From the NCBI GenBank assembly GCA_950295325.1, contig OX485805.1, positions 5,952,501-6,016,500 on the forward strand: a stretch of 64,000 nt of DNA, given 5' to 3'. The stretch is from Polytrichum commune (Eukaryota > Streptophyta > Polytrichopsida > Polytrichales > Polytrichaceae). The position numbers were made by a program, and so were the translations under genes. How positions within the stretch are numbered: the first letter of the stretch is position 1; each line of letters starts with the position of its first letter. The notes under the pieces were generated by a model, which was not told the DNA's origin, ran no database searches, and was given only the letters and a program-made list of their open reading frames with translations. Shown piece after piece: positions 1 to 64,000 of the stretch.

Positions 1-141
1 TCAACCAAGAAAGATGCTATGTTTTAAGAGCCCAACAACAACATATCATGAGGTGCCCATATTCTGAAAGTCCTTGCAAGTTGAAGAATTCGGACATCGT
101 TATATCTACATAGCTCAAGTGTCCAACTTCTATGTTTCTTA

Positions 142-157
142 GGAGGGGGCCGCACCC
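142..157 (+). repeat. Left terminal inverted repeat of the Harbinger-like element
   Basis: GGAGGGGGCCGCACCC sits directly after TTA (139-141). Its last ten bases match the reverse complement of 8203-8212. Confidence 0.5.
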
Positions 158-2814
158 GGAGGGTCCAGCCCGGAAATGGTGCTGGAACAGGTGCAGAACG
201 GGTAACTGGGTCCGGAACAGGGGATCCCAAAACGGAGCGGTTACATGGATGTCAGAGCTTGTCGGCTCTTCATTCCTGCCGGAAAGGGTTGCCAAGCTGG
301 TGACAACACTGCTTTCCCACCGGCGCCAAATACCAACGTTCTGGGGAAGACGCTGGATGAGGTGGATGAAATACCGGCAGTAGGGATGGACTTCGTCTCC
401 CCCTGACAGCTCCACCGCGGTTCGGGCGGGAGCTTGGCGGACGGTTGTGGGGGTCGCCGAGCATCGTCCGCATTTCTGCTGCGGGTCGTGGACGCGGCCT
501 TGGAGGACCAGCCGGCTACGCTGCTGCGATCGCGACTGCCGTTTGAAGCTGCTGAGGGATCGCCCCGCATGGAGGTTCGCATGTGGAGGTGTGCGAGGCA
601 GGGGTTCGGGAGTGGTTACGAGTGACCGGAACCCAGGAAGCGTTTGGGAGAAGCTGTCTGCGCGAGTGCAGGCGCGGACGCACCATACAGCTGCAGTCCC
701 CAACACAGTGGGAGCCATTTGCCGCACCGCCTCCCCATCGCTGGTAATCCTCATTGCCGTATTGTTTTTTTTGTTTTCGCTGTTTTTGGGTCCGGGAGTT
801 TATGCGTCCCTTGCCGTTGCAATGCGCGTATCGCTGCCCTCCGCCACCATGGCATAATGCCGGACAATCCTGCATTTTTTCCTCGTGTCCATTTACAGAG
901 CATCGTTGTTTAGGGTTTCATTCCGGTGCGAGCTTGCCGCTGTCGTCCGTGTGCGTTTCCCACTTACCCCACCGCTATGGCCGTCCTGCTGTTCTGGTCC
1001 AGCCCTGTGCGTTGCGTGTGTCTATCATTCCTGCCTGCGCGTTTTCTCCTTGTCCATTTCCATGCCTGCTCCCTCCTTTGGCAGGTTCGTCGCTCTCCCT
1101 CCTCTTGCCGTCGCCTGCGTGCACATTGGGGGGGGGGGCATCCTGGATGCAAACATTTTGACAATGTGCAAGTTGTGTCTCCAGACTGTTGTTCTCCGGT
1201 GGAGCAGTTATCTCACGCTCCCTTTGCGCGTTGTTGCTGCCCAATCGTCGAGACCTGCACCCTCCGTGTACAGGAGGTACACGCTTCCCGGCGTTGTCGC
1301 GTCTGCCGCGCCCAGGTACATTCAACAAGAAACCCTACTGCTTTTTCTGCCCCTCGCATTCAGTCATGCCGCCATGCTTTGCCTGCTGCTCCGTGAAATC
1401 TGTCACCATGTTGAGCGGAGTGCCGGCGGCGTATTGCGGTGCCGAGGTTTACAATGTCAAACCTTCAATGTTGCGCCCAGGCATCGCCCCTGTGTGTGGC
1501 AACCGTGCCGCATTCGTGCCGTGCTTGTCATGTGGCTGCACATGACAATCCCCATCGCTCTATTGTTGCTGTGTGGTATGTGTCTTCAACTTTTCTGCCT
1601 TGTTTCACGACTCCCGTATGTCTGTTGGCTGCGTCTTTGTGTGTTTCAGACACATATTTTGGACTTCGCCTGGGAGGCCGGGCTGTTCGAATCCGTGCAG
1701 GTGCGACTGAATTGCCTAATGTTCTTCTCCCATGCCGCACAATACCAGATCCTTGTATGGGCGGTCTTGCCGATCTGTCACGCTTCTCGCTTTGCTGGTT
1801 GGACTCCGCAAACTGGTAGGTGGCAGCTCTGATTCTCTTGTCGATTGCAGCCTCCACAGGCCCTGTGTATTGACATTACTCCTGCGTTGTGTGCGAATGC
1901 ACGGGTTATGTTGTGCAGGATTCACCTCAACCGCTCGCCCGGCCAACGATGCTGCGAGGCGGCCCTTCCTCTCCTCGGCGAGGAGATACCCAGAAGTCTG
2001 CCCACATATTCATTTCCAGTCTCCGTGCCATTGCTCGGGCTCTGCTAGCAGCCCCTGCAGTTCCATAGTTAGGATTTTTATGTTCTGCACCTGGTTGCCC
2101 CTGGTGCCGCAGCCGAGCGGCCCGGTGTTTGGCGGCCCTTGTAGTTTGCAGCACAGTGGTAGAGGCCATAGTTCCACATTCGCCTGCCATTGTGCGAGTC
2201 ATTCTCTGCATGGCCGTGTGAAATCTGTAGGGACATGCGCCCATTGTTACCATGTGCACGGCAAGGCATTCTTTTCGGTGGACCTTGTCTGTGCTCTCAC
2301 ATATAGCAATATATACGTGCATATTTCTATGTGGGTGCCATCCGTTTCTGTACAAGCCCATCTGCCTCCATGTGTTTGCTTTATTGGGTTCAATGTGGTT
2401 TCATTTGGTCGTGGATGTCGGCTCTTCTGTGTCCTTCCTGGCTATGTCCACGGTACCGATGATATGCCTCCCTCATGTTTTGCGGCATTGGATCTCATAT
2501 TAGTTGCTTCCAGCTCTCTGATCAGACTCTAATGTCAGCGTGTTTTCCCATGCATGATACCGCACACTAGTATGCCGTCCCTTACTCTTCATGCTCTGGG
2601 TTCCATATACCCATGAAGCCTCACACTGTCTTTCAGTCTGCAATTGCACGTTGATCCATACTCTGCTGTTTCATTAGCCGGCTCCCCTGCCCTGCACGGG
2701 GACTGTGCCATGTGTGTGAAAATTCAGTTGTGCTTTGCTTCATTGGCTCTCCGATTTTGCAGGAATACTGCTAGACTGTGAACCTTGTGCGTGGACTGCA
2801 TATTTTTCCCAATC
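158..2814. other. Left subterminal region of the Harbinger-like element, no gene recognised
   Basis: About 2.6 kb lie between the left terminus and the Myb-like gene. From about 700 on, the + strand is strongly pyrimidine-rich, with many TG/CT runs, a T tract near 765 and a run of eight or more G near 1130. Several open frames exist here (for example 885-1832), but they are Cys/Leu/Arg-rich and overlap in several frames. They show no domain and look like composition artefacts. A pyrimidine tract ending in TTTTGCAG at about 2760 could be a splice acceptor for the Myb-like gene, so an upstream untranslated exon is possible. Confidence 0.5.
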
Positions 2815-3990
2815 ATGGATGAGATTGTGCACTTGGGAGAGGCCTCCCAGTGCCCATCCTGCCAAGTTCCCAGAGACGTTCAGAACGATTTTCCAGCAGA
2901 CATCCCCGACTCGCAGGGGCCTGTTCAGTTCGAAGCTACAGCCACAGTAGCTCCAGCCCGTGCTAGGGGCAGATCCAGCAGTGGGCGTCCATCTCCAGCT
3001 TCTTCTCAATCGCAGGTGCCAACCTCGCACAAGGTCCGGGGCCCGAACTGGACCGAGGCAGAAATGCTTGTCCTCATTGGTCAGAAGCGAATTGAGTGGG
3101 ATGGGAGGCATAATTGCAACCAGCCCTCCCTTGCAAAATTTGTATACGGCACAGCTGCATGGAAAGCGGTTTTGGCGGGTTGCATGGCTGTGGTGGGCTT
3201 TAGGGCTAGGGATGCCGACCAAATCACCAACAAGTGGGATGGTTTGATCAAAGATTACAAGAAACTCAAGGACTACATAGAGGGCACAGGCTCTGCGAAT
3301 TGGTGGGGAATGACCCGGGAGGAGAAGAAAGAGTTATCCAAGACAAGGAAGATGTCCTTGGAGTTCAGCGAAGCCATGTACATGGACATGGAGGGTTTTG
3401 TGGGTAGACGACAAATTTTTGGGAGGTCGACGGATGTGTTTGACTCCGACAGACCGGCGCCACCGGTGGCTCGGCCATGCAGGCGCTCCCCTCCGGCGCC
3501 CCGTGGCTCGTCGTTTGGGGGAGTGGGAAGCCCCTTGGGTAGTACAACAGCAACATCCGAGTCACCCACGTCAACAACTCCAGGAAATGACACGCCGGGC
3601 TCCACTGGACGCAAGAGGAAAGCGGTGGGGACTGATAATCTTGTGGATTTTGTTAAGGACTTCAACCACGAATACCTCGCCATAGTGGAGGCCCAGGACA
3701 TCGACAAACGTGCATGGAGAACCGATGTGTTGGCGTTTGACACAGCGAGGGAGGCTAGACTCACACAAAAAGAGACACAAGCTGCAACCATGGAACAGAA
3801 ATTCTATGACTTGGAGGTGGAGCGGACGAAGAACTTGGGCAACATGACGGGCGCTTTACTGATGTTGGCGTCATCCATGGACGCGCTTACAAGGTTTGGT
3901 GGCTCACTCAATTCATGTCTTCCTAGTCTGCAATTAATGTTCAACGTCTTCTTGCATGAGTGGCTGTGTGTTGGGAGTTTTGGACTCTAA
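2815..3990 (+). CDS. Harbinger ORF1: Myb/SANT-like DNA-binding protein
   Basis: A 391-residue protein. Residues about 74-165 form a trihelix-like Myb/SANT domain: tryptophans at NWTEAEM and TAAWKAV, then NKWDGLIKDYKKLKDYI and the NWWGM segment. It is followed by a Ser/Pro/Thr-rich linker, a basic GRKRK patch at 265-269 that could be a nuclear localisation signal, and a charged helical tail (about 280-345) of coiled-coil type. In PIF/Harbinger elements this accessory protein binds the transposon ends and helps bring the transposase to the nucleus. I chose the ATG at 2815. The frame is open a little further upstream, but only with a TTG codon. The last 50 bp overlap the 3' end of the convergent transposase gene. 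It appears intact. Confidence 0.85.
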   Translation: MDEIVHLGEASQCPSCQVPRDVQNDFPADIPDSQGPVQFEATATVAPARARGRSSSGRPSPASSQSQVPTSHKVRGPNWTEAEMLVLIGQKRIEWDGRHNCNQPSLAKFVYGTAAWKAVLAGCMAVVGFRARDADQITNKWDGLIKDYKKLKDYIEGTGSANWWGMTREEKKELSKTRKMSLEFSEAMYMDMEGFVGRRQIFGRSTDVFDSDRPAPPVARPCRRSPPAPRGSSFGGVGSPLGSTTATSESPTSTTPGNDTPGSTGRKRKAVGTDNLVDFVKDFNHEYLAIVEAQDIDKRAWRTDVLAFDTAREARLTQKETQAATMEQKFYDLEVERTKNLGNMTGALLMLASSMDALTRFGGSLNSCLPSLQLMFNVFLHEWLCVGSFGL

Positions 3991-5509
3991 CTAGATAGTC
4001 CAAGAGGTCCTCCCTGGCCATTTGACCCTCAAGCAACGCCCGCTCCTCACTCACAAGACCCATTGGTCTTGGAGGCAAAAATCCTTCTTCTTCTTGTGTG
4101 GGTGTCACGTCAGTGTCGTCCATGGGCGGGAGGTCACAATCAATAAGAATTTGGTCTAGGGTGCGGTCCTTGCTTGCAAGCAAGATGTTGTGCAACACAC
4201 AACAGCAATGCACGACTGTAGGCAGGAAATCCAGTTTCAAGGATGATTTGGTTCCAATCTCCTTGAACCTGGATTTCAAAATTCCGAATCCTCTCTCGAC
4301 ACTCATCCTTGTGGATGAGTGTTTGCGGTTGAACCACACCTCCTCCTGGGAAAGCGGTATACCCATTGGCCCCATTTTGAAAGGTGTGATACACCAACTC
4401 AACAACGGGTATCCGCGATCCCCCACAATGTATGGTGGAAATGGGAGAGCCGATGGCCACGACATCGGGTCGTCGTGGAATCCGCCCATCACACCCTCCT
4501 CAACTCTGCGGTACAACTCAGTCCTCTTGAAGTGGGCGCTATCGTGTAGGGACCCCGGCGGGCCAGTGTTGATGCTCGTGAAGTAGCACTTACTGTCCAC
4601 CACCCCCTGCAGCAGTATGGAGAAGGACTTGTAGCGATTCCGATGATCAGCCGCAACTATGCTGTTTGAGGGCGATGCGATGTAGATGTGGGATCCATCT
4701 ATGGCCCCAATGCAGTTCGGGAACCACTGCTTTGCTTGGAATGCGGCGGCGATTCGAGGCAGCCTCCTGCCAACTGGCCAAGCTATGAGGTGGCCGAAGT
4801 TGTGGCTTATGGCATAGCACACCTGCCGTAGAATGTCACCCACGGTTGATTTCCCGAGAGCGGCCTTATCGGCGACGAGGGGTATGGACACACCATGCAT
4901 TAGCTTGAATAATGTGACCACAACCTTTTTCTCAACACCAATAGGCTGCCTCCAATGCGTAGGCTGCCCCTGTATGAATGGTCGCAGATCTTGGACTAGC
5001 CTGTCAAATGTCCGCCGCCTCATGCGCAGGATGTCGTAGAACATGTCCGGCGTGTAGATGCTAAATAGGTACTCTTCAAACCAACAGGTTGACCTTGGTT
5101 TCACGTACCACCGAGCATTCTCGACTCCAATGTTCCAAGCCAGGAGGTCAATGATTTGTCGGGTGTGTGGGTGTTCCAGTTCATCCTCATCCGGTGCGTG
5201 TCTACCCAATGTGGTGCGCGATGCCATGGAAACATCTCCATCCTCCACCCTCCTCATTTGTTTTATGTGTGAGCTGTGTCGGGCAATTGCCTCTGTTGAT
5301 GTGATGTACATGGTAACCATTACTACACATATGTCAATGCAATTCAAGAGTGTGTGAATAGCAGAGCTATTGGGTAGTGTGGACGTTGATTCCAGTGTAG
5401 TTGCATGCCGCAGGGGAATGCTCTCGGGACCCTCGGCTGGAAAGTCTGCAGGAGGTCGAGCACCACAGGGAGGTGCTCGGGGAGGGGACCAATTCACAGG
5501 CAGAGGCAT
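3941..5509 (-). CDS. PIF/Harbinger DDE transposase
   Basis: A 522-residue protein from the first in-frame ATG (5507-5509); the frame stays open about 50 codons upstream without another ATG. After a Pro-rich, probably poorly ordered N-terminus comes a helix-turn-helix-like region (about 205-234, containing ADKAALGKSTVGDILRQ) and then the DDE nuclease domain. The catalytic residues are all present: D271 in CIGAIDGSHI, D364 in IVGDRGYPLLSW and E405 in STRMSVERGFGILKSRF. This is the DDE_Tnp_4 type that cuts and pastes DNA with 3-bp (TTA/TAA) target duplications. The intact triad and absence of frameshifts suggest a recently active copy. It is convergent with the Myb-like gene, and the two 3' ends overlap by 50 bp. 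Confidence 0.92.
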   Translation of the reverse strand: MPLPVNWSPPRAPPCGARPPADFPAEGPESIPLRHATTLESTSTLPNSSAIHTLLNCIDICVVMVTMYITSTEAIARHSSHIKQMRRVEDGDVSMASRTTLGRHAPDEDELEHPHTRQIIDLLAWNIGVENARWYVKPRSTCWFEEYLFSIYTPDMFYDILRMRRRTFDRLVQDLRPFIQGQPTHWRQPIGVEKKVVVTLFKLMHGVSIPLVADKAALGKSTVGDILRQVCYAISHNFGHLIAWPVGRRLPRIAAAFQAKQWFPNCIGAIDGSHIYIASPSNSIVAADHRNRYKSFSILLQGVVDSKCYFTSINTGPPGSLHDSAHFKRTELYRRVEEGVMGGFHDDPMSWPSALPFPPYIVGDRGYPLLSWCITPFKMGPMGIPLSQEEVWFNRKHSSTRMSVERGFGILKSRFKEIGTKSSLKLDFLPTVVHCCCVLHNILLASKDRTLDQILIDCDLPPMDDTDVTPTQEEEGFLPPRPMGLVSEERALLEGQMAREDLLDYLVRVQNSQHTATHARRR

Positions 5510-8202
5510 GCGAGCTGGGTCTGATGGTGGTGGAATCGTGGACGGTGCTGGAACTTCTGGAACCGGGTGTGCAGGAGGTGGAAGGGTGCGGGAGGGAGGA
5601 TCCAGCTCCGAGGATAATTGAGCGGCAGCTGCTCCTTCGCTGGGTGCAACCTTCAAGCACCAGGAGCCGGATCAAGCGCAGACAAAAATGCTTAGGAACT
5701 AGACTAGCTGCTGGTGTATTCAAGCCGAACCAGAATGTTGCTACTCTGTACAAATTTAAGTTGCAGTCATTTTGAAACACACGCACACAACTGTCGGTGG
5801 CAATATGAGCTAACCTTCGAATGCACTTGAAATGGCAATACAGGGCAGAACTGACCATAACACAACCATAACAGAGAGTGACCGAAATTATGCGGTTCCC
5901 TTAAACACAAAGAGGCACTGTAAATCGAACTGTGGTTGTTACAAAAAATTTGGCCACCCGAGGCCAACTCGACTGCTAGGAAAATAACACTGTGGCTACA
6001 ATCGTCCATGATAGAACGCGGCATGAGACTAGGCATAATGTGGAGTAGGACACCGAGAGGAGGTGCACCTGTGCGTGCAGATCTCGGATGGCAATGCCAG
6101 CCGCCTGCAACCTTTCTGTGACACCTGCGAACGGGTTGGTACGAACGGGAACCTCTGTATGCCTCGGCAGGCTGTCAAAATCGATGTTGTCATTTCGAAG
6201 CATGCAGAGGAGGGAGCGCCCAAGCTCATGCGTTGCCAACTCCAATTCCGAGTCGAACCGCAGCATCAGTGCCCGGAGATCGCTGCAGTCCTCGCCCAAT
6301 TCCCACTTGCAGAACATTTCTACAAGAGGGAGCAACTGTGTGCACGTTGTGCGGATGGCATTGTGGGAGGGAGATGCCATCCTCCCGTGACGCCGCCACA
6401 CAAGGCGTCCTGTCAATTGCAGCAATTCGGGTGACCACGGAGACACGCAGAGAACCAAAAAAAAAAAACCACGACGAGGGGGGGGGAACCCTCAACCATA
6501 ACACGCCAAGAACGCACACACATGGGAGAAAGAACGAACCCAATTTGGATTCCCGAAACTCGGCTTCATGTCGAGTAGAGTGCGAATAAAAACCGTAGCA
6601 GAAAAGTTTGTATCCTTGCCAATAGTCTTGCACCCTGCAGATATATGAACGGGAGGCATTGCGCCGCTCAGAGGTGCATGTAAATAACAGAAGGCACCAT
6701 GAACGTCATTGCACAAACAGAGAAACACACGCAATGGGCTCCGCACGCGGCCCACAGCATTGAATTCGCAAAACATTCATGCGAAACAAACAACATTCAC
6801 CCATTGAATTCGAAACGAGCATGCGGCAGGTGCATTAACCCTCTGGAGGCACGAACCCCCACTGGAATCCATGAATGGGGAGGATATATTTCTGGCGCCG
6901 TCAGAGCGTGCCGCAAGGTGCAAAAACGAAGCATCGGTGACGAGAGAAATCGACGGGTGCAAAGCACACATAATTTGGCCATCAGAGGAGGGCGGTGCGA
7001 CACACAAGCATGGAAGGCACGGAGCAGCAGATGCACTTCGGCGCGCAGAGATGCCAGACATAGCTTGAATTGCTTGACTGTGTTCGGGCGCACTGCAGGA
7101 ACACCACTCCCGGAGAGAAGGGAGGAGAGCAGTCCCCAACCACCGTGCATACCCTTATACACAGCGACAGTATGGGCGAAATGCAGGAGGAGCATTACAC
7201 ACAAGAAAAGCACAATCCATGGGCGAATGGGACAGAGGGACCCGCAACAACGCAAGAACACACGGAGGCAGATGTGGAGGCGCAAAGGGAGAGGCACAGA
7301 ATTGGAAGGCGCGATGAAACATCGCAGCAATTATCAAGAAGGGCGAAATGCCCATATACAAAAACCACCCTGCGGTGGCAACCCTGCATGGCAGCACTAG
7401 TGCAGAGACTGAAGCCCTAGTCCTAGAAGAACACCGAACCCAAAACCCGACAATTGTCCATGGCAATCGCCGCAGCGAGCCGCTAAGAGCAATCATCCCG
7501 GCTGGCGTGGGCCAGCCCATTGCGCCTGCAAGAGAATGGGAGCGCTCCCGCAGTTGCAGCACAAACCTCGGTAGTGGGGGGCTCAGCGGATGAACTGCGC
7601 AACCCCCTCCCAAGCATACAGACGCCGGAATGAATTGGCGAGACTGGGCCCTGCCGCGGAGCAGTGTTGGCCTGGGCACGATTGCGGCCCGGTTTTGCCC
7701 CCACCCACCGTTCAGGGGCGATAATTGCTGTTGCGGAGACTCGAATCGGGCAGTGGCGCCGAACCAGGATGGAGATTGCCGCAACCCAGACGCGGAGATG
7801 GCCGAACCCAAAACCCCTAACATTGCAGCCACAGGCGTAGGGGACAAGGAGACCTGTGAGGGAGAAGAAGACCCATGGATTGCTCACCCGAAGTGGAGCT
7901 CTCGGAGTTCAGTGTCAATTCCGGTCGCCGCGGCTTCCTCCATCTCCATCTGCACGGAGTTGGTGGCTTGGGAGCGCAGCACACAGGCGCGACACGGAGG
8001 TGGGGAGCCGTGCGGGCGGAAGGGCGTCGAAGCATGCGGACGGACAGACTGGGATGGATGAAAGTCCTCGGGAATCCGGTCCATAGCCACCCGCTGCGGC
8101 CACCCAACTTGGACCCGGGTCCTGGACCCGGTGGCCCCCCCTACCCGAATGGCGGACCCCTGACCGACCTTTCAGCTAACAGAGCCCCGGCCCAGCACCA
8201 CT
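5510..8202. other. Right subterminal region of the Harbinger-like element, no gene recognised
   Basis: This stretch is purine-rich on the + strand (A tract near 6460, G run near 6480), the mirror of the left side. It may contain the transposase promoter and 5' leader. Open frames on both strands (for example 6699-7400, 7155-7847) are Arg/Ser/Pro-rich, overlap each other and show no recognisable domain. The last 150 bp are GC-rich and resemble the left end in inverted orientation. Confidence 0.45.
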
Positions 8203-8218
8203 GGGTGCGGCCAGGCCT
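8203..8218 (-). repeat. Right terminal inverted repeat of the Harbinger-like element
   Basis: GGGTGCGGCCAGGCCT is followed by TTA (8219-8221). The reverse complement shares GGCCGCACCC with the left end, and the outer six bases are diverged. Confidence 0.5.
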
Positions 8219-8221
8219 TTA

Positions 8222-9187
8222 GATGGTGAATTTACGATTTGGAGTAAGTGCCACTGTTACAAAACACGGGCCAAACACATGGCTCAACAAGGGAGTAGCA
8301 TGCAGTAACAATTAGGCAACATTACTGTTTAGTATTGAGAGGCCTACATGAGCAAGAGAATCTTGCCTCCATCTTATCTTTGAAAAATCCAAGAAAAAAT
8401 CCCACAATTGCAAGTATCCAAAAATGCGATTGCTTGCATTCGGCTACAAAATGCACAGATTGTAAAAGAAATGTCCTATTCACACCACGCTACCTTTACT
8501 ACCATCATGTAAGGTAAACGTGCCTGATTCCAACATTATAGGAGTAATTTGGACACCTTTATTTGAGTGGCATGTGGTCAAATGTAAATCTAAAACATGC
8601 ACCAAATAAGACATTTGTTTAGAAGGAATTGGATTACATATTCAACATATGCTAACTATTCTAGGATCAATATTTTTGTTTTTTTTTGGGGGGGAGGGAC
8701 TTACTTGATCATTTCATGAACACAAGAACTTTCACTTTGACAATAAATAACATAATCATATGAGCTCCAAAAACTACGAGTCACATGATTATGGCTGTGA
8801 TGATTTGGATTTGTTAATCATCTTGCACTGCACACTAGGCAATCGCGTTTCATATCTTACTAAAAGTGAGTGCAGAGAGAAAATATCCGGATTAGGCACG
8901 CCTACCTTAAGGTGGACATACCCATTTTCGTGATCTGTAAGCAATTTTGCATAAGTGTAAAACTTGAGTGCTTTTTCACAAATCGGGGAATTGATATCAC
9001 AACGTTTAGCAAAAAACTCACTCTTTAATTCCAAGTTTTGGAATTACCGTAAATTTTCAAAGTCAAGACTCTCTCCTGACTTGTATTCACAACATATAGT
9101 AGGCCGCCTTATTACCACTAGCTAAGAGATCAAAACTTGAGTATAATCAATGCCTTTTTCAAGGTACTCAAATTTGTGCCCTTTTAA
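8222..9187. other. AT-rich intergenic DNA with a dispersed repeat
   Basis: No gene is visible. About 8640-8960 is a diverged copy of a dispersed repeat that recurs at 24648-24890. Both share ATATGCTAACTATTCTAG, then GAGCTCCAAAAACTA, then ATCTTGCACT in the same order. Confidence 0.5.
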
Positions 9188-9196
9188 CTTACTTTT
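9188..9196 (+). repeat. Target-site duplication (left) of the foldback element
   Basis: CTTACTTTT, identical to 10127-10135 on the other side of the element. Confidence 0.85.
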
Positions 9197-10126
9197 GGGG
9201 GACGTTAAGGTTCCCCCCACGAACTTATATGGGGAGTTAGATTCGGGCAGGGGCAACTGCCCATCCAAAAAATCTAGATTTTCTGGACCTAATTGAAAAT
9301 TGTTGCCCGCCCGCCCAACTTCGAAAAAACCATTGCCCTTGCATTCTTGAAGGCCACTTATCCACAAATCCTATACTAATAAGTGCACTTCACCTTCAAG
9401 GTCCAAAATCCAATACATATGTTCACTTCCATTGAGTAAATAGGCAATTGAATGGGATTTCATTTTCAAAGTGAAGTTGTCAATAAAGCATGTAAATAAC
9501 TTGGAAATCAGAAATATTACAAAATCCTCATTACCACCCATGTTATTTAGATTAATTACATCATGATTAATTTTAGTAAGTATATATTTATCGTTAATTA
9601 GGATTAATTAGAATTAATTACATTCAATCACACTTAATTAGTTTAAATGCATATGAAAAATATGTGAAAGTAGAAGGTATTAACTAAAATATTATAATAT
9701 ATTAACATACTAAAAATAAATCACTGATTTTAGTTCCATTTTAGAATGACAAAGATCCTTGCAATGGTAAGTCACAAAAATCATAATCTCAGTGCTAATG
9801 AGGGTTTTGTAATATTTTGGACTTCCAAGTTATTTACATGCATTATTGGCGGTTTTACTTTGAAAACGAAATCCCAATCAATTGCTTATTTACTCAATGG
9901 AAGTGAACATATATATTGGATTTAGGACCTTGACGGTGAAGTGCATTTAATATTGGATTTGTGGATAAGTGGCCTTCAAGAATGCAAGGGCAATGCTTTT
10001 TTCGAAGTTAGGCGGGTGGGCATCAATATTCGGTTAGGTCCCGAAAATTTGGATTTTTGGACGGGCGGCTGCCCCTACTCAAATCTACCTCCCCTATAAG
10101 TTCATTGGGGAACTTTAACGTCCCCC
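9197..10126. mobile_element. Foldback MULE-like element (non-autonomous), 930 bp
   Basis: Two long inverted arms, about 9197-9540 and about 9790-10126, flank a short AT-rich centre. The termini are GGGGGACGTTAAGG and its complement. A perfect 9-bp target duplication, CTTACTTTT, lies at 9188-9196 and 10127-10135. Nine-base duplications with long terminal inverted repeats are the hallmark of Mutator-like elements. No transposase reading frame is present, so it must have been moved in trans. Arm similarity is high but gapped, so it is not a very recent insertion. Confidence 0.85.
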
Positions 10127-10135
10127 CTTACTTTT
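10127..10135 (+). repeat. Target-site duplication (right) of the foldback element
   Basis: CTTACTTTT, a perfect copy of 9188-9196. Confidence 0.85.
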
Positions 10136-10250
10136 TCCATCATGCTGAAAGTGAAAGCTATATTTGTGATTCTTCATGGCTTTTCCACTATGTTAGAAAA
10201 TGGTCTATATGTGTGGGATACAATGGCTTTAGGGGACTCTATGTATTAAT

Positions 10251-10746
10251 GGCCATTTTACACCCAAGACTGAGAGCCCGTGACCATTACACTCCGAGCA
10301 CTCTCATTGGTGGAAAAGGCAGAGCTAGTCCAAGTTCACTTCACACTACGCTTGAGGGAGCAACGGAGTATGTGAATGTAAGATGGATGCAAAGTCTACA
10401 TGGATTCCTACATGGCATTGAATGAATCATGTTTCATGGTTACTTGGATTATTTTTAAAACCACCTCTTGGTGGTAGGCCAAACACAAAACTGGGAGACC
10501 ATGACACTCCGAATGCTCACAATCATTGATTTCTTCTATTTTATCATGTTTGAGGACCCACATGAATAGAAATTCATTGAAATGACATTTGGTTAAGGAC
10601 CCAGTCACATATGACTTCACATTACACTTGAGGGTCCATGACCACTCTACATGATTTTGGAGGTGTGTTGGGACGGCCTTTGGACACTTTCTTTTGGGCT
10701 CTCACAATTTCATGGTCACGGCTCTTGGCTCGTGTGTGAAGTGGCC
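10251..10746 (+). mobile_element. MITE, GGCCACTTCACAC family, copy 1
   Basis: About 496 bp, beginning GGCCATTTTACAC and ending GTGTGTGAAGTGGCC, with GAGAGCC / GGCTCT just inside. Two further copies of the same length lie at the right edge of the window (62884-63880). It is noncoding. I could not find a convincing target duplication, so the superfamily is undecided; hAT or Harbinger are possible. Confidence 0.75.
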
Positions 10747-10814
10747 TTGAGATTGGGGTTATCGGAAATGGGTCTGTCTACGATACACCAAGATCAAACA
10801 CCGTGCTTACGTGG

Positions 10815-10829
10815 CACGTGACTCATTGG
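10815..10829 (+). promoter_or_regulatory. G-box plus reversed CCAAT in the H4 promoter
   Basis: CACGTG (10815-10820) is followed by ATTGG (10825-10829), about 290 bp before the H4 start codon. Both motifs are common in plant S-phase and histone promoters. Their function here is inferred from position. Confidence 0.45.
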
Positions 10830-10894
10830 TTTCTCCAAAATGTCCCAAATTTCCAGGGGTATCTTCGAATTCTGAAGATTGGTTCGAATTTGGA

Positions 10895-10918
10895 TCTCCC
10901 GCGAGCTCCAAACCCTAA
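10895..10918 (+). promoter_or_regulatory. E2F-like site and telo-box upstream of H4
   Basis: TCTCCCGCG (about 10894-10902) resembles an E2F site. AAACCCTAA (10910-10918) is a perfect telo-box, a motif found in promoters of proliferating-cell genes of plants. No clear TATA box is visible for this copy. Confidence 0.45.
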
Positions 10919-11076
10919 CCCGAGCTTTTCCCTCTCCTACTTAGCCTCGCACTCCAAACACTCAATCACTTACATCTTCATCCTGGAGCTCTCCCCCGCT
11001 GGTCTCCAGATTTCTCTCACTGTTGTTAAGTTACATCTGTGCTAAGTTGCTCTTATCGTTCTTGCCGTTGCAGTGA

Positions 11077-11421
<345 letters not shown>

Positions 11422-11457
11422 AGAGCGCTTGGTTTGAGCTTCCTTTTTTCACAAAAC

Positions 11458-11473
11458 GGTGTTATTTAACACC
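11458..11473 (+). terminator. Histone-type 3' stem-loop of H4 copy 1
   Basis: GGTGTT-ATTT-AACACC is a perfect 6-bp stem with a 4-nt loop, starting 37 nt after the stop codon. It is flanked by ACAAAAC on the 5' side and ACC on the 3' side. Stem length, loop size, the GG..CC base, flanks and distance all fit the animal and green-algal replication-dependent histone mRNA 3' processing signal. The same structure follows the other two H4 genes. Confidence 0.75.
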
Positions 11474-12214
11474 ACCTATTTCAAGGATTTGTGTCAATTC
11501 AACGGCTGATGTGGTGTTGAATGAGTCGGTCAGTATATTTTCTTTCATTGCCATGTCTACGACTTATTTCTGATAATTGGTTGTAGTCACTCTGTTGTAG
11601 CTCTTGGTGATATAGTAACAGAGGGAGTGGGAATCTATTTTGGACGATATCACCAACAATCGCTACATGCACGTTCACATACCAATTAGAGCGTGTCATG
11701 CTGATCGGGAGTTGCGTCATGAGGTATTACTGAAAGGATACAGGTAACAATACCTGGATGGTGAATAGCGTGCGCTAACACAAAAGACGATAATATTTGC
11801 ATGTATTATCTACAGGGGAAACTGACGCACTGCAGATAATTATCTATTAACAATCAATCGTGTGTTCATTAATTCCTGCTGGCGAAATATGCATCACCAC
11901 TGCTTCGAAATTACTCTTCACTCCAAGAACCTCCGTTGCAAATTTCTCTGTTCGAAACATGTGGCATTTGTAAGATTAGAATGCTCGCTATACTTCATCT
12001 TCGTCGACTGTGTACATGGGAGGGAAGGCCGATTCAGGCATTGTTCTTGAGAATCCGATGCGTTTTGATTATTAGGCATCGCCTTCTGATATGTATGCAC
12101 GGTTTACATAATGGTACTTTTTACAAGCGGAGCAGTCCAAACCAAACGGACAAAGAAAAAAGGGGTGTGGAATCGGTTTGTATTTGTGCCGCCATTATAT
12201 TCCCGCCATTTTTC
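11474..12214. other. Intergenic, nothing recognised
   Basis: No convincing coding frame or repeat in this stretch downstream of H4. Confidence 0.4.
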
Positions 12215-12330
12215 ACCATAGTTGTAATTTTCTTTGAAAATGTCATGTATAGTGCAACAACCTACACCGAGCATTTGGACAGCTCACGATTGTGGCAGCT
12301 GTGGACTATGAAGTTACAGAGGATTCCCTT
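12215..12330 (+). pseudogene. Decayed histone H4 fragment
   Basis: In one frame the translation reads IFFENVMYSATTYTEH and continues with spacing like the H4 segment [16 protein letters not shown]. The DNA further on (TGTGG.AGCTGTGGAC...GAAGTTACAGAGG) aligns with the [15 protein letters not shown] codons. The start and end of the gene are missing and the fold residues are lost. It lies between the intact H4 gene and the first U1 gene, so it is probably a relic of an older H4/U1 repeat unit. Confidence 0.6.
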
Positions 12331-13547
12331 TGGACACCTGCGAGATGTACGCAAAGCTGTAACGGAAATTACATACTGGATATGTCCCACTGCGTATGCA
12401 TGAACTTGCTAAACATATGTTCCAGAGGTTCTAGAGCCAGGTGAATCTTTGTGAGTCGACTTATATTGTTCTCATCTATATAGGTGCGACCTTGTCCACC
12501 CAACTAGAGATAATGCTTCACAATTATGCTTCGAATTGGCTATGTTGCATCTGCAACCCACTGTTATGTTGACATTTGCGATACAAGTATATGGTATATC
12601 CGATGGACACGAACGGTAGTTTGAGAGGCAGTAGTAGATATTATGAAATTGTTGTCATAGGCAACTCAAGATTGTCCAATTAGCTGTGGCGCACACTTGT
12701 TGGAGTATAACTTCACGCACTTTTTTTATTCGATATTTGGTGCCTGTCTGTTCTGATTCACTCTCTTGACCTGGTAACCTCTCTGTAGAACACAACATAT
12801 AGGCAAGACATAGGAGATGTGCTTATGGGAGAATTCAACCAGACCCACATTCGTCATCCCCATACGAAGGAGGTTATGTTTCCCTGACTGATATTCAACC
12901 GTTGTAAGTTATTTTCTCTCTTGGATCTCGAAAACTGTTGCTTCCGTACGAGCATTCCTTGCAATTGTATTGTATTTTAGAGTCTATGAATATTAGGTAT
13001 TTATGGAAGCACGTCTTTAATTCTTTGAACTAAGTATTCAAGGAGGTGGATGTTGGTGCAGTTATTGCTGTGTGTAGAGTTTTATCTTCTACTCAAAATA
13101 TGGAAAATAACTGCTAAAACTGCATAAAGAACTGTCTTTCTGTCAAAGATATGCAGTTGAGTTAATTATGTGGGTTTCATACTTCCATCAAGATTTCCAG
13201 CAAGGAAGAATGTTATGATGTCAGTGCTTTGCGTCCTCACCATTGGAGTGATATATACCAGTTTACATTTCTTGTAGTGTACTAAGATTGTGCTAATTTG
13301 TATCTCTTTTGTGCAGATTTCCTCTTACGTTGTTTCAGGAATGAAGTTCACAAATCAATGAAGACCCAGAACAACGTATTGGTTTTAAGTACTGCAAAGA
13401 AATATTCGACTTGCACAATGGTCAATTTTTTCGAATCCTTGAAGATTGCATACCACTTAAATCCACCCGCAAACCTGAAGATGCCGAGGTGAACAAAGAG
13501 TTGAAAGAGTCGAATTGTGTAGAGAACACCTTCAGTTGGGTCTCCGA
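12331..13547. other. U1-array spacer
   Basis: Noncoding spacer related to the other inter-U1 spacers. It contains the recurrent blocks ACTGTCTTTCTGTCAAAG (about 13130), CATCAAGATTTCCAGCAAG (about 13190) and AAGTTATTTTCTCTC (about 12906), which reappear before the later U1 genes and, inverted, in the right cluster. Confidence 0.6.
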
Positions 13548-13563
13548 TATCCCATTTGGATTG
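13548..13563 (+). promoter_or_regulatory. U1 upstream sequence element (copy 1)
   Basis: TATCCCATTTGGATTG, ending exactly 55 nt before the A of ACTTACCTGG. It shares ATCCCA with the known plant snRNA upstream element (RTCCCACATCG) and sits at the expected -70 position. Confidence 0.75.
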
Positions 13564-13616
13564 CAGATGTTATGAATGCCAGGGGCAATCAAGTAGCTAG
13601 CGCGAAAGCTCTAAAC

Positions 13617-13775
13617 TCACTTACCTGGGCGGGGTGTATCCATGATCTAGAAGGTGGATGGCCTAGAGGAGTCTGCCCCATTGCACTCCGGGCCGGGTGA
13701 CTCTAGTATCTTCCTACGGGAGGCATACACGTCATAATTTGTGGCAGCGGGGGCTCGCGTTCGCGCGGCCTCCTC
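13617..13775 (+). ncRNA. U1: U1 spliceosomal snRNA (copy 1)
   Basis: The 5' end contains ACTTACCTGGGCGGGG, which base-pairs with 5' splice sites. Stem-loop I has the U1-70K loop GATCTAGAAG. Stem-loop II has the U1A loop ATTGCACTCC (the other copies read CACTTCGG). The Sm site is ATAATTTGTGG, followed by stem-loop IV, CTCGCGTTCGCGCGG. There are 152 nt from the A of ACTTACC to the final GGCC, identical in all eight copies. It looks functional. The 5' boundary assumes the usual two nucleotides before ACUUACC, which here are TC rather than the canonical AU. Confidence 0.93.
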
Positions 13776-14743
13776 CTATAATTATTTAAGCAGAGAGGTC
13801 ATAAACGGATCGAACTTATGTTAGCAGTACCAACATTTTCCTTGATCTAATTTGAAATTTCACACGTTCCATGACGACGTTTTGTCATTTTAACATTTCA
13901 AATCTAAGTTTATAGTTTGTCTGCTGGACAGCTGAGGTGGTTTCAGTCCCTTGACCTGGGAATCTTTTGACACAAGATGCTACACAGGACATCAAAGTTG
14001 TGCTCATGCAAGAGTTGAACCAGCTGATCCACATTCGGCATCCCCACAAAGAGGAGGATATGTCTAAATGGTTGAGATTCCAGCGTTGTAAGTTATTTTC
14101 TCTCTTGGATCCCAAACACTGTTTTGTCCATACATGCATTGCTTATATGCAGTAGTTTCCTCTTCTAGAGTTTGTGAATATTAGGTGTTCATCTAAGCAC
14201 GTCTATACTTCTTCGAAGTGTGCAAGAAGGTGATTGTTAGTGCAGTTACTTGTTAGTGTAGGGTTTAATTGTCTACTTCAATTATGGAAATCGACTGTTA
14301 AAACTGAACAGAAAAAAACTAATTCACTGGATCTTGTACTCTTATGGATATGTTTTAGAATGGCCATTAGTCTTTCTGTCCAAGACATGCAGAGTTGATT
14401 GTGTAGGTTTTACCCTTCCATAAAGATTATCAGCAAGAAAGAGTTCGTGAAATCATCGCTCTACATTCTCAATAGGGTTTACTTATACCATTATACACTT
14501 CTTGCACCAACTCGATTGTGCTAATTTGCATCTCCTTCGTGCAGGATTCCTACGAAGTTGTGTCAGAAAGGAAGTTCACATATTATGGAACACCTTGGAA
14601 GTATGTTGTGATTACTAGGTTCTACAAAGAAATATGTGACTTGTAAAGATAGTCAATGTTGTCAAAATCCTTGAAGATTGCAGTGTACGTAAATTGAAAT
14701 GCAAACCTGATGATGCCGTAATGAACGAAGGATGTTTGTTATT

Positions 14744-14759
14744 TAACCCATTTGCATTG
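14744..14759 (+). promoter_or_regulatory. U1 upstream sequence element (copy 2), diverged
   Basis: TAACCCATTTGCATTG, again 55 nt before ACTTACC. It has two changes from the family consensus, including loss of the T in ATCCCA. Confidence 0.6.
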
Positions 14760-14812
14760 CAGTGGGTATGACTGACAGTGGCACTCAAGAGGCGAGCGCG
14801 AAGACATCAAAC

Positions 14813-14971
14813 CCACTTACCTGGGCGGGGTGTATCCATAATCCGCAAGGTGGATGGCCTGGACGAGCCTGCCCCATTGCACTTCGGGCCAGGTGACTCT
14901 AGTATCTTCCTACGGGAGGCATACACGTCACAATTTGTGGCAGCGGGGGCTCGCGTTCGCGCGGCCCTCAC
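14813..14971 (+). ncRNA. U1: U1 snRNA variant or pseudogene (copy 2)
   Basis: Same length and overall fold as copy 1, with an intact ACTTACCTGG 5' end. The U1-70K loop is altered (AATCCGCAAGG in place of GATCTAGAAGG) and the Sm site reads ACAATTTGTGG, not ATAATTTGTGG. The promoter element is also the most diverged of the eight. It may be expressed weakly, be a variant U1, or be an early-stage pseudogene. Confidence 0.8.
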
Positions 14972-16146
14972 CTGATTGATACTGAAACCGGAGAAGAACC
15001 TGTAAAGGGAGTCGAAATTGAACAACTGTTTGTATACTCTTGCTTAACCTGTGATGTGATGTTTGATCTTGACATTTTGTGGCACACCTGCCCAGTGGTA
15101 GTGTTATAGGCAATTTTTCCTACTCTAGTACGAAAGTGTTGAAAGTGAGGGGAACACAGATTATAGTTGCTAACAGATGGGAGTGTCACTTGATCATGTT
15201 AAGATGTTCAGCTTGCGAGGAAATTTGATAAAATGCTTCAAAAATATTCGCAACCCCTTACTAGGGTTTTTTGTTGTTTTGTTTTATGCGTACTAAATCA
15301 TGGGGCCATCAATGTGTTCGTAGCAGATTTCTGTGGATTGTTTGCGCTTACTTGTGTTTAGGTGAGTGAGTTGCTGTGGTTGTCTTTTCTTCTCATCTTC
15401 TTTGAGTATTTAATTTCTTTGACAGGAACAGTATTTCCTATACCCAACGTCAAAGATCTACTTATTGTACAGTAGCTACTACATATCCACATTCGTGAAC
15501 TCCACACACTTGAAGCAGGATTGTGTGTGGAAATGTGTAAAGTTGGGGAATGTCCATATGACTTTGTTTGAAGATCTCAAGTCAAGGTCCGAACTGCAAA
15601 AACTGCCAGATAGAGGAGGCACCAAAAGATGATATCTTGTGAAAGCACTGGGCAAGGGCCACCAACAATCTGTGAGACTTGTCAAAAGAGATGCAGAGTG
15701 AATTGTCTAGAATTTTGTGAATTTCCCATCAAGAAATCCAGCAAAGAAAGCAATCGCGACAGCACTGCTTTCACATAATTCTCTTGGAAGGAGTTGAATA
15801 TCAGCATCCAAGGATATGTCATCACTACTGAGTATTCAAGGAGAGCAGGCATGATCCTCTTGACCTGATCCTCTTTCTTGCCGCAATTCAAGTCCGGGAT
15901 AACTGTTAAGCTGTTTCATAAAGGTAAATGACATTATGGGGTCTCCATGGGCGCATTGTGCAGAACGTTGCGATGGTTTAAGACAGCAAGAGCCTTAATG
16001 AGTTGCACAGGACCTCAAAGACTTCCAAATTGTCGAGAATTGGAGGACCAAATCTCCAGTTAACCCTACCCTGAAGATAGAGTAGAAGAGATGGAAATGT
16101 CAGGAGAACGGAGATGAATACCTATCCTTCAGGTGGCGTGTCTCAT

Positions 16147-16162
16147 TATCCCATTTGGATTG
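16147..16162 (+). promoter_or_regulatory. U1 upstream sequence element (copy 3)
   Basis: TATCCCATTTGGATTG, identical to copies 1 and 5, 55 nt before ACTTACC. Confidence 0.75.
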
Positions 16163-16215
16163 CAATTGTTATGAATGGAAGTGGCATTCAAGTAGCGATC
16201 GCGAAGACTTTGAAG

Positions 16216-16374
16216 TCACTTACCTGGGCGGGGTGTATCCATGATCCTTGAGGTGGATGGCCTAGAGGAGTCTGCCCCATTGCACTTCGGGCCGGGTGAG
16301 TCTAGTATCTTCCTACGGGAGGCATACACGTCATAATTTGTGACAGCGGGGGCTCGCGTTCGCGTGGCTCCCAC
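16216..16374 (+). ncRNA. U1: U1 snRNA (copy 3)
   Basis: Intact 5' splice-site pairing sequence, 70K loop GATCCTTGAGG, U1A loop ATTGCACTTCGG and Sm site ATAATTTGTGA. Stem-loop IV carries CGTGGCT in place of CGCGGCC. There is no indel relative to the other copies. Confidence 0.9.
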
Positions 16375-16469
16375 CCAACTTATCTCAAAAGCCGGAGAAG
16401 AATCTATGAAGAGAAATTCAAAAGAGCCACAGGGTTTTTTGGAATTCTTTACCATTATTACCATAGTGA

Positions 16470-16600
16470 TTGTTTCCGAAAACATCATATGTATTGTAGC
16501 AATCTGCACTAAGCTTGTTGGGCACAAGATTGTGACAGCGATGCACATACTCTGTGTGGAAATTACAGAGGATAACTGTCTGGTTTTGGACGCTTACCCC
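16470..16600 (+). pseudogene. Decayed histone H4 fragment
   Basis: The translation VSENIICIVAICTKLVGHKI followed by VTAMHILCVEITE mirrors the H4 segment from [15 protein letters not shown] to [13 protein letters not shown]. Only the middle and C-terminal part can be seen and many residues are changed. It lies just downstream of U1 copy 3, which argues that H4 and U1 were once part of one repeating unit. Confidence 0.6.
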
Positions 16601-17422
16601 AAGCTTCAACTGAGATTACACACTGAGCTTCACAGAGCATGCTTTTGAGATTTGATGCCTCTTTGTTCTCACTTCCTTGTTATGGTGATCTCTCTAAAGA
16701 ACACAGGGTGCTATGCAAGCCGTCAAAAAAATATGTGCTTATCCAAGTATTGAACCAGACCCACATCCGGCATTCCCAAAGAGGAAGATATGTCTAATGA
16801 CTGATATACAACCGTTGTAAGTGATTTTCTCTCGTGTCTTAAAAGCTGTTGTTCCCATACATGCATCCCTTACATGCAATCGTTACATAAAATCTTGTAT
16901 AGTTTGTGAATTTTAGGTATTCATCGAAGGACATCTTTAATTCTTTGAACTGCACAAGAAGGTGGATGTTAGTGCAGTAATTGCTTTGTTTAGAGTTTAA
17001 TCTATTACTCAAAATGTGCAAATCAACTGCTAAAACCGGATAGAGAACTGTCTTTCTGTCAAAGGCCTGCAGAGTTGATTTTGTATGTCTTATACTATCA
17101 TCAAGATTTCCAGCAATAAAGGAGTTGTGATACCATTTCTTTACATTATCATAGGATTCATTCATACCAGTATACAGCTCTCTGACCAAGATTATGGTAA
17201 AATGTATTTTCTTTCGGCAGTATTCCCTCTAGGTTGTTATGTTCTCAGTAGGACTCATATTCTCGTTTCTATGTACCGCAAAGAAATATCCGACTTGCAC
17301 AAATAGTCAGTGGTGATTTCATACCACGTAAATTGAGCTGCGAAACCAAAAGATGCCAGTGAACAAAGGATTTTCAGAGTCAAAATGTGCAGGAGAATAC
17401 CCTCGATCGGGTGGATTTCCTT

Positions 17423-17438
17423 TATCCCATGTGGATTT
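17423..17438 (+). promoter_or_regulatory. U1 upstream sequence element (copy 4)
   Basis: TATCCCATGTGGATTT, 56 nt before ACTTACC; ATCCCA is kept. Confidence 0.7.
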
Positions 17439-17492
17439 CATTTTTTATGAATGGCAGTGCCATTGAAGTAGCCACTCTGAAAACTCTGAAAT

Positions 17493-17651
17493 TCACTTAC
17501 CTGGGCGGGGTGTATCCATGATCCTTGAGGTGGATGGCCTAGAGGAGCCTGCCCCATTGCACTTAGGGCCGGGTGACTCCAGTATCTTCCTATGGGAGGC
17601 ATACACGTCATAATTTGTGGTAGTGGGGGCTCGTGTTCGCGTGGCCCCCTC
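17493..17651 (+). ncRNA. U1: U1 snRNA (copy 4)
   Basis: All U1 landmarks are present: ACTTACCTGG, GATCCTTGAGG loop, ATTGCACTTAGG loop and Sm site ATAATTTGTGG. Stem-loop IV is CTCGTGTTCGCGTGG, where TG and GTGG changes keep most pairs by wobble. Same length as the other copies. Confidence 0.9.
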
Positions 17652-18532
17652 CGATTAATCTCATAAATAGAGGAATCAAAGCTAAACACTGCCCTAAACA
17701 TGATCAATTAAACCACATTTTGTATCTAGTAGCGATAGGAGCGTCACTTGATCCTGCGAAGAATCTGCGCTTCATATGCAATTAGATAATGCTTCAAAAA
17801 AATTCGCAATCCCTCACTACGCTTATTTGTATACAAGTTCATGTTTCACCACTGTCTTTGTAGCATATTTCTGTGGTTTGTTTGGTTTTCACTTGTGCCT
17901 GGTGAAATTGCTGTGACTCCCTATTCTTCTCATCTTCATCGGGTACCTGATACACTTCTAGATTCAGATGGCAATGTCTGGAAATGTGTCTACATCATTT
18001 GTTTAAGCACGGGTGTTGCTCTGTTTAGAATTCAAGCTTCCAACTTACAAAGGAATCCAACTGCACAAGCTGGATAAAGAAACACCAGAGAATCGACTTG
18101 TCAAAGGGATGCAGAGATGTAGAATTTTGTGATTTTCCATCAAGATATCCAGCAAGAAAGAAATTGCGACTGTATCATTGCCTTCACACAATTCTTCTCA
18201 TAGTAGTTCAATATCAGTACCCAAGGATGTATATTGAAATCACTACTGAATAGGTAGGAGGTAAGACCATATTTTCCTTATTTTCTTTCTTGGAGCAAAT
18301 CTAATTATGTTGATGTTAAGTTGTCTCTCATGTTAAGTCTCAATAGGCGAATTCTTTTGATGGTTTTTACAGCAAGAACCTTCTTCACTTGCACAAGACG
18401 TCAAAGACTTCCAAATCCTCGAGGATTGCAGGACACGAACCTCAACTTAACTCTAGAGATACGGTAACTTAGAAGCGATGGAAAGATCTGGAGTAGGCGA
18501 TGAATTCCTGGCCTTCAAGTGGCGTGCCTCAT

Positions 18533-18548
18533 TATCCCATTTGGATTG
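18533..18548 (+). promoter_or_regulatory. U1 upstream sequence element (copy 5)
   Basis: TATCCCATTTGGATTG, 55 nt before ACTTACC. A second conserved block, CATTCAAGTAGCGA, lies at about -34 to -20, where a TATA box would be expected. Confidence 0.75.
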
Positions 18549-18601
18549 CAATGTTTATGAATGACAGTAGCATTCAAGTAGCGAGCTCGCAAACTCTCCC
18601 T

Positions 18602-18760
18602 TCACTTACCTGGGCGGGGTGTATCCATGATCTAGAAGGTGGATGGCCTAGAGGAGCCTGCCCCATTGCACTTCGGGCCGGGTGACTCTAGTATCTTCCT
18701 ACGGGAGGCATACACGTCATAATTTGTGGCAGCGGGGGCTCGCGTTCGCGCGGCCCTCAC
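18602..18760 (+). ncRNA. U1: U1 snRNA (copy 5)
   Basis: Nearly identical to copy 1: ACTTACCTGGGCGGGG, GATCTAGAAGG 70K loop, ATTGCACTTCGG U1A loop, ATAATTTGTGG Sm site and an intact stem-loop IV. It is followed by TAATCTCGAAAACTGGAGAA, a block that recurs after most U1 copies and is the candidate 3' box. Confidence 0.94.
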
Positions 18761-18780
18761 CTAAGTAATCTCGAAAACTG

Positions 18781-19399
18781 GAGAAGAATTTGAAAGGAAG
18801 TGAGAAACAAAATAGCCATACTGAGGACTCTTTGATCACGCCGTGGAGGGTGAATCACCTCTGCAAAGAGCTCTTACCAATATCGAAAAATAGTCTTGGC
18901 GTTTAGGTTTAGGTGTGTGTTGAGAGGGTGGTCTTGGGGATGGGCAATGGAGTTGACATGTTGACATTGTGCTACCAAACGCAACATGAAAGCCACATAC
19001 CTTACCTCTTACTTATACTGACTCTAGAAACCGAGTCATTCAGCAAAAAAAAATTCGGGAAGCCATATTTGGAAGAGTATTGATTTTTTTTTTCAAACGG
19101 TAAATTGGGTCAGATGTGCAAATAATCTGGTTATCATCTTCCAAATTTCAACTTGTAAATTGTAGCAACGAGAGAGAAATTGCATTTCAATTGAACTTAA
19201 ATCTATTGTGTCAATTTTGGAACTCTTCATCACTCACCTTCAATTGCAAGAATAAGTTCACAACACTGCCTAGGGCTCTTCCTCACTTTTGATTAGTATT
19301 GTGGTCTCTTAGGACATTTTCTCTTACAGTTGTGAAGGTTTTCTTTGTCCTTGAGAGCATTGCTAGAGGAGAAGAGGTATAATGATTGCTATGGCCCCG
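18781..19399. other. Intergenic, nothing recognised
   Basis: AT-rich sequence after the last left U1 gene, with no coding frame or repeat I can support. Confidence 0.35.
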
Positions 19400-20290
19400 T
19401 TGCCGCTTGGGCGTAGCACATGTGAAGTGTCAAAATTGTTGGCTATCTCTCTATCTATGTGCTCTAGGATTTTTAGAGAATGTGTTCCTCATCTAGAGCC
19501 TTTAAGAGGGGGGTGCCCAAGGAGCATCACCCCTTCTTAACAATGAACGTGTGAACGAGCCATCATAGTTGGTGGACGTGAGGAATGCTTTGAGTGAGTA
19601 GCTGAATGTGGTAGTGGATACCAACATAGTGAGGCGTGCACTTCTGAAGCAAATCTTGGGTCATTAGTGAGAAGTAGAGGAAGTTGTTGCTCACGGCCAA
19701 GAATATGTGTTACAAGTTGGAACTTGCTCAACGTCATCAAGATTGGACTATTCATGATTGGTATAGGGTGTTTTTTAGTGATGAGACTAAGATCAATCGA
19801 TTTCAATGTGATGGTCACGCTTGGTGTTGGGTGAGGGATGGAAAACCTCAATTACAAACCCATCATGTGAGTCAGGCAGTTAAACATGGAGGTGGTGCAA
19901 TTTTTGTGAGGGGTTGTATGACTTCCCATGGTATGGGTTACATGTGCAAGATAGAGGGGAAGATGCCACAAGCTTTGTATTGTAGCATTCTTCAAGATGG
20001 GGTCATGAAGGCAATTGAATGGTATTGTCACTTCTCCTATCATATTTCAACATGACAATGATTCTAAACATATCACAAAATTAATCAAGTAGTGGTTGTC
20101 AATGCAAAATTGGCCTCCTCAATCACATGACCTAAATCCAATGAAGCATGTGTGGGCACTTGTGAAACGGAAACTAAATGAGTTTCCAACACCAACCAAA
20201 GGAAAGTTTCAAATGTGGGAGAGCGTGCAACCTTCTTTCCATTGCATCACTTTTAAGTAGTGTCAAAAGTTCTATCATAGCTTGCCAATC
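19400..20290 (+). pseudogene. Tc1/mariner-type (DD34E-like) transposase relic
   Basis: The readable part around 19684-20030 has the Tc1 signature: AQRHQDWTIHDWYRVFFSDE with the first catalytic D, TKINRFQCDGHAWCW, then KHGGGAIFVRGCM. After a frameshift near 20040 comes FQHDNDSKHITKLIK with the second D, then a stop, then WPPQSHDLNPMKHVWALVKR. The third catalytic residue is changed (NPMK, where the family has NPIE), and a few residues are lost before it. N-terminal pieces (DVRNALSE, VVDTNIVRRALL) are split over frames with stops. It is clearly dead. The wording of these motifs is closer to fungal Tc1 elements than to the plant mariner (DD39D) type. Confidence 0.8.
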
Positions 20291-21545
20291 ATATCCAAGC
20301 CGTTTTAGCTTCCAAAAGGAGGGTGGACAAATTATTCATCTATAGGTAGATGTAGGTGACAAAACTGAGCCAATGTATATAGTTCTCTTCACATCACTGT
20401 TTCTCTATGTGTAATTTTGCAATAACCTGAGAGTTTGGAAATGTTTTACTAGACTATGACGATTAACTTACATAAGTGAAAGTTTGTATGCTATTATTTT
20501 TATTTGCATGGCATTGTGTGTGAAAATTGATGTAGTGAGTCACTGACTCAATTTTGAGAGTCGGTGTAATTACTTATTGGTGATGAGATGTCATGTTGAA
20601 TTGGGAGCCGTCTCATCAAATTATCAAAAAAATTGTAAACTATAAAGATTGTCATTCAAAACAAGGTTTTAAGTAATTCTAGATTATGAGTTTTGAACAC
20701 AATTGAAATGTTCATATGCAATAAAAATAATTAGGTCTTATGATAAAGATGACAAAAACTAGCCTTGATTGTGGATTTCATTTGTAATTGTGTAAACATT
20801 TTGGTTGCATGTCGCTTGTATTTTTTTGTGAAAATACGCATATAGAGTGGTGTTCTCATAGTATCTATAATTAAAATACCCATTAGTATATTTTTCCTCC
20901 CCCAAATAACTTAATTTGAAATGTGCAAGTTTGACGGCACAAACAACGGTAAGCTCAAAGACATTTTTTCTTTTCTTTTCTATAAGTTGTTGAATTAAGT
21001 TTAGTTGTAGGACGAATTGAGATGCAAAATTTTATAAGAGAAAATTCAAGATTTTTTTTTCCTCTAAAAACAATCGCATTTAATATCCCAATTGTGTTAA
21101 CTAGTTAACCTAATACCTAGAATGATATCTACATTTTTGTACAAAGTCTAATCTCATCATGCTGTGTATTGTTATTATCCATTTTTACATTACATTATTC
21201 TTCAAAGAACATAGCCTTCACCCTTTTTTCCATTTTTGTTAACAGGATTCCTTAGATAATTACTTCACAATAGGATTTTAGGGTTTGAAGTTACTTTTGA
21301 AGTGATTTTTTAGAAGGTTCTTCACTTAGATAAGATAAGGCAGAGAATTGTAGGCCAGGAGAATGGGAGCCCTTGGACGCTGCTTGACTTGAAACGAGTA
21401 CTTAAAATCGAAAACTAGGTTTTCCTTGACAATCTTAGTTAAGTCGGTTTTTGTTAGAGGGATTGCTGTCTCCAGGACCCCTTGTGTTGTAGACTCACAA
21501 CACATGTGCTGTTGTGGCAGATTTATCAATATGGAGCTTCTTTCC
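20291..21545. other. AT-rich intergenic, no gene
   Basis: Nothing recognisable, apart from possible 3' remains of the Tc1 element up to about 20340. Confidence 0.35.
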
Positions 21546-21571
21546 CTAAATAAATAAATAAATAAATAACC
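21546..21571. repeat. (AAAT)n microsatellite
   Basis: Five tandem AAAT units. A short TTG repeat followed by a T tract lies near 21690-21719. Confidence 0.8.
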
Positions 21572-22679
21572 AACGCCGGACAATCTGACGTGAATTTGAA
21601 CCCGTTGGATTTATCTTGTTCAAGAATCCTCTTGATATAGGGTGGGGTTTACTGCCTACCTTGCGGTGGGTGGGCTCTTGGCTTCCTACATACCTTGTTG
21701 TTGTTGTTGTTTTTTTTTTAAATTGTTTTTTCCCTTTCTATCAAATAGAGAGAAGATTTCACAACATGAAACGAACCGTCAACCACTCCATTCGGAAATA
21801 GGTATCCCTCCACTATCACCTGGGAGTTTAGGGTTATATTAGGCCTACCTCTTTCCCTCGTGTAATGTTGATCTATCTTGAATGTTTCGATTTGTGTTGG
21901 CAACTCATCCTCTGTTTTTACTGTACCCTTAACAATTTTGATATATGGTAAGCCTGTCAACTTCTCACCTTCCCTCTCCACCGTTAGATTTTTGCTTCAA
22001 ATAAGAATCTGTCCCATTTGAATTGAAGTTGGAGAAGGAAATGCCATCTTCAATCTAATTTTAGGATCTACAAAACCAAAACATGTTTATTCTAGGATAT
22101 CAAAGAGTGTTGTTCCATATAAAAAGTCGGTTGTGCCATGGTTGGAGAATGTTGTATAGCTACAAGTCTTGCTGTATATTACTCAACCATAGGTGTCTGA
22201 TTAAGAAATATGACCACGTAATTCCTGCCACACACCTTAATATGTGGGCCTTGTTCCACTTGGTTTCATTCAATTATGTGGGAGCCCCAATATCATTTGG
22301 AAATCAAGTAGCAGTACCCGAAAAACACAAGAGGCAACGAGGGTATAGACAACTAGGGGATAAAGCTTTTTGAGATGGGGTAGGGACCTATTAGGTCATG
22401 TGTGCATTCTTTGGAAAATCACAACTCACATTGAAACTAGAATGAAGACTGCATTGGTTAACCAAGGTTCTTAATGTAATTAACCTTGTGTCGTCCATAT
22501 ATCTATACCAATTATGGTATTTAGTGCCACCTACATCAAACTAAAGTTCATCCACAACAAGCTAGAGTTCATCCACAATGAACTGAACCTCATCCACAGT
22601 GATTGAAATTCCATTCATGTTTCCAACAAACCCCCACAACTTTCGAGGAGGAGGCTTAAAGTGGTGTCGAAAAATGTTG
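21572..22679. other. Intergenic, no gene recognised
   Basis: AT-rich sequence with short open frames only; none shows a domain. Confidence 0.35.
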
Positions 22680-23400
22680 CCCTCTGAGGTGATGTCGTCC
22701 TACGTTCCCCACATTCCCCGATAGCTCGCGTGGGGGGAGAGTGAGTCATGTAGCAGCTCGCGACGCCATGCCTCCGGCTCACATTGGTGATGGTGCTAGT
22801 CTGCCCCGCCAGTTGCATGGCGGAGGTCCACGTAGCCCCCCACGGTTGGCCGGCCGGGGGCGCGTGCAGACCTTCGCCGCAAGGCTGCTAGGCGGGCAGA
22901 GAGCGCCTTGCTGCCCCAGCCTCCGCCTCCACCCACTTCTTGCATTCACTCTTTCCTAACCCTTTTATTTTTATCTCAATATGTGTTTGTGAGTGTGAGA
23001 GAGAAAAAAAAAGAGGGAGTTTGAGAATGTTGAAGTTGTTCCACAGTAAGAAACTTGCCAGGGAATTACCCGCGGGAGGACAATGAACCCATGTCTTCCG
23101 GGTTGGGACGGACGTTTCGCTTCACCACCCTCGCATGCGGAGCTGGATGAGATTCATCGCCTCCGCCTTCGCCCCCGCAGCAGCCAGGCAAAGCGCGTGC
23201 ACACTCTCTCATCTCTCTTCTTCCTGTCTCTGAATTGTATCCTCCAGGGTTTTTGATTTCAGAACGGGGGAGCTTGGCCTAGGGTTTCACGAAGGGGTCA
23301 TTCTGATTGATTGGTTGATGCAAGTGACAGGAGGAGGTGTGTGGAAATTTGAGGTGGAAATTCTGCTTCACTTGCTCACCTTCTCTCGTTCGTGCCGACG
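22680..23400. other. Local GC-rich island without a recognisable gene
   Basis: A CpG-rich stretch (for example GGCCGGCCGGGGGCGCGTGC near 22848) that differs sharply from the AT-rich surroundings. Short + frames such as 22741-22959 show no domain. It could be a decayed promoter or exon, or a transposon end. Sequence just after it (about 23400-23640) has a diverged direct copy at about 24250-24560, both containing GGCTCAGC.GAGCTTGA. Confidence 0.4.
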
Positions 23401-23693
23401 ATTAAATTTGTGAGGGTCGATACGACTGAGTAGAGCTCGAAGTTAGGGTTTGTAGAGCGTGACAGGCTGATGCAAAATAATAGAGGCAGCTGTAAGGGGA
23501 TGTGGTATTGGAATGAGGTTTCCATCTCTCCTCTCCAATGCTTTCTCTTTCGCGGCATTGAATGCTAAATAGTTGACTTGGCTCAGCAGAGCTTGAGGTG
23601 TAAGGTTTGCGGACATTGCGTATTGGGTAGTGGCCATTGGATGCCCAGCTGAACGGCTGGTGGCAGTGAGCTGGGTCCTCGCAGGGGAGGTTA

Positions 23694-24114
23694 AGGTAGA
23701 AATACCGTAACCCATGAAAATAAGGTGATTTGCATTGAAGATCTGGTCTGACAATCATGAGATAATTTTCCAAGATAGACGAGAAGGATTCATGAAGAAT
23801 GCAAGTTGTTTCATTATTTTTTGCCCTGTACAAAAAATGCTAAAAAAATTCAAAGTGGAAAGTTGTCCAAACCCCTACTCGTTTACTAGATTCTCCCTAC
23901 ACCGAACACGGTAATCCGCATTTCCATACAGAACATCGCCTAAATCGGTTACCTCATGAGTACATTAACACTTGACTCCCATTGGCTACACTAAGTGTAC
24001 ACGCATTGAAGTTGCAGCTGAGCCATGGTCGATTTTAGAAATGGCACTTCACCATTATGACGGCGGTCTAGTGCATGGCTAGAGGGTGGTTAATGGGTTA
24101 TGGAATTTCTACCT
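23694..24114 (+). mobile_element. Stowaway-like MITE, copy A
   Basis: 421 bp bounded by AGGTAGAAATACCGTAACCC and GGGTTATGGAATTTCTACCT, with TA on both sides (23692-23693, 24115-24116). It is noncoding. A copy of the same length lies in opposite orientation at 25773-26194. Confidence 0.8.
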
Positions 24115-24647
24115 TATATATCTAACATAGTTTCCATGGGGGAAGTGATTATGTACATCATTGACCAAATTGTTGGACTTTATAAATGAGGTGGATGTGT
24201 TGAAATGTGTGGGCATAATCTCTTCCTGATGGAACTTATGCACCTGTTAGTGTGGGTTGTTGGTGCAAAATTATAGGAGGTATTTTGTCAACATGACAGG
24301 GATTATTAGTTCCATCTTCTCATCTGCTTTCTTGCGTTTGGGAACTGTATGCTTCAGGGTTACTCGCTCGACAGAGCAGAGCTTAAAACGACGTAGGGTT
24401 TTACGGGCTTTTGTTGGTGCAAATTGGATAAGGTGTATGGGAATGTGATCGTTTAATTAAGTTTCACCCTTTCAACTCTCCTCTTTTTGCTTGGAATGAA
24501 TTTGTCAGTGTTGATTGGGCTCAGCGGAGCTTGATGTAAGATTATTGGGATGGCTTAGGGGGGTTCATTGACACATTGTTTTCGAAGCAAGGTGTACAGG
24601 AATGTGAGGTACTAGAAAATATGTGAGATTGGACCCCGTGGTCAAAA

Positions 24648-24890
24648 TATGCTAACTATTCTAGGTTTAATAGTCAACAAGATTGGGAGGACCTTCATGA
24701 TCACTTAATGATTACAAGAATCTTCATTTTGATAATGAATAAGATATTCATTTGTCAAGCTCCAAAAACTATGAGGGCAAATGCCTACATGCACAACTTG
24801 GGTTTGCTAATGATCTTGCACTAATTGCGTGATGTAGAGAGAAAAACATCCATCTAACTTTCTAAGGCATGTCTACCTTACCCCCTAACT
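24648..24890 (+). repeat. Dispersed repeat, second copy of 8640-8960
   Basis: Starts ATATGCTAACTATTCTAG and shares ordered blocks with the 8.6-kb copy. It is noncoding. A third distant relative may lie near 28460. Confidence 0.5.
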
Positions 24891-25772
24891 TCCAAGCAAC
24901 CTATTTTGGGTTGATGGATGATTTCTTCCCTACATTAACCCCACCAAACTCATTTATCTACAATCAACATAACTATTAACATCAAGCCAACATGGATATT
25001 CACCTGTAGACACATGAGCAGTGCAAGTTGGAGATGATTAGAATGTGAAGGGAAATGTCAAAGTGGAAAGTGGTCATGTTTTTGTTGTGTTGGGAGCTCG
25101 TGTGAGGTTGTTGATTCCAATCAATGGTTGCCACTCAAATGCAAACTTTATATGAACATCAATGATGTTTATTTTGGTAAAAGTGAAATTTCTTGATGTT
25201 CATGTAAAAATGGTCTTTGTGCTCAAATCGACCATTCAATTCAACATTTAGACACTCTTTGATTTTTTGGATTTATTATTTTATTAAATAATATTTATTT
25301 ATTTTTCCATATATGTGGTTAGAAATATGAGACAATCTACATACTCCAAATGGAAGGTGGCTAGCCTATTGTGGTTTGCACATTTTGACATGAGAATTTG
25401 TGGAGGTACTCAACTATTGATTTGTCCCCATCTAGTGTATCACACAAGCATTCCGCTCATTTTTTTAGGTGAATTTGATTGGTCAAAGGTCTTTTTTGAG
25501 AAATAAAACATGGCATATTCTTATGCACCTATCTTCAATTCTTATAATCTAAAAATTACAAAGAGTTATTCATGCCCATTTTCCCCCTCCAAACAACTCA
25601 TCGCCCATGTTTCAAAATCCTACGGATAAATCTCATTTTAAACTCAAAACTTGTCCATGAAAACTCCACAACCAACATTGAGTGAAATACACTCAAGACA
25701 ACCCTTTCATATGCATGGGAAATTAAGGTTTCATTCCAATAATTGCTTATAACCAATTCCAAGTACTATCTA
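24891..25772. other. AT-rich intergenic, no gene
   Basis: No feature I can support. Confidence 0.35.
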
Positions 25773-26194
25773 AGGTAGAAATACCATAACCCGTTAACCA
25801 CCCTCTAGCCGTGCACTAGACTGCTGTCATAATGGTGAAGTGCCATTTCTAAAACGGATCATGGCTCGGTGGCAACTTCAATGCATGTACACTTAGTGTA
25901 GCCAATGGGAGTCAAGTGTTAATGTACTCATGAGGCAACCGATTTAGGCGATGTTTTGTATGGAAATGCGGATTACCATGTTCGGTGTAGGAAGAATCTA
26001 GTGGACGAGTAGGGGGTTTGACAACTTTCCACTTTGAAAAATTGTAGCATTTTTTTGTATAGGGCAGAAAAATATGAAACAACTTGCGTTCTTCATGAAT
26101 CCTTCTCGTCAATCTTGAAAAAAATTCTCATGATTGTCAGACCAGATCTTCAATGCGAATCACCTTATTTTCACGGGTTATGGTATTTCTACCT
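25773..26194 (-). mobile_element. Stowaway-like MITE, copy B
   Basis: 422 bp with termini AGGTAGAAATACCATAACCC and its complement, flanked by TA (25771-25772, 26195-26196). It is an inverted copy of 23694-24114 with scattered substitutions and an internal rearrangement-free alignment. Confidence 0.8.
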
Positions 26195-27543
26195 TAGCTC
26201 AAATGGATTGCAAACAAGTTCATATGGATTGTGAGGGGATTGGAGCTGTTGTAATTGCGCCAATGACGCAGTTCATCACAAGGACGTCACGTATACTGCA
26301 TCATGACTCAGAGGAGAGCTCGTTCAGTCCAATGCTATAGTTGTTCATGAAAAGCTTTACTATATAAAGTATGTCTACAAGCCTGGTGGCTATCCACAAT
26401 GAATTCTGGGATGCCAAAATAAAATGCAGGGGATCGACAGATGCCTTGACTAGCAACAATCCCGCAAAATGTGTGCCCACTGCCCAATAGCAATGAATGG
26501 GGATAATTTGAGTCAACTTGGTGATCCTTGGTTCTTTATGATCAACTGGGTCAAAACATTATTAATTAATAAGTAGTGTGCGTTTGTTCATGTGGGGCCT
26601 GAGAATATAGTCATGGGATGCAATAGCTAGTGCATATTCAGTGTGATTTACTTTTCAACGCAAATGACTGCTAGTTTGTCATCAAAGCATTGGTTGACTT
26701 CAACCTCACCCTCACTATAGCGCCATAAAAGGGTTATACAAGGGTCGTGCAAGGTTTTGACGCAAGGTAATGCGCATGGGTAAAGAAGCAACCTATTGTT
26801 GAAGACAACCTAGTTGCACATTGTAGGTATTAAGTAGGTGTAGACGTATGAATTGGACATAATGAAATTGTGAACCTGCAATTCTTCCAATGGGCCTTAT
26901 AATAGAAATGGTAGAAAAGAGTCTTAGAAGTTAGATGTGGAATACATCTATTGTTGTAACATGTTTTACTTGCGTACATACTGTGTCATTTGTCTAAAAT
27001 GCAAATCTAGAGTTACTCCAAATCGACCACATTGCTTCTACCTAGGATTTAAGTATAATTGGATTTATGCATGAATTCTGAACAATTCCAACCAACAATA
27101 TCATGTACACTTGATTGCAAAACTACACAAATATGGTATTTGGCGAAAATGAAACACAAACATTTAAAGTTGTGGTTGTTGTGTAACTATGTTGTTGCTT
27201 TTGATGTTGTCATTTGATGTCTTTATCCCGACAAAGTGCACATCCATTATTAAATTTGGACAAGTGGTTAGTCCAGATATATTCAAATGTCCAATTTTCT
27301 TGAAGCAAGTACAATTGGAATTTCCATCATATAATCCTAATTTTATTAAGGTAAGTAATTTTTTATAATTTTCATGTCTCAACAACATGATATAAAAATT
27401 ACTCACAGATGCATTGTGTTATAAACCTCTCATCAACAATATCTCAAAGTAAAGAATTGAAACAAACACAATTTATTTCTTCCTCTAAGTACAATATGAG
27501 ACCAAATAAAGTTTGGTCAAAGAAGCTCTACCACCCGACCATA
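26195..27543. other. Intergenic, no gene
   Basis: AT-rich. A short segment at 26765-26840 has a diverged direct relative at 47281-47350 (both contain GAAGACAACCTA.TTGCACA), which points to old repeat remains. Confidence 0.4.
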
Positions 27544-28248
27544 GGAGAGAGACAAAAAAGATCCTCTCTCCTCCCCCGAGCTTCCTCTTATGCCGAAGCA
27601 CTACTTTTACTTTCTATATTTACATATAGTAAAAGTATTCTATTCATAGCTCTATCTCATAGTTTCACTATGAATCTTCTATCTTTGGTTCTTCTAGAAC
27701 CTTCTTTCATTTCTTATCTCAATTCCATTCTTCCAATTGGAACTGTCTAATTCCAATTGGATTCATCTATTCTTCATTCTAGTTGGAACTGTCTAATTCC
27801 AACTAAATACATCCATCCTTTATTCCAGTTGGAACTGTCTAATTCCAACTTGGTTCATCCAACCATTCTCTTAGTTGGAACTGTCTAAATCCAACTAATT
27901 CATTCATTCAATCTTCTAGTTGGAATTTTCTAATTCCAACTAGCTTTATCTATTCATTGAGAGTTGTCTAACTCCAATGAATAACATTCATCTTTCCAAA
28001 TATGGAGTGGTCTAACTCCTGTGCACTTCATCGAGAGTTGTCTAACTCACGTGCACATGTTCTCAATTGGAATGGTCTAGTTCCAATGCACTAAATGCGG
28101 AGCTGTCTAACTCCAGTGCACATGTTGTCAATCTGGAGTTGTCTTACTCCTTTCCATTCATCCTCAACTGAGAGTTGTCTAGCTCTCATCTTTCTCTGCT
28201 TACACACTGGCACATGTAGTTAGAATATTCCTTAATAATTCTAGTTAC
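27544..28248. repeat. Array of about 18 consecutive short hairpins with changing stems and a conserved loop
   Basis: Five irregular hairpins come first: 27544-27571, 27580-27599, 27603-27636, 27642-27675 and 27687-27701. Twelve similar ones follow at 27733-28188, and a last one at 28216-28248. The core units read stem-YTGTCTAA-stem. Stems include AATTGGAA/TTCCAATT, AGTTGGAA/TTCCAACT, CTAGTTGGAA/TTCCAACTAG, ATTGGAA/TTCCAAT, GGAG/CTCC and TGAGAG/CTCTCA. Where one arm changes, the other changes to keep pairing. The loop core GTCT is almost constant. The first five core units are spaced 45-46 bp, later ones 30-41 bp. I do not recognise the family. No coding frame follows the structure. Confidence 0.85.
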
Positions 28249-28430
28249 ATTACACATTGTTGACTTCATGTTAGGGGTATGGTTAAAACCTAGTACCTCT
28301 AAGGTAGACAACCCTTATTTGGTTACTTATCTTCATTGGGCACCTGTGTTTGAGTGATATGTGGTTTGGTGTGGCTCCAAGAACAAATATCAAAGTAACA
28401 TGTTTTTGATAGAGATTACTCTAGTAGAAA
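28249..28430. other. Intergenic, no gene
   Basis: AT-rich, no feature. Confidence 0.3.
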
Positions 28431-28453
28431 ACTATGCCAAAAAGAACCGCAAC
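28431..28453 (+). repeat. Fragment of a CACTA-like MITE end
   Basis: CTAGTAGAAAACTATGCC followed by an AAAAAGAACCGC stretch matches the left end of the foldback MITE at 32259-32590. The rest of the element is missing. Confidence 0.55.
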
Positions 28454-28734
28454 GGATTTTGCATTTGCTAACCATTTCATGATAATCAGGTGTTATATAT
28501 CCTTGGAGAAGTGGGCTATTTGGAGAAAGTAACGCTTTAAGACCCATCTACCCGGGTATCTACCTTACATGTTTATGCTTGATTCATCCCAAACTTTATC
28601 TCTTTGGATGAATTGGGTGTATTTGATGCTAATTCCGGAGTCAAATATGCTAAAAGTTAAAAAAGTGTCTATGTTAGAAAGGATTCCCAATGCTTTCACT
28701 CTCAACTTATACAACTATCAGGAGCCCTACTTTT

Positions 28735-29180
28735 AATGAGAAGGCCACACACACTTGAAAAGTCTGATTTTGAAATGGAGATCGGTGGACCAAGGGAAGA
28801 GAATGTTGACCTTTCAACATGTGCCTAACCTTGAAGGGAGACCACACATGTTTGAATTGTTGATTTTGAAACGGAACTTGGTAAGCCAAAGTAAAAAAAA
28901 TTCAGCCTTGACATGTGTCTAACTTCAAGGAGCTTGGTTCAAGGTTAGTCCTTCTTTTGCTCAGGCTAGAACTGTCCAACTCCGATTGGGAATGAAGGTT
29001 TTGAGCCTTGCAAAACCACCATCTTAGAGTGGGGTTGAAAACATACATACGATTATACTCAATAAAAAAGTACCAACCTTGGAAACCAAACTGCTCACAT
29101 GTGATAGCCGGTACTCTTTTGCCTTGGCTTACCGAACTCCGTTTGGAAACCGGCATTTTCGAACATGTGTGGCCTCGATA
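28735..29180. repeat. Diverged direct and inverted repeat cluster
   Basis: A block containing CCACACA.TTGAA, then GATTTTGAAA.GGA, then GGT.AGCCAAG occurs at about 28737-28800 and 28842-28900, and inverted at about 29090-29170. Probably old MITE remains. No gene. Confidence 0.45.
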
Positions 29181-29439
29181 TGATGAAGGGTTGTCACCAG
29201 AAGTCAGGAATTCGGTGGTAGAACGCAGGGTGTAGAGTTTTTGCACCAAAATATCAGCTGAGAAGATGCAAGACAACTTTTTCAGCTCAACTGGCCGTCC
29301 AGAGTCAGACCCAGCTCCATCGAATATTAGCTGCCAATTGATCGATACATAACAGCGAGTTGCGAAGCACTTTTGTCGACTCCGGCGATGGTGCATCCAT
29401 CCCGGCCCGCGGAAGGATAGAAACAGTCGGAACCTACTC

Positions 29440-31740
29440 GGAACATTCAGTGAAAGGCCCCACCCAAGTTTCTTGATTAATCAATTAGTTAGTTTCTTTC
29501 TCTCGCTTTCTGTGCACACTCAGAGTTGGATGCATGTGATTCACTAAGCTGCTTCATTGGTCGGCCGTTGGCACGACTGCTCAGATCGAGGTCAAGGCCA
29601 TAAATTAAGGAGTTCCCTGACGCCCAAATCTAGCTCCCTTCAATCTGTTCGACAAGTCATGCATGTAGTTATGGAGAAATCTGCAATTTTGCACTGCAGC
29701 ATCATTGGGTGCATTTCGAAGAGCCCAAAGTCATCAGAAATCCCTTTAAGGTGTAACTGTAATTTGGACCTGCTACTGCAGTAAGGTATGTGGATGTTAT
29801 TCGGTTTGTTTTTCATGTACGTCAACTTCTACCGAATAGATTTATACAACGAAACTCGTGTTGCATTAGCAAATCTATCAGGAAGCGTCAGCCAAAACTG
29901 GATTGAAAACCGGACCTTCCTTGATTTAGTTATGGTTGTTGGAAGTGCACGTTTGTTGATTCCTTACTAAATTTGTGTTCACTATTGAGTGCGGAGTTGT
30001 TAATCAATTCTGAAGACGTAGTCCAATATCTTTTGAGCATGTGGCTTTATGATGTTTTGCTCTTTGATGCTCGCCGAACCACACACCAATCAAATATAGG
30101 TGTTTGATCAAGAAAAGTAACTGAATAACACCCGCGTGCCTTAGGCTGGCTAATGCATGTGACTCGTCGCTCATTTTAAGTATCTTTCGATTACTGTTGG
30201 CACCTCCGCACAGCGCGAGGGGAGGTCACCCGAGAACATCCTAGAACGTAAGAAATGTCCCGACGCGGCCTAATTCAAGCTCCCTTCAATCTGTTCGATG
30301 AGTGTGGTTGCTTCTGGATCAGAAATCTTCAATTTTTCACTGCAGCATCATTGGGTGCATTTCGAAGAGCTCAAATTTAACACCAGAAATGTGATCCGGT
30401 GCAGCTGAGATCGGACCTTAACTAGGAGGCTAACAAGGACTCAGGGCCTGAGTAGCTGATCCGGGATGACCATCAGATTCTGCAAAGCATAACATGACAC
30501 TCACACTGTTCCATGTGTTAGTAAGTGAAATACTGTACAAGTAACGCGAAATTGCCGCTAGATGAACAAAGTAAGTCACATTATTGGAAAAGATTGACAC
30601 ACTAATCATGAGCCTATTCAATGTAGAATTAGAAGCAATAGCCTTCTCAACATCTTTCTTCCTGTGCACACTGGATGCATTTGAGTCACTAATGTATAAA
30701 CACCTTAATAATGAGACTGATGGCTGTCAGCACCACTGCACAGCTCAAGGGGAGTTCGCCCAAGAACACTCGAGAAGGTGAGGAGCCCCCTGACACCCAA
30801 TTTAAGCTCCCTTGATGATTCTATTCGACAAGTAACATATGTTTGGAGATTTCTTCAATATTGGACTGCAGAATCATGGCGTACATTTCGCGAAGAGCCC
30901 AATAACATCAGATCAACTGTGATCAGGTGCAGCTGTCATAATTTGGACCTAATTAAGTTAGTACAGGCGAACAAGTATGTTTGACAAAATTCATTTGACG
31001 TTCAACTTCAAATCCAAAGTGTCACGTGATGTTTTCAGAAACAAAAAACGAATGTCGATTGACATCTATGTTTTTTTTTTAAATGCCACTTCAATGTCAC
31101 ATGTCTAGTAGTACATGCCATTTCAATTTCTAATGTGTCCATTGATGTGTGGATTTTTCTTTCACAAGTCACACTACTATCAAAATCTAAATTGTGCATG
31201 TCAATTGACGTGCATTCTCTTTTTGTGAAAGTTTTTGCGTGTCAAATGTCAAAAACTTGCAAAAACTTTGTCAAAAATACGCACTGACAGTTAGCTCCTT
31301 CAGATAATAACATGACACACTCACACAGCTACGTTAATTCATGTGTCAGAAGGTGAAACTGACTTGGTTGATAACTCAAAAGGTTGACACACTATTCAGC
31401 CTAACTAATGTAGATGAAGCATTAGGCCCCACCCACTTTTCTTTTTCCTTTTTATTACTTTTACTTTTACTTTTGGGGGGGGGGGGGGTTGCACACCATG
31501 TGAGGGACTCAGTTACTAAGCAGCTTCATGGGATTAATGGCTTACCATTGCACAGCTCAAGTAGTTCATCATAGATTAAGGAGTCCCCCCGACATCCAAT
31601 TCAAGCTCTTTTGAATCTGCTCGATAGAATTAGAGCTACTTCTGCAGGAGAAATCTTCTTTGCACTGCAGAATCATGATGTTGAAGAGCCCGATCGAAGA
31701 TATCAGGAATGTGATCAATCTAGAGCCTACTGGTTATAAG
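29440..31740 (+). repeat. Four diverged tandem noncoding units
   Basis: Units at about 29440-29790, 30120-30425, 30470-30965 and 31300-31735. Each ends in a conserved block: AAGCTC.CTT..ATCTGTTCG, then CACTGCAG.ATCAT (about 29692, 30340, 30865, 31663) and CGAAGAGCCC. Upstream, units share CTGTGCACAC..GATGCAT and GACACACTAATCA-type blocks in the same order. No open frame is shared, so the conserved part is probably not coding. A G14 tract lies inside the last unit. Confidence 0.6.
31475..31488. repeat. G14 homopolymer
   Basis: Fourteen consecutive G; length may be a sequencing or assembly estimate. Confidence 0.8.
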
Positions 31741-31936
31741 ATTTGGCAGGGAGGACAAGTACACCTAAGAACCCTCATCAGTAGTGTGGGTTACCATTTG
31801 AAGTCACAGGTTGCGATGAAGTTTCTACTGAGATTATCATTTTTTTAAACTGAAAAGACACAGTGACACCTCATATGCATGTCAAGGGACATGAAATAAA
31901 TTTCTTGGAGCACCATATTAAGGTAGAAGAATACTG

Positions 31937-32151
31937 CACTAAATATGCTATTTAATGTCACTTACTATTTGGATTTACAGAATGTTATATCTTCTTACTA
32001 TTGATGTAATTTTTACCAAGTAAAGTTGTAAATGTTCTATGATGTCCAAAAAACCGATTTTAATTTTTTGTTAAAATGTGAGATATACAATAAATAGATA
32101 TTGCATTGCCCAATTCCAAATAATTAGCGACACTAAATATCATATTTAGTG
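31937..32151. mobile_element. Small MITE with CACTAAAT termini
   Basis: 215 bp with 25-bp terminal inverted repeats (22 of 25 match) starting CACTAAATATG. The ends CACTA...TAGTG resemble the CACTA superfamily, but no 3-bp duplication is visible. Its interior (CTTACTATTTGGATTTACA) recurs inverted near 61907-61935. Confidence 0.65.
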
Positions 32152-32258
32152 TAGGTGGTGCGCCCCAGTACCCGAGTTGTGAATCCCTCAATCAATTAAC
32201 TTGAATATACATGATTGAGTTAACATTGAGCCACATAAGTGTTAATTCAACCCTTCTA

Positions 32259-32590
32259 CTAGTAGAAAACTATGCCCAAAAAAATCGCAACCGAAATCAA
32301 CTATGGTTCCTTCGACCAGCCTGATTTGCACTCACTAAATGACTACAGAATTTTATTTTTCATTTTGCAAGTGCAATTTTAGGAATTTTGGGGGCGTGCA
32401 ATATACCGTTGGAAAGGAAATTTCAAGATCTTTCCAACGGTATATTACACGCCCCCACATTCCTAAAATTTCAATCGCTAAGCCAGAAAAAACAAACCTG
32501 AAGGTCTTTAACGACCCCAGATCCGGCTGGTCAAAAAAACCGCAGGCGATTTCGGCTGCTGCGGTTCTTTTTGGCATCGTTTTCTACTAG
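32259..32590. mobile_element. Foldback CACTA-like MITE, copy 1
   Basis: 332 bp, nearly palindromic, with ends CTAGTAGAAAAC and GTTTTCTACTAG. The centre is a strong hairpin: ATATACCGTTGGAAAGG paired with CCTTTCCAACGGTATAT-type sequence (about 32401-32446). The same family occurs at 40753-41079 (complete) and 45148-45341 (truncated). Confidence 0.75.
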
Positions 32591-34189
32591 ATGCTGGAAG
32601 GTCAGCTGATTCGAAAGAAAAAAAAAGTGCCTAGTGGAAATGAGGGAAAGGTTTATTTCATTCTCCATTTTCTTTTAGTATAAAGTGATTGGCAGGCTTT
32701 TGTTTAAACAAAACAAGAACTGCCTGCAAAAATTCCATGTGTGATAAAAGTGCCGTACATGCTCACACGCTCACTACCTACTGTCAAATAATGCGGAGCT
32801 AAATCGAAACCCAGATCTAACCTCCCCAATAATCAATGCTTGCCTGTTTTTAACCTGAGAGAGGGCTATACGTTTGCAAAAGATTCTTGGTCATTGCTTG
32901 TGTATTAATGGCTCCCGTCACTCAGAAGTGGAATAGGTATGGTGGGCTATCATTTTGGGACTGAACAGTTTCGCATGAGGAGGCGTAGTCCATGAACTGA
33001 TGTCATCACTACGAAGATTTTGCGTGGCCTTACTAATTATGCTAGATGCTTGTGAAATCTATGAATTTGAAGCTAGAATCTACCAACTTCGTAGATCACA
33101 AACCAGAAAGATAGAAATTCAGGATGATGAGGATGATGATGTGATCTCGGTAATGCGTTTTTTTGTGGTGTAAAAAAGGTGACGATCACTCTTTAAGCAT
33201 GATGACAATATTCGTGTTGAGGGGGTGTGCAGCCAAACAATGAATAGGAATTCTAAGTGACAACGTGGATGTGTTCACGTGACTCTCGTCAACTTGATGC
33301 AGAATCTATCATCTTTGTTTCAATAGACCAAATGTCATGAAATCATCCACTGGAAGGCATTGATTCTGGTTAACAGTCATAGTGTCATTGGTCATATAGT
33401 GTCACTTGCCCTATCATGAGGTCAATGTATAGGTTACATCAATGACCAACAACTTGGACCGTTAATGTAACTACTTGACACTTGGACCAATTAATGTAAT
33501 TACTTGACACTTGGCAAGAGTGTGCTTACTTAGTATATGTTGACATTAGTATATGTAAAACATGTAAACACATGACATTGGTCGTTAAGGAGCAAGCATG
33601 GTCAAGTATACGGGAAAAAAGTGTTTCAATACACTAAAATCATAAATTCTTTGGTCAAACACCTAAAAGTAATAGGAAATTGTTGTTTAAATTGGAATTT
33701 TTTCCATGGCGCTCTTTATTGTTGTGTTAGGTACTCAAATATAATGTATCAAGATAAGATCTTCAAATCTTATCATTAAAATTATTGCTCAAAAGTAATG
33801 GCTAAATTTGGTTTTTGATGTAGATTTCATGACCTTAAATATTTTGAAGTATGATTTATTTCATAATCCTTGGATTCGTTACAACCTTGAGGGCATCATT
33901 ACAAAATTTTGTAGAAAAACATCAATGTAATGTAATTTCACCATGTTTTTTTAAGAAAAATTAGACACTTATGTGTTCAATATGTCTACTTGCACACTAT
34001 TTCCACCGTCTTTTAAAATATGTAGACTTTTCTTGAAAAAAATTGTCAACATAAATTGCTTGGCTTTGTAGATCAACGTGTTTGTCAAATGTTTATGATT
34101 TTTCTCTTCACAAAAGTCAAAGTAAGTATATAGTTTTGAATCACCTTCACTTTGACCTATGTAGGGTAATGGAGTTGTGTACTTGAACG
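32591..34189. other. AT-rich intergenic, no gene
   Basis: No coding frame, RNA gene or repeat that I can support. Confidence 0.35.
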
Positions 34190-34380
34190 TGCTTGCGCCC
34201 ATTAGTATGCTTAACAATATGTTCCTCTTGCATACTAAAATATAAACACATGACTAGTCTTGCCATTGATATGCTCAATATAAATTTATCATCCTCTTGC
34301 ATACTAGAATGTAGACACTTAGCACTTGCCATTACTATGTTCAATTAAACCTTCCTCTTGCATACTAAAATGTAAACCTA
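34190..34380 (+). repeat. Three tandem copies of a unit of about 67 bp
   Basis: Each unit contains TTGCC(C)ATTA.TATG.TCAA and TCCTCTTGCATACTA.AATGTA. The copies are diverged by several substitutions. Confidence 0.7.
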
Positions 34381-36258
34381 TCTCCTCAGGTACTTCAATG
34401 TGCTATGCTAAATGTCATAAGATAAAATGAAAATGATTGAAAAAAAAAATTCACTTCAAGAAGTAATTTATATTGACAAATAGTATCATGTTGACAAATA
34501 GTGGAACGTGACGTTTCTAAGCCTCAGGCACCTAGTTTAGACTATTTGCAAATACAATTTTCCCTCTATATATATTAACAATGGGGAGTGGAATTTTCTT
34601 TACACATATAGAACGTTCACACTTTAACAGATACAGAGTTTATTGACCAAGAAAGATAACACTTGTAAATGTAACACAAGGAAAAGAATATTGTAACATT
34701 AAATGAAGTTTCAAAATACAAGTCTCATTCATATCTATTGAGCCCAATCTCATTCATATTGAAAATGTTTGAGATGTGGTACCTTGAATAGATGAGTTTG
34801 ATATCCTCCATGCATTGTAGAGCCTCTTAAGTGTTGTTTGTTGATGCCACTTCTCCATGTCTAGTGTAGCAGTTAATCTTGAACCTCCTCTTGAATCTTT
34901 CCAATCACCTATGTGAATATTGTAGCTCCTTGTGAGATGAGTATGTTTGGCTCATGCTGAAGAGCTTCTGTGCAACTGCTATCAAAAGATCATCTATCAT
35001 GGTGGCACCATGTTCTTGCTTCAATGTAAACCAAGAAAATGTAGCATTCTCAACCTTAGGGTAGGAAACCTTTCCTACTCTTTTAATAGTTTGAGGTGCT
35101 TCAATGTCTAGGTCTAACAAATCCTTTCTCTTGAGCAACCTAGAAATGGTTGTTTCATATGAAGAGGTTTAATATTTAGAATTTGCCCACAATGTTAGAG
35201 CGTTGTTGCTAATGCGTTGCCCTGACTCAACCTAGCTTTAACAATAAATCAAGATCTCTTTCTTTTAAACCAAACTCTAAAATTTGAAGCTTTTCCCATC
35301 TCCACTATCCCTAGATTCAATGGAAAGATTGTTGCTAAATTAGCCCTAAAACATAGGGAAAAAAAGTCTATTTATAAAAACTACAACAACACCCTCAAAA
35401 TCACAAAGACAGACCTCTTGGCTGTTGTAGGATACTTTGAAGGAAGATTTTGGACAAGCATAACTCACTCAATAGGTGTCATATTCAACCAAAATGCCTC
35501 CTCTTGGAATCATCTTTGCAAGAGCTCTTTAATGGCATGTGATTTGACCTGTAAATATGAAAGTCATAAGCAACATTCTCTAGAATTCGAGAACTCTCAA
35601 CAAAACTCTCCGCCACCGCAAGAGACTTCAAAGGAAGATTTTGGACAAGCGTAACTCACTTGTTAGATGTTAGATTCAACCAAAATGACTACCATTGGAC
35701 ATTCCTTTCCAATAGTTGTCTAATAGTATGTGATTTGACCTACAAAATTGGAAGTCAGAAGCAACATTTCTCAAGAATTTGAGCATTGGTACAATCATTA
35801 TGTGGTTCAAGCAACTAGGGCAAATTGAGTTGACAAGACTTGAGAGGGACTTGCAAACAATATCCTAGACTTCATCCCCGGGGGGTGGCCTCTTCATTGG
35901 AAACTCAAATCACGTGCGTAGGTCACTATGAAATTAAACCACTTGTATATGAGAAGTTTATAGAGAAAAACAAATGTGTATATACTAACAACATGCTAGA
36001 AAATGAACTCATATATGTATACTAAGATTTTTTATTTTAATCCAATAAATGCCTCCCCTAAGTAAACTAATTATAAATCATGAATTAAGAGAGGCTTTTA
36101 TTATAAATAAATTCCACTCTCACTTTTTATTGAGAAAGTCATTGAACATTTTTTCATCCATAGCATGTAACTCAACGATTATATCAAACAAACAAAGACG
36201 AGCACAACAACTTAGGCACAATCCAGACAAGCACAAAGTGAAGTTTGTAAGAGCCTAG
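34381..36258. other. Intergenic with one tandem duplication
   Basis: Contains a diverged tandem duplication of about 190 bp, 35430-35590 and 35623-35790. Both start GAAGGAAGATTTTGGACAAG-like sequence and continue with ATTCAACCAAAATG and GTATGTGATTTGACCT-like blocks. Otherwise AT-rich with no gene. Confidence 0.5.
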
Positions 36259-36737
36259 AACCCTGTGGGAACACGTGAACACCAACATATCCGGATTGGC
36301 GTTTTTAAGTGCCTAATCCGGCTTTGTCCGGATGACCCTAGTATCGTCCAGGGATTCTGTGAAGTGTAGGAGGTCTAGAACTTTCCGTACCTGCTTATTT
36401 CCTCTTCCTTAGCCAAATTTCCGGAAACCCTAGTTTCCAGACTTTTGGTCTTTAGGGACACTCTTAGCCTTTTTCCGGAGTGTGCCTTTCCGGATTGTAC
36501 CTCTAGGTCCTAATTGTAATGCTTACTCACCCCTCTACATCTACCCTCTAGAATAGGTGGTTTCTTCCGGTGAAGACGTCCTTGATAAGATTGGAATCCG
36601 GAAACTCCTTCACAATCAATCCGGATTGATCATATCCGTCTTGGCAGGTAACACAGAGAGATCCGGATTGTTTCTTGGGACCATAGTGACCAGAGGAGTC
36701 TGGATTCCAACCGGAGATCTGACTCGACGGGATGAGT

Positions 36738-37195
36738 GGGTGACCCGTACCACTTTCCGGATTGTCCCGTCCACCGGTGAGGAGACCTCTTCGGAAGATC
36801 AGATCTGTTCGGATCCCTTCCGAACCTTTGCCTAATCTTCCCCACGGCTGTCTCATCGGGACGTTACCCAGACATCCGGAACAATGAGGATCCCTTCCTA
36901 CTACACTCCGGAGGTGGCCTCTAACCCGGAACCCTTACTGATCCGGACCTTCCCTTCTCCTTCCGACAAATCTGTCCGGCTACCTCTACCTTGGATTCTA
37001 CTCAATCTGAGTTAACTGGGTGATCCGTACCACCATCCGGATGGGTCCGTCTAAGGGGGGTGGGACCTCTTCAGAAGATCAGATTGGCGTAAGTCCGGAT
37101 CCCTTCCAGATCTCACCCAATCTTCCCAGCGGCTATCCCACCTAGACGTTACTCAACCCGCCGAATTAGTGAGGTTTCCCTCCCACTACACCCAG
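36738..37195. repeat. Diverged tandem duplication inside the LTR-like element
   Basis: 36738-36912 and 37014-37195 share GGGTGA.CCGTACCA, GACCTCTTC.GAAGATCAGA, CCTAATCTTCCC.CGGCT-like and ACTACAC.C.GAG blocks in order, spaced about 276 bp. Confidence 0.65.
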
Positions 37196-37615
37196 AGAGG
37201 ATCTACAAGGTAATAACCGGATCTGATCCGGGTCTCCTCTCTCATGTCCTATCCGGAACTCCTACCCCTCATGCTCTCTCTTCCCTCCGCTAACAATCTC
37301 CGAATCATTCACACAAACATCAATCAAGGAAAGTCGAGGAGTGAGGAGTCAAGGTATTTATTAGAGTAGGAGTAATCAAAATACAATAATGGAGAAGGAA
37401 CCCTTCCCCAACTCCTTATTCAGCCTTAAGTAGAGGCCCAAAATCCCTAATCTGACGGCGGCGGCCGCCGCTAAGGAAAACCCTACCTACACCCGTTCTC
37501 CCGGATTTCCCAGATCAAGATCCGGATTTTCCGCTGACACACCCAAGGGAGAATTTTATTCCTCATTTACAAAAACTCCTAAGTTCTACCTTACTAATCT
37601 AGATGCCATTCTAAA

Positions 37616-39688
37616 CTAAGAAGAGCGGTGCTTCTTCTGAGCCGATCCTTCCTTCGAATGACTGCCGAGTCCGCTGACGGCGGATGAGCCTCCACCCGGC
37701 GATGCCTTCTGGAGCCATGTGAGCATCCTCCTCATGTTCGGAGACGGGGCAATCTCGTCCTCCGAATCCGCTGCTCCCTCGGTCCGCGGTGTCCCGGTCC
37801 CTGGTGTTCCGAAGATTGTCCCTGGGGTTCCGGAAACTGTCCCTTTCCGGATGCTCCGGACCGGAGAAGGATCATTTCCGGTGCCCTGTTCCGGATTATG
37901 CCTGCCCGAGATCGAGGCAGTCCAAGGATCCCTGTTGGAGGCCGCTCTTGAGGGTGGCGGAGGAAAGGGACTGACCATTTGGCAGTCCGGAGGAGACGAC
38001 GGCGAGGCGTGGGCCATAGGGGCCTTGCCCCTACTCGGGGTTGCCTCTCGATCCGAAGTTTGATGCCGGATCGGTGTCCTAGCCCTGTCCGGAGTCCGGG
38101 ACCGATCCGAGTTCCACGGAACAGGGGACTGGCCTCTTCCGGATCTGACCGACCCGGTACTCTTCCTCCTCACCTGGGGAGAACGGACCCCTTCCGGAGC
38201 TCTCCCGGAACTAGCCGGCCGAGAACCTCCTCCCTGCTGGCTGGGTCCTACAGACGTTGGCGGGTTCTGAACTAGAGCGACCTCGCCAACTACCTCGTAC
38301 AGGGTTCCGGTAGGTGACCCAGGCGGACCCGGATAGAATACCCGCCGGGGTGTTCCGCTTGGTGGAACCACCCTCTGGATTTCAGCCAGGAGATCCTTCA
38401 TCGTCCGTGAGTACTTCACGAGGATGGGAAGGGTCTGCCTGGCGGAAGCGGGTTCTCCGGACTCCATCATCCGGTCGTAGAGATGCGCCTTGTTGATGAT
38501 CTCTGTCGGATGCCCCACCAGCTCCCGGATCCGGCTGAAGAGCACTGCCTGCTCCGCGTGGTACTTCCGGATCTCTTCGCTCTTCTGACTCTGCTCCTGA
38601 GTCATGGCCGCTACCTGCGCGGTGAGATGGGCGTTCTCCGTCTTGGCCTGCTCCAGCTCCTTCCTGTCCGCCCTCTTTGCCAACTCTCGGAGAATATTTC
38701 CGAGTCCGCAGTCGTCCAGAGCATGGTTCGCTCCTCGGACAATGTGTTCCAGCCGGTAGTACTAGTTCTGCAGGTCCTCCATCCCCTCCTGGATCCGTTT
38801 GAAGGGATTCTCCGGAAAGTCCCAAGCGGATAGATCCACATTCCGCCAGGTGGTCTCCCAACTGGGTCCGGCTTCCAGATGATGGTGAGGGGGAGGAGGA
38901 GAGAGTGGCCTCGAGACGGTTGGCGGCGGGCTTCCGGGTGACGAGGGAGGTGTTTCCGGGAGAATTGGGTCGCTGGAAGTCTCCGTCTCGAGGTCTCCGG
39001 CTTCCGGGAGTAGCTTGTAGGTGACCTCGTTCGCCGCTATCGTTAGCAGGTCCTCCTCCTCCGCCAAGATGCAGTCGAAGTGCTGGTAGAGGTGCAAAAT
39101 GAAGGGGGAGAGAAAGGAGGGTTTCCGGCCAATGTGGGGGAGGGCCCGCCCGACTATCTCCTGGATGATCAAACCCCAGTTCACGGGCCGGACTCCGGAC
39201 ATGGCACCGAACAGGGTGTTAGCCATGGTGAGGCTAATCCGCTTCGGCTTGTCCGGATTGAGGATGGACAGGAGAAATTCGAGTACCCTCCTCTCCCTCA
39301 GGTTCCGGCAATTCCCGGGATGGAAGCCGTCTTTTGGATCCGCGTCCCCTCTGAATTTTCCGGCGAACAGGCCGTCACGGCGGCCTGCCCATCCCTCTGC
39401 AATCCCCCTAGGGAACCCGTAGACCCTGTTCCAAGTATCCGGAATCCAATTTTCTGGATCCCTCCTCTTTGTTCCTAGCCACTGATTTCCTCTCTCGAAT
39501 TTGAACTCACGTAGGGTATCTTCCGCCCTGAGGTTCCAGGGTTTGGAGAGCAATCCCGCGCAGCCCATAACCCGGAGATCTTCCGCGAGCTCCTGCAGCT
39601 CCCTATCCTCCCTCGGAATTGCAGGGGTGAGGGCTTTGAGCGGAATCGGAATGGGTTCCCGCTGATCCTCTTCCCGTGCTTCCGGCAT
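37616..39688 (-). pseudogene. Gag-like retroelement protein, one frame interrupted by a single TAG
   Basis: One open frame of 691 codons starts at the ATG 39686-39688 and is broken only by TAG at 38762-38764 (codon 309). The N-terminal part (308 residues) has a globular domain with NWGLIIQEIVGRALPHIG and FILHLYQHFDCILAEEE. This resembles the 'putative plant transposon protein' type domain of plant retroelements. A Pro-rich segment follows. After the TAG comes a coiled coil (KRADRKELEQAKTENAHLTA and on) and a Ser/Arg/Pro-rich tail with RS and TP repeats. No protease, reverse transcriptase or integrase is present. Either the TAG is read through or spliced around, or the gene died recently. Confidence 0.6.
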
Positions 39689-39927
39689 TTTCCTCTCCTT
39701 TCTAACTTTCCGGCTTGAAAACTCTCTCTCTCTTCCGGATTCCCTCTCTTCCGTCTAATTGCTACAGAGTCCCGGCAAGCCAACTGCCAGTGACTGGAAA
39801 ATGCGGGGTCCCAGCAATCCAACTGCTGGCGGCTCGAAAGGACGACAGTCTCACCACTCGTTCTCTCAACAAATTGGTCTTTTGTGAATCAGAAGAAAAA
39901 AAGTGGGAAGGAGAAGGGAGAGACCCT

Positions 39928-39935
39928 TAAATACC
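39928..39935 (-). promoter_or_regulatory. TATA-like box for the gag-like frame
   Basis: The minus strand reads GGGTATTTAAGGG about 240 nt before the ATG, at a plausible position for a promoter within the LTR-like element. Confidence 0.45.
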
Positions 39936-40285
39936 CTTCCCCCTCTTCCTTCCCCTGTTACCGTTGGTTTGCCCTCAACCGTCATAAACCCGTTGTAACC
40001 GCTACTTCCGGTCCGTTGGGTAATCTTGGCGCGTCCGTTACTTGGTCCAGACCAACGGTTCGGACCATGATTAAACGGTCCGCCAATCCAATTTGACGGA
40101 CCGGTCATAATACTCATTTTAATTCGTTTTATCGCACAAGGCGGATTAAGAATGCCTTATTTCCTAGTATAATTAATTTATCCTAAGAGACCCTATTATC
40201 CTCATACAAGCAGGGTAAAATACGGAAATTGAATCCGTATTTCCGTATTTCTGTCTTTCCGTTGAATTTGGACTCCCACAAACCC

Positions 40286-40749
40286 AAATACATCCCTAAC
40301 AAGAATGAATAGGGTAGTCATTGATGACTATACCATATGACAACAATAGATGATGTGAGTTGGATTAAACCAACACATTTATTGTCAATTTGTTCTCAAA
40401 ACCTTAGGGTCCCCTTTTGTACATCTACCTTTACTTCAAATTCTCTATAACATTTTTAAATGTACAATGTAAGGAAATATAATACCTCCCCCTATGTATA
40501 TTATATACACTAATGCCTCAAATAATACCCCTTCTTACACTCACATTAGTTTGTACATGTTATGAAGAGTCCACCGCCTGGGACTTCATCATTTCTAATT
40601 GGCGGTTTATTTGAATTTCTAGTTGTATATGATTGCTATGTTGTATGGTATTACATAGTATGATATAAGTTAACACGTATAGGGGAAATATATACAAAGA
40701 GGGGAGTAGACATTTAGGTAACACTTAACATCTTTATAGTCTCCTTAAG
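40286..40749. other. AT-rich intergenic
   Basis: No gene. Ends with remains of a GGGGAGTAGA...TAACACTTA repeat that recurs near 41080, 42270 and 43170. Confidence 0.35.
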
Positions 40750-40752
40750 TAG

Positions 40753-41079
40753 CACCAATAGAAAACGATGCCAAAATGAACCACAGCTGATATTGGCTGC
40801 AGTTCTTTTGACCAGCCTGATCTGCAGTCTCTAAACCACTGCAGATTTGTTTTTTTTTAGTTTAGCGACTAAATGTTTAGATATTTGGGGGCATGTGATA
40901 TACCGTTGGAATGGTCTTGAAAACACCTTTCCAACAGTATATTACACGACCAAAATTTTTAAAAGAAACCACAAAACAAAAACAAAGCTATAGTTGTTTA
41001 GCGGCTGCAGATCAGGCTCATCAAAATAACTGCATCCGATTTTGGTTGTGGTCTTTTTGGGCATATTTTTCTTCTAGTG
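40753..41079. mobile_element. Foldback CACTA-like MITE, copy 2, with target duplication
   Basis: 327 bp with ends CACCAATAGAAAACGATGCC and its approximate complement ending TCTAGTG. It is flanked by TAG at 40750-40752 and 41080-41082, the 3-bp duplication expected for CACTA elements. Its centre carries the same hairpin (ATATACCGTTGGAA ... TTTCCAACAGTATAT) as copy 1. Confidence 0.8.
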
Positions 41080-41082
41080 TAG

Positions 41083-43680
41083 GGAGTAGAAAGAATGTCA
41101 ATACATACGGAATTTTAACACTTATTGAGGTAACACTTATAGTGGGAAAATTATAGTGTACACGACATTGAATACCACAAACAATGTAGTGGTAAAACCA
41201 TGTCACAATCCTCGTAGTGCAGGTTCCATGTGATATGAAGAGCCAATGAAATGAGAGATGATTGTCTTACAAGCATGATGATGGTTTCCATATGAAAAGG
41301 AGTAATACGAAAAAATAATAAATTGGAATGCACATGTTCATGTTATCGAGGTTGCTTTCTGATCAAAGGGTCTCTCAATCTTAGACGGTGTAACCCGTTA
41401 CTTGACCGGTTGCATGAATACCACGCCTTGTGTACATTAGATATTTTTATGGAAACCTAAAGGTTTAACCCAAGTTGTTTCTATGTATTATTTTTCTTTA
41501 TGAAGTAAGTCCATGGAATTCTTCTCCCTAGGGGTGAGGGAAATTATCCCCTTCTAGGTATACCTTGAACTCCTCAAGCTCAAAGGATACCTAGATGCAT
41601 CCACCAAGGATAATTTTATATTTTTCATTTCTTGGCAATTCCAATACACACAATATATATATATATAGTTCAAATATTCTTTCTTTTTGGTTGTTTCTGG
41701 AAAATTTGTAAGTTTTGGTTAACTTATAATTTTAGAAATCACATGCTTTTGTTGTTGCCTCTAGGTTTGTTTGATATCTCTAAGTTCACACAATGTTGTG
41801 ATTCAAGTAATTTGTAATATTTCTAAGTCTAAGTGCTTTTCTAAGTTTCACATAATTTTGTGATTCGAGTACTTTGTGATATCTCTAAATCTAAGTACTT
41901 TTGTTGATATCTCTAGGTTTCACATAATTTTGTGATTCAAGTATTTTGTGATATTTCTAAGACTAAATATTTTTCTAAGATCTTCTCAATTTCAATAACC
42001 TTTTGATTTTTTTAAACTTTTTTTAAATTTTGGTTGGCCCCTTAGTTGTTTTTACTATCTTCTAATTTGTTTGACTTTTCGGTCATTTTAATACTATCTT
42101 CTACTTTTGAATTCCAAGTGTTTTGTTTGCTCTATTTCCTAAGACTTGGAGTTCCAAGTTTGTTTTGTTTCTTGAGTCCTTTGGCTTCCAAAGGTTTTCT
42201 CAACACAGTCTCCAAGAGGTCTTCAAAAGAATATGTTCCCGATACAGTCAAGACTCTATAAATGTTACAGGTTGGGAGTAGCAAAAAAACAACATATATA
42301 GAATTATAACAAGTAACACTTATAGACTTCATAAGTTCATACCGATGATTAATAACATTTGTAGAAATAACATTTAAAATTTCTGCAAATGAAGAACGTA
42401 AAGTTTTATAAAAATAAAAAGTGAAAGTACAAATGATAATACATAATTCAACTAAACTAATTGAAAGAAATAATCTATGTAGTATTAACTTGACGAGATT
42501 CTTCCAACTAAACTAACCGAAAAAGGAAAATAAAAATAAAAATCATGCTCCGTACCTTGTCTGCAATCATGAAAATTGCAATTTTTTGAAAATAAAGTAA
42601 AAATCCCCATATCTCAGCTTGATTGCTTATGCGTGGTTGAACAACGAAGGAATTTGATTATAATTACAAAAATAGTAATTTTGTGGATAAAAAAGGAAAA
42701 ATCAAATAAAATTCAGGCTCCATACCCTTGATTGATCCGTAAACTATTGACTAACACTCTACTTGCAATTTTCTAAAAAGAAAAAGAAAAAAGAAGCTCC
42801 ATACAGTCTCTGCACCTACCTTCGCTTGATACATGCTATATCAAGTATTGTAAGCCCCAACTAGCAAACTAGCACCCAACAAGCACCCTACCTCCCAAAC
42901 CTTCTTTGTCTGCCATCTCCTCTCCCAAATTGCTTGAAAGTGCACAAGGAGGAAGGGTCTTTAAATAAGAAAGAATATTTGACTTGTTCGCAAAGAATAT
43001 GGGATAAATGTGATTACATGTTTAAAATGTATGCTCTCATATATTATCACCTTGATTTTCTCAAAACTAACAGTTATAGAGGTGCAATTAACAAAGAAGG
43101 GTATAAAGCATGTTATAACACTTAACACATAACACATAACACTCACTAGTCTTACCAATTGTGTTTTTGTAGGGGAGTAAAAGTTTCTTGACATATATGA
43201 AATTATAACGCTTATAGGGGTAACACTTGTAGAGTCTTGACTGTAAGTCTTCCCCACGCTCACATGAGTTGCTCGTTGTATATGAGGTGCCTTAGGTGTG
43301 CCCTATTTCCCTTTTTATATAGGGTCTAAATTCTAACAATTAGTTGATAGGGTGGTTACTCTTCCTTCTCCTATTTACAAATGTTCCAACCACTTATTTT
43401 TAGGTCTACATGTGGTCTCTGTATATCTATTTTTAGTAATAAACATGTGTTTCATTTATATGTACCTGTGAGAGACATACAGTCCATTTCATCTATATGC
43501 CTAGATGTGTCGTGGTCTTCCATTGCATCCAATGAAATCTCATCCACCACATTCATTCAGAATAACTTGAGATAGTTATGTTCATCCGAAGGATTGCCAT
43601 CCTCTGGACATGTCCCTTCATCTACTCAACTTCATCCAAAGGGCATTCCTATTTAAGTAGTGTTCACACTTGTTTTCAAG
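41083..43680. other. AT-rich region with repeat remains, no gene
   Basis: Contains three tandem units of about 75-80 bp at 41779-41990 (CACATAATTTTGTGATTC..GTA.TTTGTGATAT). It also has dispersed GGGAGTA...TAACACTTATAG blocks near 41083, 42270 and 43170, and an inverted pair CAAGACTCTATAAATGTTA (42247) / TAACACTTGTAGAGTCTTG (43227). These look like ends of a decayed element. Confidence 0.45.
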
Positions 43681-43847
43681 TCTATCTAAATTCCCTAAGT
43701 TCCCAATGGCGTGCTCGCTTTCCTTAGGGCTTGCTCGTGCTCCTGGAGCTTGCTCGCATTCCCGAGGGCTCGCCTAAATTCCCAAAGGCCTGAGCTTCAT
43801 TCCCCCGCAACCCTGTCTTTTCTCACAACCTTGGCTCATTCCCATAT

Positions 43848-44195
43848 GTCGCGCACCTCTTCATGAGGAGTGCCCAAAACATCATGGGCACAAGGGGGAC
43901 CTTGGAGTGACACCCGGAACTTGTGGCGCCATTGATGAGAGGGCCCAAGTGATCCTAATGTGGGTGAGGCCCCCGGGCGTTGGGAACGCCTCCCACCCAC
44001 GGAGACTAGGGAGACCCACGGAGACAATCTGTCGCGTACCTCTCCATGAGGAGTGCCCGAAACACCATGGACACAAGGGGGACCCCGGAGTGACACCCGG
44101 GACTTGTGGCGCCGTTGGTGAGAGGGCCCAAGTGATCCTAGTGTGGGTGAGGGCCCCGGGCGTTGGGAACGCCTCCCACCCACGGAGACTAGGAG
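43848..44195 (+). repeat. Tandem duplication of about 183 bp
   Basis: 43848-44030 and 44031-44195 are very similar; each contains GAGTGACACCCGG and GAGAGGGCCCAAGTGATCCT. An open frame on the minus strand through both copies is a by-product of the repeat. Confidence 0.8.
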
Positions 44196-44635
44196 GCACA
44201 AGGGTAAGACCATGAGCTATGCATAGCTTATGGCATGGTAATTCCATAAAGCTCAAGAACACCTCAATCGGAGGTGTGAGCTAGGAGTTATGGCAATTTG
44301 AGTGGAGCGCTGTCCTGGGACAGCGCCCTGGTACAGCAGTGCCTGGGAGTGATTCCCGGGACTGCTAAGGTTTGAACAGGAATAACTTCCTTGTTTCTTG
44401 CCTGAATGGGGCAAGTGAGGAGTCCATTGGCATCTACGTGAAGCGTAGATGAAGATGGAGTGGTTGCTTGTTAGCATCAGACATCATACAAGGAAGTTAT
44501 GATGGTCTGAAGCTGCTAGGAGCTTCTAGGCCCAGCGGCTAAGGGAAAATGTCTACTTGGCCCCAACTCTTGGTAGAGAGACAAGAGGTTTCTCGACGGT
44601 GGGGTAGGGGCCCCGCGTAGAGTCCTAGAGGCTTA

Positions 44636-45739
44636 GGGGCAGTTTACACCATAGACCATGAACTCGTCCCACGGAAGATGCCTTATTCCGCGGTACGAGT
44701 TCATGGTCTACATTTCATGGTCCGAAGTTCTTAAAAATTTGATTTACAAAGCCGTTGGGCCCCTCACTAGGTGTAAACCAAATGTGGACCAAGAGGAATG
44801 ACCACACACCAAAAAGTGAAGGTGTTGATTTGTTTAGTACATGCCCAAAAAGGGCAATTTTGAAAAAAAATTAAGTTTGATCATTCCTTGTCTTCTCTTG
44901 GGCTTCACTTGTCTTCACTTCTTGTTAAATGTGTTGCAAATGTGGCTTGAAAATCTTCTCACAACATTTTTTTTAAATAAAATAAAATGAGCAATTTAAT
45001 TTGTACATGTGACATGTACCTTGTGTTGTCACTACACTAAATAGGATATTTAGTGTTTGATTATATTTAATGTTGTTACCACCCTACCTTGCTCAACACT
45101 AATTTTCAATTCTTTGATAATTAATGTTAGAAGATTTCCCATTGCACTTCTTTTGACTACCCTGATCTACAGTCACTAAACCACTACAAATTTTTGTTTT
45201 GCAACTGAATTTTGTAAGCATATTGGGGTGTGTAATATACCGTTGGAAAGGTATTTTCAAGACCTTTCCAACGGTATATTACAAGCCCCAAAATTCCAAA
45301 CATTTCATTTGGTAGACCAAAAAAACAAATCTGCATTTGAATTCTTGAGTTCTAGATGCCCCGTGTTGTTTGGTGAAACACGTGTGAGCCGGTTTAAGGG
45401 TAAGGGCAAGGTAGTGCTGGTATGTCTCATGGGCTATGGTATAATTAAGGTGCTTGAAAGGTAAATTCATTAAAAATTTATTGAAATGGTATTTCTTTGA
45501 CATGGGCCCTTGCCTTTTCCTACTAGACCACCTCTTGCCTCTCTCACCGCAAACCGTTGGACCATGTCAGTGCATTTATTAGGCCTTAAAAATTATATTT
45601 TGGGGACCTCGACCTCCGTGGTCCCTCTGCCATTTTTTCCTTAGTGTAAACCGAAGTTGTCCCGGGAGAACTTCAACAGCCAATCAGCTGCCTTGCAGAG
45701 CCCTGGTCCAACTTCATGGTCCTTAGTGTAAACCGCCCC
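44636..45739. mobile_element. Harbinger-type non-autonomous element with TTA target duplication
   Basis: 1104 bp with ends GGGGCAGTTTACAC and GTGTAAACCGCCCC; the inverted repeat extends with gaps to GACCATGAA. It is flanked by TTA at 44633-44635 and 45740-45742. Unit 2 of the surrounding tandem repeat shows the empty site. It carries two older MITE pieces inside: 45035-45128 (CACTAAAT type) and 45148-45341 (foldback CACTA-like core). Confidence 0.85.
45148..45341. repeat. Truncated foldback CACTA-like MITE, copy 3
   Basis: Holds the conserved central hairpin (GTAATATACCGTTGGAAAGG ... CCTTTCCAACGGTATATTAC, about 45230-45282), but the TAGAAAA-type ends are lost. Confidence 0.65.
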
Positions 45740-46860
45740 TTATATGGGTGAGGTGGTGTGGCCTCACCCACCCGAGGCCGAACGGCACGGCCTCCATGGG
45801 CTTTGGCCCATTGTGAGGCCATAGTTGCCTAGTATGGTTCGGGTTGTTGTAGTGTTGCTCCGGCGATGCGATGATCAACATAAGATTGGGCTTTCATGGA
45901 TGGAAGTCCACATCTAAGGATTGGTTACCGATTAAGGGGTGAGTCCCGAAAGTAAAGTAGGAGGGTTGGTTTCCCTCCTATAAACTATAAGGTCCGGGGT
46001 AGAACGAGCTAACCATTAGCATGGCGGAATGCGAAGGGTTAGCGCTCGTAACCTTTGCTAGAAATGAAAATTGGCAAGATTGTTAAGGGGGCTAGCAAGG
46101 GTTGCGACACAATCGGAGGTGGGAGCTAGGAGATATGGCAATTTGAGCGGGGCGTTGTCTAGGGACAACACCCTGGGACGGTAGTGACCTGGGAGCGGTG
46201 CCTGGGATTTCCAAGGCTAAAACAACCATAACTTTCTCAATACTTGCATGAATGGGGAAAGTAAGGGTTCCATTGGCATCTACGCAAAGATAAAATGTTG
46301 ATTGAGTGGTTCCTGATAGCATCAGAGATCATACAAAGAAGTTATGAAGGTTTGAAGTTGTTGGGGGCTTCCAACCCTAGCAACCAAAGGAAAATGTCTA
46401 CTGGGCCCCAATCCTTAGAAGAGAAACAAAAGGTTACTTGACAGTGGGGTAGGGACCCTGCCCAAAATCCTAGAGGCTATTATGGATGAGGCGGCGTGGC
46501 CGGCCGAACCCACCCAAGGTTGAATGGCATGGCCCCTACGGGCGTTGGCCCAACGTGGGGGCATAGTTGCCTAGTATGGTTCGAGTTGTTGTAGTGATGC
46601 TCCGGCAACGCGATGATCAATTAAAGGTTGGACTTCCATGGATGAAAGTCCATATCAAACCATTGGCTACCGACTAAGGGGAGAGTCCCGAATGCAAGTA
46701 TAGGAGAGTTGGTGACCCACCTATGAGCTTGGAGGTCCAAGGTATTGGGAGCTAACCATTCACATGGGTGGAATGTGAAGGGTTAGTGCTCGTGACCTTT
46801 GTTAGAATTAGGAAACGACAAAGATAATTAAGGGGAGCTATCAAGGATTGCGACACCGTA

Positions 46861-48300
46861 GCTCTTGACATCGTTCCCGTAGCCCTGTCTCGTTCCCACA
46901 GCGCTTCTCTCCTGCGGCAGTGGCTCCTGACTTAATTCTTCTCTCTCGCATTGTGCAATGTGAGTTGAGTGGCTCTACATATGTGGCTTTCTTCCACCGG
47001 CCGGTTCAAGGTTGTAAGAGCTATGAATGTGGATCTCAAATCTAGCATCTTCAAAATCCGTATATCATAAAATCAGTGATCATACAATTATGTAGTGTCC
47101 AAATGGAAGAGAACCACACCGACATGTGCAATTAGATTGCCCCACACTAATTTATTGACATTCCACACTATTTCAAATATCCATAACCACGACTACAAAA
47201 CACAAGAACCATTTGTAGACTGTATTCAGTAGTTACTACACAAATGGATTTACTGATAAGTTTGTTTGACTCAAGATAATCACATGGGCAAAGAGGCAAG
47301 CTATTCACGAAGACAACCTAATTGCACACACCAGGTTTACTAGGAAGACCACATGATCCGCATGGTAGTGCATCCCTGTGATGCAAAAAGCTGATGAAAT
47401 GAGAGATGATCAACTCGACCTTAGTTTTGATGATGGATACTCCAGAATCCGGGTGAAATGAGGGTGGAGCCCAAAGAAAGTGAATATTAGGATTAAACAA
47501 TAGGATTTTATATGGACGTGTTCACGTTCCCCCCCCCCCCCCCCAAAAGCTAGCTACATAGATTTCAATGCCTGCCTATCGATAAAGTTGAGAAGGTGGA
47601 CTATGAATAGAAATTGTACTTTGAAGGTGGATTATTAATAGAATTTGCACTTTGAAGCTTCGGAGCTTGCTGATGCTTATAGTAGGCACCGTGTCACAGT
47701 GTGAAGATTCTTTTGTAACACAAGTGAGTGCTAAAACTTGGACACATCCGAGTCAAACCTTGAGATTAATTGGAACTTGGAAGGGTGTGTAGAGTTAGCG
47801 AGGAGCTGGGACACACTAAGTTAACCACTAATTAACACTCATGAAAAATATACACCATAATGCCATTAAATATCTCACGTACCTAGTCCTTAACAAAAGA
47901 AAACTAGAAAACAAACAAGCTACTGTCACACCCCCTTAAACAAAGGAATAAAAACGTAACACCAGAGCCCACCTCCCAGAGAGGCATAAAACCTCATACT
48001 ACAACACGGTCCGTTGTGTTAAGTATTTGGATAACAAGCTCACATTCACGCTGGTATCATGTACGGGCGTTTCTTTTTCTTTTCTTTTCTTAACCACTAA
48101 TTAAGACCCTTAAAGCAACGTAGCCTTGTGAGTGTCGTCACTTCCAAACCCACAGGCAATCCTGACTGTTGGCTTGGATCAGGAATTGTCTCATCCATAA
48201 CTACATTGGTTATCCCAATTAGGGCGTGTTACTATTCGGAGTTACGCAATGCTTCTAAGTATTCAATGAGAATGGGATATTCCACTAGGCAAAGTCATTT
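46861..48300. other. Intergenic, no gene
   Basis: No coding frame. A C16 homopolymer lies at 47529-47544. A short relative of 26765-26840 is at 47281-47350. Confidence 0.4.
47529..47544. repeat. C16 homopolymer
   Basis: Sixteen consecutive C; length uncertain in any sequencing technology. Confidence 0.8.
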
Positions 48301-48557
48301 ATCGCTATATTCGTTAATTGGAAACTTTTTCATGATTTGGAGACTAATCAAGGACTTGAAGTCCGATATCATGTTTAGTGCATATTTTGATTATGATATA
48401 GATACTTATTATATTTAGAAATATATATACTCCTCATGCATGAATATGTAGAAAGTTCATTACCAATGTTCCCCACATTCACAGTACTGCATCCCAAACT
48501 ATGAGTAAAGTTTATTTTGAGACTTTCCAAAGTCTCCAATTAACGAATATAGTGATA
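48301..48557. repeat. Inverted repeat, possible MITE core
   Basis: Arms 48301-48326 and 48532-48557 pair almost perfectly (ATCGCTATATTCGTTAATTG against its complement), separated by about 205 bp. Weaker pairing continues outward. Confidence 0.55.
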
Positions 48558-49081
48558 TTTATGTTGTGTAATGTCCAAACAATTTTTTGAACTTCCATCG
48601 TTATCAGTTAAACTTCCGAGTAAGATGTTATTGTACTACATAACTCCCAATAATAACAGACACCAGTTAGAATAATCAGTGCAGTAATTGCTAATCATAA
48701 AGATTGTCATTTCAATTTTATTGAAATGTATTTCATCGTATACTAAAATAAACATCTTTATTCCATGTAAGACTTGATCACATGTTCCGGGTTTTCAACT
48801 AGGTTTATTAATATTGAACCTATAAGAATGATGAACAGAGTCTAGCCACATACTCCACTACTCTGAAAGAATACATGCAAATCTACCAATTTGATAGATT
48901 TGTATGTTTTCATTGGCGTAGGAATTGCATATGTTATAAAGTTAAATAAGATTCAAGAAATTTTCAATGGCATGGTGAAAAAATGCATCGGGTGGTATGG
49001 TCTGCGAAAACTAGGTTTATCCACTCTTGAAAATTGTTTTGGGTCAATTCTAGTTGATTTTATTTCCAAACTTCAATGCAA

Positions 49082-49232
49082 GCACATAACATTATTCAGA
49101 TCCATAGCTGTGTTATGTGGGACTGACAATATTCTGCAAAATATTCCCCACATTCAGATTGAATATGGAGAATATTTTGCAGAATATTGTCAGTCCCACA
49201 TAACACTGTTATGGATCTGAATGATGTTATGC
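49082..49232. repeat. Near-perfect hairpin with 75-nt arms
   Basis: Left arm 49082-49155 and right arm 49161-49232 are about 90% complementary around a 5-nt loop (AGATT). The inner 45 bp are almost perfect. It could be a young MITE, or a transcript of it could be a small-RNA precursor. Confidence 0.8.
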
Positions 49233-49967
49233 AAACTCATTATTTAACAGAGGCAAACCACAGCATTATCTCTAATGAGCTGCTGGATGTAACTCAGGTC
49301 CTGCTTAATATTTTCGACTACACTTGTCATCCATCACATTTGCCTTACATCACCTCTCTGCCCCAATATCTAGAATTGGAGTAGATGTGTCCCTTTCACC
49401 AGTGCTACCATCTACACCTTTCGTAGATAGTAGATGACAGGTGACGAACTTGATGACCCCTGATGAACACATGCTTATTGCTCGAGAAACACGCTTGACA
49501 TTCTACGAGCTTGACTGCTTTTTATTTTGAGCGACTCGTGCACTGAAGGTTCACGAGCAAGTGCAGTTTCTCTTCCTCCGGACTTCGAAGTGAGTAAAGG
49601 TCGATAGGACCTGCAGAATTTTCTTCAGATTGACCTCCGCGAAATCGAGAATTGTAGCAGACATCGCTGAGATAGGATAATTAGTGAAGGCACGCAGTTT
49701 CTTTGATTCCGTGCATGATGCGTTCAGAAATCTGTCCTTCGTACAAGGCGCCACAGCGAATTATTGTTGCTGATCAGCACATAAATCCTGCTGTTGCGAC
49801 CAGCTGCGGTGTCACCATGGATCAGGAGTACACAGGAACTAAAGGTTCTGATTCTCAAAGGCGCCAGACGTAGTGTAGATTTGGAATTTAAGAGACGTAG
49901 CTGGCTCTGAGCTTTCGGCATGCAGGACGATTGGATTTATCTTTTCAGTGCAAGAGGTGAGAACAAA
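49233..49967. other. Upstream region of the receptor kinase
   Basis: No other gene visible. It should contain the kinase promoter; no clear TATA box was identified. An upstream in-frame ATG at 49920 would add 16 residues before the signal peptide. Confidence 0.4.
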
Positions 49968-52585
49968 ATGGCTTTGCTCGCAGTGCTCGTGCTGGCGACA
50001 TGGCTGCCGGTGATGATGATGATATCCGGTGCAGCTGGTCAGTCGGTGGCGATGAGCAATATGACCCTGAGCTCCACACTACAGGCAAGCAAGAACCAGA
50101 GCTTGGTGTCTGCTGGTGGAGTTTTCGAGCTTGGATTTTATAGCGGAGTGCGTTACGGTTCGACTTCTACTGTTTACACACTTGCGATCTGGTACGCTCA
50201 GATAGCTCCTGTGAAGACAGTGGTCTGGATGGCAGACCGGTCCATGAACCTCAGCAGCAACGCCAATCTAACATTGTCGAATCAAGGAGAGCTTCAAGTA
50301 AACGATGGCGGATCTGTTATCTGGACGTCCGGTACAATAGGAGTAAGTCAGAGGATTTTCATTTTAATTCGGCCTTTGTTCCGAGCCGTAGCCAGGAAGA
50401 AATTCTCTGGAAATGTCTCGCGTATTGACTGCAAGATTGATGGTTTATTTTATTCTTTTCTTTTTCTCTGTTTTGAAGCGGAGAACTGATGGTTAGGCTA
50501 TGGCTTTTGCAGCTGAATGTGACCCGGGCCATCCTGTTGGATACGGGGAACCTTGTCCTCCGGAACGCCAACAACAGTAGCGTGTGGCAGAGCTTTGACA
50601 GTCCTACAGACACTCTCTTGCCCGGCCAGGCGTTCAACGCATCCTCCAAAGTAACTCTTTATTCATGGCTGAAGCACACTGACTGGTCGGAGAGTAGATA
50701 CACGTTGAATTGGACAAGTGTTCATACACTCAATGCCACTTGGAACTCTCCTTACCCCTGGTCGAATGCAGTAGGCAAGGACTACTGGAGCTATTCGACA
50801 CCCTCGTTGTCCGCCGTTTTGACATCCAAAGGTTTGTTGCAGGCAACGAATGCCTTCGGTCTATCAGGCGTGATTGGAAACAGCTCCGACTACGGCTTAA
50901 GCAATCGACTGCGGCGAGTTACTTTCGACGTTGATGGCAACCTGCGTATGTACAGCTGGCTGGTAGGGACTTCAACAAACTGGAGTGCTGAGTGGGCAGC
51001 AATTTCCAACGTCTGTAGCATCTATGGATTATGCGGTCCTTTCTCAGTCTGCATAGGTAAGGGACAATGTTCCTGTCCTTCCGGATTTCGATTTGTTGAT
51101 CCAAACGACCCGAGTCAGGGCTGCACACGATTGCAACCTATAACTCTTTGCACCTTCGCCGACCAAACTCTGTCCGTTGTTGACTCTGTGGACTACCCTA
51201 ACGGTGGCGATTACGGGTACTACTTCGCGCCATTAAGTACATGCCTGGCACTGTGCGAGAGCTCCTGCTTCTGTCAAGCGGTTTCAGTGTCAACGTATCA
51301 GACAGGTGCGAATTACAGTTGCTGGCTCAAGAAGGATTATATCCTCAACGGTCGATACAACAACCAACGCACCACGTACATACGAATTGCACAGACCGCA
51401 CAGTCAAGGGGCCTCTCCAAAGTGCAGAAATTTGAACTTCTGGCGGGCACGCTAGGTTTGGCGGTCACCATTCTTGGAGCTTCATTGTGCACCATCGGAT
51501 GTTTCTTTGTCCGTCGAAGAGTTCGACTTCTTCGTTTGAGACAGCTGGAGAAAAAGTGGACCAACTCTTCCAGCACCGTTATACGGTTCACATACGATGA
51601 AATTGAACTCATGACCAGAAAGTTTGCGGAGGAAATCGGTAAAGGAGGTTCCGGATCCGTGTTTAAAGGAACTATAGGAGCCAAGGTGGTGGTGGCCGTG
51701 AAACGACTGGAGAAATTAAGCCCTGAGGAGACGGAATTCGTGAACGAGGTCGACATTATTGGACGCATTCACCACGCCAACTTGGTAGACCTCCATGGAT
51801 ACTGCTCCGAGGGTGCACACAGGGTACTCGTTTACGAGTACATGGACAGAGGCTCTCTTGACAACGTTCTTTTTCGAGCTCAGAAAGCCAAACTGCCTAT
51901 TCTCGAATGGAGGTCTCGATTCAAGATCGCTTTGGAGACAGCGAAGGGCCTCGCGTACCTGCACGAAGATGTTCGAGGCCAATGCATCATTCATTGTGAC
52001 ATCAAACCGGGAAACATCTTACTGAATTCTAGGTTGTCGTCCAAGGTGGCCGACTTCGGGTTGGCGCGAATCATGAACAAGGAGCAAACCCGCACCATGA
52101 CCATGCACATCCGGGGCACATGTGGTTATCTGGCACCGGAATGGACATCGGACCACATGGCCATCACCGCCAAAACCGACGTATACAGCTACGGAATGGT
52201 GTTGTTAGAGATCATCAGTGGCAGGAGAAACTTTAAAATACAAGACACGAATGTGGATGCCGCTGATTGGTACTTCCCTCTTTGGGCATTCTCGAAGGTT
52301 GAAACAGGGGCGTTCCTTGAAGTTGTGGATCCCTTGCTGAGCGGGATTGTGGATGGTCAGGAGGCCGAGAGAGCGTTGCAGGTTGCATTCTGGTGTATCA
52401 ACGACAAGCCTCATCTGCGGCCTTCCATGGTCAAGGTGGTGCAAATCCTGGAAGGCCATGTCCCTGTCGATCTGCCGGTGGCGCGACCTTTATTCTTAGA
52501 CGAAGGCTATGTTCGTTCTCAGCACAGCGGATCCCCAGATTTCACAACGTCGTCCACGGAGAAGCCCGAATATGACTCACTTTGA
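49968..52585 (+). CDS. G-type lectin S-receptor-like Ser/Thr kinase (two exons)
   Basis: Exon 1 is 49968-50342 and exon 2 is 50513-52585, giving 815 residues. A phase-0 intron (GTAAGT ... TTTTGCAG) splits the lectin domain. Order: signal peptide (1-24), bulb-type lectin domain (about 25-165, LLDTGNLVLRN and VWQSFDSPTDTLLPGQ), S-locus glycoprotein region, Cys-rich EGF-like CSCPSGF and PAN/apple segment (about 310-400), one membrane helix (432-457), then the kinase. Kinase motifs: GKGGSGSV loop (501-508), K522, catalytic HCDIKPGNILL with D621, DFG at 639-641, APE at 666-668. HCD in place of HRD makes it a non-RD kinase, a class often linked to immune or stress signalling. It acts at the plasma membrane; the ligand is unknown. 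Closest type: SD2-5-like. Confidence 0.93.
50343..50512 (+). other. Intron of the receptor kinase
   Basis: 170 bp; donor GTAAGT and acceptor TTTTGCAG, phase 0. Removing it joins ...SGTIG to LNVTRAILLD, restoring a continuous bulb-type lectin domain. Neither exon frame needs other correction. Confidence 0.88.
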
Positions 52586-54263
52586 AAACAACCTTCCAAC
52601 CAAGACATTGTTTGCTAGCTCCTCTCCTCCAACTTCGTAGAACGACAACGTGCGATTCGCACATTTCGGATCACAGGGATGCCATACCCGGTGCTGATAA
52701 ACATGTCGGACTTGTAATACACTATAGACATAGGGGCTAACAATTTCTACATTATTGCTAGAAACCATTTCTTTCCCTAACGCTGCATTGATTAGTTTGA
52801 ATTCTAAACTGTTGGCTCTTCTGTTGGAAACCTTATATTGTATGTACAATTATCCGAGTGCAGGAATGAAGATTTCGTGTAAATCCGATTGAATGAAGGA
52901 TTCATGGATACAGATTGAAAACTTGCTTTGAAGTGAGTCTGAGATACTGCAATAGGTTTGCAAAGCGACAGATGAGCAGGGTTGTATTTGTACTTCTTTA
53001 CTTTCATTATTTGAGATTGATCTTTTGAAATGCTGTGCCCACTGAAAATTGCCACTGCATGATGAGAACGATGCCTATTTCCAGAGCACCCAACCCACAG
53101 AGTGTGCCTTAAAATCAGAAACTCGTACTCTGCGCAAAGAATTCAAGCGCCTTGCAAATCTATGAGTGTCTTCTGGATTCTGGAAGTTTGTGCCAGTCAT
53201 TTAATATAGACTATGTCTTCAATCCTTAGGGTGTCAATGGTAGCAAGTGGTGCTGGTGGAATTCCAATTCTCGTAGACAAACAATCGATTGGCGAAACTG
53301 CATACAGAGTTCGAACACTTCAAAAAAAAATCGTTTTGTGGACGTAATGAACCAGATCTCATTGACAAGATGTCCGAGCATTTAAGACATAGCGCTGTCC
53401 AAGGTCTTGTAACTTCCATCAGGAGTCTTTGTAATCTTTGAGCACAATCCTCTACATTAACATCCATGTGCTTTAAGTTTCAACATTAGTGTTACAAAAA
53501 GGATATGAAACCACGACTCTTTCTTAGGAATTCTATTAGTATTTCTCATTTGGGTGACCTCATTTCGGCGTTGCGAAGCGCAAGGCACTAGCTTGTGTTA
53601 GAAGTATTCCAACAATAAGCGCATTAAATCGTACATAAAGTGACCGGCACCCCAAACCTTGCAAGTGAATTAAAATGGTTTCAGCACTTTCTGGATTCAA
53701 TGACCAAATTATACTACAAATTACTGAATGGGAACAAGAAAGAATTCTGGAAGCACACAGAGTTGCCAAGCAAAATATTTGAGCAGAAATCGAACTCCAG
53801 GTGTGTATCGGGAGATATAATTAATACAGTATGTGGTTGAGGTCTATGTTTGCTGACCTTATTGTCCTCCATAGCCACGCTAATACCTATTGACGCAACA
53901 AGTTTCAGTGCGAGTTCCTCTATGGTATGCATTGAAATATTGTTGCCGACCACTTGTGCCTCTCACCTAAAATCAGACGATTGCAACTTGCTGAGGTCAA
54001 ACTTAATGAAGTGATGCACGTCCGTGTCCCCTTCAGACAACACAGCAGATGGTTGACGTTCTGTGTATCGCAACTTCAGATGCCAAGTTTGTTACCATCA
54101 CTGTAAGACGGCCTTCATCAAACAAAGAAACAGATCCAAACATCGCGTGCCACGATTCGCAGCATACACCCTGGATAGAATCGGATAGGTCAGTTCTGCT
54201 AGGACTTGTATCAAGAATATTTCAACAGTCAACTTCTCCTGCTTCAGCGATTGACTAAATAAG
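52586..54263. other. Kinase 3' region and edge of the right U1 cluster
   Basis: No gene recognised. Presumed 3' UTR just after 52585. From about 53900 the DNA becomes U1-array-like spacer. Confidence 0.4.
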
Positions 54264-54306
54264 GGCCGGGCAAACACGAGCAGCCTCCGCTGTCGCAAAT
54301 TATGCA
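54264..54306 (-). pseudogene. U1 snRNA 3'-end fragment
   Basis: The minus strand reads ATAATTTGCGACAGCGGAGG followed by GCTGCTCGTGTTTGCCCGGCC, the Sm site and stem-loop IV of U1 with several changes. The 5' two-thirds of the gene are missing. Confidence 0.7.
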
Positions 54307-54401
54307 GAGTTCTAAGCCCTCAACTCTAAACGCCTTAATCCGTCATCCCATTTCAGGTGGCTTCGTTACCAGACTTTTCTCCGATTTCCAAGATTGCTCG
54401 G

Positions 54402-54560
54402 GTAGAGGCCGCACGAACGCGAGCCCCTGCTGTCACAAATTATGACGTGTATGCCTCCCGTGGGAAGATACTAGAGTCACCCGGCCCGAAGTGCAATGGG
54501 GCAAATCCCTCTAGGCCGTCCACCTTTAGGTTCATGGATACACCCCGCCCAGGTAAGTGC
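54402..54560 (-). ncRNA. U1: U1 snRNA (copy 6)
   Basis: Intact ACTTACCTGGGCGGGG, U1A loop ATTGCACTTCGG and Sm site ATAATTTGTGA. The 70K loop reads GAACCTAAAGG, not GATC-type, and stem-loop IV has CAGGGGC / GTGCGG changes. Length equals the other copies. Possibly a weaker or variant gene. Confidence 0.85.
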
Positions 54561-54613
54561 GTTCTATGTCTTCTAACTCGCTAGTTGAATGCCCCTGCCA
54601 TTCAAACCAACCA

Positions 54614-54629
54614 CAATCCGAATGGGATA
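54614..54629 (-). promoter_or_regulatory. U1 upstream sequence element (copy 6)
   Basis: The minus strand reads TATCCCATTCGGATTG, exactly 55 nt before ACTTACC. Confidence 0.75.
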
Positions 54630-55495
54630 AATAAGAACAGCACATCTTTCTGCACATGATTCCGACCTTTCAATCCTTCGTTCATCTTGGCATCCTCAAA
54701 GTTGCGGTTGGACTTGTGTTGTAAGCTTCAAGAATTTGACAACATTGACTATATGTGCAAGTACCTAGAAACCAAAACACGAGTCCTTCTGGGTCTTCCA
54801 TAACATGCGAACTTCATTTCTGAAACAAATTAAGAGGAATCCTGCCCGAATGAAATGTAAATTAGCACAATCTTGGTGCAAGAACTGTAAACTGGTACAA
54901 GAGACTCCTATGATGAGAATCGAAAAGCAATGATATCACAACTCCTTTCTTGCTGGAAATCTTGATGAAAACACAAACTCTGCACAATCAACTCTGCATG
55001 TCTTTGACAGAGAGGCTAATGGTGGCCTTTCTACAGTACATCCCTAAGAGAACACGGTCTGGGGAATTAGTGTTACTGTCCAGTTTCTAACAGTTGATTT
55101 CCATAATTTGAGTGGAAGATGAAACTCTAAACAGAGCAATAACTGCACTAATTCCCTTCTTGCACAGTTCAAAGAAGTAAGACGTGCTTAAATGAACACC
55201 TAACATCCACAAACTCTAGAATAGAATAAAATTGCATACAAGGAATACATGTATGGAAATAACAGCCTTTGAGATGAGAGCAGGTGAGGATTTGGACCAC
55301 ATTGAGTTGCCTATTATCTAGAATAGTTTCGTAGCATCAATTCTAGATTTTGTAGCATTATCTCGAGTTAAGGGCGCACCAATATGCTTTGATGAGAACT
55401 TACATCACCACACACAGATATCATACTACGGGTGATCAAAAACTTTGTTTCGTACCTAAAATTTTAAAAATAGTCCGATTTCTAAGATTACTCAT

Positions 55496-55654
55496 GTGAA
55501 GGCCGCGCGAACGCGAGCCCCCGCTGCCACAAATTATGACGTGTATGCCTCCCCTAGGAAGATACTAGAGTCATACGGCCCGAAGTGCAATGGGGCAAGC
55601 TCCTCTAGGCCATCCACATTGAGGATCATGGATACACCCCGCCCAGGTAAGTGA
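55496..55654 (-). ncRNA. U1: U1 snRNA (copy 7)
   Basis: ACTTACCTGGGCGGGG, U1A loop ATTGCACTTCGG, Sm site ATAATTTGTGG and a perfect stem-loop IV. The 70K loop is GATCCTCAATG, and TATGAC replaces GGTGAC near stem-loop II/III. Same length as the others. Confidence 0.88.
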
Positions 55655-55707
55655 CTCTGGAGTCTTCGCGCTCGCTACTTGAATGCCACTGCCATTCACA
55701 ACAAGTA

Positions 55708-55723
55708 CAATCCGAGTGGGATA
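55708..55723 (-). promoter_or_regulatory. U1 upstream sequence element (copy 7)
   Basis: The minus strand reads TATCCCACTCGGATTG, 55 nt before ACTTACC. TCCCAC is closer to the angiosperm element than in the left cluster. Confidence 0.75.
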
Positions 55724-56134
55724 AACAAGAACAGCACGCCTCTTCTGCACTTGATTTCAGCTCTTACAATTCTTTGTTCAACTCGGTAGCTTCAGGTTTG
55801 CGGGGAATTTAGTATGCAATCTTTAAGAATTTGACACCATTGACCATTTATGTAGGTCAGATATTTCTTTGCAGTACCTAGGAACCGGATCATCCTTCTG
55901 AAGTCTTCCCTAAATCTCAGTTAAAGGTCGGGGTGTCTCCTAGGCGTCCAAAATTATACGGAGTTATACTCTGTCACTTTAGAGACCATAGGTGTCATAA
56001 CCTTGCACCCAGCACATGATGTTTTCCATTCAAATCACCACGGGCGCAAATCTCTGAAATTCTGGTAAGCGGGTATATTTGCCTTATTTTGCACATCCTT
56101 CGAGGCCTCCTCTCCGATTTTTACGATTGCCTTA

Positions 56135-56293
56135 GTGAGGGCCGCGCGAACGCGAGCCCCCGCTGCCACAAATCATGACGTGTATGCCTCCCGTAGGAAG
56201 ATACTAGAGTCGCCCGGCCCGAAGTGCAATGGGGCAGGCCCCTCTAGGCCATCCACCTTCAAGATCATGGATACACCCCGCCCAGGTAAGTAA
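56135..56293 (-). ncRNA. U1: U1 snRNA (copy 8)
   Basis: TTACTTACCTGGGCGGGG, 70K loop GATCTTGAAGG (closest to the usual plant loop), U1A loop ATTGCACTTCGG and intact stem-loop IV. The Sm site reads ATGATTTGTGG. Same length as the others. Confidence 0.9.
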
Positions 56294-56346
56294 ATTCAAT
56301 GTATTCCCGATCTCTACTTGAATGCCACTGCCGTTCACTACAACCG

Positions 56347-56362
56347 CAATCCGAATGGGATA
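56347..56362 (-). promoter_or_regulatory. U1 upstream sequence element (copy 8)
   Basis: The minus strand reads TATCCCATTCGGATTG, 55 nt before ACTTACC. Confidence 0.75.
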
Positions 56363-58156
56363 GATAGTCAAGCCACATGAAGGCTAGGTATCTACCTAAA
56401 TCCAAACATTTCCATCCCTTCTACTCTATCTCCAAGGCCATCTTCAGAGTGAAGTGGAGGTTCGGTCCTCCAATTTTTGAGAGTTTGTAAGTCTTTGACA
56501 TCTTGTTCAAGTCATTAGGCTTTTTCTGTAATATATCATCACAACCTTATGCAGTGTGCACAATGCACCCATTGAGACACCAAAACTTGATTTCCCTTTA
56601 AGGAACAACTTGACAGCTATCCCCGATTTGAATTGCGGCAAGAATGAGAATTAGGTGAAAGAGATCATGCATGCCTCCAGACCTTCAATTGCTTATACTT
56701 CATCTTGGTCATCTCTAGAGTTAGGTTGAGGTTTGGTCCTGAAATTCTCGAGAATTTGGAAATCCTTGACATCTTGTGCAAGTCAGTAAAGTTTCTTGCT
56801 GTATAATCCATGGCAGCGTTCTAAACAATTTGCCCCTCGTCACTCCAACATGTGATTTCCCTGTATGAAACCGCGTAACATCTATCCGGAATCTGAATTG
56901 CTGCAAAAATGAGCAGGTAAGAAGAATCATGCCTACTCTCCTTATATACTCGGTAGTGATCATGTATGCTTGGATACTGATCTTGAAGTACTTCTATCAG
57001 AATCATGTGGAAGCAATGCCGTCACAATTGCTTTCTAGCTGGCTGAACATTTTAATGGAAACTCACAATCTCTAGACAATTTCTTTGACAAGTCGCACAG
57101 TAATTGGTGGCCCTTGTGTGGTGCTCGATTCCACAAAACATCATTTTCTGGTGTTTCTCGTTCCAGTACTGTATACATTATCCAATTCTCGAGAATTTGG
57201 AAGTCTTGACTTTTGTGCAAGGCAATAAGGTCTCTTGATATAGAAACGTAGAATTCTGCATCATTCGCCCCTTTAGGTTCCACAACGTGACAGCTATCCC
57301 GGACTCGAATTGCGGGAAGAAAGAAAAGTAGGCAAAGAAGATCATGCCAGCTCTCCTTATACCTAGACATCCTCGTATATAGGCAATGATGTCGCAATTG
57401 CTTTCTTGCTGAATAATTTCATAAAATTCACAAATAATTTCCACTAATGACTCTGCGAGTCTGCATCTCTTTGACAAGTCACTTTTCTGGTGTTTCTCTA
57501 TCCATATAAGTTGGAAGCTCAAATTCTGAACAAAGCAATAACACCACTGACACCAGCTTCAAAAAAGTCATGTAGACATTCTCCAGCTTTACACAATTCC
57601 AGACCATGTCATCTGAATATGGAAGTGAATCGGGTACCTGAAGATGAGAAGAACAGATATTCACAACAACTCCACCAAATACAAGTAAATGCAAAACAAT
57701 TTACAGAAAGCTGCTACGAACACAGTGATGCTGCATAATTTGGTATACATAGAAGCTTTAGTGAGGGGGTTGCGAATGTTTCTGAAGCATTATCAAATTG
57801 CCTGTGAAGCGGAAAACCTTCACATGAGCAGGTGACACTTCCATCTGTAAGCAACTCTAAACTGTGATCATCATCACATGAACACGTTCGTAATATAGTT
57901 TCTCCTCCTGTCTAAATAACTACCGCTGTAGGCAGGTACGTATGCCACAAAACTTATCTCTGAACTAATCTTTTTAGCAGCAGAACGACTAGCGGCAGCA
58001 ACATAACCAATGCTAGAATCTGAAGCACTATCAAGAAGGCAGAACGAGAAGCTTAGACCTATACAGATGACGACAAGACAATTCTCATCCTGATTCAGCT
58101 CTAGCGCTTCACACAAACACGTCCACATTATCATTTGAAGCGTTCGTAAAAACTGT
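56363..58156 (-). repeat. U1-array spacer, inverted relative of the left cluster
   Basis: Noncoding. It contains inverted versions of left-cluster spacer blocks, for example TTGCTTTCTTGCTG (57396), GAATTTGGAAGTCTTGA (57193) and GTTGCGAATGTTTCTGAAGCATTATCA (about 57770). No intact U1 is present, so units have been lost or decayed. Confidence 0.6.
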
Positions 58157-58172
58157 GGTGCTCAGGAACACC
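58157..58172 (-). terminator. Histone-type 3' stem-loop of H4 copy 2
   Basis: On the minus strand GGTGTT-CCTG-AGCACC: six pairs with one G-T wobble and a 4-nt loop, starting 38 nt after the stop, followed by ACAG. Less perfect than the other two copies but at the same place. Confidence 0.65.
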
Positions 58173-58210
58173 ATTCTGCGAATCTGGATAGAAGCTTTGG
58201 GCATATTCCT

Positions 58211-58561
<351 letters not shown>

Positions 58562-58727
58562 CTAACCCGAATGTATGCAGAGAGCGGACACGGAGGAGGA
58601 AGGCGAAGGCCTGAGAGAATGATTGCGGCTATGGCGGAGAGGGGCTGATCACAAGAGCAGAGGAGGAAATAGTAGAGTGGAGGGCGATGCAGAAAATGCT
58701 AATGAGAAAGCAGCAGTCAGGATGAAT

Positions 58728-58735
58728 AAATATAG
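58728..58735 (-). promoter_or_regulatory. TATA-like box of H4 copy 2
   Basis: The minus strand reads CCTATATTTATTC about 205 nt before the ATG. Upstream, a block of about 100 bp is present twice (58733-58830 and 58939-59036), both with GGAACGATGGA and CTCGAGGTGAA.G. Confidence 0.5.
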
Positions 58736-60039
58736 GAGGAACGATGGAGAATGACCTGGATCTCCAAAAGAGGGACAGGCCAATGCCGGTCCTCTACAGG
58801 ATAGTAAGCCTCGAGGTGAAGGATTGTCGAATGCTGGTCCAAACGAGACAGAAGCGAAGGAATTAAATGGCGAGAGCGATCGAGATACACTGCGATGCAA
58901 AATTGAAATGTGAAAGCAACACCAAGAACGCATTATGTAGGAACGATGGACACAGACTGCATCTCGAATAGAAGGTCGGCCTTTTATGTTCAACACGTCC
59001 TCGAGAGAACTGTAAGTCTCGAGGTGAACGATTTCTAACGATTTAGAACCTTTACCTACTACGGAAGCCGCCGACATTCGGAGTTCGTATATTGCGTCAT
59101 TGCGACGCCAAGAGATTTTGAGTAGAGTGGACCTCGGAATAAAGAATTTGCCTACATCACCGATTCTCCGCAATTCGGAATTGCTTGAATGCGTGACTAC
59201 AAATCATTGGAAAGCAAAACGAGGCACATAGAGCATGTAGAACAGTCTTGAGAACACCATTGGTCATACGGTGAAAATTGCCAACAAATAGAGATAATTC
59301 CTGCCGTGTCGATGAAGCTACCTGTCCATACGCATGTGGCATTGCGAGAACTTGGACAAACCTGTTCTGCATTTCACTAGGAATTCAATTCTTTCCAACG
59401 TAACTTACGGCCTTACAACACCAGTTCCACAGGCATTTATTGATGTAATGTATATCAACGATTTGCAACCTACAGGAAGAGAACGATTGCGCAGTAAGTG
59501 CTAGTATCGTCAGTCGAATTAAATTGACGAATCGTTTTCGGAGGTCTACTAATTCTCATGAATACCGCTGTCCGATACACCAGCCACAGAGCGGCTACCA
59601 TCCAGTTTATGAACAGCAAATGCAATCCCTAATCACTTGGTAGGGGCTGAGCCCCAGCACAGTGATAAATTGTATTCTACCCTTTCAAACCTTTCCATTC
59701 CAGGCCACGGCACATAGATACCACAACTTAATGAATTATTGCTTAAGTTCCAGTGCGCGAACTCTTTGCATTAAAAGATCCATTGAATACTGTCCAAGAC
59801 ACATTATAAAAAATGTGAAATAAAGATCTGCTGCTCACTTACTACAATTTCCAAATTCCTAATTGCAGGCGACTTCGATATTCCATTAACCAAGAATCAC
59901 GGAAACCCCTCAAGATAAACATACAACCAAACGCCAGAATCTACACCACATCTAACTAGAGAAAAACCCCACAAGCGTCAATAGGAATGTACAACACCTC
60001 GACAACTTTACAGAATCGATACAAGTTCTTCAGAAAGGT
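58736..60039. other. Spacer between the two right-hand H4 genes
   Basis: Contains the duplicated promoter block described for H4 copy 2. Otherwise no coding frame I can support. Confidence 0.4.
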
Positions 60040-60055
60040 GGTGTTAAATAACACC
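60040..60055 (-). terminator. Histone-type 3' stem-loop of H4 copy 3
   Basis: GGTGTT-ATTT-AACACC on the minus strand, 35 nt after the stop, flanked by ACAAAAT and ACC. Stem and loop are identical to copy 1 although the surrounding 3' sequence is diverged. The purine-rich GAAGAACTTGTATC follows, where copy 1 has CAAGGATTTGTGTC. Confidence 0.78.
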
Positions 60056-60090
60056 ATTTTGTGTAAAAGGAAGCTGGAACCAAGGGATCT

Positions 60091-60534
<444 letters not shown>

Positions 60535-60547
60535 CTATAGCGAGAAC

Positions 60548-60553
60548 TATATA
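60548..60553 (-). promoter_or_regulatory. TATA box of H4 copy 3
   Basis: The minus strand reads CCCTATATAGTTCTCG, 146 nt before the ATG; a transcription start about 30 nt downstream leaves a 5' UTR of about 115 nt. Confidence 0.65.
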
Positions 60554-60953
60554 GGGTGAGGGACGGGAGGGGAGGAGACGCGGGGGAAGAAGGGAGGGAA
60601 ATTCGAATTTTGAAAGAGACGAGGTCAAATCTATGCCCCGTGATCCTCAATCTTAAAAAAACGTAGATTTGTGGTAACAAGTAGCGTTGCGACACCTGGC
60701 TGGACCCACAGCGCCTGCATTATTACTGTGAGTGATCATTGCGAGGTGCCATCTGATAAATCTCGGACTCTAAGGTAGAGGGTGCTTAAACCAACACTTT
60801 AACGCTAGTGCACAAACATATGGCTATGCGGTAAATATTTGAAAGAATTGTATTAGCGTTGGGGAAAAATATAGATGTAAATAAAATAACACATTTTTAG
60901 CCTCAATTTGATATGGGATGAATATTCAAAGTCAAAACCACCACACTAAATAG

Positions 60954-61262
60954 GATGTTTAGTGTTTGATACACTAAATACGAACACGTACACTACATGT
61001 CAATAACCTTGTGAAAGTAAGTAACATTCAATGTAAATTCAAACACCAAATATCAACAATGATTATATGTGGAAGTTAAGTGTTTGAATTTAGTGTTAGT
61101 AAGGATATGAAAAAAAAGGATATAATAAGGGAGGTGGCAGCATGGAAGGTAGCAACACATTTATGTCTAACACTAATTGTCAAAGAATTGAAAATTAGTG
61201 TTGAGCAAGGTAGGGTGGTAACAACGTTGAACATAAGCAAACACTAAATATCCTATTTAGTG
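60954..61262. mobile_element. MITE with CACTAAATAGGAT termini
   Basis: 309 bp with 25-bp terminal inverted repeats (24 of 25 match). A truncated relative lies at 45035-45128. No clear target duplication. Confidence 0.7.
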
Positions 61263-62883
61263 TAGCTTCCTTAGACCGATCCTTATGCACCATGTATGAT
61301 GACCTTGCATATGACAAGAACCTTCATCTTCATCGCCTAGAATCAACACAACATAGTTGAGTACTATACCTAAGTTATATCAAACCCCAACATGGCCACC
61401 TCCATGATCCCCTCCCTCCCCCCACGGTTTGGTTGTAGAACCGTCCCTTTGAATCTCGGTTACCGATCCCCATGCTACCTAAAACCAATATAGAATCCAT
61501 GTTTTGGAAATATCCCCATAATTACGTGAATACAAGTTACATGGACACGATCATCCTTTGACGGTGCATCGTCATTTCATATATATATCCAACAAGTCTC
61601 AAGATATTTTCTTTGCAAACAGGTCACGTATGATCATTCAAAGGTTTGACATTGTGAATATAACTATATCTCAATACATTTAATCATGACTTGATTTTAT
61701 AACTTCAATTATAACAATCATGAACGATGTGTACTACATTGAATTTTTGTAATTAGTTTCACTTAATATTTGGGATTACGCAATGCTATAAGTAATTATT
61801 GCATACTCATTTTTTTGTGCCAACAATGGCCAAATTAGTTGTTTGGACATTTTAGAAAATTAACATCTTTACTTGGTGAAAAAATACATGAATAATACAA
61901 AAATATAGCATTTTGTAAATCCAAATAGTAAGTAACACTACATACAATACTTACTGTAATTAGGGGTTCGAATGTTGAGAACACCCATTCATGCCATGAG
62001 TTGAGAGGGTGGCTTTGCTTGACTTTTCTTATTAATAATGGCAAACACAAGAAAGCTTTACCTTTAAGGTCAAAGCGGTCGAGATGACAAGACTTGTAGT
62101 GCTCAAAAGTTGCTTACATCAAAAGTGGAGTTGCTATAAATTACTCAAGGACTATTCTTGTACGAATGAAAGTTAAATTCAACATCTAACTATGTCAAAA
62201 AACACCATTTTTAGGATTTTTCCATTGCAAGTATTCATTAACACTTCATAGCAAGGTATCATCTAATGAAGTTGTGGCCCAAGGCTCAATACACGTACAA
62301 CTCAATTTGAGAGTAATTTAGAATACACATAATAATGTGTAGAAATGGCGGGTCAAAATACTAGATATTGCATAGACTTGTACTTGCATAGACTTGTACA
62401 TTCCTTCACATACTTGAATGTATTTGCACTGTAATTTCAACTTTCTTTTTTCAATCAGAAAATCTCACGAGAAAGACACAACTATTTCAACAACATGTAT
62501 TTCCTATGGAATGACTAAAGATCATTGAAAATTTTAGCAACATTTTACTATTATTTTTTTGGTTTGATTCCAACCCCCTAAGGTGTATTTTTTCTTGACA
62601 TTGAAGGGTTAACCCCTAAGCATCTAACTTAAGCAGCCTATATTAGGCATCTCCAAGCACAAAATAGCATATTTGAGCTACATACTCTCCTTTTTAGTTA
62701 GTCGTGTTAGAAGTGAACCTATATGAAATCAACTTATTTTTCAAGTGCACTATTTGAATAAGTTAAACACTTTGATGTTATTAAAGATTGAAGTTCAAAT
62801 ACGCATTGGAATATGCTTCAAATGTAGTTGACTACTCCACACGAGTCAACAATGTATACAATTGGGAGGACCTACGTATTCAT
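61263..62883. other. AT-rich intergenic, no gene
   Basis: About 61800-61945 is an inverted relative of the interior of the MITE at 31937-32151. Nothing else supported. Confidence 0.4.
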
Positions 62884-63880
62884 GGCCACTTCACACACGA
62901 GCCAAGAGCCACGACCATGAAATTGTGAGAGGCCAAAAAAAAGTGTCCAAAGGCCATCCCAAGACACCTCCAAAATCATGTAGTGTGGTCACGGACCCTC
63001 AAATGTAGTGTGAAGTCATAAGTGACTAGGCCCTCAAACAAATGCTATTTCAATGAATTTCTATTCATGTTGGTCCTTACACATGATATAATAGAATAAA
63101 TCAATGATTGTGAGCGTTTGGAGTGCCATGGTCTCCCGGTTTTGTGTTAGGGCCACTTCACACATGAGAATGAGAGCCCGTGACCATTGCACTTCAAGCA
63201 CTCTCATTGGTGGAAAAGGCGGAGCCGGTCCAAGTTCTCTTCACACTATACTTGAGGGACCAACGGAGTAAGTGATTGCAAGGTGGATGTAAAGTCTACA
63301 TAGATTCCTATGTGGCATCAAATGGACAATGTTTTATGGTCGCTTGGACTATTTTTAAAAACCACCTCTTGGAGGTAGGCCTATCACAAAACCGGGAGAC
63401 CATGGCACTCCGAATGCTCACAACCGTCGATTTAGTCTATTTTATCATGTGTGAGGACCCACATGAATAGAAATCCATTGAAATAGCATTTGGTTGAGGG
63501 CCCGGTCACATATGGCTTCACACTACACTTGAGGATCCGTGACCACACTACATGACTTTGGAGGTGTGTTGGGACGACCTTTGAACACTTTCTTTTGGGC
63601 TCTCACAATTTCATGGTCACGGCTCTTGGCTTGTGTGTGAAGTGGCCTTTGAGCCTACCTTCAAGAGGTGGTTTTTGAAAATAATCGAAGTAACCATGAA
63701 ACATGATCCATTTGATGCCATTTAGGAATAAGTAGACTTTACTTCCATCTTACATTCACATACTCCGTTGGTCCCTCAAGTGTAGTGTAAAGCGAACTTG
63801 GACCGGCTCTGCCTTTCCAACCAATGAGAGTGCTTGAAGTGTCATGGTCACGGGCTCTCAGTCTCGTGTGTGAAGTGACC
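62884..63880 (-). mobile_element. MITE, GGCCACTTCACAC family, copy 2, split by copy 3
   Basis: Outer element: 62884-63150 plus 63648-63880, 500 bp in total, matching the 496-bp length of copy 1. It starts GGCCACTTCACACACGAG and ends CTCGTGTGTGAAGTGACC. It is in the opposite orientation to the inserted copy. Confidence 0.75.
63151..63647 (+). mobile_element. MITE, GGCCACTTCACAC family, copy 3, nested in copy 2
   Basis: 497 bp, GGCCACTTCACACATGAG to GTGTGTGAAGTGGCC. It is collinear with copy 1 (10251-10746) throughout and inserted near the middle of copy 2. Confidence 0.78.
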
Positions 63881-64000
63881 CTCAGGAAAGAAATCTACAA
63901 ACATGCACTTTTGATAACTAATTAACTAAATTGTGTAATTTCGATCCGATCTTTGTTGATGCTTCATTGCAGATTTGCTAACGCAATCCAATTTTCGTTG

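Follow-up and report, generated by a model that had tools for sequence, protein, structure and literature searches.

What is a row of some eighteen small hairpins doing in the genome of a moss, and is it kept for its structure? The question arises from the window, a stretch of 64,000 nucleotides of Polytrichum commune, in which the initial annotation had pointed to about 18 consecutive stem-loops at 27544-28248, with a near-constant loop and stems that change on both arms together, and had read them as an unnamed, free-standing element whose structure was being maintained. The hairpins themselves are readily recovered. The stretch holds 18 of them: 15 perfect stem-loops (stem of at least 5 bp, loop of 3-8), two imperfect core hairpins, with a wobble at 28114-28099 and one mismatch at 27898-27871, and one hairpin in the predicted R region; a sixteenth perfect stem-loop, at 27518-27500, lies outside. 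Twelve of the 18 are core units, and their loop is indeed almost invariant, being AGAC (GTCT on the + strand) in 11 and AGAA in H8 of the window copy.

The free-standing, novel element is ruled out by the identity of the stretch as LTR, a transposon match that the initial annotation missed and that is among the outcomes it had named as refuting its reading: the whole stretch lies within an LTR, and the array is the U3 of the LTR of a Ty3/gypsy chromovirus family, present in the window as a solo LTR. The array stretch matches at least 44 places in the genome (408 Mb, with seven large contigs, the window being on contig C3; best 40 of 696 candidates scored), and several of these matches are same-strand pairs 5-7 kb apart. 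LTR pairs flank four elements of 6-8 kb (L005-L008) as direct repeats of 804-830 bp that are 98.8-100% identical: the two LTRs are identical in L005 and L008, 99.0% identical in L006 and 98.8% in L007. The ends are TG...CA with a 5-bp target duplication, and certain copies start with TA, not TG, on the window-oriented strand. A PBS-like TGGTATCAGAGC, which presumably fits plant initiator tRNA-Met, lies beside the 5' LTR, and a polypurine tract GGAAGGGGGAGAT (one letter different in L008) beside the 3' LTR; from these positions, the element reads along the minus strand of the window. The window has no tRNA genes, and nothing in it matches the internal region of L005-L008 over more than 150 bp. 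In L005 a single long frame, searched with Pfam in three pieces, carries Gag, protease, RT, RNase H, integrase and chromodomain in Ty3/gypsy order, the integrase core (rve) scoring under the cut-off and the zinc-binding, SH3 and chromo domains over it.

The family is abundant in the genome. A stop-free frame of 1539 aa is present in at least eight of the best 150 matches to the integrase SH3 model, and the array is found in the LTRs of all three loci fetched from among those with the frame (L005, L047 and L048). Identical LTRs and intact 1539-aa frames imply that the family was recently active. One 20-letter hairpin has 780 + 698 occurrences at up to 2 mismatches, against 0 + 0 for its backwards control, which, given up to five such units per LTR, suggests hundreds of LTRs in the genome, of which 126 were examined; the copy counts are lower bounds, as the best 40 (DNA) or best 150 (Pfam) candidates were scored. 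Because the array is in U3, it is expected in the element RNA only at the 3' end. The features of the window LTR are as follows.

27417..28254, minus strand: solo LTR of a Ty3/gypsy chromovirus, 838 bp; begins TGTAATG and ends ...TTATAACA; blastn to the LTR pairs of L005-L008 from 27434 on
27412..27416, no strand: target-site duplication CATTG, left copy, from sequence
28255..28259, no strand: target-site duplication CATTG, right copy, from sequence
28169..28188, minus strand: core hairpin H1, TGAGAG-CTAGACAA-CTCTCA; perfect stem, in-place pair change in related lineages
28135..28150, minus strand: core hairpin H2, GGAGTAAGACAACTCC; perfect-stem scan
28099..28114, minus strand: core hairpin H3, GGAGTTAGACAGCTCC, one T.G wobble; sequence
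28066..28087, minus strand: core hairpin H4, ATTGGAACTAGACCATTCCAAT; perfect-stem scan
28035..28048, minus strand: core hairpin H5, GAGTTAGACAACTC; perfect-stem scan
28004..28019, minus strand: core hairpin H6, GGAGTTAGACCACTCC; perfect-stem scan
27953..27981, minus strand: core hairpin H7, TTCATTGGAGTT-AGAC-AACTCTCAATGAA, one bulge; sequence
27916..27943, minus strand: core hairpin H8, 12-bp stem, loop AGAA in the window copy; perfect-stem scan
27871..27898, minus strand: core hairpin H9, one mismatch in the window copy; sequence
27827..27850, minus strand: core hairpin H10, AGTTGGAATTAGACAGTTCCAACT; perfect-stem scan
27780..27805, minus strand: core hairpin H11; perfect-stem scan
27732..27761, minus strand: core hairpin H12, TCCAATTGGAATTAGACAGTTCCAATTGGA; perfect-stem scan
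27687..27701, minus strand: GGTTCTAGAAGAACC hairpin containing TTCTAGAA; perfect-stem scan
27614..27629, minus strand: predicted TATA-box region, CTATATGTAAATATAG (ACTATATATAAATATAG in L005); sequence, transcription start predicted only
27544..27571, minus strand: hairpin with a longer loop in the predicted R region, GGAGAGAGG...TCTCTCC; sequence
27472..27477, minus strand: AATAAA, putative polyadenylation signal; sequence
Candidate protein-binding sequence of the array: GGAGTTAGACAACTCC; sequence

Read along the element strand, the LTR start is followed by the 12 core hairpins (28188 to 27732), a hairpin with TTCTAGAA, which we take to be a heat-shock-element-like core, the TATA-like box, and the R-region hairpins with AATAAA; the U3/R borders and the promoter position are predicted. 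A GGTTC-type site occurs in at least 31 of 87 rows of related LTRs, rows of unequal length, and in 26 exactly as in the window; a TATA-like string occurs in 59 of the 87, some of them shortened. The TATA-like box itself sits inside a perfect 6-bp hairpin (27614-27629) nested in a longer imperfect one (27602-27637). All 12 units lie upstream of the predicted TATA box at loop-to-loop distances of 30-46 bp (36, 36, 30, 35, 30, 44, 38, 45, 46, 46 and 46), a series in which no helical phase common to the units was found. On the element strand the prevailing inner 16 letters are GGARTT-AGAC-ARYTCC; the 12 window cores contain no CpG, and the outer arms of H7-H12 pair far past this constrained core. 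A 46-bp tandem repeat is found at the array. Other tandem arrays of the window lie at 41779-41998 and 43847-44193, with units of 72 bp and 183 bp.

Chance does not readily produce such a density of stems, and shuffled controls, a check proposed by the initial annotation, fall well short of it. Compared with dinucleotide shuffles of the 838-bp LTR (200 per setting), with G.T pairs disallowed, there are 11 stems of at least 6 bp (shuffle mean 1.5, maximum 4), 16 of at least 5 bp (mean 4.6, maximum 11) and 7 of at least 7 bp (mean 0.3, maximum 3). Allowing G.T pairs narrows the difference at 6 bp or more (18 versus a mean of 9.9 and a maximum of 16), and the 24 stems of 5 bp or more are within the shuffle range (mean 18.4, maximum 26). 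For U3, the folding-energy z-score, from 60 shuffles per strand, is -9.1 in the element sense and -12.0 in the opposite sense.

The history of the array can be read from its copies. LTR rows 69-100% identical to the queries were aligned, 87 and then 127 of them, and a tree was built from the non-hairpin columns. The 127 rows comprise the window copy, one LTR each of L005-L008, L009-L046, L047-L049, L056 and L067-L146; L001-L004 (places already used) and L050-L055 and L057-L066 (other families or array-less) were left out. One LTR entered the 87- and 127-row cuts twice, as L037 and as the L007 row; L037 is absent from the 126-tip tree and from the comparison with the linkers' strand bias. Certain further rows, L094 and L121 for example, may be two LTRs of one element. 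In the 127-row cut, an orthology filter kept 117/122, 123/124, 122/124, 82/124, 123/123 and 104/123 rows for H1-H6 and 105/117, 111/112, 20/20, 68/74, 101/103 and 101/125 for H7-H12.

On the deep branches of the 126-tip tree, that is, clades of at least 3 by a cut-off picked after the 127-row result was seen, changes per site amount to 0.26 in the core stem, 0.35 in the tetraloop, 0.60 at p1-2, 0.78 in the outer stem and 1.01 in the linkers. Fisher tests of the deep/shallow ratio against that of the linkers on these 126 tips give p = 3e-10 (core stem), 9e-7 (tetraloop), 0.04 (p1-2) and 0.65 (outer stem), values that serve as guides because events on the branches of one tree depend in part on one another. 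Older-branch change is thus 3-4 times rarer in the inner stem and loop than in the linkers, and the outer stem varies as freely as the linkers do. The deep/shallow ratios are 0.08 and 0.09 for core stem and tetraloop versus 0.30 and 0.27 for outer stem and linker. Over all internal branches of the 127 rows, core stem and tetraloop change at 0.46 and 0.73 versus 1.42 in linkers (p = 6e-11 and 3e-5), and an earlier cut gave a smaller difference in the same direction (0.41 and 0.44 versus 1.02). Changes on tip branches, which are mostly post-insertion, are spread near-evenly across the classes, at 29-38 per 1000 letters in the 127 rows. Purifying selection kept the inner 16 letters while the element multiplied, and did not keep the outer arms.

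The reading that we favour, with a probability of about 0.6, is that the array consists of dyad-symmetric protein-binding sites in the LTR promoter and acts as a multi-site enhancer, a proposal made from the sequence. Each unit would be a site for a sequence-specific protein, either a host transcription factor or another factor favouring the element, and the 12 sites together would form an enhancer driving transcription from the 5' LTR. That the units look like stem-loops would then simply follow from the dyad symmetry of sites in double-stranded DNA, an appearance that may have been widened in H8-H12 when a longer palindrome was duplicated. Conservation of the core extends to its sequence, as expected of a binding site; the non-transcribed strand shows a folding-energy excess no weaker than that of the other strand; and within U3 the array is placed between the outer end and the TATA-like box. 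To our knowledge, no named plant site fits the core GGARTT-AGAC-ARYTCC. Counting against a plain binding site are the paired stem changes, which such a site does not need, the want of a common helical phase, and the arms of H7-H12 that pair past the core.

Stems do differ on both arms, as the initial annotation had it, between units (AATTGG/CCAATT versus AGTTGG/CCAACT; GGAA/TTCC versus GGAG/CTCC) and, in one hairpin, H1, between lineages (GAGAG/CTCTC versus GGGAG/CTCCC). The clearest two-sided change is at pair 6 of H1, where A-T became G-C in a clade of 46 of the 87 rows with the surrounding core unchanged. Deep two-sided changes that replace one Watson-Crick pair by another number 7 in the true register versus 0, 0, 2, 1, 1 and 0 with the partner shifted by -3, -2, -1, 1, 2 and 3, a control that somewhat favours the true register in that slid pairs start with fewer Watson-Crick pairs. 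This excess, together with a constant loop on paired stems and purine-rich linkers, is what would be expected if the 3' end of the genomic RNA held a string of AGAC-loop hairpins to which Gag or an RNA-binding protein of the host attached, for packaging, stability or translation, a reading that we regard as unlikely. Selection on pairing in the transcript would predict that older one-sided changes favour G.T over A.C on the element strand, and in some cuts they do: 31:12 on the internal branches of the 87 rows and 26:8 in clades of at least 3. In others the lean is weaker: 26:14 in the 87 rows with the orthology filter, and 37:26 in the 127 rows with the filter, where the core alone gives 19:18. 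The linkers, however, lean the same way, with a predicted G.T share of 0.62-0.73, and relative to that expectation the lean is significant in 0 of 15 cuts (p 0.13 to 0.95). At a linker expectation of 0.67, 26:8 has p 0.15, the core alone (12:5) p 0.47 and clades of at least 2 (38:26) p 0.74. We claim no sense-strand RNA signature, since the lean does not go significantly beyond the linkers' own strand bias. An RNA role also sits poorly with an energy excess that is not limited to the sense strand, a core stem conserved in sequence and the existence of related rows that lack the array; the hairpins may have an RNA function, but nothing in this analysis favours one. What had been claimed from the paired changes, a maintained structure, therefore holds in part. 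The inner palindromes are under purifying selection and two-sided changes exceed their controls; yet these changes are few, some may be unit replacement, and the inner stem, mostly constant in a way that had been overlooked, is conserved in sequence and not in pairing alone.

The same changes could come from an array with no function, a chance palindrome spread by tandem duplication whose arms were kept alike through unit exchange or template switching in reverse transcription. The 46-bp repeat fits this account, and the two-sided changes of H7, H9, H11 and H12 may be whole-unit exchange or reflect uncertain orthology. Two-sided changes occur in single copies too, 13 on tip branches of the 127 rows versus 1-5 in slid controls, and selection on the element does not explain these. 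In a neutral array, however, the core stem and loop should not have fewer older changes than the linkers that separate the units; the rate test has already weakened this reading, which strikes us as quite improbable. We give still less credence, and very little, to a part in host silencing or its evasion, whether small RNAs arise from the hairpin RNA or the array holds sites for an anti-silencing factor. Small RNAs are in excess at palindrome clusters in maize Sirevirus LTRs, as Bousios et al. 2016 are summarized in part of PMC10760457. The hairpins here are short, however, at 14-30 nt overall, and being targeted would not by itself conserve a core.

At Rfam gathering thresholds across the whole window, U1 snRNA alone reaches threshold and the array matches no RNA family. 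Eight U1 genes or copies score above threshold in the window, five at 13617-18760 (+) and three at 54402-56293 (-).

Relatives of the element show how far the array extends. L051, L052 and L054, single and partly decayed copies whose pol end and LTR start are related to the array family, have 0, 0 and 2 hairpins of at least 6 bp in 600 bp and lack the core; L058 and L063 have 0 such hairpins. L065 has five of different sequence, above its own shuffles (mean 0.6, maximum 4), and of the five in L053 four are TTCTAGAA palindromes. The array of the window LTR seems to characterize a single lineage and not to be something that the replication cycle generally requires, which suits a promoter module better than a signal for packaging or reverse transcription.

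The 3' ends of these chromoviruses carry a hairpin of another kind, with a 6-bp stem and the loop G[AC]GGAC, immediately before the polypurine tract in 13 of 20 cases (L047:209-226, for instance, and L051 and L052 on the minus strand); none occurs within the window. Its three stems are unrelated (GTCATT, ATGAAC, ATTGAT). It lies about 491-509 bases past the integrase SH3 match in L057-L063 and about 266-284 bases past it in L064 and L065, and it is coding in the family of the window LTR and past the stop in the L057-L065 families. In six rows chosen for having it, 35/35 cells pair and 5/6 pairs change on both sides, with none doing so in slid controls. L057 also has four near-copies of ATTTAGGTCGACTCAACCTAAAT about 40 bp apart at ~940-1145 (element orientation); considered as a second LTR array, they were rejected, because they lie between long inverted repeats and read as a fold-back element that has a hairpin array of its own.

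Palindromic sites before a TATA box are familiar from heat-responsive LTRs of the ONSEN type, whose heat-shock elements, alternating nTTCn/nGAAn units, are palindromic transcription-factor sites in that position. A palindromic site array of this type is present in another family here: L053 and L055 (832-941, element orientation) have eight TTCTAGAA palindromes per LTR, those of L053 lying 65-167 bp upstream of TATATATAAG. We take these palindromes to match the heat-shock-factor site, which would make the L053/L055 family a candidate heat-responsive retroelement. Site arrays before a TATA box thus occur more than once in the genome, which supports the promoter reading of the window array. In contrast to the ONSEN type, the core units of that array contain no nTTCnnGAAn by inspection, and one TTCTAGAA lies beside it. 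U3 regions of the Tnt1 type reportedly carry a BII enhancer box, and their box sequences are said to be other than the array core. They resemble the array in having tandem or symmetric boxes as transcription control sites (box I in excerpts of PMC2829016; tandem repeats in those of PMC3601003) and differ from it in number, with two or three tandem repeats according to the PMC2829016 excerpts and 12 units here.

The closest parallel is offered by the Sireviruses, a group of Ty1/copia elements. As excerpted, Bousios et al. 2010 (PMC2829016) describe palindromic repeated motifs (RMs) in their LTRs, upstream of the TATA box, in 8-32 copies per element with non-LTR copies included. RM sequence varies between elements, a CGG-CCG core occurs in 12 of 13 RMs, a cis-regulatory role is put forward as a proposal, and the motifs are called Sirevirus-specific in a comparison among Ty1/copia elements. 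Like these RMs as excerpted, the window array has many dyad-symmetric copies, 12 of them, upstream of a TATA box, here a predicted one; unlike them, its core GGARTT-AGAC-ARYTCC has no CGG-CCG, and its carrier is a Ty3/gypsy element with Ty3-type Gag and chromodomain, not a Ty1/copia Sirevirus. Membership among the RMs so described is rejected on both counts, wrong superfamily and wrong core. The precedent of palindromic arrays upstream of a TATA box in the same excerpts (PMC2829016) nevertheless supports the promoter reading, and on present evidence the window array would, by analogy, work as Sirevirus RMs do. Among the matches listed in a search of open-licence literature by titles and starts of abstracts, no palindrome array in a Ty3/gypsy LTR is named, and for the core letters one hemp marker paper is among the matches listed.

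Taken together, the finding of an array under selection, and of different sequence, in a Ty3/gypsy chromovirus that was recently active suggests that arrays of this kind have originated repeatedly. With many copies and with related rows that lack the array, the family is a clean system in which to ask if dyad symmetry serves DNA binding or RNA folding. We venture, as a tentative idea that may well prove wrong, that chromoviruses evolved, independently of Sireviruses, a promoter of a dozen near-palindromes read by a dedicated protein, whose hairpins may also be used at the RNA level. If true, palindrome arrays would be a general and convergent design of plant LTR promoters, found in both superfamilies.
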